Below, in pieces: positions 1-64,000 of a stretch of DNA of 64,000 nucleotides. This DNA is from Marinobacter sp. S6332 (GTDB taxonomy: Bacteria > Pseudomonadota > Gammaproteobacteria > Pseudomonadales > Oleiphilaceae), in NCBI RefSeq assembly GCF_023016045.1, contig NZ_JALKAP010000009.1:1-64000 (forward strand), written 5' to 3'. The notes beneath the pieces were generated by a model. The model saw only the letters and a program-made list of their open reading frames with translations, ran no database searches and was not told the origin of the DNA. The stretch's first letter is position 1. Every line of letters begins with the position of its first letter. Both the position numbers and the translations under genes were made by a program.

Positions 1-20
1 GTAAGCGTTCATTCCGCGAC
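1..20 (+). repeat. IS66 left inverted repeat
   Basis: The first 15 bases are an exact reverse complement of 2666-2680. The next five positions match at three of five. This end lies beyond the accessory ORF, that is, at the 3' end of the IS operon. Confidence 0.93.
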
Positions 21-29
21 GTAGTTGAC

Positions 30-299
30 TTACTTCACATCTCGAAGCGGTCGTAATAAGCCCGGTGAGATCTTGTATTGCCGGGCACCATCGTCACCTA
101 ACACGATCACACTCTTGCGGTTGATCTTGGTAACTATCCCCAGCACCGGACCCTCCCGACCTTCGAAGGTCACTTTCAGACCAACCCGCAGTTGACTCAG
201 AGCCTGCAGGTTTTCCCGATCTTGCAACTCATCGATGCGCCGGCAGATGTATTTGTTCAGTTCCAGCAGTTGATCAATGCTCATGTCGTCAATGCGCAT
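30..299 (-). CDS. IS66 accessory protein, unknown function
   Basis: An 89-residue protein whose ATG overlaps the end of tnpC by 11 bases, so it is translationally coupled to the transposase and belongs to the IS. It ends 29 bases from the left terminus. Residues 1-30 look helical and charged (QLLELNKYICRRIDELQ). The second half looks like a small beta-rich fold with GLKVTFEGREGPVLGIVTKI, reminiscent of KOW or SH3-like RNA/DNA-binding barrels. That fold guess is inference only. It is not one of the three standard IS66 proteins (TnpA, TnpB, TnpC); it may be a passenger or a regulatory subunit. Confidence 0.75.
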   Translation of the reverse strand: MRIDDMSIDQLLELNKYICRRIDELQDRENLQALSQLRVGLKVTFEGREGPVLGIVTKINRKSVIVLGDDGARQYKISPGLLRPLRDVK

Positions 300-1941
300 G
301 GACGGTGGCCTCCGGCTGTGGGCTCTGTCGATCTGGGTGGCGTCGGTCGATCAGCGAGCGTAACGGTTGGTTTGCGAACCGGATTTTCCAGAGTCGCGGT
401 GTCAGATCCACTACGTCGCGGGCCGGATGTTGGCTGATACGTTGCAGTACATCCACCAGATAAGTGTACGGGTTCAAGCCGTGCAGTTTGCAGGTGGCGA
501 TCAGACTCTGGATGATGCCAAGGTGCTCCGCACCCAGTTCGGTCCAGCAGAACATCCAGTTTTTCTTACCCATTGGAATGGGCCGCAAGGCCCGCTCCAG
601 GTGGTTGGTGTCCGGCTGCACATCCGGATCTTCCAGGAACACGGTCAGACTGGTTTCCCGGCTGAGCACGTAGTTCAGGGCTTTGGTCAGTGGATCACTG
701 GGCAGCAGGCCGCCGTGTTCCAGTTGATCCCGGCACCATTGGAAGAAGTCACTGACCACCGGTTTCGAGTGGTTCAGCCGGTACTGGCGTTTCTTCTCGC
801 CAGCCAAGCTTTGGGTTTTGATAGCTTCTTCGTTCTGGTACAGCTTCGCAATCTGTTGCAGAGCCTCCGTCGCTTTCTCAGGATGCTCCTTCTGCGCCTC
901 AATAAAGTAACGGCGACTGTGCACCCAGCATTGGGCGTGGGTGATGTTTTGTTGTGTGGCGGCATAGCGGGCATAAGCCGCGTAACCGTCACTGATCAGG
1001 GTGCCGCTGAACTGATCGTTCAGAACCTGTTCGATATGGGCGCGCCCTCGGCTGTTCGAGTAGGTGAACACCACTTCGTCGGCATCGCCGTACAGTGGCC
1101 AGAACCAGCCAGACTTCATTTTGCCTTTTTGCGGGCCCGCCCGGCCCTGGTGGCCAGCCTTGATGGGTGTTTCGTCCATCGCCAGCACTCGGCTTCTCAG
1201 AACGTTGTCGGTCTGGGCATCCACAATGGGGCGCAACAGGTCAATAGCGCGCTTGACCAGGTTGGTCAGGGTGCTTCGACTGACGGTGACACCGGCCTGC
1301 TGGATGCGCTGGTGTTGGCGATACAACGGCAGATGGAACTGGAACTTGTCTACCAGCAAACCCGCCAACAGGCTGACGTCGGCCAAGCTGTTATCCAATA
1401 CATTGAACGGAGCCGGTGTGGTGATGGGCTTCTCGCTGCCCTTGCGCCGGAACACCGGGCGTTCGATTTTCAGCACCACATAGCTGGACGCCCACTGGGC
1501 CAGTCGGTAGGTGGTTTTGGTGCCAAGGATGTCGTACTGATCGGCCTGCGGGCCAGTCAGCTCCGGGGGCAGGTGTTCAATCACTTCCACAGGCACATCG
1601 GCGGTAAAGCGCAGACCGGTGTCATTCAGGCAATCGTCGTCTCGCTGTTTTTGACCGGTACCACGTTGATAGGCTTTGATGGTGCGCTTTTCTTCATCGG
1701 CAGGCTTCTCCGGTGCAGGTGCGTCTTCGGGCTGGAACAAATCATCTTGGCCCGGCAGGTCATAGACCTGCTTCTCGGATTTGGGGCCGAACAGCTGTTT
1801 TTTGAACCAGTCCAACTGACGGGCCAGCTGTCGAATCGCGTCTGCCTGAGCATCCAGCTGCGCCCGCAACATGGCGTTCTCTTCGGCCAGAGCCGAGGAG
1901 GAAGATGTGTTGGAATGGAGAGCGGAAGCCGTTGAATTCAT
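289..1941 (-). CDS. tnpC: IS66 family transposase TnpC (DDE)
   Basis: A 550-residue transposase. From the N terminus come a leucine-zipper-like coiled coil (about 20-55), the IS66 helix-turn-helix region with FKKQLFGPKSEK, a zinc-finger-like region, and the DDE catalytic core. The first acidic residue lies in VLAMDETPIKAG, the second in TLISDGYAAYARY, and the C-terminal glutamate region follows in DTNHLERALRPIPMGKKN. It is the recombinase of the element. The frame is open further upstream to a TTG at 2025 inside tnpB, but the first ATG at 1941 gives the usual IS66 N terminus. It lies 28 bases after tnpB and overlaps the accessory ORF by 11. Length is full. Confidence 0.95.
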   Translation of the reverse strand: MNSTASALHSNTSSSSALAEENAMLRAQLDAQADAIRQLARQLDWFKKQLFGPKSEKQVYDLPGQDDLFQPEDAPAPEKPADEEKRTIKAYQRGTGQKQRDDDCLNDTGLRFTADVPVEVIEHLPPELTGPQADQYDILGTKTTYRLAQWASSYVVLKIERPVFRRKGSEKPITTPAPFNVLDNSLADVSLLAGLLVDKFQFHLPLYRQHQRIQQAGVTVSRSTLTNLVKRAIDLLRPIVDAQTDNVLRSRVLAMDETPIKAGHQGRAGPQKGKMKSGWFWPLYGDADEVVFTYSNSRGRAHIEQVLNDQFSGTLISDGYAAYARYAATQQNITHAQCWVHSRRYFIEAQKEHPEKATEALQQIAKLYQNEEAIKTQSLAGEKKRQYRLNHSKPVVSDFFQWCRDQLEHGGLLPSDPLTKALNYVLSRETSLTVFLEDPDVQPDTNHLERALRPIPMGKKNWMFCWTELGAEHLGIIQSLIATCKLHGLNPYTYLVDVLQRISQHPARDVVDLTPRLWKIRFANQPLRSLIDRRHPDRQSPQPEATVHAH

Positions 1942-1969
1942 GACCGATATTATACCGGAAGCTCGCGTT

Positions 1970-2314
1970 TTATACCCCTCTAAAACGCTTGAACTGACGG
2001 TATTTTTGCACTTCAATACCGTCAATCAGTAGCTGTAAATCCGTCAGGGTCAGGGCCCGTTGGCCAGAGGACGAGGGGCGCACCCGGAACTGCCCTTGCT
2101 CCAGGCGCTTGGCCCACAAACAGTACCCGGTAGGCGTGAAGTACAGCATTTTCATCTGGGTCTTGCGGCGATTGACGAAAACAAAATACTGGCCGCTGAG
2201 CGGGTTCTGCTTCAACTGATTCCGCACTAACGCACTCAGGCCCCGGAAGGATTTGCGCATGTCGGTGGGTTCCGTGCACAGCCAGATCCGGGCCTGGCTA
2301 TCCAGACCGATCAT
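1970..2314 (-). CDS. tnpB: IS66 protein TnpB
   Basis: A 114-residue protein of the IS66 Orf2 family, recognised by the N-terminal TDMRKSFRGLSALV stretch, the central FVFVNRRKTQMKMLYF and WAKRLEQGQF motifs. It is required with TnpA and TnpC for transposition of IS66 elements, though its biochemical role is not settled. Its ATG overlaps the stop of tnpA (ATGA), so the two are translationally coupled. It is full length and unbroken. Confidence 0.95.
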   Translation of the reverse strand: MIGLDSQARIWLCTEPTDMRKSFRGLSALVRNQLKQNPLSGQYFVFVNRRKTQMKMLYFTPTGYCLWAKRLEQGQFRVRPSSSGQRALTLTDLQLLIDGIEVQKYRQFKRFRGV

Positions 2315-2595
2315 CCGTTCTGGCTCAGCCGCAACTCCACGCCGTTGCCCAGACTCAACACAATATTCCAGCCCGGCCCAGCGGAAGCGCCCATCAATGA
2401 GGACACATCCAGAAAGCCGGCATTGTCAGAGTGGGACGTCTCGCTCTCCGGCTCAACTGACAGGCGCTTGCGCCAGTTGCAGAAACTGGCATAGCCAATG
2501 GCCTCTCGCTGACAAAACTGTGGTGCTGATAAACCACTGTCACGCTGCTGATCAAGCAGGGCCTGCCACTGCTCGGGAGTGCGGTGTTTTCTCAT
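2311..2595 (-). CDS. tnpA: IS66 protein TnpA
   Basis: A 94-residue protein of the IS66 accessory TnpA type. The N terminus (RTPEQWQALLDQQRDSGLS) and the following FCQREAIGYASFCNWRKRL form a helix-turn-helix of the transposase IS3/IS66 Orf1 kind, which probably binds the element ends. It is the first gene of the IS operon, 85 bases inside the right inverted repeat. The start is supported by a GGTTACCCCC stretch just before the ATG. Confidence 0.93.
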   Translation of the reverse strand: MRKHRTPEQWQALLDQQRDSGLSAPQFCQREAIGYASFCNWRKRLSVEPESETSHSDNAGFLDVSSLMGASAGPGWNIVLSLGNGVELRLSQNG

Positions 2596-2660
2596 GGGGG
2601 TAACCTCGTGTTGATGAGTGAGAGGTTACTGTAGGGCGGAATTCAGCGGGGTGGCAGGGT

Positions 2661-2680
2661 GTCCTGGAATGAACGCTTAC
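2661..2680 (-). repeat. IS66 right inverted repeat
   Basis: Complement of the left repeat, lying upstream of tnpA. It contains an ATG at 2669 that happens to be in frame with the gene remnant downstream at 2681-3064. Confidence 0.93.
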
Positions 2681-3064
2681 AGCCATGACGGACTGGGACT
2701 GAAAACGCCTCAGCCAGAATCGGAGCCCGAGCCAGTTCCAGAACCAATGGTGACATTCCCCGACTGGCAAGATATTAGCCAAGCGGGCGGTATTTTCGAC
2801 GATTCAGAGGCTGAGCCTGTGGTCGATGATGAAAGCATGCTCACAGGCGACTTGCTTGATGATTGCTCCAGCCTATTAGGCAATGACGGCGGTATCTCAG
2901 GCGGTGGCATCAACCCCGCGACCGGGCTGCCTATGGCAGACAGCATGATTGATGTCGGTGGTAACGTTTACGGAATGAGCGACGATAGTATGAGCATCGG
3001 GACTGGGATGGATAGCGGCTTTGGCATAGACACCTTTGGCAGTCCCGATGATGGTTTCTTGTAG
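2681..3064 (+). pseudogene. 3' remnant of a gene interrupted by IS66
   Basis: An open frame runs straight out of the IS right end into 127 residues and stops at 3064; the matching 5' part would lie left of the window. The remnant is acidic and low in complexity: a Pro-Glu repeat (PESEPEPVPEP), then Asp/Ser-rich sequence, and a Gly-rich tail containing GGGINPATGLPM and DVGGNVYG. The NPATGLPM...DVGGN..G pattern is one I associate with C-terminal tails of uncharacterised bacterial proteins, without a known function. An ATG in the IS repeat (2669) is in frame but has no clear ribosome site, so expression of the remnant is doubtful. Confidence 0.6.
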
Positions 3065-3175
3065 CCTTCCCTAAATTCCGGCCTGCCGTTCAATCTTCGC
3101 CTTGTTCGGTACTTACGTAACGCCTGATCCACTCCATAACTTCTGATTCACTCCACCTGGCGTCGGTTCCACGGA

Positions 3176-3400
3176 GTGTCGCCGGCGCCATGGTTGGAGC
3201 CGGTCTTCCAGGTAGTGGCCATTGCGCTTATGTACGTTTTCTCGACTTACGCGGTGAGCATAATGCTTGGCAAGGAAAAACAATCTCTTTGGTGCTGGCC
3301 AGCCGTTGTGATTTTTTCGCTCATTTTAACCACGTTCATGGGCTCGGAATGGTCATTCGCGGGTACTTCTGAAATTGTAAGTCAAATATTGATGATGTAA
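3176..3400 (+). CDS. Small possible membrane protein, unknown
   Basis: A 74-residue frame beginning at GTG. It has two hydrophobic stretches, about residues 10-32 (VFQVVAIALMYVFSTYAVSI) and 40-57, separated by a short basic loop (GKEKQS). This would fit a two-helix inner-membrane protein. No ribosome site is convincing and no family is recognised. It lies between an IS66-interrupted gene and a tRNA, a region that looks like remnants of mobile DNA, so it may be a fragment or not a gene. Confidence 0.35.
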   Translation: MSPAPWLEPVFQVVAIALMYVFSTYAVSIMLGKEKQSLWCWPAVVIFSLILTTFMGSEWSFAGTSEIVSQILMM

Positions 3401-3443
3401 TGGAGAGGGCAAAAATTGAAAATTGGGACAATCTTGGGACATA

Positions 3444-3478
3444 AAAAAATCAGCCACCGCTAAGTGACTGATTCTTTT
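3444..3478. terminator. Hairpin terminator beside tRNA-Pro
   Basis: AATCAGCCAC (3449-3458) can pair with GTGACTGATT (3464-3473) with one mismatch. The A-run before it and TTCTTTT after it allow termination in either direction, including of the tRNA-Pro transcript. Confidence 0.55.
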
Positions 3479-3487
3479 GTAAGGAAT

Positions 3488-3564
<77 letters not shown>

Positions 3565-3712
3565 ATTCGCTAATTGTTGCCTTTTCAAAGCTGAGCCTTG
3601 ACGGCGATTGCCAAAGAGACTTAAAGAGGAATCTCAGTGGCTTAGCGGGAGCGAAGTCTACACTAGCCCGGATTGAAAATAAACAGGCATTGTAGGAATT
3701 GCCCCTGAATTT

Positions 3713-5356
3713 TTAGCGCAACTTAGTTTCTCTGAGCTGCCGTATGAATTCCGGCGGATCAAAGCTGTCCGGTTGCGAGTCGGCCCAATATTTATCGAAG
3801 ACTGCCATGCCGGTTTTGCCTTCAAGCAGGGCACCGGGTTCCAGAAAAGGAAACAAGTCGATGTAGGAATGCACCTCGGTTTTTGAAACCCGGCGAACAA
3901 CATGTTCGGGGCCAAGTTCCGAAGTGTCCCCCAAGCCAGCGGCTTCTAGCAGGTTTTGTAGGGCTTCCAGAGTTTTTTTATGGAAGTTGTATACTCTCTG
4001 ACTTTTGTCCTGCACGTCCAACTTGCTGCCCCTTCTGGGGTCTTGGGTAGCTACTCCACTCGGGCAGCGCCCTGTGTGGCAGTTCAAGGCTTGAATGCAA
4101 CCCAGCGAGAACATGTATCCACGGGCTGAATTGCACCAGTCGGCCCCCAAGGCCAAGGTGCGAGCAATATTAAAGGCCGAAGTAATTTTGCCAGCGGCGC
4201 CTATGGATATGTCCTCTCTCAGGTTGGTGCCTACCAGCGTGTTGTGCACGAGAAGCAGGGCTTCTGTCATGGGGGTGCCGATACGGTTAATGAACTCCAG
4301 CGGCGCGGCACCTGTGCCGCCTTCGCCCCCATCAACAACAATAAAGTCCGGTTTGCGACCGGTTTCGAGCATGGCTTTTACAATGGCGAACCATTCCCAG
4401 GGGTGACCGATTGCGAGTTTGAAGCCAACCGGCTTGCCGCCCGAAAGCTCACGGAGCTGATCAAGAAACTCTAACATTTCAATGGGTGTTGAAAATGCCG
4501 AATGCTGTGCAGGCGATACGCAGTCTTCGCCTACAGAAACGCCCCGTGCTTCGGCAATTTCCGGTGTTACTTTGGCGCCCGGAAGGATGCCTCCATGGCC
4601 GGGCTTTGCGCCCTGAGATAGTTTGACTTCTATCATTTTTACCTGATCTAGGGTGGCGTTTTTCCGGAACGCCTCAGCGTCGAAAGTCCCGTCTGTGTTA
4701 CGGCAGCCAAAATATCCCGAGCCAATTTCCCACACCAGATCGCCGCCGGGCTGCTTGTGGTATCGGGAAATCGAACCCTCGCCTGTGTCATGGTAAAACC
4801 CGCCCATGTTTGCGCCCGCGTTCAAACTTAAAATAGCGTTAGCAGAGAGAGCCCCAAAACTCATTGCGGAAATGTTGAAAACGCTGGCGCTGTAGGGCTT
4901 TGCGCAGCGTGAGCCGATCTGAACGCGAAAGTTGCTGTCTTGTATTTTTGAAGGTCGGAGGGAGTGGTTGATCCACTCGAAACCGTCTTCGTACATTTTC
5001 AATTGTGAGCCGAAAGGGCGCTTGTCCAGTACGTTCTTGGCGCGCTGGTAAACGAGCGTGCGTTGGTCGCGGGAAAACGGCTGCTCGTCGTTGTCAGACT
5101 GGATGAAGTACTGGCGAATCTCGGGGCCTATGGATTCAAACAGGTAACGAAAATGCACCATGATGGGATAGTTGCGGCTGATTGTGCGCTTCTTTTGCAG
5201 CAGGTCATAGGTGCCAAGAACAGTCAGGGCGCCAAAAATAACAGGGAAAAAATACCCTGCCTCAAAGTGTAGACTCAGCGCCAATGAAACAAGGGAGCCC
5301 GTAATACTCATAACGTAGGCCGAGTAGCGCATTGGGAAGGTTGTCGTTTTCTCCAT
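3713..5356 (-). CDS. FMN-binding glutamate-synthase-family protein
   Basis: A 547-residue protein homologous to the central FMN and iron-sulfur domain of glutamate synthase large subunit (COG0069) but without the glutaminase domain. Two hydrophobic helices (about residues 12-32 and 33-50) precede the barrel, suggesting membrane attachment. Recognisable family segments are SAMSFGALSANAILSLNAGA, HDTGEGSISRYH, GAKPGHGGILPGAKV, VDGGEGGTGAAP, and a Cys-containing stretch (ALGADWCNSARGYMFSLGC... CHTGRCPSGVATQ) typical of the 3Fe-4S site. Its substrate is unknown; stand-alone members are annotated as glutamate synthase-like. It stands alone, divergent from the BCCT gene. Confidence 0.88.
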   Translation of the reverse strand: MEKTTTFPMRYSAYVMSITGSLVSLALSLHFEAGYFFPVIFGALTVLGTYDLLQKKRTISRNYPIMVHFRYLFESIGPEIRQYFIQSDNDEQPFSRDQRTLVYQRAKNVLDKRPFGSQLKMYEDGFEWINHSLRPSKIQDSNFRVQIGSRCAKPYSASVFNISAMSFGALSANAILSLNAGANMGGFYHDTGEGSISRYHKQPGGDLVWEIGSGYFGCRNTDGTFDAEAFRKNATLDQVKMIEVKLSQGAKPGHGGILPGAKVTPEIAEARGVSVGEDCVSPAQHSAFSTPIEMLEFLDQLRELSGGKPVGFKLAIGHPWEWFAIVKAMLETGRKPDFIVVDGGEGGTGAAPLEFINRIGTPMTEALLLVHNTLVGTNLREDISIGAAGKITSAFNIARTLALGADWCNSARGYMFSLGCIQALNCHTGRCPSGVATQDPRRGSKLDVQDKSQRVYNFHKKTLEALQNLLEAAGLGDTSELGPEHVVRRVSKTEVHSYIDLFPFLEPGALLEGKTGMAVFDKYWADSQPDSFDPPEFIRQLRETKLR

Positions 5357-5516
5357 AAATATCTCGCTTGGCTCCGTAATACTTTGAGTAGAGTGCGTTA
5401 CGCCATGTGATATCCAGTATATCGATACGGCACCGGACTGATAGTCGATTGCTTGAGCTTTTAGCTTTTAGCGCGTCCCCTTTGGTCTATGCTGAGGTGA
5501 ACGCGTTGCGCTTTTG

Positions 5517-5536
5517 ATGTTTTGAGCTCAAAACAT
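5517..5536. promoter_or_regulatory. 20-bp perfect palindrome upstream of BCCT gene
   Basis: ATGTTTTGAGCTCAAAACAT is a perfect dyad lying 84 bases before the BCCT start and about 160 bases from the divergent FMN protein. The size and position fit a binding site for a dimeric repressor or activator. The protein that would bind it is not identifiable from the sequence. Confidence 0.5.
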
Positions 5537-5619
5537 TAACATGGCGCGTCTGTAATGTTTGAGTCCAGATTTATGACGAGTTTTCGATACCAAATTCAGA
5601 AATCAGGAGGCGCCAACAC

Positions 5620-7209
5620 GTGGGCGACGTAGTGAAAGACGAGTATCAAACGGATTACGTAGCTGGTCAGGATAATATAAGACCTTTCGGGCTGGATCTG
5701 CACGCACCGGTTTTTCCGATTACCGCAATACTGGTGGTGGTTTTTGTTATTGGAACCTTGATGTTTCCAACGGTTGCCAAAGAATTGCTGGATGGCGCCA
5801 AGAACGACATCATCGAAACCTTTGACTGGTTCTTTCTCCTCAGCGCCAACATTTTTGTCATCGTGTGCATTGCGTTGATTTTTATGCCCGTGGGGAAAAT
5901 TCGCTTGGGCGGTATGGACGCCAAGCCGGAGTTTTCAACCATCTCCTGGTTCGCGATGCTCTTTGCGGCTGGCATGGGTATCGGCCTGATGTTTTGGGCT
6001 GTAGCAGAGCCAGTGGCCTATTACACGGGTTGGTTCGGCACGCCGTTTGGCGTAGAGGCGAACACGCCAGAGGCCCGTAATCTGGCCATGGGCGCTACCA
6101 TGTACCACTGGGGGCTTCACCCTTGGGCTGTGTACTCTATTGTTGCGCTTTCTTTGGCCTTTTTTGCTTATAACAAGAACATGCCGTTAACTATCCGGTC
6201 GGCGTTTTTCCCGTTGCTGAAAGACAAAGTGTGGGGTTGGCCTGGTCATATCATCGATAGTCTGGCGGTTGTGGCTACCATTTTTGGCTTGGCAACGTCC
6301 CTAGGCTTTGGTGCACAACAAGCAGCTTCCGGCCTTAATTATCTGTTTGGTATGGGCTCCGGCATCAACGTTCAGATGGCCATTATTGTTGGTGTAACAG
6401 CGGTTGCGCTTGTGTCGGTGCTGCGAGGCCTCGACGGCGGCGTGAAAGTGCTGAGTAATATCAACATGTCGCTGGCAGGCATTCTTTTGTTCTTCGTAAT
6501 TTTTGCCGGGCCTACCATGAGTATTCTGGAAAACCTGTGGGCGACCAGTTCCAGCTATGTGAGCAACGTTGTGGCGTTCAGCAACCCGTTTGGCCGTGAC
6601 GATGAAGCTTGGATGCGGGGTTGGACTGTATTCTATTGGGCCTGGTGGATTTCTTGGTCACCGTTTGTGGGGATGTTCATCGCCAGAGTGTCCAAGGGTA
6701 GAACGGTTCGTGAATTTGTCATGGCGGTTCTGATTATTCCGACGGTGATTACAGCCGTATGGATGAGCTCCTTTGGCGGTGCGGCACTTGAGCAGATCGA
6801 TCAGGGCATTGGTGCGCTAGCGGAAAACGGTATTACCGAGGTTTCTCTGGCGACCTTCCAAATGTTCGCAAACCTTCCGCTGACCGGCATTCTTTCGTTT
6901 ATTGGTATTATTCTGGTTTTGGTGTTTTTCATTACGTCTTCGGATTCCGGCTCGTTGGTTATCGACAGCATAACGGCTGGCGGTAAAACCGATGCGCCAA
7001 CCGCGCAGCGCGTGTTCTGGGTCGTTATGGAGGGGGCGATTGCAGCCGCATTGATCTTTGGTGGCGGTGCGGATGCCTTGGGCGCTATTCAGGCGACTGC
7101 GGTGAGTGCAGGCTTACCGTTCACGGTGATTCTCCTGATCATGACCTGGGGCTTGCTGAAAGGTCTTACTCATGAGCGCAAGTTGCTGATCGCCAGAGGC
7201 GAGATGTAA
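5620..7209 (+). CDS. BCCT family betaine/choline/carnitine transporter
   Basis: A 529-residue inner-membrane transporter of the BCCT family, with about twelve hydrophobic segments. Family hallmarks are FAAGMGIGLMFWAVAEPVAYY, MYHWGLHPWAVY, and the tryptophan-rich core TVFYWAWWISWSPFVGMFIA followed by RVSKGRTVREF. BCCT carriers import glycine betaine, choline, carnitine or similar compatible solutes, usually coupled to sodium or protons. The length lacks the long cytoplasmic C-terminal osmosensing tail of BetP or BetT-type carriers. The start is GTG, supported by CAGGAGG ten bases before it. It is a single-gene unit with a strong terminator. Confidence 0.93.
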   Translation: MGDVVKDEYQTDYVAGQDNIRPFGLDLHAPVFPITAILVVVFVIGTLMFPTVAKELLDGAKNDIIETFDWFFLLSANIFVIVCIALIFMPVGKIRLGGMDAKPEFSTISWFAMLFAAGMGIGLMFWAVAEPVAYYTGWFGTPFGVEANTPEARNLAMGATMYHWGLHPWAVYSIVALSLAFFAYNKNMPLTIRSAFFPLLKDKVWGWPGHIIDSLAVVATIFGLATSLGFGAQQAASGLNYLFGMGSGINVQMAIIVGVTAVALVSVLRGLDGGVKVLSNINMSLAGILLFFVIFAGPTMSILENLWATSSSYVSNVVAFSNPFGRDDEAWMRGWTVFYWAWWISWSPFVGMFIARVSKGRTVREFVMAVLIIPTVITAVWMSSFGGAALEQIDQGIGALAENGITEVSLATFQMFANLPLTGILSFIGIILVLVFFITSSDSGSLVIDSITAGGKTDAPTAQRVFWVVMEGAIAAALIFGGGADALGAIQATAVSAGLPFTVILLIMTWGLLKGLTHERKLLIARGEM

Positions 7210-7221
7210 TAAGCAATGAGG

Positions 7222-7260
7222 CATAAAAAAACCGGAGCAACAATCTCCGGTTTTTTTATG
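7222..7260. terminator. Bidirectional terminator, BCCT / RimK-like operon
   Basis: CATAAAAAAACCGGAG (7222-7237) and CTCCGGTTTTTTTATG (7245-7260) are perfect 16-base arms around a 7-base loop. A-tract and T-tract on the two sides serve both converging transcripts. Confidence 0.92.
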
Positions 7261-7273
7261 CCTGTTATACAGG

Positions 7274-8221
7274 TCAAAGGCTCGCAAATGTTTTCATGGC
7301 GTAGTTAGCCCGTTCTCTCGGGGTAAAGTGAGGACGTTTCAGGCTTTCTACGGCACGCAGTCGGGGCAGTAGCCCACGGCCATTTGCCATTTGAATGGCT
7401 AGACCGGGCCGGGCGTTGAGTTCAAGTAGTAATGGCCCTTCGTTGGCATCTACCACAAGATCAACCCCCATATAGCCTAGGCCTGTCGCTTCATAACAGC
7501 GGGAGGCCATTTCCAGCATTTCTTCCCAATCATCAATATTGATATTTTCTAAAGCCAAACCTGTGTCGGGATGAAGTGTTATAGGGCGGTTAAACTGTAC
7601 CGCATTGAGGCTCCTCCCAGTGCCTATATCCAGACCAACCCCTACAGCGCCTTGGTGCAGATTGGCTTTGCCGTCGGAGTCTGTGGTTGCAAGGCGCAAC
7701 ATAGCCATTACCGGGTAGCCTTGGAACACCACTATGCGTATGTCAGGTACGCCTTGATGGGAATAGCGGGCTAGTGCCGGAGCTGATTCCACCAAGCTCT
7801 CGACAATGGCCACATCGGGTGTGCCAGCAAGCGAATAAAGCCCGGCCAGAATGTTGGTGAGGTGTCGCTCCAGCACAGAGGCACCCACGCGAGCGCCAGA
7901 GGCTTTTACATAGTCGTCTCCATCACGGCCGGTGATTACCGTGATGCCTTTGCCGCCAGAACCTTTTGCGGGCTTGATGGCAAACCCTGCAAGCCCTTCG
8001 GCCATTTGCCTAAAACGGGAGATCTCGTGCTGCTGTTTTACGACCTGCAAGAGCTTTGGCGTTTTTACGCCATATTCAGCAACGGCCAGCTTTGTTTTAA
8101 GCTTGTTGTCTACCAGCGGATAGGACGAACGTTCGTTATAACGGGCGATGTAGTCTACATTGCGCCGGTTCATATTCAGCATGCCCAGCCGGTTTAGTGC
8201 GCGCGGAGAGATCCAGTCCAT
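7274..8221 (-). CDS. RimK-like alpha-L-glutamate ligase family protein
   Basis: A 315-residue ATP-grasp protein. It has an N-terminal lid region, KPAKGSGGKGITVI (about residues 83-96) as the ATP-binding glycine loop, and LLLELNARPGLAIQMANG near the C terminus, holding the metal-binding Glu and Asn of ATP-grasp enzymes. The family is named for similarity to RimK, which adds glutamates to ribosomal protein S6, but these stand-alone members have no proven substrate. It is the last gene of a three-gene unit, starting one base after the 7TM protein stops. The co-occurrence suggests it modifies a peptide or envelope component handled by the other two. Confidence 0.88.
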   Translation of the reverse strand: MDWISPRALNRLGMLNMNRRNVDYIARYNERSSYPLVDNKLKTKLAVAEYGVKTPKLLQVVKQQHEISRFRQMAEGLAGFAIKPAKGSGGKGITVITGRDGDDYVKASGARVGASVLERHLTNILAGLYSLAGTPDVAIVESLVESAPALARYSHQGVPDIRIVVFQGYPVMAMLRLATTDSDGKANLHQGAVGVGLDIGTGRSLNAVQFNRPITLHPDTGLALENINIDDWEEMLEMASRCYEATGLGYMGVDLVVDANEGPLLLELNARPGLAIQMANGRGLLPRLRAVESLKRPHFTPRERANYAMKTFASL

Positions 8222-8222
8222 A

Positions 8223-9740
8223 TCAGTCGTAGACCTTCATTGGCGTGAAACGTCTGAGCTCGCTGAGTTTGTAGCCTGTGTACTGGCCCATCAGCAGAAT
8301 CAGCCCCAGAATCGCGAAGTGCAACTCGGGGAAGTTGAACGTTAAGTGGCCCGCCAAGGGTGTGCTCATTAGCAAGTAGGCGCAGATAGCAACGAACAGG
8401 CTGCCAGAACCTTGTACAAGGACCTCTTGGCCGCCCTCTTCTTCCCACAGGATGGACATGCGCTCAATCGTCCAGGCAATAATAACCATGGGGAAGAAGG
8501 TTACGGTCATGCCTGTGTTAAAGCCCATTTGGTAACCGAAGATACTTAGGCCCGCGGTAATGAAAATAACCAGAATGATCAGCGCCGATATTCGCGATAC
8601 CAACAATAAGTTCAGGCTGGAAAGGTAGCCCCGCATTGCTAAGCCAATGGCTACGACGGACAGAAAGGCAACGAGCCCGGGTACCAGTGTGGTTTGAACA
8701 AAGGCAACGGCAATCAGTACCGGCATGAATGTGCCTGACGTGCGAATACCAATGACAATCCGCATAAACGCAACCACAAGGGCCCCGAGTGGCAGCAACA
8801 GGAGCATGCGGAACATGCTTTGCTCTTCAATGGGAAGTTCATAGAAGCTTAAAAAACCCAGACCGTCGCCGTCGGATTGCATGGCAGCAAGCTGCAAGGC
8901 AGGGACAGTTTGGCGCAGCATGGAGAAGCTGATTTCGGAGTTGTCACCACCAACCACATCCAGCAAAGACTCAGAGCCCTGCCGCCACAGTAGTAGATCT
9001 TCCGGCACGCCTTGGGCGGCGGTTTTCGGGTTTAGGGTAAGCCATCGCTCACCGTTGTATATCTGCAGGAAAGGCGTGAGTTGTTGCCGCCGACGGGCGT
9101 CTTCAAGCTTTAAGCCATCGGCTGTCCGTGCCGGAATCCCCGAGTGGTTCAGCATGTTCACGAGCAGCTGAAGATAATTTTCCTCGGATACAAGAAGAGT
9201 TGTGTTCTGAACACGGGTGTCAGGCTGCATTAGTCGGATCAGCTCACGGGTCATGCTTTCAGGTGTGCTTGAGCGAGCCTCGGCTTGAGCCAAAATTTCC
9301 CGTACTGCGGTGGCTTGGGGCTCTTCCCAAAACAATCGTTTGGTCTTGGGTGGCTGGGCAGGAGGAATAGGTTCTGCATTGGGGTCTGGTATGAACTGGG
9401 CTTTGAAGTACAGTGTTTGCGGGCCAACTACTTCTCGCTTGGTCCACTCAGCCCGCCGACTGCCGGCCTTATCAATAATCGAAAAGCCATAACCTGGTGA
9501 AGCGGCTTGTTCAGTCAAAATCCGGAACCCGGGCGGTTGCTCGGGAACGTTCAGGCTGGCTACCACAGATTCATTTGAGCCATCAAAATCTACCCGTGCC
9601 TCAACCATCCAGACCGGGCGCTGCTCCCCGGTTAGCCAGGGGATTCCAAGTTCAACATGTCGCCAAACGGCAAGTGAGATACCGGCAGCAATGAGCAGAA
9701 ATACAGCAATATAAAAGGGTAGGCGGGAGGGGCTGGTCAC
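8223..9740 (-). CDS. Inactive transglutaminase fused to seven TM helices
   Basis: A 505-residue membrane protein. A first TM helix at about 7-25 is followed by a periplasmic domain of the transglutaminase fold (about 30-290) and then roughly seven hydrophobic helices from about 310 to the end. Members of this family are described as inactive transglutaminases because the catalytic Cys-His-Asp set is not kept; here I see no Cys at all in the domain, which agrees. It starts with GTG two bases after the protease gene and runs one base short of the ligase, so the three are one transcript. It probably forms a complex with its neighbours. Confidence 0.88.
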   Translation of the reverse strand: MTSPSRLPFYIAVFLLIAAGISLAVWRHVELGIPWLTGEQRPVWMVEARVDFDGSNESVVASLNVPEQPPGFRILTEQAASPGYGFSIIDKAGSRRAEWTKREVVGPQTLYFKAQFIPDPNAEPIPPAQPPKTKRLFWEEPQATAVREILAQAEARSSTPESMTRELIRLMQPDTRVQNTTLLVSEENYLQLLVNMLNHSGIPARTADGLKLEDARRRQQLTPFLQIYNGERWLTLNPKTAAQGVPEDLLLWRQGSESLLDVVGGDNSEISFSMLRQTVPALQLAAMQSDGDGLGFLSFYELPIEEQSMFRMLLLLPLGALVVAFMRIVIGIRTSGTFMPVLIAVAFVQTTLVPGLVAFLSVVAIGLAMRGYLSSLNLLLVSRISALIILVIFITAGLSIFGYQMGFNTGMTVTFFPMVIIAWTIERMSILWEEEGGQEVLVQGSGSLFVAICAYLLMSTPLAGHLTFNFPELHFAILGLILLMGQYTGYKLSELRRFTPMKVYD

Positions 9741-9742
9741 TA

Positions 9743-10534
9743 TTATTTCCCGTTGTCTGTACGGATGGATTCAGGCAACTCGGTTGCGTACTCTTTGCCG
9801 ACGTCAATCAGCATGACGTCCCTAAGCACGTTGCGGCCAATAAGGGCCTGATAAGTGAGATTGCTTCGGTCTGCGAGCGTAAACTCTGCCACTTGCTGGT
9901 GGTCACCAATAGAAAACTGAAGCTCTACAACGACACGTCTTTCTGCGCCATCTGCACTGGCTTGAATAACCTTGACGCGTCGGGAAATTTCTTTCTCAAG
10001 GGTAACAAACTCTTCAGCGCCGGGAACAGGAACATCAAAACGAACCCAATTGCTGCCATCGCGTTCGAACCGAGTAATGTTTCGCGCGTCTATAGAGGAT
10101 GTTTCCGCTCCGCTATCAATGCGAGCTTTGTAGATAAGCCCGGGGCCAGCCAGATAAAAGTTCTCTACCTCGCCAACAATGACTTTTCCTTTCAGACGAT
10201 CAGCCCGCCCTTTTGATTTGTCGGAGGCTGGGCAGGCTTTCTGAGCTGGTATGGGAGGGCAGGAAGGCTTGGCAACTTGCGTTGCAATGGCTTCAAGGAC
10301 CTTTTGGGTTGAGGCATCGGTATGCTCCAGAACCTTTTCATGTCGAACCTTGGCATTATCTTCCATGGTGACCAATGTGGCACGCTGACTCTGAACCGAG
10401 GTTTTGAGCTCGCCAAGATCGGATTTTGGAACCATGAAATAGCTGTCTGTCGAACAACCCGCTAGCAATACAGTGCCGGTAAGAACCGTTACGGAGAGCG
10501 CCGATAGACCAGCCCGCAATCGTTTAAAACACAT
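9743..10534 (-). CDS. Putative ATP-dependent zinc protease family lipoprotein (RimB-like)
   Basis: A 263-residue protein. The start at 10534 is chosen because AGGGG precedes it and it yields a lipoprotein signal peptide with lipobox LLAGC (Cys about residue 26). After a coiled-coil-like stretch (about 35-95) comes the Zn_protease domain from about residue 120, an aspartyl-protease-like fold with KARIDSGAETSSIDA as the active-site motif (D-S-G-A) and LIGRNVL near the end. Despite the family name, the fold resembles retroviral aspartic proteases. RimB, a relative, works with RimK. It leads the three-gene unit; the context suggests an envelope peptide-modifying system. Confidence 0.87.
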   Translation of the reverse strand: MCFKRLRAGLSALSVTVLTGTVLLAGCSTDSYFMVPKSDLGELKTSVQSQRATLVTMEDNAKVRHEKVLEHTDASTQKVLEAIATQVAKPSCPPIPAQKACPASDKSKGRADRLKGKVIVGEVENFYLAGPGLIYKARIDSGAETSSIDARNITRFERDGSNWVRFDVPVPGAEEFVTLEKEISRRVKVIQASADGAERRVVVELQFSIGDHQQVAEFTLADRSNLTYQALIGRNVLRDVMLIDVGKEYATELPESIRTDNGK

Positions 10535-10697
10535 GAAAAACCCCTGAGCCCGTTGTCGGTCACACCCCGAAAAAGAAAATGTGACGGTCTGAAAGTTTAT
10601 ACGGAGAAGATCCGGAGCGGGAGTATACAACAACCAACGTGTGTAGTTGTTTTACAGTTGGTTAAGGGGATGCATTTTATCCGTCTGAAGAAGCGGT

Positions 10698-11072
10698 TCA
10701 GCGGGATAAGAAATGACTGGTGCCAAGCACTTCATCAGAACGCAAATGCTCCTGCACCACTGGCGAACAGTTGAGATAAAAAAGAAGCAGTTCTTTTTGT
10801 ATGTCTTGGTCCTGAATGCGCGCGGCAAAAACGATTAGATCACGTATCGCATCGTCACTAAGGGCGCTTTCCGCTTCCGAACTTTTTCCATATCGGCTTT
10901 TCAGCAGCGCCGTGAGCCGTTCAAGGTGAAACTCGCCGGTGTGGGTGATATGGGGGAGAATCCTAAAATCCGCTGAACCATAACCTTCAGGTGCTATGTC
11001 TCTGCACTCGTCATATGGGCTGTCGGCTTGTAGCAAATCTGCACCTAGCTTTCGCCAGAGTTCTTTCAGCAT
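10698..11072 (-). CDS. Conserved hypothetical protein
   Basis: A 124-residue soluble protein, largely helical and acidic, with no signal peptide or TM segment. The C-terminal half (DDAIRDLIVFAARIQDQDIQ) looks like a helical repeat. I do not recognise the family. It lies between the zinc-protease operon and rmuC, transcribed away from rmuC, with about 160 bases between it and the protease gene start. The frame is clean and the ATG is followed by a normal Leu-rich helix, so it is likely real. Confidence 0.6.
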   Translation of the reverse strand: MLKELWRKLGADLLQADSPYDECRDIAPEGYGSADFRILPHITHTGEFHLERLTALLKSRYGKSSEAESALSDDAIRDLIVFAARIQDQDIQKELLLFYLNCSPVVQEHLRSDEVLGTSHFLSR

Positions 11073-11354
11073 TGTTAGTAATCCAGTTTGGTTCTGTGCC
11101 GACCTGAAAGCCGTTAAAAAAGTGTAATGCCATTTGTTGCGGACGACACTACTCTTTTAATCGATATTGTGTTTTGCGTCCAGAGCCGACTCTGGGTGTG
11201 TGACTAAAATGCCAAGCAGTCGTGGTGCAGGCCGTGCATGTGCCTCACGACACACAAGGCCAGCGAAAAAATCGTTATGTTCCTATAGAATGTAATACGC
11301 GATTAACATTACGCAAATCCATAGAAATACGGATAATCCAGAGGAGTTTTACTT

Positions 11355-12773
11355 GTGCCTACGGCCGTGAGCGAACTGATGTTATCCCGGCCAGAGATGA
11401 TGGCGGCACTTGTTGCCCTGCTGTTCGTAACCACGGTTGTCATTGTGGGGCTTCTGGTTAGGGCCAAATCGGAAAGGCGGGCGGCTGGCCTGCAATCGGA
11501 TGTGGCTGCACAAAGCAGGCGAATAGAAGAGCTGTTAGAAGAGCGCCAAAACCAGCAAGCGAAGATGGATAGGCTCGGCGGGGAGTTGGGCGAAGCCCGC
11601 GCCTTGTTGCGGGAACAGCAGGCTGTCCTGAAAGAGGAAAGGCGCTCGGCTACGGAGAAACTCGCGCTGCTTGAGCGTAACCGGGATGCCTTGAAACAGG
11701 AATTCGAAAATCTTGCCAACCGTATTTTCGAACAGAAGAGTGAGCGCTTCACCCAGCAAACGCGCACCAGTCTGGATACTCTGCTCAACCCCTTCCGTGA
11801 CCAGTTACAGGATTTTCGAAAGCGGGTGGAAGATGTATACACCACTGAAACTCGGGACAGACAGGCTCTTCGCAGTGAGATAAAGTCGCTTCAGGATCTA
11901 AACCGGCAAATTACCGAAGAGGCCGCTAACTTGACCCGCGCCCTTAAGGGCGACAAAAAGGTTCAGGGCAACTGGGGCGAGTTGATTCTCGAGCGTGTTT
12001 TGGAAAAATCCGGGTTGCGCAAAGGCATTGAGTACGACACGCAAGGCAGTTACCGGGACACCGAGAACCAGTTGCTACGGCCGGATGTGGTGGTGCATCT
12101 CCCGGATAACCGTAATTTGGTGATTGATTCAAAAGTATCCTTGGTGGCCTATCAGAAGTGGATCACGGAAGAAGATGATAGTGCTCGGGAAGATGCTCTA
12201 AAAACTCATGTGGACGCTGTGCGCAATCATATTCGCACGCTCAGTGAGAAAGACTATAGTCAATTGGACGGCCTGCACTCGCCAGATTTTGTTTTTCTTT
12301 TCATGCCCATCGAGCCAGCATTTGTGGCGGCTTTTCAGCAAGACGAGAACCTTTTCTCGGAAGCCTTCGAACGAAAGATTATTGTAGTAACACCCACAAC
12401 ACTGCTGGCAACCCTGCGCACTGTTGAAAACATCTGGCGATACGAGCGCCAGAGCCAGAATGCGCGGTTGATAGCAGAGCGCGCGGGCGCTGTTTATGAC
12501 AAACTCAGGGTGTTTGTTGAAGCCATGGAGCGCCTTGGCGGGCAGCTTCATACCGCTCAGGTTACATACGACTCCGCCATGAACACGCTGACTCGGGGTC
12601 GGGGCAACCTTATTTCACAAGCGAATAGGTTTGTTGAGCTTGGCGTGAGGGTAAAGAGAGAACTGCCTAAAGCTATCGTGGATCAGGCAGAGGTGGATTC
12701 CGAGCCGGAGCTAACCCGTGAAGAGGCGGATTCGGAGACGCAGGCAATTGGTGCAGATAACGATCAGGAGTAA
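11355..12773 (+). CDS. rmuC: DNA recombination protein RmuC
   Basis: A 472-residue protein with one N-terminal TM helix (about 14-36), a long coiled coil (about 40-175) and the RmuC nuclease-like domain (about 190-430). Family motifs include KGDKKVQGNWGELILERVLE, RPDVVVHLPDNRNLVIDSKV (acidic and lysine residues of a PD-(D/E)XK-like core) and SPDFVFLFMPIEPAF. RmuC limits recombination at inverted repeats in E. coli. The GTG start is preceded by AGAGGAG. It overlaps nothing and is followed five bases later by the next gene, probably co-transcribed. Confidence 0.93.
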   Translation: MPTAVSELMLSRPEMMAALVALLFVTTVVIVGLLVRAKSERRAAGLQSDVAAQSRRIEELLEERQNQQAKMDRLGGELGEARALLREQQAVLKEERRSATEKLALLERNRDALKQEFENLANRIFEQKSERFTQQTRTSLDTLLNPFRDQLQDFRKRVEDVYTTETRDRQALRSEIKSLQDLNRQITEEAANLTRALKGDKKVQGNWGELILERVLEKSGLRKGIEYDTQGSYRDTENQLLRPDVVVHLPDNRNLVIDSKVSLVAYQKWITEEDDSAREDALKTHVDAVRNHIRTLSEKDYSQLDGLHSPDFVFLFMPIEPAFVAAFQQDENLFSEAFERKIIVVTPTTLLATLRTVENIWRYERQSQNARLIAERAGAVYDKLRVFVEAMERLGGQLHTAQVTYDSAMNTLTRGRGNLISQANRFVELGVRVKRELPKAIVDQAEVDSEPELTREEADSETQAIGADNDQE

Positions 12774-12778
12774 GTACC

Positions 12779-13657
12779 ATGGCAGTATGTTTTGGGAATA
12801 GCCGCTTACCGGTTTGGAGGTTAAAAGGTCGCCAAATGGTTAAAGTGGCGGTTATGGCTTCGGCACTGATGGCCGGGCAGGTGGCAGCGCTTGCGCCCGA
12901 GCACGAAGCGCGTCGGCTAATGCTTGCTATTGAAGAAGCGGTAACAGAGGAGAGCTGGGGCGAAGCCGGTGAATACCTAAACCGCTTGCAGTTGTTGGAG
13001 GCAGAAAAACCGGTCGACTATCACTATTACCGTGGCAAGGTAATGCTGCAATCTTCGCACTTCAACGAAGCTCAATCAGCACTTGAAGCCTATGTGACGA
13101 AAGCGGGCACGGAAGGCGAGCATTATCAGGACGCCCTAAAACTCCTGACCAACATCGAGCGCGCGCGCAAAGCAAAAGCTCAGGCGCCGCAAACCAGCAG
13201 CGATACCAAAATAGCCGTGATTGAGCCTGCCGGTGACAGCCGGCTTGAATCTTTGCGGAAGCTGTACTTGGCAGACTCCGACCGAGAAGCCTTGGTGTTG
13301 CACCTCAACAGTTTGTTGGGCACCGCAGCATGGCGGGAAGATCAGGGGGTTGTGCGCCTCGATAAGCGGCCGGATATCGAATATCGCGTAAACGTGAGCG
13401 GAAATGCCATTGCCGTTCAGGAAATTAAACGGAACAGTGCTGGCGGTGCTACCCGAACAACGGCGCAGGTGCAGGTCTTTGGTGTAAATCCCCAAGTCGA
13501 GTGGGGCTGTGAGCCAGCGGTAGCGACCTGTTGGGTATATGACCCACGAGACGGCTCGCGCTTGTTCCAGCTGGCGCCAAATCGAACCCAGGTAGAAGAA
13601 GTTGCCCAGACACTGGGCAAACTGATTCGCAACCTGCAGGTCCCTTCGGGCTCCTAA
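12779..13657 (+). CDS. Exported TPR-like hypothetical protein
   Basis: A 292-residue protein. Either the first ATG (12779, preceded by AGGAG) or the one at 12836 may be used; the later start would give a textbook signal peptide (MVKVAVMASALMAG, cleavage after ALA). Residues about 45-125 resemble a TPR pair (WGEAGEYLNRLQLLE, YYRGKVMLQSSHFNEAQ). The C-terminal half is unrecognised and has two Cys (EWGCEPAVATCWVYD) that could form a periplasmic disulfide. It follows rmuC by five bases. Probably periplasmic; function unknown. Confidence 0.75.
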   Translation: MAVCFGNSRLPVWRLKGRQMVKVAVMASALMAGQVAALAPEHEARRLMLAIEEAVTEESWGEAGEYLNRLQLLEAEKPVDYHYYRGKVMLQSSHFNEAQSALEAYVTKAGTEGEHYQDALKLLTNIERARKAKAQAPQTSSDTKIAVIEPAGDSRLESLRKLYLADSDREALVLHLNSLLGTAAWREDQGVVRLDKRPDIEYRVNVSGNAIAVQEIKRNSAGGATRTTAQVQVFGVNPQVEWGCEPAVATCWVYDPRDGSRLFQLAPNRTQVEEVAQTLGKLIRNLQVPSGS

Positions 13658-13685
13658 TGATTAGAAGGCAGACTGCCAGCGATTT

Positions 13686-14693
13686 TCAACCCCGTTCGCC
13701 CTCACGATAGGCGCCCGGGGTTACGCCGGTCCACTTCTTGAAGGCCCGGTGGAAAGTTGAAGGCTCAGTGAACCCGACTTTCTCGGCAATATCGTTAATC
13801 GATAAGTCTTGCCGCCCCAAATAATAGATCGCCATATCTCTGCGTAGTAAATCCTTTATCTCCTGAAATGACGTGTTTTCCTGCTTCAGCCTGCGACGCA
13901 AAGTTTGAGGGCTGGTGTGCAGCTCGCTTGCAATCCATTCGAAATCCGGCAGGGGCTTTGAAAAATCTCTGCCGATGAGGGCCCTGATCTTGCCGGTGAA
14001 AGTATTGCTCTCGTCCGGACGGGACAGCAGGTCTGCAGGTGAGGTTTTCAGAAACTGCAATATCTCCGGCTTGTCTCTTATCACCGGTGCCGACAGAAAG
14101 CGTTTATCAAACGTTAGTGCTGTGCGGTCAGAATCAAATTCTAGGGGACAATGAAAGATATGACGGTATTCGTCGCCATGAGCGGGTCGGGGGTAATTAA
14201 ACTCGGCTTTTTCCAGCTCTACCGGTTGGCCTACCAGCCAGCTGCCCAAACGGTGCCAGATAACCAGAATGCTCTCGCGCAGAAAATAATCCGGGTCGTG
14301 AATCTCGCCTTCAATGCGTGACACCAGTTGTGCTTTCTGACCACTGGTTTCCAGCTCCATTGTGGCCATGGGATCAAACAGCCGGGAAAACTGATACGCG
14401 CGGCGATAAACAGCTTCAAGGGTAGGGCATTCGATAACCAGCGCACACATGGTGGCAAAGGTGCCGGCCCGGGCGCGCCGAGGCCCCATTCCCAGAAATT
14501 CATCATCCATACGGTGCCAGGCAATCTGTAGCAGCGAACTGAATTGATCGCTATTAACCCGGGCCATTTCAATGCGCAAAAGATCAGGTGATATACCTGC
14601 GTCGCGGAGCATGTCGCCGGTATTAAGCCCCAAGCGTTTTGCGCCCGACAGAGCAGCCTGCACAAAGTGCCGTGAAACCGTCAGATCAGACAT
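13686..14693 (-). CDS. AraC family transcriptional regulator
   Basis: About 335 residues from the ATG at 14693; an in-frame ATG at 14705 and a GTG at 14744 are alternatives. It has an N-terminal arabinose-operon-type binding domain of the OruR/ArgR-like group (about 5-190) and a C-terminal double helix-turn-helix (about 235-335) with TSPQTLRRRLKQENTSFQEI and DIAEKVGFTEPSTFHRAFKKW followed by TPGAYR. It is divergent from the CaiB-type CoA-transferase gene across 178 bases containing a perfect palindrome, so it probably controls that gene and itself. The ligand is unknown but likely a fatty or organic acid. Confidence 0.9.
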   Translation of the reverse strand: MSDLTVSRHFVQAALSGAKRLGLNTGDMLRDAGISPDLLRIEMARVNSDQFSSLLQIAWHRMDDEFLGMGPRRARAGTFATMCALVIECPTLEAVYRRAYQFSRLFDPMATMELETSGQKAQLVSRIEGEIHDPDYFLRESILVIWHRLGSWLVGQPVELEKAEFNYPRPAHGDEYRHIFHCPLEFDSDRTALTFDKRFLSAPVIRDKPEILQFLKTSPADLLSRPDESNTFTGKIRALIGRDFSKPLPDFEWIASELHTSPQTLRRRLKQENTSFQEIKDLLRRDMAIYYLGRQDLSINDIAEKVGFTEPSTFHRAFKKWTGVTPGAYREGERG

Positions 14694-14763
14694 TAATTTC
14701 GCCATTCGATAAGAAGCAGCCCCATCATAAAACCCCCTAGCCACAATGCAACCGGAGCTGCTG

Positions 14764-14783
14764 TAACAATTGGCTAATTGTTA
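14764..14783. promoter_or_regulatory. Inverted repeat between AraC and CaiB-type genes
   Basis: TAACAATT (14764-14771) and AATTGTTA (14776-14783) are perfect 8-base arms around GGCT. The site lies between two divergent genes and is a good candidate operator. AraC proteins more often use direct repeats, so another dimeric regulator is possible. Confidence 0.4.
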
Positions 14784-14870
14784 TGGCGCAACAGGCAGTT
14801 GGCCCCCATTGCAAAACCGTGCAGCATGGGGCTATAGAGAACAATACATGGCACAACAAAGGAGAACACC

Positions 14871-15974
14871 ATGGCAGGTCCGTTGACCTCAATGAAGATT
14901 CTGGACTTCAGCACCCTGCTGCCCGGGCCATACGCAACCATGCTTTTGGCCGACATGGGTGCAGAGGTGCTGAGAGTTGAGGCGCCAGACCGGGTAGACC
15001 TAACCCGCGTGATGCCGCCCCACGATGCTGGAGTAAGTACCGCCCATGCTTTTTTGAATCGAGGCAAACAAACCCTTGCACTGAACCTGAAAAAAGAAGG
15101 CAGCAAAGAAAAGATTCTGGAGCTGGTTAAGCACTATGACATTGTGATTGAGCAGTTCCGCCCGGGTGTAATGGACCGGTTGGGTATTGGTTACGAAACC
15201 TTGAAGGCGGTTAACCCTAAGCTGATTTACTGCGCCATCACAGGTTATGGCCAGACCGGTCCCTACAAAGATCGAGCCGGGCACGACATAAATTACCTCT
15301 CTCTTGCTGGCGTGAGCAGCCACTGCGGCCGTGAAGAAACTGGCCCTCCACCCATGGGCATCCAGATTGCCGACGTTGCAGGGGGCTCCCACCATGCGGT
15401 AATGGGCATATTGGCGGCGGTGATCCATCGCCAACAGACCGGAGAGGGGCAGTTTGTAGACATCAGCATGACAGACGCCGCTTTTGCGCTTAACGGCATG
15501 GCCGGCGCCGCTAATCTGGCGGGTGCTCAGGAGCAGAAGCCCGAAAGCTCTATGCTCAATGGTGGTTCTTTTTATGACTACTATAAAACGCAGGACAACC
15601 GCTGGCTCTCGGTGGGAAGCCTGGAGCCACAGTTTTCTGCGCGACTGTGCGACATTCTTGAGTTGGCTGATATGAAGAGCTTTGCCATGAGCCAAAACCC
15701 CGAGCATCAAACGTCATTCAAAGCCGCACTCAGTGAAAAGATACAGCAAAAAACGCTAGAGCAGTGGCAGGCTGTTTTCGCCGATGTCGACGCATGTGTA
15801 GAGCCGGTTTTGAGTATTGCGGAGGCGGCAGAACACCCACAGCTCAAAGCGCGGGATATGGTGATTGGGGTTGATCGAGGTGACGGCACGATGCAGAAGC
15901 AAATAGGGTTTCCGATTAAGTTTGAGAAAACGCCCGCGTCGACCACACGAATCGGGCGGCCTATGGGCGAGTAA
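14871..15974 (+). CDS. CaiB/BaiF family CoA-transferase
   Basis: A 367-residue member of the class III CoA-transferase family. The N terminus (LDFSTLLPGPYATMLLADMG) binds CoA; the catalytic Asp lies in GIQIADVAGGSHHA; and GQFVDISMTDAAF and the downstream C-terminal segment are family-typical. These enzymes transfer CoA between acids or racemise 2-methylacyl-CoA; the sequence resembles the alpha-methylacyl-CoA racemase branch, but the substrate cannot be read off. AAGGAG lies seven bases before the ATG. The divergent AraC gene is the likely regulator. Confidence 0.88.
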   Translation: MAGPLTSMKILDFSTLLPGPYATMLLADMGAEVLRVEAPDRVDLTRVMPPHDAGVSTAHAFLNRGKQTLALNLKKEGSKEKILELVKHYDIVIEQFRPGVMDRLGIGYETLKAVNPKLIYCAITGYGQTGPYKDRAGHDINYLSLAGVSSHCGREETGPPPMGIQIADVAGGSHHAVMGILAAVIHRQQTGEGQFVDISMTDAAFALNGMAGAANLAGAQEQKPESSMLNGGSFYDYYKTQDNRWLSVGSLEPQFSARLCDILELADMKSFAMSQNPEHQTSFKAALSEKIQQKTLEQWQAVFADVDACVEPVLSIAEAAEHPQLKARDMVIGVDRGDGTMQKQIGFPIKFEKTPASTTRIGRPMGE

Positions 15975-16093
15975 TTAAAAGCGTAGCCGGGATTTAATCT
16001 GAATATAGGTTCAGTTTTCCCGGCCTTCTGCTAGGTTTAATAGTGTCGCCGACGACGGCGAATCCTGCAGTTAACAATTATAAGGATGACACT

Positions 16094-18763
16094 ATGCAAA
16101 CCTGGAGTAATCGGGCCGCGCGATCAGCGCGCGGCGCAGCGCTGGTGCTTTTAGGCAGCACAATGCTGGCAGGCTGTTTTGATGGCAGTAGCTCATCATC
16201 GGGATCAACCGAGCCTGAACTCAACACCAACTTGTTTCCCGCCGATGGAAAGCTGGAAGCAACCATAAGGAGAACCGAAGGGGGTGTTCCCCATATTAAA
16301 GCCGACAACTTGAAATCAGCGGCATTCGGGCATGGTTATGCGCAAGCGCAAGATAATGTTTGTTTGCTGGCGGAGGCGGTTGTCAAGGCGCGTAGTGAGC
16401 GCTCCAAGTACTTTGGGCCGGGGCCAGACGCTGGATTCGGGGTAGGCTTGAATATTGTTACCGACTTCAGCTACAAAGCGCAGAAAATTTACAGTGGTGC
16501 GGAGTCAGAATTACCCACGCTGAGTGACGAAAGCCGCGCGTTAATCGAGGGGTTTGTTGAAGGCTATAACCGCTATATTACCGAAACAGATCCGGCGACT
16601 CTACCGGCTGAGTGCCGGAGCCAGCAATGGGTTAAAACGATTACGCCGGTTGATCTACTCGCTCATTATCGGATCGTAGGGCAATACGCTAGCGGGAACT
16701 CCTTTGCCACCGGTGTAGCTTTTCTTGCGGTGCCCCCGGGTGTGAGCCCGGCGCCGAACCCGGTGGCTGCGGTTGGTGCCAGCGATGCCGTTGAAAAGTT
16801 ACAACAAAATGTTGTTAAGACAGCCTTAGCCTCCGCACAATCCGTTCAAGACTTTAGCGATACAGGTCTGGCAAGTAACGCTTGGGGTATCGGTAAGACT
16901 ATGACCGAGCAGGGGCGTGGAGCACTGCTGGCGAACCCCCACTTCCCCTACACAGGCCACCGTCGCTTGTATGAAACGCAAATGACTGTGCCGGGTTATA
17001 TTAATGTTCATGGTGCGGGGCTACTCGGTACGGCCATTCCACTGATTAACTTCAATGAAAATCTAGCTTGGTCACATACCGTGACAACAAGCCGCCGTTT
17101 CACTTGGTATGAACTGGTGCTGAAAGATGGCGATGACCTAACCTATGTTAAAGATGGTCAGGAAAAGCCGATTACCGTTGAAACCTACCAAATCGAAGTG
17201 GCTATGCCGGGCATGGCAGACCCGCTGGTGCTGGAGCGGGACTTCTACTTCTCCGAGTATGGCCCCATGATCGCAGCCAATGCAATCAACCCGCAGTTGC
17301 CCGCGTGGGGAGGGAATGGCGCTCTGAACTCCGGGAAGAGAATCGCGATGACCTATCGCGATGCCAATGCCAATACCGGTGGTCTGCTGGATACTTGGCT
17401 GCAGATGAGCCTTGCAAAAAACCTTACCGAGTTTCAGGACGTTTTTAAAAACTGCGGCTCGACGCTTTGGACGAACACCACCTATGCCGACGATCAGGGA
17501 AATGCGTTCTACATAGACAGCAGCTCCGTGCCGAATCTTTCGGATAAGGCAGCTGCACTCGTTAATTTAAGGCGGTTGCAGCCGTCCTATGCAGGGCTGT
17601 TTGACCAAGGCGTTACTTTGCTTGATGGCAGCAAGTCTATTGAAGATTGGGTAGAAACCGAGTGTGGTGCCCTCACAACTTATGAGCAGAAGCCGAAGCT
17701 GTTGCGCACGGACTGGGTTCAGAACTCTAACAGTAGCCACTGGGCAACCAATCCAAGCGAATTCTTGACCGGGTACTCACCGCTCTATGGTGACGAGAAT
17801 GCACCCATTAATGCCCGGACTCGCCTTGGTATTAAGATGCTGCAGAACCCAATGGCTTCCGGTTTCCCTTCAGCTCCGCTCATTGCTGGCCAAGATGGAA
17901 AGTTCAGTGCTGAAGAGCTTTTAGGTGTTATCTGGAATAACAGAGCATGGTACGCAGAGCAGCTTCTCCCTGAGTTACGGAATCGTTGCAACACTATTGG
18001 TACCACTCCAGTCGATGGCCGTGATCTGACCCCCTGGTGTCAGGCGCTTGATAATTGGGATGGCCTTTATAACCTTGATAGCAAAGGCGCGCATATCTTC
18101 CGGGTGTTCATGGCGAACTATCTGAGTGATATGGATTCTGACCTGACCAAGCCGTTCAGCCCGGCAGACCCCGTAGGAACGCCTGCGCTACCTAATACCC
18201 AGAATGCTGGAACGCCAGCTGACACCATGCTTCAGGCTCTCTCTGCGGGAGTTGGTGCACTGCAATCCCAAGGTATTCAGCCAACCGATGAACTTGGCAC
18301 TCTCCAATACTATCGTGCATCCGGCGGTGCAGCACCTGACTCCGGCGACACACCGACCTTCCAAATGGTTGGGATTCCCTGGCATGGCGGCGACGGTAAT
18401 ATCGATGGCGCTTTTAATGCTATAGGCGTTGTCGGTAGTCCGGTTGCTGAGGACACGAGACTGCCTCGAATTGCGCCCAGCACGATCCCCAACACCGCAG
18501 GACTTTCTGATGGCAGTGACGGGATTGATGGTTGGCTGATGTCCAGAGGGACAAGCTGGCACTTTGGGCTTGAGTTCACTGAAAGCGGACCAGAGGCTTA
18601 TGGCCTTGTAAGTTACTCACAGTCATCTGACCCTATGTCGCCTTACTTCAAGGATCAGAGTCAGATGTATTCCGATAAAATGTATCGCAAGTTGCCGTTC
18701 ACGGAGGATGAAATTGCGGCGAGCCTAGTTACCAGTGGTGAGTCGACTATAAGCAGTCAGTAG
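16094..18763 (+). CDS. Penicillin-acylase family (Ntn hydrolase) lipoprotein
   Basis: An 889-residue protein from the ATG at 16094, chosen for AAGGATG before it and a lipoprotein signal peptide ending in MLAGC. It belongs to the penicillin G / aculeacin A / acyl-homoserine-lactone acylase family, N-terminal nucleophile hydrolases that self-cleave into two chains. The predicted cleavage and nucleophile is Ser261 in GLASNAWGIG. Other family features are GALLANPHFPYTGHRRLY and the conserved SSHWATNPSEF segment. It would cleave amide bonds of acylated compounds in the periplasm or on the outer membrane; the substrate is unknown. It is a single gene with a shared terminator. Confidence 0.9.
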   Translation: MQTWSNRAARSARGAALVLLGSTMLAGCFDGSSSSSGSTEPELNTNLFPADGKLEATIRRTEGGVPHIKADNLKSAAFGHGYAQAQDNVCLLAEAVVKARSERSKYFGPGPDAGFGVGLNIVTDFSYKAQKIYSGAESELPTLSDESRALIEGFVEGYNRYITETDPATLPAECRSQQWVKTITPVDLLAHYRIVGQYASGNSFATGVAFLAVPPGVSPAPNPVAAVGASDAVEKLQQNVVKTALASAQSVQDFSDTGLASNAWGIGKTMTEQGRGALLANPHFPYTGHRRLYETQMTVPGYINVHGAGLLGTAIPLINFNENLAWSHTVTTSRRFTWYELVLKDGDDLTYVKDGQEKPITVETYQIEVAMPGMADPLVLERDFYFSEYGPMIAANAINPQLPAWGGNGALNSGKRIAMTYRDANANTGGLLDTWLQMSLAKNLTEFQDVFKNCGSTLWTNTTYADDQGNAFYIDSSSVPNLSDKAAALVNLRRLQPSYAGLFDQGVTLLDGSKSIEDWVETECGALTTYEQKPKLLRTDWVQNSNSSHWATNPSEFLTGYSPLYGDENAPINARTRLGIKMLQNPMASGFPSAPLIAGQDGKFSAEELLGVIWNNRAWYAEQLLPELRNRCNTIGTTPVDGRDLTPWCQALDNWDGLYNLDSKGAHIFRVFMANYLSDMDSDLTKPFSPADPVGTPALPNTQNAGTPADTMLQALSAGVGALQSQGIQPTDELGTLQYYRASGGAAPDSGDTPTFQMVGIPWHGGDGNIDGAFNAIGVVGSPVAEDTRLPRIAPSTIPNTAGLSDGSDGIDGWLMSRGTSWHFGLEFTESGPEAYGLVSYSQSSDPMSPYFKDQSQMYSDKMYRKLPFTEDEIAASLVTSGESTISSQ

Positions 18764-18820
18764 GCAATTTATAGTGAAGAGAATGTGATTGAGTCCGACC
18801 CTATGGAAGGGGTCGATACA

Positions 18821-18858
18821 AAAAAACCGGCGGATGATCAGTCATCCGCCGGTTTTTT
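18821..18858. terminator. Bidirectional terminator, acylase / lipase
   Basis: AAAAAACCGGCGGATGA and TCATCCGCCGGTTTTTT are perfect 17-base arms around TCAG, with tracts on both sides. It ends both converging genes. Confidence 0.92.
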
Positions 18859-18904
18859 ATTTTTGCGCCCCGGCCAAGCTCGGGGCTTTGGTGCTTATAG
18901 TGGC

Positions 18905-21766
18905 TTACTGGTTTTGGTCCAGAGCCTTGTCGATTGTCTGGCTGCTGCCAAGCGAAGCGCCAACGGCAGGGGCAGATTGCCCCGGGATGGGCTGTGCGCT
19001 GAGGGCTTGAGCGGTTTGAGTGATCATTGCACTAAATGCAACGCTAGTATCCGCCGCTCCGCCGGGGCAGTTTTCGTTAGGCGCAATTGGCCCAATAAAG
19101 GTACCGTGGTTCGCGTCGGCGCATGGATTGGTTCCATCGAAGAAACTCGCAACGGGCATTGCACTACCGGTTGGCGTAGTTGTATCGATGATGCCAAGGC
19201 CTTCAGATCCATCAGCCAAAGAACTTCCGCCAGCACCCAGATCGATTAGGGCCATGAGCGGCTCGGTTCCCGCCAGCGGCGCTGAGAAGGCACTACCAAG
19301 CGTATTCACGTTTGCTTCATTGGGGACAGTAGTGTCGCCAACAACTTCTGTGATCAGGATGTTGTTTGTTGAAGCACCTAGATCTTTAGCGAAATTGACA
19401 GGGTCCGATGCATCCACAACAGACTGGAACACATAAAAGAAGCTCTCGAAGTTGGAACTTCCCTGAGTAACTCCAGCGGCTTCCAATCCCCCGAGCAGGC
19501 TGCCAGCGAGGGATGTGGAGTTTTCGATCAGTCGGGTTACCTGCCCACTACTGTTATGCAGTACAACAGAGTTCAAACTGGGGAATGAGAAACTACTTAA
19601 TGGTGTGCCAGCAGACTGGTAGATTCCATTGAGAGTGGTATTTAACGTTCCATCATTTGCAAGTGATGCAAATGCGGTTCCGGAAATACCGCCCAGAGAA
19701 TGCCCTACGAAATTTACTGGAACGCCAGCAAGGTCACCTTGTGTGGCGTAGTTGCCATCTATGTCAAAGGTTTGAATAGACGCTGCGACGTTCAACAGAT
19801 CCACAACACCTTGGCGCAAGTTATCACGGCTGTTCATCATGTTGCCCGGGTTGATAAACAGGCTGCCTGAGGAGATGTCAGCTGCACCAGCTTCAACGGG
19901 CTGCAACTGAGCGTTACTGGTGTAGCCGAAGTGACGCTCACCAATATAGTCCGCATTGATCAAGGCGTTTAGCTGAGGTTCCAGCGGTGAGCCAGCAACG
20001 CCGGGGGCCTGAAGAACCTGACCAATCGTTGCCGTCAGAGTCGCTTCATCGAGCGTATCAAGACCCGGCACACGGCCATTTGTTGCGCCCGCCAAACCGT
20101 GCAGTGGCTGGTCAATAGCAACAACGGTTTGGCACGCGCCCTGAGCAAGTGCTATGCCCGGAAGCATTGAGCCACTGCGGTCTACGGTAATGCCATGCTG
20201 GAAGATGGTCACGCCGTTAGGCTTGCCAGACTCTGCATTGACGCAGGCCGCAGGCTGCGCAGCTGTTCCATCCAGTACCGGATGGAAAACAACCACTGGT
20301 ACGGTGGTGTTTGCTTTTTGTTGCGGGAACGGGAAGTAGCCGTTCACGTTCAGTTTACCGTCGATGTCCCTTAGGAATGAGAAGGTCTGCTCGCCCGGTT
20401 GTAGGCTCTCATTCAGGCCAGCCTCTAGGCTGGTACTGCCAGACCAGCTACCCGTTACAATGCCTGTGCCGTCGTCACCGGGGAGGGATTGGAAGTACGG
20501 CAGAGTAATTGCGCCCTGAGATACCTGTACTTGCTGTGCGGCCGCCTTGATGGGATTTGCGTCATCTAAATTGGCAATGGTCGCCAAGGTGGCCGCAGAT
20601 TTTGCTGGATAGAAGAACGACGGGCGTGGAATCGGAATATGCAGGGATTTTCCAACTTCGTTCGCTATTGCAGCACCAATGTTCTCCGGAGTAATACGCG
20701 GCGTGATTTGGCTCAACCGGGTAATTGACGCCAATTCAGCGGCTGTAAGCGTGCTTGGGTCAAGCTCGCCTTGTTGCAGTTGGCCAGCCTTAACAGCTAT
20801 AGCTCCAAGCTTTTCCGTAAGTTGTGAAAAGTTCAGAGTGGGGTAGTTGTCTCTAATAACCTTCAACTGTGCCGTAAAGCCGATTTTTTGGCCTAGAGCT
20901 GTGCCGAAGGCGGCCGGTGCCATCATGGCTTTCAGAACGTTTTTGTCTGAGTTCGTAGTAAACGAATAAGCGAGGGCCGAATTGGACCCAGTGTTGTTGG
21001 CTTCGAGGAATCCGTTTGCCAAAGCATCCAGATTTTGAAGCAGGGACTTAACATTGCCTAGAGCTGGGTTGCCAAGAACACCGTTAGCCAGTTCAACGTC
21101 TTGTACAGAGCGCGTAATTGATTTGCCGTTTGCGCCTTGGACAGCGTCAGAAACAATGACCAGATACTTCTGGCCTTCCTCAAGTGGCTCAAGAGGCACC
21201 ACGCGGATTGCGTTGTCGGTACCGCCATCCAGACTGACTACATCGGCTCGGAATTTGGGCTGCACAAGAGGCGTCTCTAGCCCTTGGCCGAACGGATCGG
21301 CAGTTACGATACTAGTTGGGTTAGTGTTCGGAAGCGCCAGTGGTGCTGAAGCTACGGCTGGACCTACGTTAAGCGGAACTAGAAAAACAGATGCATTGGC
21401 CAGCACAGACGCAGGGTTCAGGGATCCATCAAACTTTAGGCTAAACGCACCGGAAGTGGAAAACCCGGAGAGGCGGTTTACGGCATCGTCGGCAGGAGTA
21501 GACCCAGTTGAGAGGCCGGTAAAATCAAAATTTGCACTCTGAGTTGCACCCAGCAGCAGGATCAGGTCCGAGTTAATCGGGAAGGCAGCATTTTCACCAG
21601 CTAACGGGTTAGGATGATAAACCGGCCTTACAAGGCTGCGATCAATGGTTGTATCGTCAATTTTATAATCCGGGTTAGCATTTGCCCCCTCGTCAGCGCC
21701 GCTAAGGCAGCCTGTTAGCCCAAGGGAAGACGCCACGGCAAGACTTATTAGTGTTTTCTTGAACAT
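18905..21766 (-). CDS. Pla-1/cef family extracellular lipase (lipoprotein)
   Basis: A 953-residue protein starting at 21766, where AGGAAAAGG precedes the ATG and a lipobox (GLTGC) closes the signal peptide. It matches the Pla-1/cef group of surface or secreted lipases, which includes VolA of Vibrio. The N-terminal half has Ig-like sequence (EEGQKYLVIVSDAVQG). The alpha/beta-hydrolase core is in the C-terminal part, with the nucleophile Ser690 in VGHSLGGI and the oxyanion-side HGITVDRSG. A late Asp/His pair completes the triad (VGDTTVPNEAN and a His in DANHGTF are candidates). Related enzymes hydrolyse lysophospholipid or triglyceride to feed fatty acids to the cell. Confidence 0.88.
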   Translation of the reverse strand: MFKKTLISLAVASSLGLTGCLSGADEGANANPDYKIDDTTIDRSLVRPVYHPNPLAGENAAFPINSDLILLLGATQSANFDFTGLSTGSTPADDAVNRLSGFSTSGAFSLKFDGSLNPASVLANASVFLVPLNVGPAVASAPLALPNTNPTSIVTADPFGQGLETPLVQPKFRADVVSLDGGTDNAIRVVPLEPLEEGQKYLVIVSDAVQGANGKSITRSVQDVELANGVLGNPALGNVKSLLQNLDALANGFLEANNTGSNSALAYSFTTNSDKNVLKAMMAPAAFGTALGQKIGFTAQLKVIRDNYPTLNFSQLTEKLGAIAVKAGQLQQGELDPSTLTAAELASITRLSQITPRITPENIGAAIANEVGKSLHIPIPRPSFFYPAKSAATLATIANLDDANPIKAAAQQVQVSQGAITLPYFQSLPGDDGTGIVTGSWSGSTSLEAGLNESLQPGEQTFSFLRDIDGKLNVNGYFPFPQQKANTTVPVVVFHPVLDGTAAQPAACVNAESGKPNGVTIFQHGITVDRSGSMLPGIALAQGACQTVVAIDQPLHGLAGATNGRVPGLDTLDEATLTATIGQVLQAPGVAGSPLEPQLNALINADYIGERHFGYTSNAQLQPVEAGAADISSGSLFINPGNMMNSRDNLRQGVVDLLNVAASIQTFDIDGNYATQGDLAGVPVNFVGHSLGGISGTAFASLANDGTLNTTLNGIYQSAGTPLSSFSFPSLNSVVLHNSSGQVTRLIENSTSLAGSLLGGLEAAGVTQGSSNFESFFYVFQSVVDASDPVNFAKDLGASTNNILITEVVGDTTVPNEANVNTLGSAFSAPLAGTEPLMALIDLGAGGSSLADGSEGLGIIDTTTPTGSAMPVASFFDGTNPCADANHGTFIGPIAPNENCPGGAADTSVAFSAMITQTAQALSAQPIPGQSAPAVGASLGSSQTIDKALDQNQ

Positions 21767-22118
21767 GGGTGGAACCTTTTCCTGTTGTTGTATCGTTATG
21801 TTCGGCAACTAACGGGGCCGGTCTGATGCGGTAAACCCGATGTCAGTGGCCTGTTCTGCTTAAACGGTTGTCTGAAATTGTAGCCAGCGCTTCAAGCCAA
21901 TTTCTGTATTTATGACTATAGCGACACTAAAGCCAGTGTTGATCAGCCAAAAGTGTGATTCTTGCTATTTGGATCCTCCTCGCACAAAAGGGGAGCTTGG
22001 CCTTAATGAAAAATAGTCGGCTGGGCGGCGTTTGTCGAGCCCAAGCCAAAGATATGCTGGGGTTTTTACAAAATGTATCAAATGCCCACCAGACTGGGTG
22101 TTCCGGCGGGCGAGTGGG
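21767..22118. other. Intergenic region between lipase and enoyl-CoA hydratase genes
   Basis: A 350-base stretch without a convincing gene. It must contain the lipase promoter, since the lipase start lies at its left edge; no strong -35/-10 pair is evident. At 22086-22114 an imperfect GCCCGCC/GGTGGGC stem followed on the minus strand by ATTTGATAC might terminate the enoyl-CoA hydratase transcript. Confidence 0.4.
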
Positions 22119-22892
22119 TTATTTGAATCGCGAGAAATCGGGTTTGCGCTTTTGCATAAAAGCACTGAAAGCTTCGGCTGCTTCCGGCGATTTCAGGCGC
22201 TCTGCAAATAGCTCACCCTCGGCCATCATAGTGGCGGTAAGTGCTTCTTGAGTTGGGCTGCCTAGCAACTTTTTGGTGGCGCGGATGGCGGCCGGAGGTT
22301 GGCTGGCGAGTTTCTGGCAGGCTTCCCGAGCGACGTTGTCCGTTTCGGCGGGATCACATATTCGATTTATCAAGCCCATACGATACGCATCCTCTGCACT
22401 GAAAGCTCCGCCCAGCATTAACAGTTCGGCGGCACGCACCCGGCCTAACCAAGTAGGTAACAGCAGGCTGGAACCGCCCTCCGGGCACAGTCCCAGACTG
22501 GCAAAGGGCATTTGGAAGCGGGCATTGCTGCCTGCAAACACCATATCGCAGTGCAGGAGCATGGTGGTGCCCACACCTACCGCTGGCCCATTTACCGAAA
22601 CCACTACCGGCTTCGTAGCCTTTGCCAAAAGAAGCAAGAAGCGCCCCACGGGCGTTTCTGTGAAGGCGCCTTGCAAACCGCTGGCAAAATCGCCCAAGTC
22701 GTTTCCAGCGGTAAAGCAGTCTTGGCTGCCGGAAAATAAAACGCAACGGATATCAGCATCCGCTTCAGCCTGCTCAAGCGCATCGCCAAGCGCGGTATAC
22801 ATGGCGTGGGTAAGGGCGTTTTTGCGTTCTGGGCGGTTAATGCGAACGGTAAGAATCTGGTTGCTGAGTTCGGTTTGAATGAAATCTGCCAC
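22119..22892 (-). CDS. Enoyl-CoA hydratase/isomerase family protein
   Basis: A 257-residue crotonase-fold protein. The GTG at 22892 is chosen because TTAGGAG precedes it and it gives the family's usual N terminus; the upstream ATG at 22922 lacks a ribosome site. Oxyanion-hole segments are CFTAGNDLGDF and VNGPAVGVGTTMLLHCD, and the second catalytic glutamate position is kept in GLCPEGGSSLLLP. The absence of the first glutamate position common in true hydratases suggests an isomerase-like or other crotonase activity, which is inference. It probably acts in fatty-acid or amino-acid degradation. Transcribed alone. Confidence 0.88.
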   Translation of the reverse strand: MADFIQTELSNQILTVRINRPERKNALTHAMYTALGDALEQAEADADIRCVLFSGSQDCFTAGNDLGDFASGLQGAFTETPVGRFLLLLAKATKPVVVSVNGPAVGVGTTMLLHCDMVFAGSNARFQMPFASLGLCPEGGSSLLLPTWLGRVRAAELLMLGGAFSAEDAYRMGLINRICDPAETDNVAREACQKLASQPPAAIRATKKLLGSPTQEALTATMMAEGELFAERLKSPEAAEAFSAFMQKRKPDFSRFK

Positions 22893-23069
22893 GGTCTCTC
22901 CTAACTGGGTGTTTTTTGTCATTTGGTTAGGATGATACCTTTTTTCCGGCAATTGTTAAGAAAACCTTTGCCTTCTGTCCAGTGCCTCGTGCTCATGAAT
23001 TTCTGGTAAACTGTGCCACCTGTTTTTTTGACGTATCTACCATAACGAGACCAACCTGATGAGGCGCCT

Positions 23070-24584
23070 ATGACCACTGTAATCCGCCAGGATGACCTGA
23101 TTGAAAGCGTAGCGGACGCGCTGCAGTTCATTTCTTACTATCACCCGAAAGATTTCATTCAGGGTGTTTACGAGGCTTACCAGAAGGAAGAGTCTCAGGC
23201 GGCCAAGGATGCTATGGCACAAATTTTGATCAACTCGCGTATGTGCGCGCAGGGCCACCGTCCGCTTTGCCAAGATACCGGTATTGTGACCGTGTTCGTT
23301 AACATTGGCATGAATGTTCAGTGGGACTGCGAGATGGCTCTGGACGATGTCATCAATGAGGGCGTGCGTCGTGCCTATGCCAACCCGGACAACGTACTGC
23401 GGGCGTCAATTCTTGCCGACCCTGATGGCAAGCGCCAGAACACGGGTGATAACACACCAGCGATTATTCATTACAAAATGGTGCCGGGTGATACGGTTGA
23501 GGTTCATGTAGCGGCCAAAGGCGGCGGCTCTGAAGCGAAATCCAAATTCGCTATGCTGAATCCATCCGATTCCGTTGTGGACTGGGTTCTGAAAATGGTG
23601 CCGCAAATGGGTGCGGGCTGGTGCCCGCCCGGTATGCTGGGTATTGGTATTGGCGGCACGGCTGAAAAGGCTATGCAGTTGGCGAAAGAATCGCTGCTGG
23701 ACCCTATCGACATCCACGATCTACAGGCGCGCGGTGCATCCAACCGTGCCGAAGAACTGCGCCTTGAGCTGTTCGACAAGGTGAATGATCTGGGCATTGG
23801 TGCTCAGGGTCTTGGTGGCCTGACAACCGTGCTGGATGTGAAGGTAAAAGACTATCCTACCCATGCAGCGAACAAGCCTGTAGCGATTATCCCGAACTGT
23901 GCCGCCACCCGCCACGCACACTTTACGCTTGATGGCAGTGGCCCCTCTCTACAAACCCCGCCAAGCCTAGAAGACTGGCCTGAAATCACTTGGGAAGTAG
24001 GCGAGGGTGTACGCCGGGTTAACCTGAATACCGTCACGCCGGAAGAAGTAAAAGAGTGGCAGCCGGGTGAAACCGTTCTGTTGTCTGGCAAGATGTTGAC
24101 AGGCCGTGATGCAGCCCACAAGAAGATGGTGGATATGATCAACGCAGGCGAAGAACTGCCGGTGGACCTGAAAGGCCGTTTCATTTATTACGTGGGCCCG
24201 GTAGACCCAGTACGTGAAGAAGTGGTTGGCCCCGCAGGTCCAACTACTGCGACCCGTATGGATAAGTTTACTCACACAATGCTTGAGAAAACCGGCCTAA
24301 CCGGCATGATTGGTAAAGCCGAGCGTGGCCAGGTGGCCATCGATGCCATCAAGGAATTTGGCGCCGTGTATCTCATGGCTGTGGGTGGTTCAGCCTACTT
24401 GGTCTCCAAAGCCATCAAGCACGCGGAAGTAGTTGCTTTCCCAGAGCTGGGTATGGAGGCCATTTACGAGTTTGATGTGGAAGACATGCCGGTAACCGTG
24501 GCGGTGGACTCCAAAGGCACGTCGGTTCACCAAACAGGTCCGGTGGAGTGGCAAGAGAAGATTATCGCTGCGAAGGCATTGTGA
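23070..24584 (+). CDS. Class I fumarate hydratase (4Fe-4S)
   Basis: A 504-residue iron-sulfur fumarase that interconverts fumarate and malate in the TCA cycle. The N-terminal alpha domain holds CQDTGIVTVF and HVAAKGGGSEAKSKF, the latter typical of the substrate pocket; the cluster cysteines are in CQDTG, GAGWCPPGMLG and PNCAATRHAHF. The C-terminal beta domain begins near VTPEEVKEWQPGE, with GKMLTGRDAAHKKMVD. Fused alpha and beta domains match FumA/FumB. It is transcribed alone and closed by a strong terminator. Which of the class I names applies cannot be told. Confidence 0.95.
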   Translation: MTTVIRQDDLIESVADALQFISYYHPKDFIQGVYEAYQKEESQAAKDAMAQILINSRMCAQGHRPLCQDTGIVTVFVNIGMNVQWDCEMALDDVINEGVRRAYANPDNVLRASILADPDGKRQNTGDNTPAIIHYKMVPGDTVEVHVAAKGGGSEAKSKFAMLNPSDSVVDWVLKMVPQMGAGWCPPGMLGIGIGGTAEKAMQLAKESLLDPIDIHDLQARGASNRAEELRLELFDKVNDLGIGAQGLGGLTTVLDVKVKDYPTHAANKPVAIIPNCAATRHAHFTLDGSGPSLQTPPSLEDWPEITWEVGEGVRRVNLNTVTPEEVKEWQPGETVLLSGKMLTGRDAAHKKMVDMINAGEELPVDLKGRFIYYVGPVDPVREEVVGPAGPTTATRMDKFTHTMLEKTGLTGMIGKAERGQVAIDAIKEFGAVYLMAVGGSAYLVSKAIKHAEVVAFPELGMEAIYEFDVEDMPVTVAVDSKGTSVHQTGPVEWQEKIIAAKAL

Positions 24585-24603
24585 CATTAGCTAGGCCTTG
24601 ACA

Positions 24604-24640
24604 CTGAGGGCCAGATTTCTAAATCTGGCCCTCAGTTTTC
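24604..24640. terminator. Bidirectional terminator, fumarase / SelO
   Basis: CTGAGGGCCAGATTT (24604-24618) and AAATCTGGCCCTCAG (24621-24635) are perfect 15-base arms, followed by TTTTC on the plus strand. Confidence 0.88.
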
Positions 24641-24659
24641 CTATCCTGTTTCTCCGCAG

Positions 24660-26114
24660 TTAACTTGAACAGCTAATGTTCAAATGCTTGCCCCAATCTG
24701 GCGGTAGCTCTGCATATTTTTCAAAGTCTGGTTGCTCGTCGAAGGGCTTCTCCAGAACCTTTAACAGTTCCTTCATTGGCTCAAAGTCGCCGTTCTGTGC
24801 CTCCAGAATCACTTTCTGCGCCAGATAGTTCCTCAGAATGTACTTAGGGTTCACCCTGCGCATTTCGTATTCCCGTTCATCCCGGGCGCGGGTTTCTTTT
24901 TTAAGCCGTTGCTCATAACGCGCAAGCCATTCATCTGCCACTTGGCGGTCTACGAATAGATCCCTCAGGGGCGCGTGGCCGTGGTCATAAAGGTTGGACA
25001 GTGCGCGGAAGAAGGCCGTGTAGTCGGTGCGGTGCTCGTTGAGCATGCTGAAGGTGTCCATAACCAGCCCGAGATCGCCTTCGTCCTCCTGAACAAGTCC
25101 AAGTTTGTCCCGCATGTTTTGTAAAAAGCGCCCGTTGTAGGCCGTTTCGTAGCGCTGCAAACCCTTGCGAATGGTGTCTTCATCCATTGCCGGCAGCAAC
25201 GCATTGGCAAGGTACTGACAGTTTGCAAAGCCTACCTGAGGCTGGCGGTTGTATGCGTATCTGCCACCTTGATCGGTATGGTTGGATATGTAACCGGCAT
25301 CAAAATCATCCAGAAAGGCGAAAGGTCCGTAGTCGAAGGTGTCGCCGATGATGGACATGTTGTCGCTGTTCATCACGCCATGGCAGAAGCCTACGGCTTG
25401 CCAGTCGGCAATAAGGCGGGCCGTGCGCTCAACGACTTCTTCAAACCAGCGCCCATGGCGCTCTTCCTCGGCTAGCTGTATCAGGTGGGGGAAGTGAAGC
25501 GATATAACGTGTTCGAGAAGGGTTTTAACGGTTTCCGGACCTTCGTGGTGCGCCGCAAACTCGAAGTGGCCAAAGCGGATATGGCTTTGTGCTACACGCA
25601 CCAGTGCGGCTGCAGTTTCAATAGACTCTCTTCGAACCGGGTCCCGGGCACTGACCATGAACAGGGCGCGGGTGGTGGGAATGCCCAGCCCGTGCATGGC
25701 TTCGCTGCACAGGTATTCGCGGATAGTGGAGCGCAGAACTGCTCGGCCATCACCAAAACGGGAGTAGGGCGTTGTCCCCGCGCCCTTCAGGTGCCAGTCC
25801 CAGCGGCGGCCATCAGGGCCTATGGTTTCCCATAAGAGCAGGCCTCGGCCATCACCCAGTTCCGGGTTGTACATGCCAAATTGGTGGCCGGTGTATTTCA
25901 TGGCCACCGGGTCCATACCTTCGAGCAGTTCCGTGCCGCCACCAATCTTTGCCCAATCGGCTTCGTTGGTAACGTGAAAACCCATTTCTCGCGCCAACTT
26001 GTGGTTAAAGCACGCCATTTTCGCGTCTTTGAGCGGCGTGGGCTGAACCCGGGTGTAGAAGCTATCCGGGAGTTCCAAATAGCGGTGTTCTACACGAAAA
26101 CCCTTGTTGCCCAT
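24660..26114 (-). CDS. selO: Protein adenylyltransferase SelO (YdiU)
   Basis: A 484-residue pseudokinase-fold enzyme from the ATG at 26114; the frame is open further upstream but only this start fits the family N terminus. SelO transfers AMP from ATP to Ser, Thr or Tyr on proteins involved in redox homeostasis. Conserved stretches include MKYTGHQFGMYNPELGDGRG, LKGAGTTPYSRFGDGRAVLR (nucleotide-binding region) and GVMNSDNMSIIGDTFDYGPF (catalytic and metal-binding region, with N and D kept). The C terminus ends ISCSS: the Cys occupies the site of selenocysteine in the vertebrate protein. Divergent from the PIG3-like gene. Confidence 0.94.
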   Translation of the reverse strand: MGNKGFRVEHRYLELPDSFYTRVQPTPLKDAKMACFNHKLAREMGFHVTNEADWAKIGGGTELLEGMDPVAMKYTGHQFGMYNPELGDGRGLLLWETIGPDGRRWDWHLKGAGTTPYSRFGDGRAVLRSTIREYLCSEAMHGLGIPTTRALFMVSARDPVRRESIETAAALVRVAQSHIRFGHFEFAAHHEGPETVKTLLEHVISLHFPHLIQLAEEERHGRWFEEVVERTARLIADWQAVGFCHGVMNSDNMSIIGDTFDYGPFAFLDDFDAGYISNHTDQGGRYAYNRQPQVGFANCQYLANALLPAMDEDTIRKGLQRYETAYNGRFLQNMRDKLGLVQEDEGDLGLVMDTFSMLNEHRTDYTAFFRALSNLYDHGHAPLRDLFVDRQVADEWLARYEQRLKKETRARDEREYEMRRVNPKYILRNYLAQKVILEAQNGDFEPMKELLKVLEKPFDEQPDFEKYAELPPDWGKHLNISCSS

Positions 26115-26222
26115 AAAGTAATTGCACTCCCATGAAGGCGACTCTTTACAACCCTGAAGGCAGTTGGGGTATCCTGACGTGATATTCCCTGACCTGCTAT
26201 TCAGAGCGCTGAGATTTAAAAC

Positions 26223-27191
26223 ATGATGAAAGCAATCAAGATAACCGATGGCTCCCTTGCATGGGAAGACTGCGCGAGCTATGAAGAACTGCCAGCGGAT
26301 CACGTGGCAATCGATGTTGTCTGGAGTGCCGTTAACCGTGCGGATCTGTCGCAACGCGCCGGTGTTTACCCTCCGCCTCCGGGTGCGTCTGAAATTTTGG
26401 GACTGGAGGTGAGCGGTCGTATCTCTGCCGTTGGCGAGGCCGTTACGGGCTTTGCGCCGGGCGACGAAGTGTGTGCCCTGCTCACCGGTGGTGGTTACGC
26501 CACTCAGGTAGTGGCTCCTGCCGCACAGGTGTTGCCTATTCCGAAAGGGTTCTCACTGAAAAAAGCAGCGGCACTGCCAGAGGTGTATGCAACGGCATGG
26601 CTGAACCTGTATCAAGAAGCAGACCTGAGACCCGGTGAGAGGGTTTTGTTGCATGCGGCCGGCAGTGGTCTAGGGACCACCGTTATTCAAATTGCTACGG
26701 CTTTTGGTAATCCGGTATTCGCGACCGCAGGAGATGACGAAAAGCTGGAAGTCTGCCGCAAATTGGGTGCAACCGGCACCTGGAACCGCAAAAATGGCTC
26801 ATTTGTTGACGCAGTGAAGAGCTGGGGTGGTGTGGATATGGTGCTGGACCCGGTTGGTGGCAGTTATATCAAGGATGACCAAAAGGTTCTCAGTGCCGAT
26901 GGTCGGATTGTTTTAATCGGTCTTCTCGGGGGGCGTTATGCGGAGGTCGACTTGGGCTTGATGTTAGTTAAGCGCCACAAGTTGATTGGTTCTACACTGC
27001 GTTCCCGGTCAGTAGCAGACAAGGAGCGTGTGATGCAGGACCTATACCGTCACGTTTGGCCGCTTCTGGTCGCCGGGCAAATTGAGCCTGTGATCGACAG
27101 TGCATGGCCCATCGAGCAGGCTGAGGAAGCCATGGCGCACGTGGCGGCGAACAAAAATACCGGAAAGGTACTCCTCCAGATAGGGGAGTAG
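26223..27191 (+). CDS. NAD(P)H quinone oxidoreductase, PIG3 family
   Basis: A 322-residue zinc-free medium-chain dehydrogenase/reductase. The second ATG at 26226 may be the real start. The GroES-like N-terminal half contains SAVNRADLSQRAGVYPPPPG and ILGLEVSGRI; the Rossmann domain has LLHAAGSGLGTTVIQIA as the NADPH loop. There are no zinc ligands. PIG3-type enzymes reduce quinones one electron at a time. It starts about 110 bases from divergent selO. Confidence 0.92.
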   Translation: MMKAIKITDGSLAWEDCASYEELPADHVAIDVVWSAVNRADLSQRAGVYPPPPGASEILGLEVSGRISAVGEAVTGFAPGDEVCALLTGGGYATQVVAPAAQVLPIPKGFSLKKAAALPEVYATAWLNLYQEADLRPGERVLLHAAGSGLGTTVIQIATAFGNPVFATAGDDEKLEVCRKLGATGTWNRKNGSFVDAVKSWGGVDMVLDPVGGSYIKDDQKVLSADGRIVLIGLLGGRYAEVDLGLMLVKRHKLIGSTLRSRSVADKERVMQDLYRHVWPLLVAGQIEPVIDSAWPIEQAEEAMAHVAANKNTGKVLLQIGE

Positions 27192-27219
27192 CCTTCCCGG
27201 TGCTCTAAGGCAGCTTAAG

Positions 27220-28245
27220 TTAGTCGGCGATGTGTACCAGTTGCTTGCCGAAGTTTTTGCCCTTCAGCATTCCCTTGAAGGCCTCAACTGCGTTTTCGAG
27301 GCCTTCAGCAACGGTTTCCCGATACTTGATCTCGCCGGACGCAATGCGGCTTGTGAGGATATCGGTTATTTCCTGATGCTTGTCCTGCCACTCGGTTACC
27401 AGAAAGAAGCGGTGCTCAGGTACCGGGTCGAGGCGCTTGAGAATATCAAACGGCGTCTCTACTTTGTCTGTGCTCTTGGCATTGTAAGCCGAGACATAGC
27501 CGCAAATCGGCACTCTTGCTCCTGCATTCAGCAGTGGCGCAACGGCTCTGGTTACATCACCCCCCACGTTTTCGTAGTAGATGTCGATGCCGTCGGGGCA
27601 GGCAGCTTTCAAGTCGGCTTCCAAATTACCGGCTTTGTAGTCTACGCAAGCGTCAAAACCAAGCTCGTCAACGACATAGCCGCACTTCTCCGGACCACCG
27701 GCAACACCGACAACACGGCAACCGTTAGTTTTTGCAGTTTGGCCAACCACTGTGCCCACGGGGCCTGATGCGGCGGAAACCACGACGGTCTCTCCCGCTT
27801 TAGGCTTGCCTACATAGGTTAAACCGCAGTAACCGGTGCGGCCAGGCATACCGGCAACACCAAGGTATGTTTGCAGCGGAACGCCTTCTTTTTGATGGAT
27901 TTTGTAAACCATTGGGGCGTCTGCCGGAAAGGTTACATACTCCTGCCAGCCTGAGTAACAGGTGATTAAATCACCGACTTTTAGTTTGTCTGAACGAGAC
28001 TCGACAATCCTCGCTACACTCTCGCCTACGATGGGTTCGTCGATCCCGATAGGATCCATGTAGCCCTTGGCATCGTTCATGCGTGGGCGCATGTATGGGT
28101 CTAATGATAACCAAAGAACCTGTGCAACAACTTCACCCTCTTCGGGTTTGCGCACTGGGCGATCTTCCATAACGAGATCACCGTCTTGGATTTCCCCGTT
28201 GGGGCGTTTTTTCAGTACGATGGCATGATTTTGATACTGACTCAT
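27220..28245 (-). CDS. NADP-dependent MDR oxidoreductase (CurA/LTB4DH type)
   Basis: A 341-residue protein from the ATG at 28245, preceded by AGGGAGGAAT. It belongs to the leukotriene B4 dehydrogenase / curcumin reductase CurA branch of the MDR superfamily: WLSLDPYMRPRM near the N terminus, VVSAASGPVGTVVGQTAK as the nucleotide loop and YYENVGGDVTRAV in the C-terminal domain. Such enzymes reduce the double bond of alpha,beta-unsaturated aldehydes and ketones with NADPH. It converges with the PIG3-like gene. Confidence 0.92.
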   Translation of the reverse strand: MSQYQNHAIVLKKRPNGEIQDGDLVMEDRPVRKPEEGEVVAQVLWLSLDPYMRPRMNDAKGYMDPIGIDEPIVGESVARIVESRSDKLKVGDLITCYSGWQEYVTFPADAPMVYKIHQKEGVPLQTYLGVAGMPGRTGYCGLTYVGKPKAGETVVVSAASGPVGTVVGQTAKTNGCRVVGVAGGPEKCGYVVDELGFDACVDYKAGNLEADLKAACPDGIDIYYENVGGDVTRAVAPLLNAGARVPICGYVSAYNAKSTDKVETPFDILKRLDPVPEHRFFLVTEWQDKHQEITDILTSRIASGEIKYRETVAEGLENAVEAFKGMLKGKNFGKQLVHIAD

Positions 28246-28356
28246 AGTATTCCTCCCTATCTGTAGTGAGGCTTTTCGGAGCAGGCTTGCTCCTTGGGTT
28301 GCGTAACGAAACCAGATTAGCCTGCAGCAGAATAGCTTTGGGGTCAACCGCCCGAC

Positions 28357-29277
28357 TTATTGGAATGCTGACCGATTTACTCCCGGCCAAACTCCCGGCA
28401 CTACAAACACTCGATCTATTTCTAACCAGTATCCTGTTTCCGGGTCTTTTTGCATCATAGCGAACAGTTGGGGCACGGCTCTGTGTTCCGCGCGTTCCAG
28501 TGCTTCCAGAGTGTGCGTAGTATTAGGCGGATCACTCTGATACCAGTTACCAATCCAGTGCGGTTTGTTAAGAACAACCCAGTGTGACGTGTCCAGAGCC
28601 TTGGCCTCGGCAATATACATCCAACTCCCGCGCAGGTGCCCATCGGGAACATAAGCGGGCGTTTGCACCTGTTCGTTGGTGGGATAGAACAGGTATCCCG
28701 GCATGAACACTCGCGGTGTCAGTGGGCCAGCTATGTCGAATTCAGAAAGGAGTGCGAGGGTTTCAGGACGCTGTGTTCGTTGGCTTTGTTGCTTAAGCAG
28801 GCTGGTTGTTTTTATATCCAGCCTGTCCCGGGCATTGGGACCGTACCAGAAGGTACGGCCGTCTGACGCCGGTACACCAAGATAAAACTTGATGGCGATT
28901 TCGTGGTGCTCAATCCGGTCGTCTATTAGGTTGTGCACTACAAAGTCGAGCTCTCCGATGGTGCGCCCGCTCGATTGGATTTGCTGGTTTTTTAGTAGGA
29001 TGGGCCAACCTAGCAAGTCGTTTAATAAAATTTGATACAGCCGCTCAAAATAAAAACCCAGCCTCCGCTGCGGTGGTTCGCTCAGCAGGAGCGGTGCGGT
29101 TTCAGGTTTCTGGTCCCAGCGTTTGAGTAAATCGGGGTAGTTTGGGGGCAAATAGTGCGAGGGATCGATTGTGATCGGCGAGTGCAGCAGTTGCGGTGTT
29201 TGGCACAACCAAGCGAGATGTCGTATAGCTGGTGTTTGGTAAGAATTGATCAGCTTGGCGGCTAGGTTTGCATTCAT
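28357..29277 (-). CDS. DUF1853 family protein
   Basis: A 306-residue protein from the ATG at 29277. It fits DUF1853: RLGFYFERLYQILL and the TIGELDFVVHN segment, with a conserved E-x-D plus downstream HHEIAIKFYLG that looks like a PD-(D/E)XK nuclease core (E-D...E-I-A-I-K). That nuclease reading is inference from the motif spacing. It is cytoplasmic, lying upstream of the CurA-like gene with 111 bases between. Its ATG is about 140 bases from the divergent glyoxalase gene. Confidence 0.85.
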   Translation of the reverse strand: MNANLAAKLINSYQTPAIRHLAWLCQTPQLLHSPITIDPSHYLPPNYPDLLKRWDQKPETAPLLLSEPPQRRLGFYFERLYQILLNDLLGWPILLKNQQIQSSGRTIGELDFVVHNLIDDRIEHHEIAIKFYLGVPASDGRTFWYGPNARDRLDIKTTSLLKQQSQRTQRPETLALLSEFDIAGPLTPRVFMPGYLFYPTNEQVQTPAYVPDGHLRGSWMYIAEAKALDTSHWVVLNKPHWIGNWYQSDPPNTTHTLEALERAEHRAVPQLFAMMQKDPETGYWLEIDRVFVVPGVWPGVNRSAFQ

Positions 29278-29416
29278 ACACCCAGAATACCGTAAACTGT
29301 CGGTGAATAAAGGTGCGAGGTTTGAAAGGGCTGCTAGCTTAATCGAAAGGCCCGCAGGCCTAATCGCAACAAGTTGCCGCACAAAGCGCCAGAGAACAGA
29401 GAAGGGAGAGAGCAAC

Positions 29417-29857
29417 ATGCAATTTCTACACACGATGATTCGCGTTAGTAATCTCGAACAAACTTTGCACTTCTTTTGCGACTTGTTGGGCATGGTTGAG
29501 ATTGACCGTAAAAGCAGCGAAAAAGGCCGATTTACTCTAGTATTTCTGGCGGCACCGCAAGATGAGGCGCAAGCTCGTGAAAACAGGGCTCCCATGCTGG
29601 AGTTAACCTATAACTGGGACCCGGAAGCGTACGAAGGTGGGCGTAATTTTGGTCATTTGGCATACCGGGTGGACGATATCTACTCGCTTTGCGAGTCATT
29701 ACAGGCGAACGGCGTTACCATCAACCGCCCACCGAGAGATGGGCGCATGGCGTTTATCCGCACCCCGGATAATATATCTATAGAGTTACTGCAGAACGGG
29801 GAGCCACTGGCGCCTAGGGAACCTTGGGCAAGCATGGAGAATACGGGCACCTGGTAA
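29417..29857 (+). CDS. Glyoxalase I (lactoylglutathione lyase)-like VOC protein
   Basis: A 146-residue protein from the ATG at 29417, preceded by AGGGAGAG. It aligns with bacterial GloA: the N terminus MQFLHTMIRVSNLEQTLHFF is nearly the GloA signature. The four metal ligands are visible as His5, Glu in LELTYN, His in NFGHLAYRVDD and Glu in ISIELLQNG. The enzyme converts the methylglyoxal-glutathione hemithioacetal to S-lactoylglutathione. Small insertions compared with E. coli GloA leave some doubt about the exact substrate. Confidence 0.85.
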   Translation: MQFLHTMIRVSNLEQTLHFFCDLLGMVEIDRKSSEKGRFTLVFLAAPQDEAQARENRAPMLELTYNWDPEAYEGGRNFGHLAYRVDDIYSLCESLQANGVTINRPPRDGRMAFIRTPDNISIELLQNGEPLAPREPWASMENTGTW

Positions 29858-29984
29858 GCTGAATAGGCTTGCGGGAATTGCAGATGTAAGAAAACGTCCA
29901 TAGAATCATTGGATCACTTTTACTTTGCTTGTTGGTATCACGCTCAAAGCATCAGGACGATGCGCTAAAACAGGGAGATAATTC

Positions 29985-31421
29985 ATGGAAGACTGGCAAG
30001 GATGCTTGGCCCCTCAATGTCAGACTGCATTGCTGAATGCCCGTGAAGATGTTGATCGTCGCGGCGGCGCAGTAATTACGGTCGAAGATTTTCTGCTTGC
30101 ATTGCTGAACACCAGCCCTTCTATAAGCCGCTTTTTGCGTGGATCCGGTGTCGATATGGATGAGCTTATCCGCACCGTTCAGTGTGAACAGCCGATTGTG
30201 ACCGAAGTGGGCGGTGAAGGGCTGCTTTCTTCTCAGCTGATCTACTGGTTGGCGACTGCACGAGAAACTTATGGGACGCCTGCTTGGCTCGATTGGCCGC
30301 AACTCCTAGAGGTGCTTGCACGATACGCAGAGCGCCTGCAGGAAAAGGCGTATGTTTCGGTTCTTGAGTTGGTTTCACGGTGGCCGACCGCAATTGACCA
30401 GATGGATAGCAATCACTTGGATAGTGATCAACTAAATAGTGACGGAAGCCTCGCAAACTCAGGAATTAATGAGGAAACGGCTCCTGTTGTTATTACCGAT
30501 ACGGACTGGATTGAACTGGCGGAAGACGTTGCTATCACTCTGGCCGCAACACCAAATGCGCTAGTTTGGGTAAGGGGAGAGCGTGGCGCGGGTAAATCTG
30601 CTTGGCTGCGTTCGCTGTTATCATCGTTCGCGCAACCCTATGTTGAAATGGACCTGCGCCGCGAAGCGGAATTAATGGCTAGCGAACTCGCCGTTATTCC
30701 GGCCACTGGCAAAAGGTCCTGGCCAGTGTTGGTGCTAGATAATGTGACACCGGCCGACTTGCTTATGTTGATGGGTAGCCCGTCGGGTCTTGCTTCTGAA
30801 CTGGTTCAGCGGTGGCAGGGGTCCGTGATGCTTTTGGGGCCGGATGTGCAGCCTGAAGGTGCGGAAAGCTGTCGTACATTGGAGCAGCGGCTTGGGCGGG
30901 CACTGGAGGTCTATAATGCGCCGCTTTCCAGTGAGATGCAGCGCAAGGCAATCTTGGTCGCACATCAGGCAGCTATAGAGCGCCGATGGAACATTCATTT
31001 GCCGCAACCGGTGATTCAGTTTGCAGCCTCCCGGCGTAGCCGGTGTGTTTCTACCCCGGGCGGAATGCTCCAGTGGGTAGAGCGAGCTGCTGCACGGCTG
31101 GAGATATTTGCCCGGCGTGGGCCCGTGAAGTCGGTAGCGCTTTCCGGGCAAGAAGATACGCTCCGGCGCCAGAGTCTTGTTGCCATGGCGAGGCAAGAAC
31201 CACTGGATGAAATAGCCCAGTCGCTTGAAGATGTGCAATTGTTGCGTGTGGCTGCGGAAGTCGACTGGTACGAACGGCAAGCAGCAGGCACATTGCGCCA
31301 GCTTACGGTGGACGATTTACGGTATGAACTGGAACGCTGGCTTGCAGCGCGGCCCGGGCCGGTTCACTATGTGCTGCATTGTGATCACCAGCATGGAGAA
31401 TCTGCGAGTGCAGGATCTTGA
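29985..31421 (+). CDS. ClpN-like domain protein with P-loop ATPase domain
   Basis: A 478-residue protein. The first 120 residues resemble the ClpA/ClpB-type N domain (ITVEDFLLALLNTSPSISRFLRGSGVD). After an Asp/Ser/Asn-rich linker (about 140-165) comes a single P-loop domain with Walker A GERGAGKS at about residue 197 and Walker B-like PVLVLDN at about 251, which lacks the usual catalytic Glu. A helical lid-like C-terminal region follows (QPVIQFAASRRSRC). It is much shorter than ClpB (about 860) and has one ATPase domain. The function is not known. It overlaps the next gene by 29 bases, so the two are coupled. Confidence 0.7.
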   Translation: MEDWQGCLAPQCQTALLNAREDVDRRGGAVITVEDFLLALLNTSPSISRFLRGSGVDMDELIRTVQCEQPIVTEVGGEGLLSSQLIYWLATARETYGTPAWLDWPQLLEVLARYAERLQEKAYVSVLELVSRWPTAIDQMDSNHLDSDQLNSDGSLANSGINEETAPVVITDTDWIELAEDVAITLAATPNALVWVRGERGAGKSAWLRSLLSSFAQPYVEMDLRREAELMASELAVIPATGKRSWPVLVLDNVTPADLLMLMGSPSGLASELVQRWQGSVMLLGPDVQPEGAESCRTLEQRLGRALEVYNAPLSSEMQRKAILVAHQAAIERRWNIHLPQPVIQFAASRRSRCVSTPGGMLQWVERAAARLEIFARRGPVKSVALSGQEDTLRRQSLVAMARQEPLDEIAQSLEDVQLLRVAAEVDWYERQAAGTLRQLTVDDLRYELERWLAARPGPVHYVLHCDHQHGESASAGS

Positions 31422-31782
31422 AATCTACATTCGTGACCTGAAAGCAGGTGCCGTTTCCCGTTGGCTGGAAAGCCATATAAAGCAGTTGGTATTTGATGAC
31501 AGTGATGTTGCATCCGTTATCAAAGGCTCCGCGTATTTTGGCGAAGTGCGGCTTAAAATCACCTTGTATCCACAGGCTTTTGGTAAGCGATTTACCTCGT
31601 TGATTATTGAAGGTGAGAAGTTACCTTGGAGTAGCGATCTGGATTGTGCACGCAGTGCATGGCGAGCGATGGAGACCGAAGTCCGTTGCAGCCCGGGGGA
31701 GTGGCAAGAGGGTGAGGCGGTGGAAGATGAAAAATGGTGGCGGTTGGACGACCGGGGAGAGCAGCTTGTTGTTTGGAATTGA
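31393..31782 (+). CDS. Hypothetical protein coupled to the ClpN-like ATPase
   Basis: A 129-residue protein, from the ATG at 31393, which lies within the end of the upstream gene (29-base overlap in another frame). The frame is open further upstream, but the overlap position and the helix-strand start MENLRVQDLEIYIRDLKA support this start. It is acidic with Trp-rich end (DEKWWRLDDRGEQLVVW). No family is recognised. Tight overlap with the ATPase suggests a partner. It ends three bases before the nested inverted-repeat element. Confidence 0.7.
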   Translation: MENLRVQDLEIYIRDLKAGAVSRWLESHIKQLVFDDSDVASVIKGSAYFGEVRLKITLYPQAFGKRFTSLIIEGEKLPWSSDLDCARSAWRAMETEVRCSPGEWQEGEAVEDEKWWRLDDRGEQLVVWN

Positions 31783-31784
31783 CT

Positions 31785-32049
31785 AGTGTCCCGTCTGGCT
31801 AATTCGCTGACCTACTGCGAGCCGCTAAGGCTTCTGGCCAAGGCGCCAGTGCGCAGGTGTGGTGGTTCCACATCAAGGGCTGGCAACACCGGCCAGAAGC
31901 CTTAGCGGCTCGCCCTTTGGGAGCCCCTGCGGGCTTTGATAGCCGCGTTGCGCTGTCTCGATTTGGAACCACCAAACCTTCGCCACCGCGCCTAGCTCTC
32001 AAAGCCCGCAGGGGCTCAGTAGGTCAACGAATTAGCCAGACGGGACACT
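31785..32049. repeat. 265-bp MITE-like element of nested inverted repeats
   Basis: Terminal arms 31785-31817 and 32017-32049 are complementary at 32 of 33 bases. Inside, 31817-31839 pairs perfectly with 31891-31913 (23 bases), and 31921-31939 pairs perfectly with 31999-32017 (19 bases). The two loops carry mutually complementary sequence (31855-31877 with 31957-31979, 20 of 23). No protein-like frame is found. No clear target duplication is seen at the edges. It could be a miniature transposable element or a structured RNA; it begins three bases after a stop codon and lies between convergent genes. Confidence 0.8.
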
Positions 32050-32070
32050 CGCTGCGTGCCATCCAGAACG

Positions 32071-32111
32071 AAAAAAGGCAGCCCCTAGTCAAATAGTGGG
32101 CTGCCTTTTTG
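32071..32111. terminator. Bidirectional terminator before cold-shock-domain gene
   Basis: AAAAAGGCAGCCC (32072-32084) and GGGCTGCCTTTTT (32098-32110) pair perfectly around a 13-base loop. It lies just after the inverted-repeat element. Confidence 0.88.
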
Positions 32112-32125
32112 TATCGGCTTAGGTT

Positions 32126-32695
32126 TCAGTCGCTCAGGATTGAAACGTTATCTGCTTGCAGGCCTTTATCGGCGTCAACCACACTGAAACGAACCAGTTG
32201 GCCTTGGCGAAGAACCCTGCGACCACTTCCACGAATAGCACGGAAGTGAACAAAGACCTCGTCTCCGCTGTCGCGGACAATGAAGCCAAATCCCTTCTTG
32301 ACGTTAAACCACTTTACAGTGCCTTCTTCGTCGCCTTCCGGGCTGTCGTCGTCATAGTCGGCATCATCGTTATCGGAGTTCGCATAGCCTTGGCTAGAAC
32401 TCTGGCTCCGAGACGGTGAGCTGCTGCGCTGCGGCGCACTGCGTGCCGGTTGCTGTTTAGCGGCAACTGCTACGGCAATAAAGCCGGTAATACCGAAAAC
32501 AATGAAGGTTATGACGTATGCGGCAATGCCACGGGTGCTGCCCAGAGCCTCTACAAATTCGCCAATGGCAATCAGGCGAAGTGGTTCAGGGGTAAATGAG
32601 AGCAGCAGGGCAAGTACCAATGGTGCTGGGATAGCGATCAGGAGAGCAACAAGGATCGCTTTGGCTGGATTACGCATTGACTGAGAATTCTCCAT
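32126..32695 (-). CDS. Membrane-anchored cold-shock-domain protein
   Basis: A 189-residue protein. Two N-terminal TM helices (about 12-32 and 55-78) are followed by a low-complexity Ser/Arg/Gln linker, an acidic Asp/Glu patch (about 105-122) and a C-terminal cold-shock domain (about 124-188) with GTVKWFNVKKGFGFI and EVFVHFRAI, that is, RNP1 and RNP2 nucleic-acid-binding motifs. A start at ATG 32677 (MRNPAKA) is also possible. The topology places the RNA-binding domain inside the cell at the inner membrane, presumably binding single-stranded RNA or DNA. The role is unknown. Confidence 0.88.
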   Translation of the reverse strand: MENSQSMRNPAKAILVALLIAIPAPLVLALLLSFTPEPLRLIAIGEFVEALGSTRGIAAYVITFIVFGITGFIAVAVAAKQQPARSAPQRSSSPSRSQSSSQGYANSDNDDADYDDDSPEGDEEGTVKWFNVKKGFGFIVRDSGDEVFVHFRAIRGSGRRVLRQGQLVRFSVVDADKGLQADNVSILSD

Positions 32696-32927
32696 TTTTC
32701 ATTAACGCTGACGATAAAAAACCGGATATCGGGTAAAATCGCTTATCCGGCCAGTGATTACCACCTGATTCCCTAAAAAACGGAAGCTCGGGCGGGCAAA
32801 AGCGGCATGATAGCAGATTATCCCCGCGGCATACCAAACGGCTGTGGCATCGAATGCTCTTGGCAGGATCTGGATCTCATATTTACCCATTCACGCGAAC
32901 CAATTATCCAAGAGGGTTGAGTAGTTG

Positions 32928-33146
32928 ATGAGTCAAAACGATTTGCAAACCAGGCTGGACGAACTCGAAACACGGCTTGCCTTTCAGGATGATGTTATCC
33001 ATACCCTGAGCGAGCAGGTGGCGAAGCAGGAGATGGATATTCGTGAACTGTGGGATGCGAAGCGGTTACTGCATAGCCAGATCAAGGATTTTTCGTCGTC
33101 TAACATCAAGCGTGAAGAGGAAGAGTTGCCGCCACCTCACTATTGA
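32928..33146 (+). CDS. slyX: SlyX family protein
   Basis: A 72-residue coiled-coil protein (residues about 5-50 with heptads), ending in the PPPHY motif typical of SlyX. Its function is unknown. The ATG at 32928 is chosen; AGAGGG lies upstream. Transcribed alone, with a strong terminator. Confidence 0.9.
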   Translation: MSQNDLQTRLDELETRLAFQDDVIHTLSEQVAKQEMDIRELWDAKRLLHSQIKDFSSSNIKREEEELPPPHY

Positions 33147-33152
33147 TTCGTG

Positions 33153-33191
33153 AAACAAAGAGGCCAGAACAATGTTCTGGCCTCTTTGTTT
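33153..33191. terminator. Bidirectional terminator, slyX / dapE
   Basis: AAACAAAGAGGCCAGAAC and GTTCTGGCCTCTTTGTTT are perfect 18-base arms around AAT, serving both converging genes. Confidence 0.93.
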
Positions 33192-33214
33192 GCGTTAGTT
33201 TTCAAGCGAGCCGC

Positions 33215-34351
33215 TCAGGCTAGCAATTCCACAAGAATCTGCTCATAAATTCGGGATAGAGTGTCTAGATCCTCAGCTTTTACGCATTCGTTTACTTTGT
33301 GAATGGTCGCGTTGATGGGGCCAAGCTCTACAACCTGCGCGCCGGTTGGTGCGATGAAGCGCCCATCAGACGTTCCACCAGACGTAGAGAGCTCAGTCTC
33401 GCGCCCGGTTACGTTCCGAATGGCGCTCTGGCTGGCAGACACCAGCGCGCCCTTATCCGTTAGGAACGGGCGGCCACTGAGGTGCCATTGCAGGTCGTAT
33501 TTGAGATTGTGTCGCTCAAGTGTTGCCACCACCCGCTCTTCAAGGCTCTCCGCCGTGTTTTCTGTGCAGTATCGGAAGTTGAAGTGCACCAAACATTCGC
33601 CGGGGATGATGTTGCTACCAGTGCCAGCTTCCATTTTTGTAATCTGGAAGGTTGTAGGCGGGAAATAATCGTTGCCGTTGTCCCAGAACTCATTCGCCAG
33701 CGTATGCAGAGCTGGTGCGACTGCATGGATGGCATTCTCCGCCAGATGGGGATAGGCAACATGGCCCTGAACGCCCTTTACCGTTAAGTAGCCGTGCAGC
33801 GAGCCCCGGCGGCCGTTCTTTATGACATCACCGACTTCATGAGTGCTGGAGGGTTCGCCAATCAAGCACCAGTCAATCTTTTCTGAACGGGCTTCCAGTG
33901 CTTCGATAACCTTCACAGTGCCGTTTTGGGCCGGGCCTTCCTCATCACTGGTAATCAACAGGGCGATGGAGCCGCGATGATTCGGGTGAGCACTTACGAA
34001 GCGCTCACATGCAGTGATGAAGGCCGCGAGACTGCCTTTCATGTCGGCAGCGCCCCGGCCATGGAGGTAGCCATCCTTGATAACCGGATCAAACGGCGGG
34101 TGAGTCCAGTTTTTTTCAGGCCCGGTAGGAACCACGTCGGTATGGCCAGCAAACGCAAGCACAGGCCCCTCTGAGCCTTTGCGCGCCCAGAGGTTGTCGG
34201 TGTCGCCAAACCGCATGTGCTCTCCGGCAAAACCCAAGGGAGATAGCCGCGACATCATGAGTTCTTGGCAACCCGCATCATCTGGCGTTACTGATGGCCG
34301 GCTGATCAGGTCGATGGCCAGTTTGAGTGTTGGTGAATCAGTTATTTGCAT
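33215..34351 (-). CDS. dapE: Succinyl-diaminopimelate desuccinylase
   Basis: A 378-residue zinc peptidase of the M20 family that removes succinate from N-succinyl-LL-diaminopimelate in the lysine and peptidoglycan precursor pathway. Metal and catalytic motifs are [11 protein letters not shown] (His, Asp), [14 protein letters not shown] (Asp), [12 protein letters not shown] (Glu pair) and the C-terminal [11 protein letters not shown] segment. Its start overlaps the end of dapD by 14 bases. It is last in a run of glnD-dapC-arsC-like-dapD-dapE. Confidence 0.96.
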
Positions 34352-35366
34352 GGAGTTCGTCGTTCAGCTCGATAGCGGATTGATTGGTTTTACATTCAAC
34401 CGCGCCGGTTTGGCTGTTACGGCGGAACAGAAGGTCTGGCTTGTTGGCCAGATCGCGGGCTTTGATGATTTCGACCAACTTGTTGCTGTCGTCCAGCAGA
34501 GCCACTTTGGTACCGGCAGTAATGTACAGGCCTGCCTCAACCTTGCAGCGGTCACCCAAGGGAATGCCAATACCCGCATTGGCGCCGATCAGGCAGTTTT
34601 CGCCAACAGAAATAACCATGTTGCCGCCACCAGACAGAGTACCCATGGTGGAGCAGCCGCCACCGAGGTCTGACCCCTTGCCCACCATCACGCCTGCAGA
34701 AATGCGGCCTTCAATCATGCTGGTGCCTTCGGTGCCAGCATTGAAGTTGATAAAGCCTTCGTGCATAACGGTTGTACCTTCACCCACGTATGCGCCAAGG
34801 CGCACGCGCGCTGTATCTGCAATGCGAACGCCATTGGGCACTACGTAGTCCGTCATCTGAGGGAACTTATCTACAGATTTTACTTCCAGAGAACGGCCTT
34901 CAAGGCGGGCCCTGAGCTGACGCTCCGGTAGCTCGTTCAGGTCAATGGCGCCCTCGTTGGTCCATGCCAGATTAGGCAGTAGGCCGAAGATGCCGTCCAG
35001 TTTCAGCCCGTGGGGTTTCGCTTGCCGGTGGGAGATCAGATGTAGCTTAAGATAAACCTCCGGCGTGCTTGAGGCAGTATCGTCTGTTTCCAGAACGGTC
35101 ACTACAACCGGTCGTTTGCTGTCGGCGGCTTTCTCGGCGAGTGATGCCTGATTTGTTGAGCCGATTTGGCGCAGAGCCTTCGCAAATTGAACCAGTTGTT
35201 CAGCGGTTGCATGGATTGCCCGGTTTCCGCCTTTATAATCCAGAGCAGTCCCCACTACATCAATCAGCTCTGTCTCGGGTGTGATGATCGGTTGCTGGTA
35301 AAAAACCTCCAGCCATTCTCCCTGATTATTTTGGGTGCCGATACCTATGCCGAATGCAAAGCTCAT
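34338..35366 (-). CDS. dapD: Tetrahydrodipicolinate N-succinyltransferase
   Basis: A 342-residue left-handed beta-helix acyltransferase of the long Pseudomonas/Actinobacteria type; E. coli DapD is about 275 residues. It succinylates tetrahydrodipicolinate with succinyl-CoA. An N-terminal domain of about 165 residues precedes the hexapeptide-repeat helix, with [20 protein letters not shown] and the [21 protein letters not shown] segment. Its end overlaps dapE. Confidence 0.95.
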
Positions 35367-35397
35367 GCAGTGAATGCTCCTGTCTATATGGTGATGT

Positions 35398-35739
35398 TTA
35401 TTTGATTATTGATGCCCAATCATCGGCCTTGAAGCCGATATAAACCGCGCCGTTATATTCGACGACGGGCCGTTTAATGATGGAGGTGTTTTCCAGCATA
35501 ATATCGTGGGCAGATTGGGCGCTGATAGTATCACGAACCTCGTCGCTGAGTTTGCGCCAAGTGGTGCCACGGCGGTTCAGGAGGCTTTCCCAGCCCACCG
35601 CTTTTTCCCACTGGGATAACCGGTTTTCATCCAGCCCTTCTTTTTTGAAATCGTGAAACTCGTAGCTAATGCCTTGCTCATCAAGCCATTTACGGGCTTT
35701 TTTTACGGTGTCGCAATTGCGAATGCCATAAAGCTTCAT
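35398..35739 (-). CDS. ArsC/Spx family (YffB-like) thioredoxin-fold protein
   Basis: A 113-residue ArsC-like protein with the thioredoxin-fold start YGIRNCDTVKKARKWL. It carries a single Cys followed by DTVKKA and lacks the extra cysteines of true detoxifying arsenate reductases, so it is the YffB type, of unsettled function. It lies three bases downstream of dapC and 31 upstream of dapD, an arrangement often found in gammaproteobacteria. Confidence 0.88.
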   Translation of the reverse strand: MKLYGIRNCDTVKKARKWLDEQGISYEFHDFKKEGLDENRLSQWEKAVGWESLLNRRGTTWRKLSDEVRDTISAQSAHDIMLENTSIIKRPVVEYNGAVYIGFKADDWASIIK

Positions 35740-35742
35740 AAT

Positions 35743-36939
35743 TCAGTTTGCCTTTACAAATTCAACGATGCGCCTTGCGGCTTCTACGCACTCTTCCAGT
35801 GGTGCAACCAATGCCATGCGAACTCTGTTCTTGCCCGGATTGTGGCCATCCACAGTACGCGATAAATAACGGCCGGGCAGAACATGAACGTTTTGCTGAG
35901 CTGACAACTCTTTTGCAAAGGTTTCATCGTCCATGGGGGTGGTAGGCCAGAGGTAAAATCCCGCATCGGGAAAGTCCACTTCCATGACTTCGCGCAGAAT
36001 AGGCACCACGGCTTCAAACTTGGCACGATAAGCCGCTCGGTTCTCCCGCACGTGATCTTCATCTTGCCAAGCGGCAATGCTCGCGAGCTGGTTATGAACC
36101 GGCATGGCGCAGCCATGGTAGGTTCGGTAATTCAGATAGCCTTTCAATATGCTTGCGTCACCCGCTACAAAGCCGGATCTCAGGCCCGGCAGGTTGCTGC
36201 GTTTTGACAGGCTGTGGAAAACAACACAGCGTGCGAAGTCGTTACGACCTATAGCAGCGCAAGTCTGTAGTAGGCCTTCAGGCGGGTTGTTTTCATCAGG
36301 GTAGAGTTCCGAATAGCACTCGTCTGAGGCAACAATAAAGTCATACCTGTCTGCAAGCTCAATAACCTTGGTCAAGGTACTCCGTGGCATGACTGCCCCG
36401 CTGGGGTTTCCAGGAGAGCAAAGAAATAACACCTGACAATCCCGCCACACGGATTCCGGCACCGCGTCGAAGTCCGGAATAAAACCGTTGGAGCCATCGC
36501 AGGGCAGGTAAACCGGCGTAGCACCTGCTAAAAATGCTGCCCCTTCGTATACCTGGTAAAAGGGGTTGGGGCTCACAACTGTGGCCTGCCTGCTTGCATC
36601 AACCACCGCCTGCACAAGTGAAAAGATGGCCTCACGGGTGCCGTTTACCGGGACGATATTGTGTTCCGGGTCCAGAGAGCCTGCTTTCAGCTGAAATCGT
36701 TGAGTGGCCCATTGGCTAATGGCCACCCGCAGCTCACCCAGACCCCGGGTGGTGGGGTAGTTGGCCAGCCTGTCGAGATTGTCTGCAATCACCTGTTTTA
36801 CAAACTCAGGGGACGGGTGTTTGGGCTCGCCAATACCGAGGGAAATAGCTGGCAGATGCTCTGGTACCGAAATACCGGCTTTGAGTTTCGCCAACTTCTC
36901 GAAGGGGTAGGGGTGTAGCTTTTTCAGGTTGGGGTTCAT
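35743..36939 (-). CDS. dapC: Succinyldiaminopimelate aminotransferase
   Basis: A 398-residue class I/II PLP aminotransferase. The ATG at 36939 overlaps the glnD stop as ATGA, and this start gives the usual N terminus MNPNLKKLHPYPFEKL. PLP-binding features are the CSPGNPSGAVM segment, the Asp in VASDECYSEL and the Schiff-base Lys in FHSLSKRSNLPGLRSGF. It makes N-succinyl-LL-diaminopimelate from the keto precursor. Position beside dapD and dapE supports the specific name. Confidence 0.93.
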   Translation of the reverse strand: MNPNLKKLHPYPFEKLAKLKAGISVPEHLPAISLGIGEPKHPSPEFVKQVIADNLDRLANYPTTRGLGELRVAISQWATQRFQLKAGSLDPEHNIVPVNGTREAIFSLVQAVVDASRQATVVSPNPFYQVYEGAAFLAGATPVYLPCDGSNGFIPDFDAVPESVWRDCQVLFLCSPGNPSGAVMPRSTLTKVIELADRYDFIVASDECYSELYPDENNPPEGLLQTCAAIGRNDFARCVVFHSLSKRSNLPGLRSGFVAGDASILKGYLNYRTYHGCAMPVHNQLASIAAWQDEDHVRENRAAYRAKFEAVVPILREVMEVDFPDAGFYLWPTTPMDDETFAKELSAQQNVHVLPGRYLSRTVDGHNPGKNRVRMALVAPLEECVEAARRIVEFVKAN

Positions 36940-39581
36940 TGAGTTTCGTCCAGCATTTTGCATAGGTCTTGCTGTAGGGCGTGGCACACGGAAGGGTCGC
37001 TGATTGGTTCGCCTTGTTCGTCGGTCACAAAGAAAACGTCTTCCACGCGCTCGCCCAAGGTAGCAATTTTGGCATTACTCAAGCGTATACGATGATCCAG
37101 CAGCACCTGACCAATCCGTGCCAGAAGGCCGGGACGGTCAGGCGTAATCACTTCAATCACCGTGCGCTCGTTAATGGTGTCGTTGGAAAACAACACTTCG
37201 GTTGGGAAGGCAAAGTGCCTGAGCTGTCGCGGCGTGCGGCGGTGAATGATGTCAGGGTAATCCTCCGGATCATCCAGCTCTTCGATCAGGCGCCTGCGCA
37301 CCCGCTCTTTGCGGGCAGGGTCCACACCCAGTGGTTGGCCCTTCTCGTCCAGAACCACATAGGAGCTGATGGTGAAGGGGCTATCATTCGAGCTGATGCG
37401 GGCATCAACAATGTTCAGGTTGAGTTGCTCCAGCACGGCTGTTGTTGCTGCAAACAGGGTAGCCCGGTCTTTCATGTAAATAATGATTTGGGAGAAGCCA
37501 TCGGTTGGGCCGCCATGGGTATCTCGAATAAGCACCAGTGGTCCGGGCGTGTCGCCATGATTGATGATTGCGGCTGTTTGCCAAGCAATATCAACCGTGG
37601 AATCCTGCAGGAAGTAGTCCTCATCGACAGTATCCCAGATAGCATCTATCTGCTCGTTAGTGATGTTTTGGGCATGGAGAATATCCCTTGCCTCAGACTG
37701 GGTCGCGCGTACCCATTCCTGTCTGTCTACAGGGATTTCCGTGCCTTGCCTTAGGGCTCTCTTGGCTTCTAGATAAAGTTGACGCAGTAGGGATGCCCGC
37801 CAGGTGTTCCAGAGTTTTGGGTTGGTGGCGCTGATATCGCAAACCGTAAGGATGTACAGATAATCCAAATGCGCCTGGCTGGGCACTGCGCGAGCAAAGG
37901 AACGAATAATGTCCGGGTCAGAAATATCTTTTCGCTGCGCCGTCATCGACATCAAAAGGTGGTTTTCTACCAGCCAAGAAACCAGTTGGGTGTCGCGCTC
38001 ACCTAAGTGGTGGCGCTCACAGAAGGATTCGGCATCTACGGCGCCAAGCTCTGAATGGTCTCCGCCACGGCCCTTAGCAATATCGTGGTATAGGCCGGCA
38101 ATATAAAGCAGTTCTCGCTTGGGTAGGCCGTGGATCAACCGGGCGGCCAGCGGATAGTCGCCGCGAGCCTCCGGGCCACTCATTCGCACCATGTTGCGAA
38201 CAACCCGCATGGTATGCGCGTCAACGGTGTAAATATGGAAAAGATCGTGCTGCATCTGGCCAATAATCTGGCCGAATTCGGGCAGGTAGCGGCCCAGCAC
38301 GTTGTACTTTTTCATGGCGGAGAGCGTTGTATCCAGCCCGTGGGGCGTTTTCAGCAGTTCCATGAACAGGGATGTCACGGCTAAGTCAGCCCGAAAAGCG
38401 TCATCAATCAGGTGTCTGTGTGCCCGCAAAGAACGAATGGTGGTCGCCCGAATACCCTTTATTTCAGGGTGCTGCGCCATCAGTACGAAAATTTCCATAA
38501 TCGCGTAGGGCGAGTAGGCAAACACCTGATTGTTTACCGCTTCTATATAGCTGTTGCGAATCTGGAACCGCTTGTTGATGGGCTGTATGTTGTCCTCTGT
38601 GCCGGTGCCGAGTATCGCCTCATCGTAGAACTGAAGAATAACGTCAGCCAGTTCGGCAAGCGCCAATACTGCCCGATAGTACGATTGCATCATAAGCTCT
38701 ACGTCGAGCCGCTTGCCTTCGTCTTTAAAACCCAGCATTTGGGCTAGGGCCCGTTGGTGGTCAAACAGTAGGCGGTTTTCATTCCGGTTTGCGATCAACT
38801 GCAACCCATAGCGCAGCCGCCAAAGCAGAGTTTCACCTTGTACTAAAACTTGATGCTCTTCATCCGTTAATATGCTGAAGCGGGTGAGGTCGGCAATGCT
38901 TTGTAATCCAAAGTGCCGCTTGGTAATCCAGCCGATGGTTTGTATATCCCGCAGGGCGCCAGGGGAGCTCTTTACGTTGGGCTCGAGGTTGTACTCGGTA
39001 TCGCTGTATTTTTTGTGGCGCCGCTGCTGCTCTTTGCGCTTTGCAATAAAGTAGTCGCGGTCTGTGATGATGTTGTCGGAGTATGCTTGGTCACTGAGCT
39101 CTATGCGCAGTTCGTCCGGGCCCGCGATTGTGCGGGTTTCCAATAGATTTGTGAGGGTGGCTATATCGCCCCTTGCAGCAGATTTGCTCTCCTCAATACT
39201 GCGAACGCTATGGCCGATGTCTAGCTTGAGATCCCAAAGCAGAGTGACAAAGGCGCCAAGATCTTCCTGCCATTCCGGGTTCATGCCATTTCGGGTGAGA
39301 ATGAGCAGGTCTATGTCCGAATGCGGATGCAGCTCACCCCGTCCGTAGCCGCCAACGGCGATTAGAGCAATATCTGGTGAGCTGGAGAAGGGGTAGCGGT
39401 TCCAGATCAGCCCCAGAACGGTGTCTACCGTATCGGCTCTGGAACGGACCAGAGCCCTTACATCGGCGCCCTGTCGGAAGGCTTCGGCATCTGCATCATA
39501 GCGTTCTTTCAGCAGTTCTCTGGCTGCCTTGACCGGGGAGGGGTCCCCGCTGATTCTGGCCACCAGCTCCTGACGCGTCAC
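36936..39581 (-). CDS. glnD: Bifunctional PII uridylyltransferase/UMP-removing enzyme
   Basis: An 881-residue nitrogen sensor. The nucleotidyltransferase motif GGYGRGELHPHSDIDLL is at residues 77-93; the HD domain contains AGLYHDIAKGRGGDHSEL at about 490; and two C-terminal ACT domains (from about 690 and 800) bind glutamine. It uridylylates PII proteins when nitrogen is limiting and removes UMP when glutamine is high. The GTG start follows the map stop directly (TAAGTG). The dapC ATG overlaps its stop. Confidence 0.96.
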   Translation of the reverse strand: MTRQELVARISGDPSPVKAARELLKERYDADAEAFRQGADVRALVRSRADTVDTVLGLIWNRYPFSSSPDIALIAVGGYGRGELHPHSDIDLLILTRNGMNPEWQEDLGAFVTLLWDLKLDIGHSVRSIEESKSAARGDIATLTNLLETRTIAGPDELRIELSDQAYSDNIITDRDYFIAKRKEQQRRHKKYSDTEYNLEPNVKSSPGALRDIQTIGWITKRHFGLQSIADLTRFSILTDEEHQVLVQGETLLWRLRYGLQLIANRNENRLLFDHQRALAQMLGFKDEGKRLDVELMMQSYYRAVLALAELADVILQFYDEAILGTGTEDNIQPINKRFQIRNSYIEAVNNQVFAYSPYAIMEIFVLMAQHPEIKGIRATTIRSLRAHRHLIDDAFRADLAVTSLFMELLKTPHGLDTTLSAMKKYNVLGRYLPEFGQIIGQMQHDLFHIYTVDAHTMRVVRNMVRMSGPEARGDYPLAARLIHGLPKRELLYIAGLYHDIAKGRGGDHSELGAVDAESFCERHHLGERDTQLVSWLVENHLLMSMTAQRKDISDPDIIRSFARAVPSQAHLDYLYILTVCDISATNPKLWNTWRASLLRQLYLEAKRALRQGTEIPVDRQEWVRATQSEARDILHAQNITNEQIDAIWDTVDEDYFLQDSTVDIAWQTAAIINHGDTPGPLVLIRDTHGGPTDGFSQIIIYMKDRATLFAATTAVLEQLNLNIVDARISSNDSPFTISSYVVLDEKGQPLGVDPARKERVRRRLIEELDDPEDYPDIIHRRTPRQLRHFAFPTEVLFSNDTINERTVIEVITPDRPGLLARIGQVLLDHRIRLSNAKIATLGERVEDVFFVTDEQGEPISDPSVCHALQQDLCKMLDETQ

Positions 39582-40352
39582 TTAGAAAGACTCCTCCGAT
39601 CGTTTCGTCAGCACTTCATAACCATCGGATGTCACTAGAATGGTGTGCTCCCATTGCGCTGAAAGTTTGTGGTCTTTGGTGACCACCGTCCACTGGTCTG
39701 GCAGCAGCTTGGTGTGGTACTTACCCTGATTGATCATAGGCTCTATGGTGAAGGTCATGCCTTCTTTGAGTTCCATGCCTGTGCCGGGTTTGCCGTAATG
39801 CATAACTTGCGGCTCTTCGTGGAACACTTTGCCGATACCGTGGCCGCAGTAATCCCGAACTACAGAAAATCGGTGTTTCTCGGCATGCTGCTGGATAACA
39901 TGACCTATATCCCCCAAGCGCGCCCCGGGCTTCACCAACTCAATACCTTTATAGAGGCATTCCTGCGTGATACTGATTAGGCGCTCGGTGCCGGGCTTGG
40001 GCTTACCAACAATCCACATTTTGCTGGTGTCGCCGTGGTACTCGTCTTTTATAACCGTTACGTCAATGTTCACTATGTCGCCGTCCTTCAGAATCTTTTT
40101 TTCTGAAGGTATACCGTGGCAGACAACATGGTTTACGGATATGCACACAGACTTAGGGAAACCCTTGTAGTTCAGAGGAGCAGGGATTGCTTGCTGCTCG
40201 TTAACGATATAGTCGTGGCAAATCTGGTTAAGCTCTTCCGTGGAAACGCCGGGCTTAACGTGCTCCCCGATCATTTCGAGAACTTCTGCTGCCAGGCGGC
40301 CTGCCACACGCATCTTTTCAATTTCTTCCGGAGTCTTGATCGATACTTGCAT
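39582..40352 (-). CDS. map: Methionine aminopeptidase type I
   Basis: About 256 residues from ATG 40352; an ATG at 40364 adds four residues. It removes the N-terminal Met from nascent proteins. Metal-binding and catalytic residues are kept in NIDVTVIKDEYHGDTSKMW (two Asp), CGHGIGKVFHEEP (His), FTIEPMIN (Glu) and SAQWEHTILV (Glu). It is divergent from rpsB and immediately precedes glnD. Confidence 0.96.
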   Translation of the reverse strand: MQVSIKTPEEIEKMRVAGRLAAEVLEMIGEHVKPGVSTEELNQICHDYIVNEQQAIPAPLNYKGFPKSVCISVNHVVCHGIPSEKKILKDGDIVNIDVTVIKDEYHGDTSKMWIVGKPKPGTERLISITQECLYKGIELVKPGARLGDIGHVIQQHAEKHRFSVVRDYCGHGIGKVFHEEPQVMHYGKPGTGMELKEGMTFTIEPMINQGKYHTKLLPDQWTVVTKDHKLSAQWEHTILVTSDGYEVLTKRSEESF

Positions 40353-40455
40353 TGAGCTTCCCATTGATTTGTGTCAAACGAGCATTTTAAGGGTCCCGCG
40401 CTCAGGGTACAAGGAACGCCCGGTGCAAAATTAATGGCGTTGGGCCGCCGATTTG

Positions 40456-40464
40456 TGGTATAAA
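40456..40464 (+). promoter_or_regulatory. Candidate rpsB promoter, extended -10
   Basis: TGGTATAAA is an extended -10 (TGn-TATAAA) about 150 bases before rpsB. No good -35 lies at 17 bases. The long leader (about 40475-40615) includes a CGTGTCAGCACG hairpin and could host S2 autoregulation, which is inference from other bacteria. Confidence 0.4.
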
Positions 40465-40615
40465 CGCGCCCGCTGGAAACAAATCCGGCAAATTCACACA
40501 CGTGTCAGCACGTTGCCCCAGGGTGCCTGCTCCCGCTTTAAGAAGTGTAAGGGATGTCTGGTTGGGGTAATTGGACGCGTGGAGGACTAACCCGAAGCTA
40601 AACTAAGGTAATATC

Positions 40616-41362
40616 ATGGCTCAGGTAAATATGCGTGACCTGCTCAAGGCAGGTGCTCACTTCGGTCACCAGACTCGCTACTGGAACCCGAAAATGTCGA
40701 AGTACATCTTTGGCGCCCGTAACAAAATTCATATCATCAACCTTGAGCAGACTGTTCCTGCTATGAATGAAGCTCTAGACTTCGTTCAGAAGCTGACAGA
40801 AAGCAAGAACAAGATCCTGTTTGTAGGCACCAAGCGCGCCGCAGCCAAGGTCATCAAGGAAGAAGCAGAGCGTTCCAGTCAGCCTTTCGTTAATCACCGC
40901 TGGCTTGGTGGCATGCTGACCAACTACAAGACTATTCGTCAGTCCATCCGTCGCTACCGTGATCTGGAAGCCCAGAGTAAAGACGGTACTTTCGACAAGC
41001 TGACCAAGAAAGAAGCCCTCGAGCGCACCCGTGAAATGGACAAGCTTGAGCGTTCTATCGGTGGTATCAAGGATATGGGCGGCCTGCCTGATGCCTTGTT
41101 CGTTATCGACGTAGACCACGAACGTATTGCTATTAAAGAAGCCAACAAGCTGGGTATCCCCGTTATCGGTGTTGTTGATACCAATAGCAACCCGGACGGC
41201 GTTGATTTCGTTATCCCCGGTAACGATGACGCTATCCGTGCGATCCAGATTTACGTAAAGGCTGTTGCTGATACCTGCCTGGAATCAGCACAAGCCGGTG
41301 GCGCTGACGAGTTTGTAGAAGTTGCAGAAGAATCTGCAGGTGCCGCTCCAGCTGCTGAGTGA
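40616..41362 (+). CDS. rpsB: 30S ribosomal protein S2
   Basis: A 248-residue S2 protein, essential for the 30S subunit. Identifying stretches are [45 protein letters not shown] and the C-terminal [19 protein letters not shown]. An Ala/Glu-rich tail ends the protein. It starts the translation operon; tsf follows 93 bases later across a strong hairpin. Confidence 0.98.
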
Positions 41363-41389
41363 TGCATCCGCGTCACTGATGAGATGTAA

Positions 41390-41419
41390 GGCATGCCCGG
41401 GTGAATTGCCGGGCATGCC
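41390..41419 (+). terminator. rpsB-tsf intergenic hairpin
   Basis: GGCATGCCCGG (41390-41400) pairs perfectly with CCGGGCATGCC (41409-41419) over an 8-base loop. No T-tract follows, so it is a pausing, processing or attenuation structure rather than a full terminator. Confidence 0.6.
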
Positions 41420-41455
41420 TCCCTACCGAATTCGGAAAAGTTAAGAGGACTGAAC

Positions 41456-42325
41456 ATGGCTGCTATTACCGCTGCAATGGTCAAAGAGCTGCGTGAGCGC
41501 ACTGGCCTTGGCATGATGGAGTGCAAAAAGGCTCTGGTTGAATCTGAAGGTAGTGTAGACGCGGCAATCGAAGAGTTGCGTAAGTCTTCCGGCCTCAAAG
41601 CCGCCAAAAAAGCTGGCCGTACAGCCGCTGAAGGTGTGTCGCTGATCAAAATCTCTGACGACAACACTGTGGCTTACGTTTTGGAAGTAAACTCCGAGAC
41701 AGATTTTGTTGCTCGCGATGACAACTTCCTGAACTTTGCCAACGACGTATTGAGTGTTGCTTTCGAAAAAGACGAAACCGACGTTGCCAAGCTGATGGAA
41801 GGTGACCTGGAAGCCAAGCGCGAAGCTCTGGTTCAGAAGATTGGTGAGAACATCACTGTTCGCCGTCTGGTTTCAGTGAAAGGCCCGGTTGTTGGTGGTT
41901 ACGTTCACAGCACCAACAAAATTGCCTCGGTTGTGGCTTTGACAGCCGGCGACGCTGAGCTTGCCCGCGATATCGCCATGCACGCTGCTGCGGTTAATCC
42001 GCGGGTTGCCAAGCCAGAAGATATGCCTGCTGAAGAGCTGGAAAAAGAGAAAGAAGTAATCAAAGCTCAGCCCGATATGGAAGGCAAGCCTGCCGAAATC
42101 GTTGAAAAAATGATGGGCGGTCGTATTCAGAAGTTCCTCAAGGAAAACAGCCTTGTTGAGCAGCCTTTCGTAAAGAACCCAGAGCAGACTGTTGGCCAGC
42201 TTATCAAAGCGGCTGGTGGTGAGCTGGTTGGTTTCGTTCGTCTGGAAGTAGGCGAAGGCATTGAGAGAGAGGAAGTGGACTTTGCTGCCGAGGTTGCTGC
42301 TGCAGCCAGCGAAGGCAAGGCCTAA
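41456..42325 (+). CDS. tsf: Elongation factor Ts
   Basis: A 289-residue guanine-nucleotide exchange factor for EF-Tu. The N-terminal [20 protein letters not shown] and the EF-Tu contact [10 protein letters not shown] are diagnostic. AAGAGGA lies upstream of the ATG. Confidence 0.98.
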
Positions 42326-42372
42326 TCCCTTTTAGGCGCTTTGACACCGAGTTTCAGCGCCATTCTAGTCTG

Positions 42373-42457
42373 CCACGTTGGCCGGTTTTTCCGGCTCTCG
42401 TGGCGGGCTTGTATCTGAGATGCCCCTTTTTTTAAGGGATATGTCAGATACAAGCCT
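42373..42457 (+). other. Tandem hairpins between tsf and pyrH
   Basis: Hairpin one, 42373-42403, pairs CCACG with CGTGG, with an inner GCCGG/CCGGC stem around TTTTT. Hairpin two, 42405-42457, pairs CTTGTATCTGA (42408-42418) perfectly with TCAGATACAAG (42444-42454), extended outward by two G-C pairs, and has an inner CCCTT/AAGGG stem. Neither has a downstream T-tract, and pyrH begins 50 bases later. Confidence 0.6.
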
Positions 42458-42506
42458 GCAACGCGTATCACGCCGGATAGCAGCCAACACACGAAAGGGG
42501 ATCAAT

Positions 42507-43235
42507 ATGCCGACATCACCTAAAAACCAGCCAAGATACAATCGGGTTTTGCTCAAGCTCAGTGGCGAAGCCCTGATGGGCGAGCACGATTTCGGTATTG
42601 ATCCCAAAGTTCTTGATCGTATGGCCCTTGAAATCGGCGCACTTATCGGTATCGGTATTCAAGTGGGCCTGGTGGTTGGCGGTGGTAATTTGTTCCGGGG
42701 TGCATCGCTGAGTCAAGCAGGAATGGACAGGGTAACCGGTGATCATATGGGCATGCTGGCAACCGTTATGAACGGTTTAGCCATGCGCGATGCTCTTGAG
42801 CGCTCGAACATTCGCACCCGGGTAATGTCGGCCATTCCCATGAGTGGTATTGTTGAGCATTATGATCGTCGGCGGGCCGTTCGCGACCTGAAAGATGGTG
42901 ATGTGGTTATATTTTGTGCAGGCACTGGCAACCCGTTTTTTACCACCGATTCGGCAGCCTGCTTACGTGGTATCGAAATTGAAGCAGATGCAGTACTGAA
43001 GGCAACAAAGGTTGATGGTGTCTATTCTGCGGATCCTTATCTCGACCCGACCGCCGAAAAGTATGACAAGCTGACGTACGATGAAGTGTTGGATAAGAAA
43101 CTCGGCGTGATGGACCTGACCGCAATCTGTTTGGCGCGGGATCACGGCATGCCGCTGCGAGTATTTGATATGAACCGTGCGGGCGCTCTAACGCGCATCG
43201 TGACCGGTGAGAAAGAAGGTACACTGATTGAATAA
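42507..43235 (+). CDS. pyrH: UMP kinase
   Basis: A 242-residue amino-acid-kinase-fold enzyme that phosphorylates UMP to UDP. The ATG at 42507, preceded by AAAGGGGA, gives the family N terminus; the frame is open upstream into the hairpin region but is not needed. Motifs are [37 protein letters not shown] and the C-terminal [10 protein letters not shown]. Confidence 0.97.
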
Positions 43236-43277
43236 TGGGCGCTGTGTTTGCCCGTCGAACGAATTGAGGATGATTAC

Positions 43278-43835
43278 GTGATTGACGATATAAAAACTGA
43301 AGCCGAAAAGAAGATGAAGAAGAGCCTGAACGCTCTGACCTCGGCGTTCAATAAAATCCGAACCGGCCGTGCCCATCCGTCTATTTTGGACAGTGTGATG
43401 GTTAACTACTACGGTCAAGAGACGCCACTGAAGCAAGTTGCCAGTGTAAACGTGGAAGATAATCGTACTTTGGCCGTGTCGCCTTGGGAAAAGAATCTGG
43501 TACCTGTTATCGAAAAGGCTATTATGGCTTCCGATCTAGGGCTCAATCCGGCCACCAGCGGCGATCTTATCCGCATTCCTATGCCTATGCTGACCCAAGA
43601 AACCCGCAAGGAAATGGTTAAGCAAGCCAAAGCGGATGCCGAGAATGCTCGTGTTTCTGTGCGCAATGCGCGCCGTGATGCCAACAGCATGATGAAAGAA
43701 TTGCTGAAGGAAAAGGACATTACGGAAGATGACGAGCGCAGAGGTGAAGACGAAATCCAGAAGTTGACAGATCGCTACATCGCCGAAGTCGAGAAGATGC
43801 TCAAGGCAAAAGAAGAGGACCTGATGGCGGTTTGA
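43278..43835 (+). CDS. frr: Ribosome recycling factor
   Basis: A 185-residue protein, the exact family length, from the GTG at 43278 with GAGGA before it. It dissociates post-termination ribosomes with EF-G. Typical sequences are FNKIRTGRAHPSILD, YYGQETPLKQVASV and VRNARRDANSMMKE. Confidence 0.97.
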   Translation: MIDDIKTEAEKKMKKSLNALTSAFNKIRTGRAHPSILDSVMVNYYGQETPLKQVASVNVEDNRTLAVSPWEKNLVPVIEKAIMASDLGLNPATSGDLIRIPMPMLTQETRKEMVKQAKADAENARVSVRNARRDANSMMKELLKEKDITEDDERRGEDEIQKLTDRYIAEVEKMLKAKEEDLMAV

Positions 43836-43905
43836 TCGCCTCGGTTCACTTGAAAGCGAAACATACGGCCGGCAGTGGCTTTCTGCAGGCCGTACAGGGG
43901 ATTTC

Positions 43906-44676
43906 ATGACGGGAACAGTATCCGCAGAAATTCCGGTGTCGGCTGATAACCGGCCCCGGCATGTGGCCATTATCATGGATGGTAACAACCGGTGGGCGAA
44001 AGAACGCCGGTTAAAAGGGGTGGCAGGACATAAAGCCGGTGTTGATGCTGTAAAGGCGGTTGTTGAGACCTGTGCCCGCGAGGGTGTAGAGGTGCTCACA
44101 CTGTTCGCCTTTTCAAGCGAAAACTGGCGGCGACCCAAGGACGAAGTATCGGCTCTGATGAAGCTGTTTCTTTTTGCCTTGGAGCGGGAAGTTAGAAAGC
44201 TTCACCGCAATGATATTCGCCTGCGCATCATTGGTGACCGCTCTGCGTTTAATGCAACCTTGCAAGAACACATGGCTAAGGCAGAAGCCCTTACACAGCA
44301 CAACACCAGAATGACACTTGTCATTGCTGCAAACTATGGCGGCCACTGGGACATCACCCAAGCGACCCGGCAGGTTGCGGAAATGGTGAAGAGCGGCGAG
44401 GTTTCACCCTCTGACATTACCGACGATCTCATTCAGCAACACCTGAGCATTGGTGATCTCCCAATGCCGGATTTAATGATCCGAACCGCAGGCGAGCAAC
44501 GGATTAGCAACTTCATGCTTTGGCATCTGGCCTACACCGAACTGTACTTTTCACCCGTTTTCTGGCCTGAATTCAAAGAAGATGAAATGCGCAAAGCACT
44601 GCAGGCCTACGCAGGACGTCAGCGGCGCTTTGGTCAAACAGACGACCAAATTGCTGCCAAGCCCGTACAACAATAA
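43906..44676 (+). CDS. uppS: Undecaprenyl diphosphate synthase
   Basis: A 256-residue cis-prenyltransferase making the C55 carrier lipid for peptidoglycan and O-antigen. Motifs are HVAIIMDGNNRWAKERRL (catalytic Asp and Asn), GHKAGVDAV, LFAFSSENWRRP and RTAGEQRISNFMLW. Unlike its neighbours it has a longer N-terminal extension of about 20 residues (TGTVSAEIPVSADN). Confidence 0.96.
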   Translation: MTGTVSAEIPVSADNRPRHVAIIMDGNNRWAKERRLKGVAGHKAGVDAVKAVVETCAREGVEVLTLFAFSSENWRRPKDEVSALMKLFLFALEREVRKLHRNDIRLRIIGDRSAFNATLQEHMAKAEALTQHNTRMTLVIAANYGGHWDITQATRQVAEMVKSGEVSPSDITDDLIQQHLSIGDLPMPDLMIRTAGEQRISNFMLWHLAYTELYFSPVFWPEFKEDEMRKALQAYAGRQRRFGQTDDQIAAKPVQQ

Positions 44677-44697
44677 CGAATTACAGCGACCTTTATT

Positions 44698-45537
44698 GTG
44701 CTAAAAACCCGGATCATCACAGCTCTTATTCTCGCGCCCATTGCTATTGGTGGCATCTTCTTCCTACCACCAATGGGTTTTGCGTTATTTACTGCTGCGA
44801 TAATTACGCTAGGGTCTTGGGAGTGGGCAAATATGTCTGGCTTTGAGCAGCAGCCGGGTCGGATTGCCTATGCTGCTGTTATCGCACTCACTCTCTACAG
44901 TCTTCTCGACGTCTCTGCTGTGCCAGTTCTTTGGTTGGCACTTATCTGGTGGGTGGTCTGTTTTTTATTGGTACGCAGTTATCCCACAGGTTCCGAACGC
45001 TGGGGTGGTGCGCCAATGAGAGCACTCATGGGCGTGTTGGTTCTAGTGCCCGCATGGGTGGGGCTAAACCACCTTCGAACCGGCGGTTTTCAGTTCGGCA
45101 CCACAGACAACAATCTGCTGCTGATTTTGTATGTGTTTTGTGTGGTTTGGGTTGCAGATATAGGTGCCTATTTCTCCGGTAGAGCATTCGGCAAAGCCAA
45201 GCTAGCGCCTAGAGTCAGCCCCGGAAAGTCTTGGGCGGGAGTATACGGCGGCTTGATTGCGGTAGCCGTTTTTGCGCTGATTGTGAGCATGCTTGCCTCT
45301 GCAAGCGCTATTGAAACCATTTTGCTGGTTGTCGCTACTTTAGTGACGGGCTTGGTGTCAGTGCTTGGCGACCTGCTTGAAAGCATGCTCAAGCGCTTCC
45401 GAGGCATCAAGGACAGCAGCGGGCTGTTGCCTGGGCATGGCGGCATTATGGATCGCATTGACAGCTTAACGGCGGCCATTCCTGTGTTTGCGCTCATAAT
45501 TACGCTATTAGGTTGGCTAGCGGTTGGGCCTTTGTGA
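44698..45537 (+). CDS. cdsA: Phosphatidate cytidylyltransferase
   Basis: A 279-residue inner-membrane enzyme with about eight TM helices making CDP-diacylglycerol. The signature spans [20 protein letters not shown] followed by [24 protein letters not shown] lies earlier. GTG start at 44698. The dxr gene starts three bases past its stop, or overlaps if a GTG at 45534 is used. Confidence 0.95.
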
Positions 45538-45539
45538 AT

Positions 45540-46724
45540 ATGGTGAACCGCTCTATTACGGTGCTGGGAGCTACCGGTTCAATCGGGCTCTCCACTTTGG
45601 ATGTTATCCGCCGTCACCCGGAGCGATTTTCTGTTTACGCTCTAACCGCCGGTACCCGTGCCGAAGAGCTTGCAACGCTATGCCGTGAATTTCATCCGAA
45701 AGTTGCGGTGATGGCAGATGCAACAGCCGCAAAAAAATTGACTGAATTGCTTTCAGACCTACCGGATATATCTGTTTTGAGTGGTGAGGCGGGGCTTTGT
45801 GAGGCAGCTTCCGCCCCGAGCGCCTGTACCGTAATGGCGGCGATCGTTGGAGCGGCGGGGCTGGCGCCGACATTAGCCGCCGTGCGCGCTAGTAAACGGG
45901 TGTTGTTGGCCAACAAAGAAGCGCTGGTTATGTCCGGTCAGCTTTTTATGGATGCGGTATCTGCCTCTGGGGCAGAGTTGTTGCCCATAGATTCTGAGCA
46001 CAATGCAATCTTCCAGTGCTTGCCAGCAGATAAAATACGCGACCCTGAAGGCGCGGGCATTACCCGAATTCTTCTTACAGCGTCCGGAGGTCCATTCCGA
46101 CAGCACAGTACGGAAGATCTAAGGTCGGTTACGCCAGCTCAGGCCTGTGCCCATCCGAATTGGTCTATGGGCCAAAAAATTTCTGTGGACTCGGCCACCT
46201 TGATGAATAAGGGCCTTGAGCTGATTGAAGCCTGTTGGTTGTTCAACACCACGCCAGAGCGCATCGAAGTTCACGTACATCCAGAGAGCATTATTCACTC
46301 CATGGTAGAGTATGCCGACGGTTCGGTGTTGGCTCAGCTCGGCAGCCCTGACATGCGCACGCCCATTGCCAACGGTTTGGCCTGGCCCGAGCGTATTGAT
46401 GCGGGTGTTGCCCCCTTGGATCTTTTTTCAATCGGGCGGTTTCATTTTGAACGGCCGGATTTGTTGCGATTCCCCTGCCTGCGCCTAGCGGCAGAGGCAT
46501 TTCAGTTGGGTGGAACCGCGCCCGCAGTGCTTAACGCTGCAAATGAAGTTGCGGTAGGTGAGTTCCTCAAGGGGAATCTCGCGTTTACGGACATTCCGGT
46601 TGTCATTGAGCGAACACTAGCTGCAACCCCCGTGGTGCCAGCAGACAGTTTTGATACCATCTTTGCGAAGAACTCAGAAGCACGGCAGCGGGCTCGGGAA
46701 CAGATTGGCCTGTTAACTGTCTGA
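45540..46724 (+). CDS. dxr: 1-deoxy-D-xylulose 5-phosphate reductoisomerase
   Basis: About 394 residues; the second enzyme of the MEP isoprenoid pathway, using NADPH. The N terminus has the Rossmann [15 protein letters not shown]; metal and substrate motifs are [30 protein letters not shown] and [14 protein letters not shown]. It may start at GTG 45534, overlapping the cdsA stop. A sigma-E-like promoter lies in its last codons. Confidence 0.96.
46698..46724 (+). promoter_or_regulatory. Candidate sigma-E promoter for rseP-bamA-skp
   Basis: GAACAG (46698-46703), a 16-base spacer, then TCTGA (46720-46724) matches the sigma-E consensus GAACTT-N16-TCTGA in 9 of 11 positions at the exact spacing. 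It lies at the end of dxr, 47 bases before rseP. In E. coli the rseP-bamA-skp-lpxD region is sigma-E regulated, which supports the reading. Confidence 0.5.
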
Positions 46725-46771
46725 AATAACTTAGAGATTTTCGCCAGATTGGCGTTTACACCGGGAATGTT

Positions 46772-48121
46772 ATGCAGATTATTCAAACCGTACTTGCTCT
46801 CGCGCTTACTCTGGGGATACTCGTTACCCTGCATGAGTACGGCCATTTTTGGGTGGCGCGTCGCTGTGGCGTGAAAGTGCTACGCTTTTCCGTGGGCTTC
46901 GGTAAACCCTTGTTCTCTTGGTACGACCGCCACGGAACTGAGTTTGCAATAGCAGCTATCCCATTGGGTGGCTATGTTAAAATGTTGGACGAGCGAGAGG
47001 GACCTGTTCCCGAAGAGCTCAGAGATCAAGCCTTTACCTCAAAACCGCCGTCTCAGCGGATCGCGATTGCAGCCGCAGGCCCGATAGCCAACTTCCTGTT
47101 TGCTATTTTCGCCTATTGGTTGCTTAGCGTTGTGGGTGTTACCCACGTCGCGCCGATTGTAGGCGATGTGGCGGTAAACAGTGTCGCCAGCAATTCCGGC
47201 TTGCAGGAAGGCATGGAAATCCATGCAATTGATGGTCACCGTGTGAGCTCGTGGCGCGATGTAAACATGCGCATTCTTGAGCGTGCCGGGGAGCAGGGTT
47301 TGATAACCTTGGATGTCTCCAGTTCAGGCGCCCGCGGAACATTGAGTGGCGAGCTTGGTGGCTGGAGTCTGAGTGATGAAACACCGAACCCACTCGGTGA
47401 GTTTGGCATTACGCCCTGGCGACCAGACGTACCTGCCATACTTGGCCAGATTGCTGACGGTGGCCGCGCCCAGGCGGCAGGTCTTCAGTCGGGAGATCGC
47501 GTAATTGCGGTCAACGGTGAGCCGGTGGGCAATTGGTTTGAGCTGGTTGATATTGTTCGTAACGCACCAGAGCAATCGCTCGATCTTACCATCGAGCGTG
47601 CCGGGGCCGAGCGATCTGTTCGAATTACACCAGCGGAAAAAGTGCAAGACAACGGCGAGACAATGGGATTTGTAGGTGTGGGCGTTCAGCCGGTCTCATG
47701 GCCAGATAGTGTCATGCGGGAAGTCCGCTATGGTCCCTTGGCGGCGATCCCCATTGCGCTGGATGAAACCTGGGCTGATACCCGCCTTACGCTTGTCGCG
47801 ATCAAAAAAATGATTACAGGGCTGCTTTCACCCAGTAACCTCAGCGGCCCAATTACAATTGCCCGTGTAGCTGAAGCCAGTGTTAGTTCCGGATTTGAAG
47901 ATTTCGTTCGTTTTCTGGCTTACCTAAGCGTCAGTTTGGGAATCCTGAACCTGTTACCAGTTCCTGTGCTGGATGGTGGTCATATTGTGTATTACACCAT
48001 CGAAGCCATCCGCAAAAAACCGGTATCAGATGCCGTTCAGGAGCTTGGGTTACGAATTGGTATGGCAATGATTCTTACATTAATGGTGTTTGCTCTTTAC
48101 AACGACCTGATGCGGTTGTGA
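46772..48121 (+). CDS. rseP: Site-2 protease RseP
   Basis: A 449-residue intramembrane zinc protease. HEYGH at about residue 22 binds zinc with the Asp in VLDGGHIVYY near residue 400; four TM helices and two PDZ domains (about 115-185 and 210-285) fit RseP. It cleaves anti-sigma factor RseA after DegS, releasing sigma-E. Immediately upstream of bamA. Confidence 0.96.
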   Translation: MQIIQTVLALALTLGILVTLHEYGHFWVARRCGVKVLRFSVGFGKPLFSWYDRHGTEFAIAAIPLGGYVKMLDEREGPVPEELRDQAFTSKPPSQRIAIAAAGPIANFLFAIFAYWLLSVVGVTHVAPIVGDVAVNSVASNSGLQEGMEIHAIDGHRVSSWRDVNMRILERAGEQGLITLDVSSSGARGTLSGELGGWSLSDETPNPLGEFGITPWRPDVPAILGQIADGGRAQAAGLQSGDRVIAVNGEPVGNWFELVDIVRNAPEQSLDLTIERAGAERSVRITPAEKVQDNGETMGFVGVGVQPVSWPDSVMREVRYGPLAAIPIALDETWADTRLTLVAIKKMITGLLSPSNLSGPITIARVAEASVSSGFEDFVRFLAYLSVSLGILNLLPVPVLDGGHIVYYTIEAIRKKPVSDAVQELGLRIGMAMILTLMVFALYNDLMRL

Positions 48122-48165
48122 GAATTGCGGGCTCCTTACGCGCATTAACCAGGCGAAATAATTGA

Positions 48166-50484
48166 ATGAGACGTTCTCTTCTAGGTTTAGCCGTTGGCCT
48201 CGTTGTTGCCGCAACCGGCATGACGCCAGCATTTGCAGATGAATTTACGGTTGCAGACATTGAAGTGGAAGGCTTGCAGCGTGTTTCTGCGGGTACTGTG
48301 TTTTCTGCTTTTCCCGTTAACATTGGCGAGCAGATGGACGAAGCCGAACTGGCCGATGCGATTAAATCACTGTTTCGGACAGGCCTGTTCACCGACATAG
48401 AAGCTAGCCGCGACGCTGGCATTCTGATCCTCACCGTGCGGGAACGGCCTTCGATTACGTCAATCGACATTGAAGGCAACAAGAACATAGAGACCGATAT
48501 GCTCATGGATGCTTTGGCTGGCGCCGGGCTTCAGGAAGGGCAGGTGTTCCGCCGTGCAACACTGGAACGGTTAGAGCTGGAGATCTTACGCTCGTACATC
48601 GGGCAAGGGCGCTACAACGCCCGAGTCAAAGCAACAGCTGAGGTGCTGCCGCGTAACCGTGTGGCCATTCGTCTAGACATTAACGAAGGTACCGTGGCTG
48701 CTATCCAGCATATCAACTTGGTCGGAAACCGGGAGTTTAGTGACGAGGAGCTACGCGACCTGTTCGAGCTGCGTACCACCAGTTGGTGGAATTCCCTCAC
48801 AAATTCAGACAAATACGCGCGGGAACGCTTGAGCGGTGATCTCGAAACCTTGCGTTCGTTTTATCTCGACCGTGGTTATCTGGACTTCAATGTAGAATCC
48901 AGTCAGGTTTCTATCTCGCCAGATAAGCAACAGGTCTTTATTGCGATCGCATTGAATGAAGGACCGCAATACACGATTTCAGATATAAAGCTGCGCGGCA
49001 ATCTCATTGTTGATGAAGAAGAGTTGCGTGAGCTGATTCCTGTGGATGCGGGCGATGTATTCTCCCGTGCCCGTATGACGGCGATTTCAGAGACGCTGGC
49101 CTTTCGGCTGGGCAAAGAGGGTTATGCCTTTGCCAACGTAAATGCCGTGCCGGAGCCCGGCCCCAACAACACAGCAGCCGTTACGTTTTATCTTGAACCC
49201 GGAAAGCGGGCCTACGTTCGTAGGATTAATTTTGACGGTAACGTATCCACCCGAGACGATGTGTTGCGTCAGGAAATGACGCAGATGGAAGGCGGTATTG
49301 CCTCATCGGACCGCATAGAGTTCTCCAAAACCCGCCTAGAACGGCTTGGTTTTTTTAAGACCGTGAATGTGGACACGGTACCGGTACCCGGAACCGATGA
49401 CCTTGTAGATGTGAATTACTCAATTGAAGAGCAGCCGACAGGGAGCCTTTCGGCATCTATAGGTTTCTCTCAGGATTCAGGCATTATTCTTGGTGCGAAC
49501 GTATCAGAAAACAACTTTTTTGGTACAGGTAAGCGGGTATCCTTTGGCGTAAACGCCAGTGACTCGGTCAAAAGCGCCAATATTTCTTACATGGATCCTT
49601 ACTATACTGTCGATGGAGTGAGCCGAGGTTTCAGTGTGTTCGCCAGAGAGACGGATTTTGAGCAAGAGGATATTTCTTCCTACTTGCTCGACGAGTACGG
49701 TGGCCGTGTCACCTTTGGTTATCCGACCGACAACATTACTAGGCTGAACTTCGGGTTGGGCTATACGCTTTCCAAGCTGAAGGGCGGCGTGTTCACCTCG
49801 CAGGAAGTCACGAATTTTATCGACGAAGAAGGCGACTCCTTCAATAACTTTTTCCTCTTTGGTAGTTGGCGTCGTAGCACCTTAAACCGGGGCGTTCTGC
49901 CAACAGACGGCTATAGCCATTCACTGTCTGTTGATGTGGCCGTGCCGGGTAGTGACCTTACGTTTTATAAGGCCACCCATAAAACCGACTTCTACTTCCC
50001 GATCACAGACAACAATCGCTGGGTTGTGCGCACAAGAACGGAAGTAGGCTATGGCAATGGCTACGGTGATCGTTCACTTATGCCGTTTTACGAGCACTTT
50101 TATGCGGGCGGCTATGGCTCGGTTCGAGGCTATCGAGCTAACTCGCTGGGGCAGCGTGCTACCAACGCCCCCAACGATTTTTCGGATCCGGATCCTTTTG
50201 GTGGTAACCTCCTGACAGAAGGTTCTCTAGAGCTGATTTTCCCGACGCCGTTTGCCGGTGACAGTCGCTCCATGCGCACCGCATTCTTTATAGATGCAGG
50301 GCAAGTGTTTGACCCGGATCGCGGGTTCGAACCTGAACTCGAGGAGCTACGACTTTCTGCAGGTGTCGGGTTCCAGTGGATTACGGCGGTAGGCCCGCTG
50401 GCATTCAGCCTTGCCAAACCGCTGAACGATGAGCCTGGAGATGATACACAGGTATTCCAGTTCTCGCTTGGCCAGACATTCTGA
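48166..50484 (+). CDS. bamA: Outer membrane assembly factor BamA
   Basis: A 772-residue Omp85 protein. A signal peptide (cleaved at about AFA-DE) precedes five POTRA domains (about 23-420) and a 16-strand barrel. The barrel signature VRGYRANSLG, found in loop 6, is present, and the protein ends in Phe (FSLGQTF) as expected for outer-membrane insertion. It inserts beta-barrel proteins in the outer membrane. Confidence 0.97.
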   Translation: MRRSLLGLAVGLVVAATGMTPAFADEFTVADIEVEGLQRVSAGTVFSAFPVNIGEQMDEAELADAIKSLFRTGLFTDIEASRDAGILILTVRERPSITSIDIEGNKNIETDMLMDALAGAGLQEGQVFRRATLERLELEILRSYIGQGRYNARVKATAEVLPRNRVAIRLDINEGTVAAIQHINLVGNREFSDEELRDLFELRTTSWWNSLTNSDKYARERLSGDLETLRSFYLDRGYLDFNVESSQVSISPDKQQVFIAIALNEGPQYTISDIKLRGNLIVDEEELRELIPVDAGDVFSRARMTAISETLAFRLGKEGYAFANVNAVPEPGPNNTAAVTFYLEPGKRAYVRRINFDGNVSTRDDVLRQEMTQMEGGIASSDRIEFSKTRLERLGFFKTVNVDTVPVPGTDDLVDVNYSIEEQPTGSLSASIGFSQDSGIILGANVSENNFFGTGKRVSFGVNASDSVKSANISYMDPYYTVDGVSRGFSVFARETDFEQEDISSYLLDEYGGRVTFGYPTDNITRLNFGLGYTLSKLKGGVFTSQEVTNFIDEEGDSFNNFFLFGSWRRSTLNRGVLPTDGYSHSLSVDVAVPGSDLTFYKATHKTDFYFPITDNNRWVVRTRTEVGYGNGYGDRSLMPFYEHFYAGGYGSVRGYRANSLGQRATNAPNDFSDPDPFGGNLLTEGSLELIFPTPFAGDSRSMRTAFFIDAGQVFDPDRGFEPELEELRLSAGVGFQWITAVGPLAFSLAKPLNDEPGDDTQVFQFSLGQTF

Positions 50485-50547
50485 TTCCTCGGCATTCAGA
50501 TTAAGCATTACGAGAAATAAAAACGAACGATACACAGGAGACCCAAC

Positions 50548-51042
50548 ATGTTCAGAACCCTATTGATGTTTGTAGCCGCCACTGCGCTGGCGTTGCCCGC
50601 TGTAGCAGATACTCGAATCGGTGTGGTAGATCTTCGCCAAGCCTTGTTTTCGTCGAACGATGCCAAATCATTCAGCGAAAACATGCAGAAAGATTTTGCG
50701 GGTGATGAGCAAAAAGTGCGCGAAGCTCAAGAAGCAGCACGCAGTTTGAAAGAGCGTTTGGAAAAAGACGGCGCCATGATGAACGATAGCGAGCGCAACA
50801 AGCTAGCCGGGGAGTTTCAAGAGAAGGTAAAAGAGTTCAATTTCCTCAAACAACGTCTCGATACGACTGTTAATCAGCGCAAGCAAGCGTTTCTGGAAGA
50901 GGCTCGCCCGGAAGTGGATGCGGCCGTTAAAGAATTGTTGGAAGAAAACGACCTTGACCTGATTCTTCCGAGCGAAGCGGTTGTTTACGTGAAGCCGGAT
51001 ATGAACCTAACACCGCAGCTTCTGGAAAAGCTTAACCGTTAA
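50548..51042 (+). CDS. skp: OmpH/Skp family periplasmic chaperone
   Basis: A 164-residue protein with a signal peptide (cleavage after AVA) and a long coiled coil, about residues 35-130. Skp trimers hold unfolded outer-membrane proteins in transit to BamA. CAGGAG precedes the ATG. The conserved C-terminal segment DLILPSEAVVYV supports the family. Confidence 0.92.
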   Translation: MFRTLLMFVAATALALPAVADTRIGVVDLRQALFSSNDAKSFSENMQKDFAGDEQKVREAQEAARSLKERLEKDGAMMNDSERNKLAGEFQEKVKEFNFLKQRLDTTVNQRKQAFLEEARPEVDAAVKELLEENDLDLILPSEAVVYVKPDMNLTPQLLEKLNR

Positions 51043-51090
51043 TTCTTGCCGGAGAGCCTTTGGGCTCGCTAGCGTGTTGTGGAGCGCGTG

Positions 51091-52116
51091 ATGACAGTAA
51101 AGTCTTACCGGCTTGGAGAGATTGCAAATGCGTTAGGGGCAGAGCTTCGTGGCGATCCCGACGTTATGGTTTCAGGCCTCGCAACGCTTCAGGCTGCGGG
51201 CTCGGGCCAGCTCAGCTTTCTGGCAAATCCTGCCTATGCCAAGCATTTAGCAGACACCCAAGCGGCAGCGGTCATTCTATCGCCTGCCGCTGCGGATAAC
51301 TGTCCGACCAACGTCCTCTTACTTGAAAATCCGTACCTAGGCTATGCTCAACTGAGTCACTGGTTCGACCCTACGCCCGTTGCGCCGCAGGGAGTTCACC
51401 CTTCGGCCGTGGTTGATCCCGGTGCATCCGTGGCTGCCAGTGCTAGTATAGGGCCAAATGCCGTGATTGAAGCGGGTGTGGTTATCGGGGAGCAGGTTGT
51501 TATCGGTGCGGGGAGCGTGGTTGGTGCGCGCACCAGTATTGGTTCCGGCTCCATTATAAGGTCTAGAGTTAGCCTCGCCCATGATGTGGTGGTGGGTCAG
51601 CGCTGCCACATTCTAAGTGGCGCAGTGATTGGCTCTGATGGCTTTGGCTTTGCGAATGAAAAGGGCCAATGGCACAGAATTGCCCAGCTTGGCCGTGTGA
51701 TCCTTGGTGATGACGTGGAGGTTGGTGCAAACACAACGATTGACCGTGGCGCTCTGGATGACACAGTTATAGGTAACGGCGTTAAACTGGATAACCTAAT
51801 ACAGATCGCTCACAACGTCCGCATTGGTGACCATTGCGCCATGGCTGCAATGGTTGGGATTGCGGGCAGTACAAAGATTGGCAGCCACTGTGTATTTGGT
51901 GGAGCTTCCGGAGTAGCTGGCCATCTGGAAATTGCAAATCAGGTGCACCTTACCGGCATGACTCTAGTAACCGGAGATATCCGGGAGTCAGGGGTCTATT
52001 CCTCCGGCACCAGTGCAGATACGAATCGGCAATGGCGCAAAAACGCTGTACGTTTCCGTCAGCTTGATGCTCTGGCACGGCGTGTTAAAGAGCTGGAAAA
52101 GAAAACAGAGGGCTGA
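51091..52116 (+). CDS. lpxD: UDP-3-O-acylglucosamine N-acyltransferase
   Basis: A 341-residue left-handed beta-helix enzyme adding the second acyl chain in lipid A synthesis. The ATG at 51091 is preferred to the GTG at 51079. The uridine-binding N-terminal domain has [15 protein letters not shown]; the helix contains [13 protein letters not shown] and the catalytic His in [12 protein letters not shown]. Confidence 0.95.
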
Positions 52117-52127
52117 GGCCGATTACG

Positions 52128-52565
52128 ATGATGTATATTGATGAAATAATGGAACACCTGCCGCACCGTTATCCGTTTTTATTGGTGGATCGGGTTACCG
52201 AAATTGAAAAGTCCAAGTCAATTAAGGGCTACAAAAACGTTTCATTTAACGAGCCGTTTTTTACCGGCCATTTTCCCGATAATCCGATCATGCCAGGTGT
52301 GCTAATTATTGAAGCCATGGCACAGCTTTCTGGCATTCTCGGTTTTGTGACAGTGGGGCGGAAACCTTCTGACGGGCTGGTACAATACTTGGCAGGTACC
52401 AGTAAGGCGCGTTTCAAGCGCCCTGTGTTACCCGGGGATCGGCTCTGTATGGAGTCGGTGATTGTCTCGGAAAAACGTGGTATCTGGAAATTCGATTGTC
52501 GCGCACTGGTCGATGGTGAGATTGTTTGTGTGGCAGAGATACTGACCGCTGAGAGAGAAGTGTAA
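52128..52565 (+). CDS. fabZ: 3-hydroxyacyl-ACP dehydratase FabZ
   Basis: A 145-residue hotdog-fold dehydratase of fatty-acid synthesis. [13 protein letters not shown] and the catalytic His/Glu in [19 protein letters not shown] are seen. Its stop overlaps the lpxA start (TAATG). ATG 52131 is an alternative start. Confidence 0.96.
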
Positions 52566-53356
52566 TGGCGACTAATGATTGGTCGGGTGTCCATCCTCAA
52601 GCGATTGTAGATCCATCAGCCAAACTCGCGGATAACGTAACGGTTGGCCCTTGGAGCTACATTGGCCCGAACGTTGAAATTGGCGAAGGCACAGAGATTC
52701 TTTCCCACGTGGTTGTGAAAGGCCCAACAGTCATTGGCCGTAACAACCGTATTTTTCAGTTTTGCAGCGTTGGTGAAGAGTGCCAAGACAAAAAATATGC
52801 CGGGGAGCCGACCACGCTTATCATTGGCGATAACAACACGATTCGTGAAAACTGCACTATTCACCGTGGCACAGTTCAGGATCAGGGTGAAACTCGAATA
52901 GGCAGTAATAATCTGCTTATGGCCTATGTGCATGTGGCCCACGACTGCGTGATCGGTAACGACACAATTCTTGCAAACTGCGCAACACTCGCAGGCCATG
53001 TGTCTGTAGGTGACCATGCCATTCTGGGCGGCGGCACTATGGTTCACCAGTTCTGCCATATAGGGCCGCACAGTATGGCTGCTGGCGGCAGTATCGTACT
53101 AAAGGATATTCCCGCTTATGTTATGGCGGCGGGTCAGTCTGCGGAGCCTCACGGCATGAACGTCGAAGGCCTCAAGCGTCGTGGATTCGATAAAGAGGTG
53201 TTGATGACCCTGCGCCGAGCTTACAAGGTCATTTACCGTCAGGGCCTGACAACTGAACAGGCCGTCGAAAAGCTGGAAGAGGCATACTCCGAGGCGCCCG
53301 AAGTGCGCGTGTTGATCGACTCTCTGCGCGGAGCTCATCGCGGGATTATTCGCTGA
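52565..53356 (+). CDS. lpxA: UDP-N-acetylglucosamine acyltransferase
   Basis: A 263-residue left-handed beta-helix enzyme, the first step of lipid A synthesis. HPQAIVDPSAKLADNVTVGP starts the hexapeptide repeats; the catalytic His lies in LMAYVHVAHDCVIGN. The C-terminal helical domain (GLKRRGFDKEVLMTLRRAY) is typical. Overlaps fabZ by one base. Confidence 0.97.
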   Translation: MATNDWSGVHPQAIVDPSAKLADNVTVGPWSYIGPNVEIGEGTEILSHVVVKGPTVIGRNNRIFQFCSVGEECQDKKYAGEPTTLIIGDNNTIRENCTIHRGTVQDQGETRIGSNNLLMAYVHVAHDCVIGNDTILANCATLAGHVSVGDHAILGGGTMVHQFCHIGPHSMAAGGSIVLKDIPAYVMAAGQSAEPHGMNVEGLKRRGFDKEVLMTLRRAYKVIYRQGLTTEQAVEKLEEAYSEAPEVRVLIDSLRGAHRGIIR

Positions 53357-53376
53357 GCGGGCAGGAGCCTTTTTGG

Positions 53377-54558
53377 ATGGACCATCCCCAAGCTGCGGTT
53401 GTAAGTGAGCGCAGAACGACCTTTGGAATCATTGCCGGTGAGGCGTCAGGAGATATTCTGGGCGCCGGTCTGATTCGTTCACTTCGCAAGCGCTATCCAA
53501 ACGCGCGTTTTGTCGGTATTGGCGGCGATGAAATGATCGCAGAAGGCTTCCACTCTCTGGTTCCTATGGAACGTCTTTCCGTTATGGGGCTGGTGGAAGT
53601 TCTAGGGCGTATCCGAGAACTTTTTAGTATCCGTGCTCGCCTCCTGAGCTATTTCTTTGCCACGCCCCCGGATGTAGTGATTGGCATTGATTCCCCGGAT
53701 TTTACCCTGGCCATTGAACGGCGCTGCCGCGAAGCAGGCATCCCCTCAGTTCATTATGTGAGCCCCTCTGTTTGGGCATGGCGTCAAAAGCGCATCTTCA
53801 AAATCGCCAAGTCCGTGGACTTGATGCTCACCTTGTTGCCCTTTGAAGCCCAGTTTTATGAGGAACATCAGGTGCCAGTCGCCTTTGTGGGGCATCCTCT
53901 TGCAGATCGCATCCCGCTGGTTCCCGAGACAGGTAGAGCCCGTGAAGAGCTTGGGCTAGATGAAAGCGCCCCTTTGCTGGCGATATTGCCCGGTAGCAGA
54001 GCCGGCGAGGTTGAGCGGCTTGGCACTTTGTTTTTGGAAGCTGCGCGCTGGATACAAGCCAAGCGGGCGGATATGCAGTTGGTTATACCCTGTGTTAATC
54101 GCGAGCGTGAACAACAAGTTCGCGATCTTATCGAAGCGCTGGATGTAAAGTTGCAGGTGACTATTGTAAGAGGTCGATCCAGAGAAGTGATGGCCGCCTC
54201 TGATGTTGTTTTGTTAGCCTCAGGAACCGCGACTCTTGAAGCGATGTTGCTGAAAAAACCCATGGTTGTGGGTTATCGCTTGAGCAACGTAAGCTGGGCA
54301 CTGCTTTCTCGGTTAGTGAAAGTGCCTCACGTTTCCTTGCCCAATCTGTTGGCGAAGCAACCTCTGGTTCCCGAGCTGTTGCAGGATGAAGCGACGCCAG
54401 AATCACTTGGTGCAGCAGTTCTGGAGCGTATGGAAGACCAACAAGAGCGGGATAGGCTGATACACGCCTTCACGGAACTTCATCACACATTGAGGCAGGA
54501 TGCCGATGAGAAAGCTGCTCAAGCCATTTCCATGCTACTTAAAGAGCGAACAGACTGA
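53377..54558 (+). CDS. lpxB: Lipid-A-disaccharide synthase
   Basis: A 393-residue GT19 glycosyltransferase joining lipid X and UDP-diacylglucosamine. Motifs are IIAGEASGDILGAGLIRSL, DSPDFTL, HYVSPSVWAWRQKR and LPGSRAGEVERL. AGGAG precedes the ATG. Confidence 0.96.
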   Translation: MDHPQAAVVSERRTTFGIIAGEASGDILGAGLIRSLRKRYPNARFVGIGGDEMIAEGFHSLVPMERLSVMGLVEVLGRIRELFSIRARLLSYFFATPPDVVIGIDSPDFTLAIERRCREAGIPSVHYVSPSVWAWRQKRIFKIAKSVDLMLTLLPFEAQFYEEHQVPVAFVGHPLADRIPLVPETGRAREELGLDESAPLLAILPGSRAGEVERLGTLFLEAARWIQAKRADMQLVIPCVNREREQQVRDLIEALDVKLQVTIVRGRSREVMAASDVVLLASGTATLEAMLLKKPMVVGYRLSNVSWALLSRLVKVPHVSLPNLLAKQPLVPELLQDEATPESLGAAVLERMEDQQERDRLIHAFTELHHTLRQDADEKAAQAISMLLKERTD

Positions 54559-55248
54559 GTGGCCCGGGCACTCGTATTGCCACCGTTCGAGTGTGCCTAC
54601 CAGGGTCGACTTCTGGCCGGTGTAGATGAAGTAGGGCGTGGCCCGCTCATAGGTGCGGTAGTTACCGCTGCGGTAATTCTCAACCCTGATCGGCCCATTG
54701 CAGGGCTGGCGGACTCGAAAAAACTCACAGAAAAAAAACGCAATGCGCTGTATGACGAGATCATCGAGCATGCGACTGCCTGGTGTTTAGGCCGCTGTGA
54801 AGCTCATGAGATAGATCAGATCAACATCTATCAGGCCACGATGATTGCAATGGAGCGCGCCGTAGCCGGTCTAAGCGTTGCACCGGAATATGTCTTGGTA
54901 GACGGCAACAAATGCCCGAAGTGGCACTGGCCCTCAGAACCCGTGATAAAAGGCGATAGCCGGGTAGAGGCAATCAGCGCCGCGTCAATACTCGCCAAAG
55001 TGACCCGGGACCGGGAGATGGCGGAGATGGAAGAAAAGTACCCGGGTTATGGCCTTGCCAAACACAAAGGCTATCCGACGCCTGTACACATGGAAGCTCT
55101 ATTCAGATTGGGTGTGACACCAGAGCATAGGAAATCATTTCGGCCAGTCCAGGAAGCGATGGAGCAGGTGGGTTTCTTTAAAGAGCCAGCATCGCCAGCG
55201 GCAGATAACCTCCACTATCCAACCGACCTCTTTGAAAACAGTGATTGA
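54559..55248 (+). CDS. rnhB: Ribonuclease HII
   Basis: A 229-residue enzyme that removes ribonucleotides from DNA and RNA-DNA hybrids. The acidic motif [12 protein letters not shown] and the later [20 protein letters not shown] and [14 protein letters not shown] stretches are characteristic. The GTG start directly follows the lpxB stop (TGAGTG). The tRNA-fMet promoter overlaps its end. Confidence 0.96.
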
Positions 55249-55273
55249 CAACACCCTCTGGAATCCTTAGTAT
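55245..55273 (+). promoter_or_regulatory. Promoter of initiator tRNA-Met
   Basis: Perfect -35 TTGACA (55245-55250), 17-base spacer, -10 TAGTAT (55268-55273), followed by a GC-rich discriminator (ACGCGC) typical of stable-RNA promoters under stringent control. It overlaps the rnhB stop. Confidence 0.75.
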
Positions 55274-55315
55274 ACGCGCACGTTGATCGGGGCAGCCCGG
55301 CAACAAACAGTTTGA

Positions 55316-55392
<77 letters not shown>

Positions 55393-55397
55393 TCTTT

Positions 55398-55434
55398 AAA
55401 GGCAAATCAGTAATTTACTGGTTTGCCTTTTTTT
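55398..55434 (+). terminator. tRNA-fMet terminator
   Basis: AAAGGCAAATCAGTA and TACTGGTTTGCCTTT pair with one wobble, followed by a T run. Confidence 0.88.
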
Positions 55435-55618
55435 CTTTCTGCTTTCTGAATGTCCTCTTTGCCCACGCAGCGCCCAATGTTATTTGGGAACTGTGGATTG
55501 CCTCCAAAATCAACCGCAATAGCGTGATCATTAATGTACTAGGTCTGCGGTGCTAAAGTTACGCAAAGTTTATGTTCTGCTCTATACTTAGGCTCACCTA
55601 TTTTCTTTCGGTGTGATT

Positions 55619-57757
55619 ATGGAAAATCAAATAAAAATTGTTATTAGCGCGCTGTTACTGCTTCTAACTAGCCCCTTCGTTTTTTCGGCCACTGCCGTTA
55701 ATGATTTTTATTCTATCAATATGCAGAATAGCACTACGCTTTTCTTTTATCCGAGTGAAAATGATACCTTTGACAGTGGTTTTAACGGCTTCACTAATGC
55801 AAGTTTTGAGCTTATAAAAGGTCAGGGGGACATTAATATATCCCTCGATGGGCCTACGTTTGAACCGAATGCTGGGTATTCTGGAGTTGCAGAAATCCGC
55901 TATTCGATCACCGACAGCACCAGCACTTCTGAAGCTCTCATCTTTATTACGGTAGAGAATACTAACGCTATTTTTCAGGCCATAGATGATACGTTCGATG
56001 TGCCTGAAAATGCGGACGCTACGCCGTTGGATGTGCGGTTAAATGATCAACCTGTGCATGATATTATTCCGTCGCCAGTTTTATCGATCGACAACGCGAC
56101 CACCTCCAATGGTGGAGCCGTTGCGATCCTCACTTTCGAAGACCGTCCTACTATCTACTACACTCCACCGGCCAATTTTTCTGGCACCGATTCATTCACC
56201 TATACTTTAACGAGAGGGAATGACACCTCCGTAGCATCCGTCACAGTGAATGTTGGTGAAGCGCCCGTCAGTTTTGAAGCCGTCGACGATACATTCGATA
56301 TCCAGAAAAACGCAGACACGGTCACGTTGAATGTCCGAGAGAATGACCTACTTGCGGGCGCAAATGAGGTTGTTGATAGTATCAGCGAGACGGCGGAGGG
56401 CGGGGTGGTTGTTATCCAAAGCGAGTCATCTATTAGCTATACGCCTCCCACCGATTTTATCGGAACCGATACCTTCGCTTATACCTTGAGGGGAGAAAAC
56501 GGCTTCTCTGAGGCAGTCGTCACGGTGAATGTTAGCGAGGAGTCGGGGCAGGAGGAGCTTGAGATGCCCAGTAACCTCACAGAGGAAGAGGCCCGCGTCT
56601 TCGCTGTTGTTATTGATGCTTGCGGGCAAGATTACGAAGTTCTGCCTTGTGGCGAAATCGCAAGCATGTCCCCAGATCAGCAAAAGCAACTGATACAGCA
56701 GGTCTCGGGGCGTCACACTAAGCTGCAATCACGAATTATGCGGCAGATGCTACAGCTACAAACCAGCAATATTAGTTCGCGTTTGCGAGAAATTCGTGAC
56801 CAACGTAATCAACTTAGCATTGATGATTTAAATCTGGCCATCATGGGGGAAAGCACGCCTTTGGCTCAGGCCCTGCAAGGTAATTTGCGCGGCGGCGCAG
56901 CTGGCGATGGTGAGCTGGTAAGCCCTTGGGGTGCATTCGTCAATGGTAATATTAGTATAGGAAAAAGCAAAGATACGAGCACCCGGCCAAGCTATGATCA
57001 AGACGGCTACGGCCTGACGTTTGGTCTTGATTACCGTTTTAGCAATACCGTCGTGCTGGGCGCTGCCGCCGGGGTTAGTAAATCCGATACGGACTTTACC
57101 TCGATGCAAGGGCATCAGGATGCCCAGTCTATTTCCCTGATATCGTTTGGCAACTACTACCCAGTCGACAATCTCTACGTAGACGGCTTCGCTATGTGGA
57201 CTGAGGGTGATATGGACATCAACCGCCGTGTTGATGTGGCAATGGTTCAACAGGATTTGGCTTCAGACACCAAGAGCCGACAATTAACGGCCGCTACCAG
57301 TGTTGGTTATGAGTTTAACTACCAGAGCTGGCAGAGCACTGTCTACGGCCGCCTACAATACTCTGACCTGGATATTGAAGGGTATACTGAAACCGGAGGC
57401 AGCATGGCGCTTACCGTAAAAGAACAAAATACTAACAGCTTTACTAGCGCTATGGGTGCGCGGATTAACCATACCTTCAGTTGGAGCCGTGGGGTTATAA
57501 TTCCTAGCATTGATTTGGAATATGTTAAAGAAAACAATAAAAAATATAATATCAGTAACAACTTTGCGAATGCGGCTACCGCCGGAAATTTCAGTATTAG
57601 TGCCGATGAGTCAGACACTGAATATATGAGCTTAGGCACCTCATTAACCGCAGTATTCGGTGGCGGGCAATCAGCTTTTATTCGCTATGAACGACTGTTG
57701 CTACAGGACCGCTATGATTTTAGCTCCTACGCTCTAGGTCTTCGCATGGAGTTTTAG
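55619..57757 (+). CDS. Autotransporter with two cadherin-like repeats
   Basis: A 712-residue protein from the ATG at 55619. A signal peptide (cleaved near VFSA-TA) is followed by a first beta-sandwich domain (about 27-115) and two tandem repeats (about 120-215 and 220-310) sharing A-x-DDTFD-x(3-5)-NAD-x-R-x-ND and FxGTDSFxYTL. Each resembles cadherin-like or Big-type domains. A linker with two Cys (IDACGQDYEVLPCGE) leads to a helical stretch and a C-terminal autotransporter barrel (about 440-712) ending in Phe. It would be displayed on the outer membrane, perhaps in adhesion; the ligand is unknown. Confidence 0.82.
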   Translation: MENQIKIVISALLLLLTSPFVFSATAVNDFYSINMQNSTTLFFYPSENDTFDSGFNGFTNASFELIKGQGDINISLDGPTFEPNAGYSGVAEIRYSITDSTSTSEALIFITVENTNAIFQAIDDTFDVPENADATPLDVRLNDQPVHDIIPSPVLSIDNATTSNGGAVAILTFEDRPTIYYTPPANFSGTDSFTYTLTRGNDTSVASVTVNVGEAPVSFEAVDDTFDIQKNADTVTLNVRENDLLAGANEVVDSISETAEGGVVVIQSESSISYTPPTDFIGTDTFAYTLRGENGFSEAVVTVNVSEESGQEELEMPSNLTEEEARVFAVVIDACGQDYEVLPCGEIASMSPDQQKQLIQQVSGRHTKLQSRIMRQMLQLQTSNISSRLREIRDQRNQLSIDDLNLAIMGESTPLAQALQGNLRGGAAGDGELVSPWGAFVNGNISIGKSKDTSTRPSYDQDGYGLTFGLDYRFSNTVVLGAAAGVSKSDTDFTSMQGHQDAQSISLISFGNYYPVDNLYVDGFAMWTEGDMDINRRVDVAMVQQDLASDTKSRQLTAATSVGYEFNYQSWQSTVYGRLQYSDLDIEGYTETGGSMALTVKEQNTNSFTSAMGARINHTFSWSRGVIIPSIDLEYVKENNKKYNISNNFANAATAGNFSISADESDTEYMSLGTSLTAVFGGGQSAFIRYERLLLQDRYDFSSYALGLRMEF

Positions 57758-57799
57758 GGGCGCGGCTACTCGACTTTGCCGGGAGTTTGTAGAGTTTAA

Positions 57800-58381
57800 T
57801 CAAAGATCGAGCAAGTAAAGCCGCTCCAACCGAAACAAATCACGATTCAGTTCACGTAGCTTGTCGTAGAGTTCCCGCAGCTCCCGGTGCAGTTCGAGCC
57901 GTTCCTTAGACGATGTATCATCGTCGCTAAGGAGCTGCTCCTTGCGTGATATGTCTCTCTCGACAGCATCTATGTCCATATCAATTTCGTGAATCATTTC
58001 GCCTTTGCTAAACGCAGCGAGAAACCCTTGTTCCAATTCTGCTGGGCATACGCTGCGGTAGCGGTTGCCTTCGCGTCCTTCATCAAAACCTTTTCGGGGT
58101 GTGCAGTATTGTTGTAATCCAGCCTTCCGCCCCGCGTAGTAGGGATCGTCTTGTGGTTTAACATTGTACTCAGAGCAAGCTTCATAATGTTTGTGTAAGC
58201 GGGCGCGGGTATAACCTTTGGCTCCGTCTTTTCGGCCGATTTCGTGCCAGTCGGCCGTTTTACACTCGCCTTCGGAGAGAGTGGCGCAGCCAGAAAACTC
58301 CATACAAAGTAATCCAATGAGCGCAGCCTGCGTGATGCGATGAAAGTAAGGCTTTCTGGAGAAGGTGTTAGCTTTTTGCAT
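57800..58381 (-). CDS. DUF2799 domain lipoprotein
   Basis: A 193-residue protein with a lipobox MEFSGC after an N-terminal hydrophobic stretch, so probably an outer-membrane or periplasmic lipoprotein. The DUF2799 signature DWHEIGRKDGAKGY and the repeated YYAGRKAGLQQYC and FDEGREGNRYRSVCP segments are visible. A C-terminal coiled coil (about 125-190) is rich in Glu, Arg and Leu. Function is unknown. It is convergent with the autotransporter gene. Confidence 0.85.
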   Translation of the reverse strand: MQKANTFSRKPYFHRITQAALIGLLCMEFSGCATLSEGECKTADWHEIGRKDGAKGYTRARLHKHYEACSEYNVKPQDDPYYAGRKAGLQQYCTPRKGFDEGREGNRYRSVCPAELEQGFLAAFSKGEMIHEIDMDIDAVERDISRKEQLLSDDDTSSKERLELHRELRELYDKLRELNRDLFRLERLYLLDL

Positions 58382-58646
58382 CTACTGTGATCTCCGTATC
58401 TGGCCCGCACTTTCATGCTTAGTAGCGGCGGCTGTCTTATTGGCTAGCTTATAACTCTATCTTTTGCAGGTGCAGAATAACAGTGATGTGCGCCAGAAGA
58501 CGGCGCCTGTGCTGATACGAAATAGTGTAAAGAGGGGAGAGGCTAATGGTGGATTCTGGCAAGTGCTTGACGGGAGGTGCACGGCTACTAAATTAAGAGT
58601 TTAATAGTAATAGAATCCACTCATCTGGGAACGATAGGTAACAATC

Positions 58647-59651
58647 ATGAAGGATTTTGAAGTAGGAACTATTATCGGACTGCTCCGGCGCACGGCGCCG
58701 TTTTTGATCTTTCGGTTTTTGATCTATTTTGGCATCACTTTAGGGTATGTAATTATCACCGGTGCTGGTGCCGGGGTTGGCTATGGTGCGGGGGCTGTGT
58801 TTGGGGATTCAGCCGTTGGTGGTACCTATGGCGGTCTTATCGGCTTTGGTCTCGCCAGTGGGATCATGTATTTCCTGCGCGAGTACCTTCTGTATATGGT
58901 CAAAGCCGGGCACATCGCTGTGTTGGTGGAGGTGATGGACGGTGGGGAGATTCCAGAAGGTCGTGGCCAAATTGATCATGCGCAATCGGTGGTGAAAGAG
59001 CGCTTTGCCGAATCCTCTGTGCTGTTTGGCGTGGACCAGCTTATAAAGGGTGTACTCAAATCATTCAATCGGGCTTTCTTCACCTTGGCTGCAATTCTGC
59101 CGATCCCCGGTATTGAAGCGGTTGCCAAGTTTCTGAACACCGTGATTCGGTTGTCGCTCACTTATCTGGACGAAGTGATCCTTGCCTACAACATACGTAC
59201 TCAGTCCGACAATCCTTGGGCTTCCAGCCGCAGCGCGCTGATTCTTTACGCCCAGAATTATCAAGTTTTTCTAAAGAATGCAGCCTTTCTAGCGCTGATT
59301 ATCTGGTTTTTAACCTTCATCGTTTTCTTGATTATCCTTGCTCCGGTCGCCGGGCTGGTGGCGTTATTCCCTGGTACTGCCGGGCCGCTGACCTTTGCAA
59401 TTGCTTTGGTATTCGCTTGGGGTATTAAGCAGGCGGTGATTGAGCCATTCGGGATGACGGCTTTGATGCAGGTGTTCTTTAAAGTTACGGAAGGCCAGCA
59501 ACCGAACCTGGAGTGGGAGCAGAAGTTGGATTCAGTTTCGGATAAGTTTGAGGAGCTGAAGGTAAAAGCGAGCCAGTGGGTCGGCAAAAACGATGCGCCA
59601 GTGAAAACGGCTGAGGCGACTGCGGGAAAAGATACGCAAACGCCTGAGTAA
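58647..59651 (+). CDS. Multi-pass membrane protein, unknown
   Basis: A 334-residue protein with about five hydrophobic segments: about 20-42, a Gly/Ala-rich pair at 43-85 (GAGAGVGYGAGAVFG), then about 145-165, 205-235 and 240-265. The amphipathic C-terminal helix (LDSVSDKFEELKVKA) is cytoplasmic-like. No family is recognised. Gly-rich helix near the start might form a pore or a packing motif. Transcribed alone with a terminator after it. Confidence 0.75.
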   Translation: MKDFEVGTIIGLLRRTAPFLIFRFLIYFGITLGYVIITGAGAGVGYGAGAVFGDSAVGGTYGGLIGFGLASGIMYFLREYLLYMVKAGHIAVLVEVMDGGEIPEGRGQIDHAQSVVKERFAESSVLFGVDQLIKGVLKSFNRAFFTLAAILPIPGIEAVAKFLNTVIRLSLTYLDEVILAYNIRTQSDNPWASSRSALILYAQNYQVFLKNAAFLALIIWFLTFIVFLIILAPVAGLVALFPGTAGPLTFAIALVFAWGIKQAVIEPFGMTALMQVFFKVTEGQQPNLEWEQKLDSVSDKFEELKVKASQWVGKNDAPVKTAEATAGKDTQTPE

Positions 59652-59690
59652 ACTCAGCTGCCTGAATACCTTCGTTGTTATGAATTCTCC

Positions 59691-59720
59691 GCGCCCCCGC
59701 TATGGGGGTGCTAGCTTTTT
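59691..59720 (+). terminator. Terminator after membrane-protein gene
   Basis: GCGCCCCC (59691-59698) pairs with GGGGGTGC (59704-59711) around GCTAT, followed by TAGCTTTTT. It overlaps the end of the convergent AraC gene. Confidence 0.65.
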
Positions 59721-60745
59721 ATGGCCTTAGTCTTCTCTTGCCACTTTTTAGGCGATGAACCACAGCCCCTTAAAAAGAAATGGTTAAACGAGCTTTGCTC
59801 TCTAAACCCGAGTAGCTGGCTGATCTGCAATATGCTCAAGTTCGAATACTGCAGATAATCCTGTGCGTGGTGTAAGCGAACGTCAGCCAGTAATTGCTGG
59901 TAGCTTGTGCCCTGTTGCTTCAGCTGCCGCTGCAGGCTGCGTTCGCTTTGCCCCAGAATAGCCGCAATTTGAGCGAGTTTGGGGCTGTTCATTAAATTTT
60001 TCCCAAGCTGGTTTTTTACCTGCTCGACCGCATGCTTGGAATCTGCCTCAATAACGGAAGGGCGTGTTATCTGCTGTAGAGGCCATGCCAAAACATCGGC
60101 AGCGATCATGATGCTATTATGGCTCTGACCGAACCGGCATTGAGCCCTAAACCCATGCTGGTATTCCGCCTCGTGGTAATCATTGGGCCTTGGGTGCACA
60201 AAGCACACTTCCATTACCGGAATCAGTCGACCGGTCAGTTGTTCTGCCAAATGAATAATCCCTGCCAATACACTTTCGCACACTAGTCGAGCAGCTTTGT
60301 GCTGCTGAAAATGCGCGCGCCATATCAAGCGTACATGCCCACCATCAGACTCTATGCGAGAAGTGCCCAAACGGTGAACGAGCCGCTCTAGCGTCATAAC
60401 CTGTTGAAGTGCGTGGCCCAGTGTCAATGATTTGGCCCGAGTATTGGCTAAAGCTTCGCCCAGAACATCAAAGTTTTCTAGCCCTGCATTTTGTCCTGCT
60501 TTAATACCGAGGAGGGGGTCTTGCACCAGATCGCTGGCGCTTAGAAAAAGCCGGAAATAATCTTCGACCCTTATTTTTTCCGGTGGGTTGATTAGCCAAA
60601 GGTCAGTGACTGATGCTGCATCTGCGAGCGCTGATAACCGGCCCCCTTGTTGAAGGTACGCCAGCAGGACAGGCTGAATGTACGGTCCAACCACATGATT
60701 GGTGGGATGGTTAACTAACGCTTTTGAGGCTGGTTTATCACTCAT
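59711..60745 (-). CDS. AraC family transcriptional regulator
   Basis: A 344-residue regulator of the OruR-like branch: N-terminal arabinose-type ligand domain (about 20-210) and C-terminal double helix-turn-helix (about 250-340) with SERSLQRQLKQQGTSYQQLL and QISQLLGFREQSSFNHFF. Divergent from the hydroxylase gene across only 70 bases, so it likely regulates it. Confidence 0.9.
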   Translation of the reverse strand: MSDKPASKALVNHPTNHVVGPYIQPVLLAYLQQGGRLSALADAASVTDLWLINPPEKIRVEDYFRLFLSASDLVQDPLLGIKAGQNAGLENFDVLGEALANTRAKSLTLGHALQQVMTLERLVHRLGTSRIESDGGHVRLIWRAHFQQHKAARLVCESVLAGIIHLAEQLTGRLIPVMEVCFVHPRPNDYHEAEYQHGFRAQCRFGQSHNSIMIAADVLAWPLQQITRPSVIEADSKHAVEQVKNQLGKNLMNSPKLAQIAAILGQSERSLQRQLKQQGTSYQQLLADVRLHHAQDYLQYSNLSILQISQLLGFREQSSFNHFFLRGCGSSPKKWQEKTKAIKS

Positions 60746-60815
60746 GCTTGCCGCTTTATAGTAATTTTTATTCGTAATCCAACAATTAAGCCAGAGTAGG
60801 GCAGGCTAAGATGCG

Positions 60816-61733
60816 ATGCAAATGGCAGGTCAAAATATAAACACAATAATAGCGAGTGCCCCGTCTGGAGCAATTATGAATGTACTCGGGTATTGGGATG
60901 GATTTTATTACGACCCTTGGTTTTGGCAGTTTCCTATGGCTACGCTCGCCATCAGCATGGCGGCATTCCTTATTGTTGCAACGCCTTGGACGATTGTTGC
61001 CGGGTTAGACCCAGCACCACTGAGAAAGTACAAAATTCAGCAGAAGCCGTTTGAGGTCAGAAAGTTTCTGCTGCCATCTCTGGGCCGAATTCTTATAAAC
61101 AATATTATTTTGGCCGCGCTTTTGATACTCAGTTGGCCGGTGTTGAAGCTCACTGCTGTGCACAATAACGAATTGCCGGTTTGGTATGTGATCGTCGCGC
61201 AACTCGTGTTTTTTGTATTGCTGGATGACTTCTTGTACTACTGGATGCACAGGTACATGCACGAGAATAAGTGGCTGCTCCAAAACGTGCACAGCGTGCA
61301 CCATCGCGTACGCAATACTTGTGGTATTAATGGGAATTACATGCACTGGCTGGAGTTCACCTTGACCGCTGCGGTCACCCTGATAGGGCCGATTCTTTTG
61401 GGCGCGCACATTTATGTGGTTTGGCTGTGGGTGATTATTCGGCAGATTGAAGGTGCTGATGGCCACATCGGTTATGACATTCCGTGGAACCCGGTACACC
61501 TGCTTCCTGTGTATCAGGGGCCGGTATATCACGACTTCCACCATGCCAAGTTTAAAGGCAACTACGCAGGGTTTTTGCCTTATCTCGATAAATACATGGG
61601 TAAGACCTACATTCCGGCCTACTTAAGCTACCTGAAGGCTAAGAAACGTGGGCTGACGGCTGGCGAGATTGACCAACAGAGCAAGGCGGAGCTCAATCCC
61701 AGTAGGGCGGATCGCCAAAATACCCATCAATAA
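60816..61733 (+). CDS. Sterol desaturase / fatty acid hydroxylase family protein
   Basis: A 305-residue membrane di-iron enzyme of the fatty-acid hydroxylase superfamily. The histidine boxes HRYMH, HSVHH and HDFHH lie at about residues 145, 162 and 245, with TM helices before and between. It would hydroxylate or desaturate a lipid; substrate unknown. Its final 41 bases overlap the end of the convergent LysR gene. Confidence 0.88.
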   Translation: MQMAGQNINTIIASAPSGAIMNVLGYWDGFYYDPWFWQFPMATLAISMAAFLIVATPWTIVAGLDPAPLRKYKIQQKPFEVRKFLLPSLGRILINNIILAALLILSWPVLKLTAVHNNELPVWYVIVAQLVFFVLLDDFLYYWMHRYMHENKWLLQNVHSVHHRVRNTCGINGNYMHWLEFTLTAAVTLIGPILLGAHIYVVWLWVIIRQIEGADGHIGYDIPWNPVHLLPVYQGPVYHDFHHAKFKGNYAGFLPYLDKYMGKTYIPAYLSYLKAKKRGLTAGEIDQQSKAELNPSRADRQNTHQ

Positions 61734-62592
61734 AATCAACAAAACTCCGAACCTTGCTGGCCAGAAGCTGCCGGTGCGCGTACACCGCATAGAGCCCCAT
61801 GGGCTCGGGCTCGTACTCCTGTAGGATAACCTTCAGCTTTCCCTCCTTAATGGCCGGGCCTGAAATAAACGTAGGCTGCAAGGCGATTCCCGCTCCACCT
61901 ATAGCGGCTTCCACCAGCACATCCCCGTTGTTGCTGGTAATGCCATTTCTGTCGTTCTGACCATTGTTTAGCAGCCAGCGGTGCAGTGGTTGGTTGGAAT
62001 CCAATTCTATGTAGCTATAACGCAAGTAACGGTGGCCCTGAAGATCTTCGAGATGTTTGGGCGTGCCATTTTGCTTCAAGTAGTCCGGTGAAGCGCACAC
62101 CGCCATTCTGATTGGGGCAATTCGTTTGGCAATCAGTGAGGAGCTTTTCAAGTGGCCGATACGCAGCACTACATCGAATCCCTCTTCAACCACATCCACT
62201 TTGCGGTCATTCAATTGCAAGTCGATGCCTACCCCCGGGTGAGCCTTTTGATACTCGCTCAGCATGGGCGCCATGTGGCGAATTGCGAAGGACACAGGCG
62301 CGCTGATTCTTAGCAGGCCGCGAGCTTCGGTTTGCAGGTCGCCAATCTGGCATTCCATATCTTCAATGTCGTGTAGCACCTGCTGTGCTCGCTGGTGATA
62401 GCTGGCGCCTGCCTCAGTCAGATGAATCTGCCGTGTGGTGCGGTTGAGCAGGCGCACCCCCAAGTGTTCTTCGAGCTGGGAAACATACTTGCTGACCAAC
62501 TGTGGCGACATGTCCAGCCGGTCTGCGGCTCGGGTAAAGGCACCTTCACTCACCACCGTAACAAAGGCGCGCATGGCATCGAGGCGGTCCAT
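61693..62592 (-). CDS. LysR family transcriptional regulator
   Basis: A 299-residue regulator: N-terminal winged helix-turn-helix (about 1-62) with FTRAADRLDMSPQLVSKYVS and HLGVRLLNRTTRQIHLTEAG, then a periplasmic-binding-protein-like effector domain. It is divergent from the doxX-like gene, which it likely controls through the palindrome at 62625-62643. Its 3' end overlaps the convergent hydroxylase. Confidence 0.92.
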   Translation of the reverse strand: MDRLDAMRAFVTVVSEGAFTRAADRLDMSPQLVSKYVSQLEEHLGVRLLNRTTRQIHLTEAGASYHQRAQQVLHDIEDMECQIGDLQTEARGLLRISAPVSFAIRHMAPMLSEYQKAHPGVGIDLQLNDRKVDVVEEGFDVVLRIGHLKSSSLIAKRIAPIRMAVCASPDYLKQNGTPKHLEDLQGHRYLRYSYIELDSNQPLHRWLLNNGQNDRNGITSNNGDVLVEAAIGGAGIALQPTFISGPAIKEGKLKVILQEYEPEPMGLYAVYAHRQLLASKVRSFVDFIDGYFGDPPYWD

Positions 62593-62624
62593 TGGCTCAT
62601 CCTGATTCTGCGGTTTTCATTGAT

Positions 62625-62643
62625 TATCAACGCTGTGTTGATA
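62625..62643. promoter_or_regulatory. Candidate LysR operator
   Basis: TATCAAC and GTTGATA are perfect 7-base arms around GCTGT between divergent lysR and doxX-like genes, 33 bases from the lysR start. The spacing and dyad suit a LysR recognition site. Confidence 0.5.
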
Positions 62644-62754
62644 GTAACTCAATAGTAGCCCGCTTATTCTTTCGATTTGGCGATAGTAAAGTGGTTCCAT
62701 CATCTGGAGCGAGGCTTCAGGAGCAACCAACAAACTACCAAGTGAGGACTTACC

Positions 62755-63213
62755 ATGGGCTCCAAACTTTCACAAGCACTGTTCAACTCCAACGGCGGAT
62801 ACGCTGCGCTGATTCTGCGGGTACCGGTTGGTCTGATTCTGGCAGCACATGGTGCTCAGAAACTCTTCGGTTGGTTCGGCGGCTATGGACTTGAAGGAAC
62901 CGGTCAGTGGATGGCCAGTATCGGGCTGGAGCCGGGCTACTTGATGGCTTTGATGGCCGGTAGTGTCGAGTTCTTCGGCGGGCTGGCAATGGTTCTGGGC
63001 GTGCTGACACGGCCTGCCGCGCTGGCTTCGGCCTTTGCCATGCTGATCGCTGTGTTCGCCGTACATATCGGTAACGGTCTGTTCATGGAAAACAATGGTT
63101 ATGAGTTCGCACTCACGTTAGTTGTAGTCTCTCTGGCTCTTGTTGTTCAGGGCGGCGGGCGCTTTGCAATGGATAATGTGCTTTTGGAACGTTTCGGTGG
63201 AACTAGCCGGTAA
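62755..63213 (+). CDS. DoxX family membrane protein
   Basis: A 152-residue protein with four TM helices. The N-terminal ALILRVPVGLILAAHGAQKL and LMALMAGSVEFFGGLAMVLG segments are typical of DoxX/YphA proteins, whose role is not settled. The next gene starts 61 bases later and may be co-transcribed; LysR upstream probably regulates both. Confidence 0.9.
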   Translation: MGSKLSQALFNSNGGYAALILRVPVGLILAAHGAQKLFGWFGGYGLEGTGQWMASIGLEPGYLMALMAGSVEFFGGLAMVLGVLTRPAALASAFAMLIAVFAVHIGNGLFMENNGYEFALTLVVVSLALVVQGGGRFAMDNVLLERFGGTSR

Positions 63214-63274
63214 GGCTTCGCAGTAACGGTTCACGGATAAAGTAAAACTCTAAACCTAATTATCGAGGTCGATT

Positions 63275-64000
63275 ATGCAAGCCTTACAGTTTTCAGCAAC
63301 CGGCTCACTCGATTCGCTGCAAATTAACGATATACCCAAGCCGGTGCCGGGTGTTGGCGAGGTTTTGGTAGAGGTTCGCGCTGCAGGCCTGAACCCCAGC
63401 GATTTGAAAAACGTGCTGGGGCTTTTTCCCTACACCACAACGCCGCGTATTCCCGGTAGGGATTTCTCTGGTGTAGTTGCAGACGGGCCAGCAGAGCTTA
63501 TAGGCAAGGCAGTTTGGGGCGGCACAGGTAAAGGCTTTAGCTTCACTCAAGATGGCTGTCATGCGCAGTATGTGGTTGTGCCCGCGAATGCCGTGGCGCC
63601 CAAACCGGAATCGCTTACCTTTGCCCAGGCAGCCACGTTTGGCGTTCCGTACATTACAGCTTGGGATGCCTTGGAACGGACCCAAGTTGCGGAGGGTACC
63701 CGGTTTTTGATCATCGGTGCTGGAGCTGTAGCCAAGGCAGCGCAGGCGCTGGCTAAAACCAGAGGCGCCAATGTTGTACTGGGTGTTCGCCGTGCCGAGG
63801 TTGCGCAAGAGTTGGAAGCACAGGGTATTAGTGCGTTTCAACTACCAGAAACCGAGAAGCTGCCGCAGCAGGCACAAACTCGCTTTCAGGGGCAGTCGCC
63901 GGAGGTCATTTTCGATACCACTGGCCACTGGCTACCAGCTGCGGTGAAGGCGCTCGGGCCCTTCGGGCGCATAGCGGTTATTGCTGCACCGGCAGACGGG
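63275..64000 (+). CDS. MDR family alcohol dehydrogenase/quinone reductase (partial)
   Basis: 242 residues are visible; the window ends before the stop. The GroES-like half has GEVLVEVRAAGLNPSDLKNV and GRDFSGVVADG; the Rossmann segment has LIIGAGAVAKAAQALAKTRG. No zinc-ligand Cys/His cluster is seen, so it is probably a zinc-free quinone- or enal-reductase type. GAGG lies before the ATG at 63275. Confidence 0.88.
   Translation, partial: MQALQFSATGSLDSLQINDIPKPVPGVGEVLVEVRAAGLNPSDLKNVLGLFPYTTTPRIPGRDFSGVVADGPAELIGKAVWGGTGKGFSFTQDGCHAQYVVVPANAVAPKPESLTFAQAATFGVPYITAWDALERTQVAEGTRFLIIGAGAVAKAAQALAKTRGANVVLGVRRAEVAQELEAQGISAFQLPETEKLPQQAQTRFQGQSPEVIFDTTGHWLPAAVKALGPFGRIAVIAAPADG

Follow-up and report, generated by a model that had tools for sequence, protein, structure and literature searches.

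The window, a 64,000-nucleotide stretch of Marinobacter sp. S6332, carries a 263-bp element without a gene (31786-32048). The element is a MITE with IS630-type ends. Its conserved core is probably the inherited entity, to which the ends of different IS have been attached again and again, and probably adds a property that does not depend on the transposase. By their ends, the members are ordinary MITEs. New here is a hairpin core, conserved in structure, that is carried by MITEs whose ends belong to different transposase families. The earlier note on this DNA, made from the sequence alone, missed both the IS630-type ends and the sharing of the hairpin core among MITEs with unrelated ends; its observation of nested inverted repeats is confirmed and its interpretation is partly supported.

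Insertion into a CTAG site

The element starts with GTGTCCC, ends with GGGACAC, and is flanked by TA. Searching congeneric genomes with the two flanks joined recovers the site without the element. In the two nearest congeners, G053 and G085 (96% and 93% over the query, respectively), the empty site reads GGAATTGA-CTAG-CTGYG (loci L436 and L437), and the window site reads GGAATTGA-CTA/GTGTCCC...GGGACAC/TCG-CTGCG, indicating that the stretch is a real insertion. TA was duplicated on insertion, the right copy now being TC; equivalently, CTAG was duplicated. This is the target duplication that the earlier note had proposed to look for and, read as TA, that of an IS630-type MITE.

The stop codon TGA at 31780-31782 lies just before the element, as the earlier note had stated. 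A terminator-like hairpin with a T run follows on the 3' side (32072-32110). The hairpin itself is real, but relatives without the element also have the GGCAGCC...GGGCTGCC-T run at the empty site; it is therefore assigned to the host locus and not to the element.

Two side observations concern insertion sites. At an apparent orthologous gene end in G016 (L065, ~1488-1510), a short remnant of an element end supplies the stop codon, as judged by eye. At L078 (1189-1752), two back-to-back elements have one common CTAG, as if one had entered the target copy of the other.

Nested hairpins inside the element

Hairpins A and B lie head to head between the terminal repeats (Table 1). Linkers of the CCCGAAGGG type are seen by eye at a similar place in many loci of other clades. 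The broader covariance model described below (R2) matches the window at 31830-31901 (+) in hairpin A and at 31933-32004 (-) in hairpin B. Owing to the head-to-head layout, one sense unit lies on each strand, whichever way the element inserts.

Table 1 Features of the element and its target site
Feature	Position	Strand	Remark
Left TA target-duplication copy, inside CTAG	31784..31785		Empty-site comparison (L436/L437)
Left terminal inverted repeat	31785..31817	+	33 nt, pairs with 32017-32049 at 97%
Hairpin A, arms 31817-31839 / 31891-31913	31817..31913	+	23 nt, 100%; core unit sense on +
CCC-TTT-GGG mini hairpin joining A and B	31913..31921	+	Read from sequence
Hairpin B, arms 31921-31943 / 31995-32017	31921..32017	-	23 nt, 96%; core unit sense on -
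Right terminal inverted repeat, element proper to 32048	32017..32049	-	33 nt, 97%
Right TA target-duplication copy, now TC	32049..32050		Comparison with empty CTAG site

The near-perfect 33-base terminal repeats described earlier are thus present. Perfect arms of 23 and 19 bases had been described as well; this holds for A, but the arms of B are imperfect and longer than 19. The loops are complementary as claimed (31841-31877 with 31957-31993, 37 nt, 78%), because A and B are inverted relatives in a head-to-head layout. Loop complementarity is therefore a by-product of the layout and by itself no sign of the kissing that, according to the earlier note, it would allow.

The predicted RNA fold of the + strand has a free energy of -191.2 kcal/mol (z -16.8), and the DNA fold of the - strand has a z of -18.1. 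None of 200 shuffles is as good in either fold, excluding a chance origin of the nested inverted repeats.

Copies in Marinobacter and the probable IS630 partner

The element is matched in whole or in part by 67 of 124 congeneric genomes. At the level of the order, matches are found in 14 of 390 genomes (5 of 142 genera); among the matches listed, named records with the loop pattern are mostly Marinobacter. Elements with the same kind of ends occur in Tamilnaduibacter and in a Halomonadaceae MAG. From the loci gathered to that point, we extracted 93 distinct full-length copies, of which 63 have TA on both sides. In their 21-bp ends, all positions pair in 63 copies, 20 positions in 24, and 19 positions in 6. 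The copies are shorter than 500 bp and contain no transposase gene, as MITEs do. The draft genome of the window itself (39 contigs) yields partial matches and no second full copy, and a search of plasmids and phages with the window element gives no match.

Shorter forms comprise single-hairpin copies of ~170-190 bp and ends-only copies of ~55 bp (L081, L082, L083, L093, and L094); the four ends-only copies read out have a similar 11-nt middle in either orientation. That copies without hairpins exist indicates that the core is not strictly needed for persistence. At L080 (1477-2239, G011:C63), two element ends stand at a distance of 763 bp and enclose an open frame of 227 codons (1522-2205), representing either gene capture or two half elements. 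At L092, L365, and L368, a GC-rich insert enlarges the apical loop of one hairpin.

In one congener (G063), element-like ends lead into an IS630 transposase. By protein search, 34 of the 124 genomes contain relatives, among them the genome of the window with five copies (86% identity to the query). Two of the proteins are confirmed as IS630 family by NF033545 (272.9 and 271 bits; cut-off 100) and PF13358. Both ends are found at eleven IS630 loci, ten of which were measured (the eleventh is L194). The ten IS are 1182-1184 bp long, and 18 of their 20 ends lie at CTAG. Compared with the outer 18 bases of the element, the 20 ends have 1-5 mismatches, the best being L191 with 1; the best local matches extend over 20 nt in L191 (95%) and 27 nt in L198 (89%). 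The one copy examined of the five in the genome of the window differs from the ends of the element at 5 and 4 of 18 positions, so the best-matching IS reside in other species. A search of three IS630 loci (L188, L190, and L192) found no hairpin units.

The terminal repeats thus resemble those found on an IS630-family IS of this genus, as expected for an IS630-derived MITE. Given the resemblance of the ends and the common CTAG target, the transposase of this IS probably moves the element in trans. IS481 was rejected as the partner: among 30 IS481-like loci of the genus, where 1 of 124 genomes has a match above the cut-off, a single unpaired end has 4 mismatches (L108) and the rest have at least 5.

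The hairpin core beyond the genus

Among the matches listed for the loop pattern, the unit is also found in Alteromonas and Aestuariibacter, where the ends of the elements are of a quite different kind (ATACCAATYCGCATAG). Within the class, R1, a covariance model of the ~72-nt unit, gives matches in 74 of 369 genomes and 61 of 272 genera, with E-values down to 1.7e-16 outside the genus. The broader model R2, built partly from the class matches of R1, finds the unit in 105 of 398 genomes sampled from the phylum; 48 of these belong to the class, and the other 57 are labelled as outside it. The cut-off of E 0.001 per genome may admit a few false matches, and the E-values, from a short calibration, are rough.

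In 15 of 29 loci (L377-L405), a second unit lies nearby on the opposite strand, with a start distance of 104-106 bases in 13 loci and 120-121 in 2. The others have one unit, a contig end, or a second hairpin beyond the reach of the model. Terminal repeats were sought in 50 of the 57 loci obtained outside the genus with the two models (L377-L405 and L477-L504), the 7 near contig ends being excluded; one of these 57 loci, L478, in fact comes from a congener. An inverted repeat spanning 143-284 bp surrounds the unit in 46 of the 50, some being weak (L481 and L482); none surrounds it in L490, L497, L500, and L504. At L490 (1501-1573), the unit, without recognisable terminal repeats, adjoins an apparent groEL gene end, as judged by eye.

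These observations bear on the simplest reading, a plain IS630 MITE of one genus with chance hairpins as its class-wide matches. Everything within the genus fits such a MITE. However, the E-values outside the genus, the pair geometry, which we hold to refute this reading, and the terminal repeats around most units all speak against it. So does a control: ten loci that lack such elements, nine of which were selected for a loop-like pattern, give at best a partial match (E 0.01). We therefore regard this reading as very improbable.

The loop pattern selects 9 stretches of IMG/VR, none with a full-length unit (best match partial, E 0.01), and E. coli genomes searched with one element (L485) give no match. 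The put-like antiterminator RNA of HK022 was rejected as the identity of the unit, the best match of the unit model in 40,000 of the 40,751 bases of phage HK022 having an E of 0.81. At the gathering score, Rfam finds three tRNAs and no unit in 20 loci; ranked by E-value for the window stretch and three Alteromonas loci, the unit is nowhere near a gathering score. No description of the core was found in the literature searched, which was accessible in part and had most subscription journals outside its scope, and a letter-by-letter literature search with six end sequences gave no match.

One core within unrelated ends

The terminal repeats of 16 hand-picked clades have a mean ungapped identity of 27%, which is near chance, with 70% for the highest pair. 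The repeats around the units are unrelated between most clades. Hosts among the plasmid-collection records are Vibrio, Photobacterium, Azotobacter, Pseudomonas aeruginosa, Halomonas, Variovorax, and Alteromonas macleodii.

The ends of the Pseudomonas/Azotobacter type (CTAGGGTCTGTTGACGTTT) resemble those of IS5-family IS of the ISPa67 type. One such end matches the end of an Aeromonas caviae IS over 28 bp at 92.9% (H24), and two are present both in this 862-bp IS and in ISPa67 of a Raoultella plasmid, each confirmed as IS5 family. Five plasmid regions with a Pseudomonas-type end were viewed out of 20 records. Both ends surround an IS5 gene in two of the five, L516 and L517 (ISPa67), neither of which was found to contain hairpin units. 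L515 and L518 have one end each, and L519 has a 317-bp pair without a detected unit. The Pseudomonas/Azotobacter copies, with ends matching those of an IS5-family IS, are accordingly IS5-derived MITEs by their ends, and one core is bounded by IS630-type ends in Marinobacter and by IS5-type ends in Pseudomonadaceae.

These are the only two of many kinds of ends for which an IS partner is found. IS630 was rejected in distant genomes: the copies in G618 have ends other than those of its MITEs, and near the IS630 gene of G517 the ends of its MITEs are not found. Inspection by eye of the ends listed for G764, G857, and part of G654 (G642 lying outside this set) revealed no IS-sized pair among ends of the L384/L385 kind. 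G764 and G654, genomes of ~2.4-2.5 Mb, contain at least 80 and at least 81 ends of one kind with up to 3 mismatches. Alteromonas ends are found in two plasmid records without an IS; one of the two, an Alteromonas macleodii plasmid, has a two-unit element. At L466 (4001-4170, Cupriavidus plasmid pRK1-5), a 170-bp single-hairpin MITE adjoins an IS481-family gene and is separate from it.

Arms covary around conserved unpaired positions

The earlier note had read covarying arms from the two hairpins of one element, and would have preferred chance or a local duplication had other copies been lacking or failed to keep pairing. Over the 93 full-length copies, the arms vary yet pair, and copies with other arms are present and still pairing. 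Watson-Crick pairing within copies is 88.8% for hairpin A (64 distinct arm pairs) and 91.9% for hairpin B (42), as compared with 58.2% and 63.7% between copies, the 3' arm being placed for best own pairing, which favours the first figures. Mean column conservation is 0.74-0.78 in the arms, 0.84-0.90 in the loops, and 0.90 in the ends.

A MAFFT alignment of 31 units (A1) comprises 31 of 43 cluster representatives, 12 having been dropped by eye as false, truncated, near-duplicate, or with enlarged loops. Its cells are paired at 90.0% versus 68.2% in shuffled alignments, the covariation score is 0.582 versus 0.207, and 17 of 23 pairs have double changes versus a shuffled mean of 15.0. A further alignment, A4, included matches below E 0.0008 and excluded the two weakest opposite-strand second units and the Cupriavidus unit.

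The unpaired positions are conserved: the 5' side has AAGGC, and the 3' side has TCAAG and GCAAC(G/A)C. Of the 31 units, 27 have G.U at one pair of the apical stem and the other 4 have A-U there; in another set, this fixed G.U is present in 47 of 62. Across clades, identity is 77% in unpaired core columns, 46% in paired columns, and 27% in the ends, although the searches for units relied on models that score conserved positions, which partly selects for this conservation. Wobble pairs are biased toward the strand that has the conserved unpaired motifs, strongly in the model-fitted set (126 G-T, of which the fixed pair contributes 47, versus 12 A-C) and modestly without a model (55 versus 29 on distinct, non-independent arms, z ~2.8; 96 versus 52 on 192 of 208 units). 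This asymmetry moderately favours a folded single strand over strand-symmetric correction of the arms.

Such correction is central to a reading without any selected function, in which the core would be an ordinary MITE interior, paired through template switching and spread by old descent and transfer. Quasi-palindrome correction keeps arms paired during drift, in line with what is seen here, and the asymmetry obtained without a model is modest. But correction should act equally on both strands and would not spare unpaired positions, which are the most conserved columns across clades even with the selection noted above. We therefore consider this reading unlikely.

Possible function of the core

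The stretch is one copy of a 263-bp MITE inserted into CTAG, and this copy was probably moved by an IS630-family transposase encoded elsewhere. Its inside is a head-to-head pair of units, in which arms vary with pairing kept and unpaired positions stay fixed. We propose as likely that the core is the inherited entity and has repeatedly been given the ends of different IS; since it is found under changing ends, it would make a contribution of its own, apart from the transposase, most probably in the form of a folded single strand.

The gene context of 89 insertions, assigned with a crude gene caller, was compared with that of 2670 random positions. The insertions are tandem in 23, divergent in 15, convergent in 7, inside genes in 37, and at an edge in 7 cases; the random numbers are 186, 130, 88, 2061, and 205, respectively. 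Sites inside genes are thus rarer than random. A count of sites inside open frames (56 of 77 versus 1271 of 1400 random ones) gives no information in GC-rich DNA. The 89 contexts are not biased toward the 3' ends of genes, nor do they show an orientation preference.

For the folded strand, RNA is favoured, with single-stranded DNA as a close second. As DNA, the core would work in single-stranded or extruded form (lagging-strand hairpins or a cruciform), joining the ends or marking replication, and would raise transposition with any transposase. The very stable DNA fold, the sense unit on each strand, the lack of any lean in gene context, and the occurrence of the unit between ends that resemble those of two transposase families are consistent with this; yet pairing alone needs neither the fixed unpaired motifs (AAGGC, TCAAG, GCAACGC) nor the fixed G.U pair, and ends-only copies persist. 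We regard the DNA reading as possible but rather doubtful. In the RNA reading, which we put forward tentatively and as short of an even chance in this full form, a structured RNA module would have spread through Pseudomonadota on the ends of unrelated resident IS, IS630 and IS5 among others. It would be a replicator that its fold, rather than its ends, defines, with a function common to the phylum.

Comparison with known systems

RUP is a short, gene-less MITE of the IS630 type, with the ends of an IS630-family IS and a TA target. The Marinobacter element resembles it in each of these respects. We know of no description for RUP of a two-hairpin core common to MITEs of other transposase families. 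RUP of Streptococcus pneumoniae is named as a MITE in the available text of PMC3733652.

In the same text, REP units measure 20-40 bp and are tagged with GTAG or CGTC. REP and REPIN resemble the present element in their many copies and in having hairpins in inverted order; they differ in that the present unit is ~72-97 nt and lies inside terminal repeats (PMC3733652, in part). We rejected an identity with REP/REPIN on the misfit of unit length and flanks, and on finding by eye no tag common to the clades.

MITEPsy1 of Pseudomonas syringae, as far as the accessible text of PMC3189936 describes it, has 100 nt, IS5-like ends, a CTAG or YTAA target, and a 4-nt duplication, and is reported to be mobile. 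It shares IS5-like ends and insertion at CTAG with the present elements but differs in length, and that part of the text does not mention such a core. QMITE2 and other prokaryotic MITEs have ends plus a core, with a stable transcript fold (PMC10969869, in part). QMITE2 is like the present element in both, but these MITEs are derived from an IS, and the same part of the source does not mention a core common to unrelated ends.

In the available parts of PMC10969869 and PMC3189936, bacterial MITEs are usually taken as the decayed offspring of one IS. A core that is conserved across the phylum under changing ends would reverse this view, with a conserved inside and exchangeable ends. The core also supplies a concrete, testable fold, with unpaired motifs and a fixed G.U pair.
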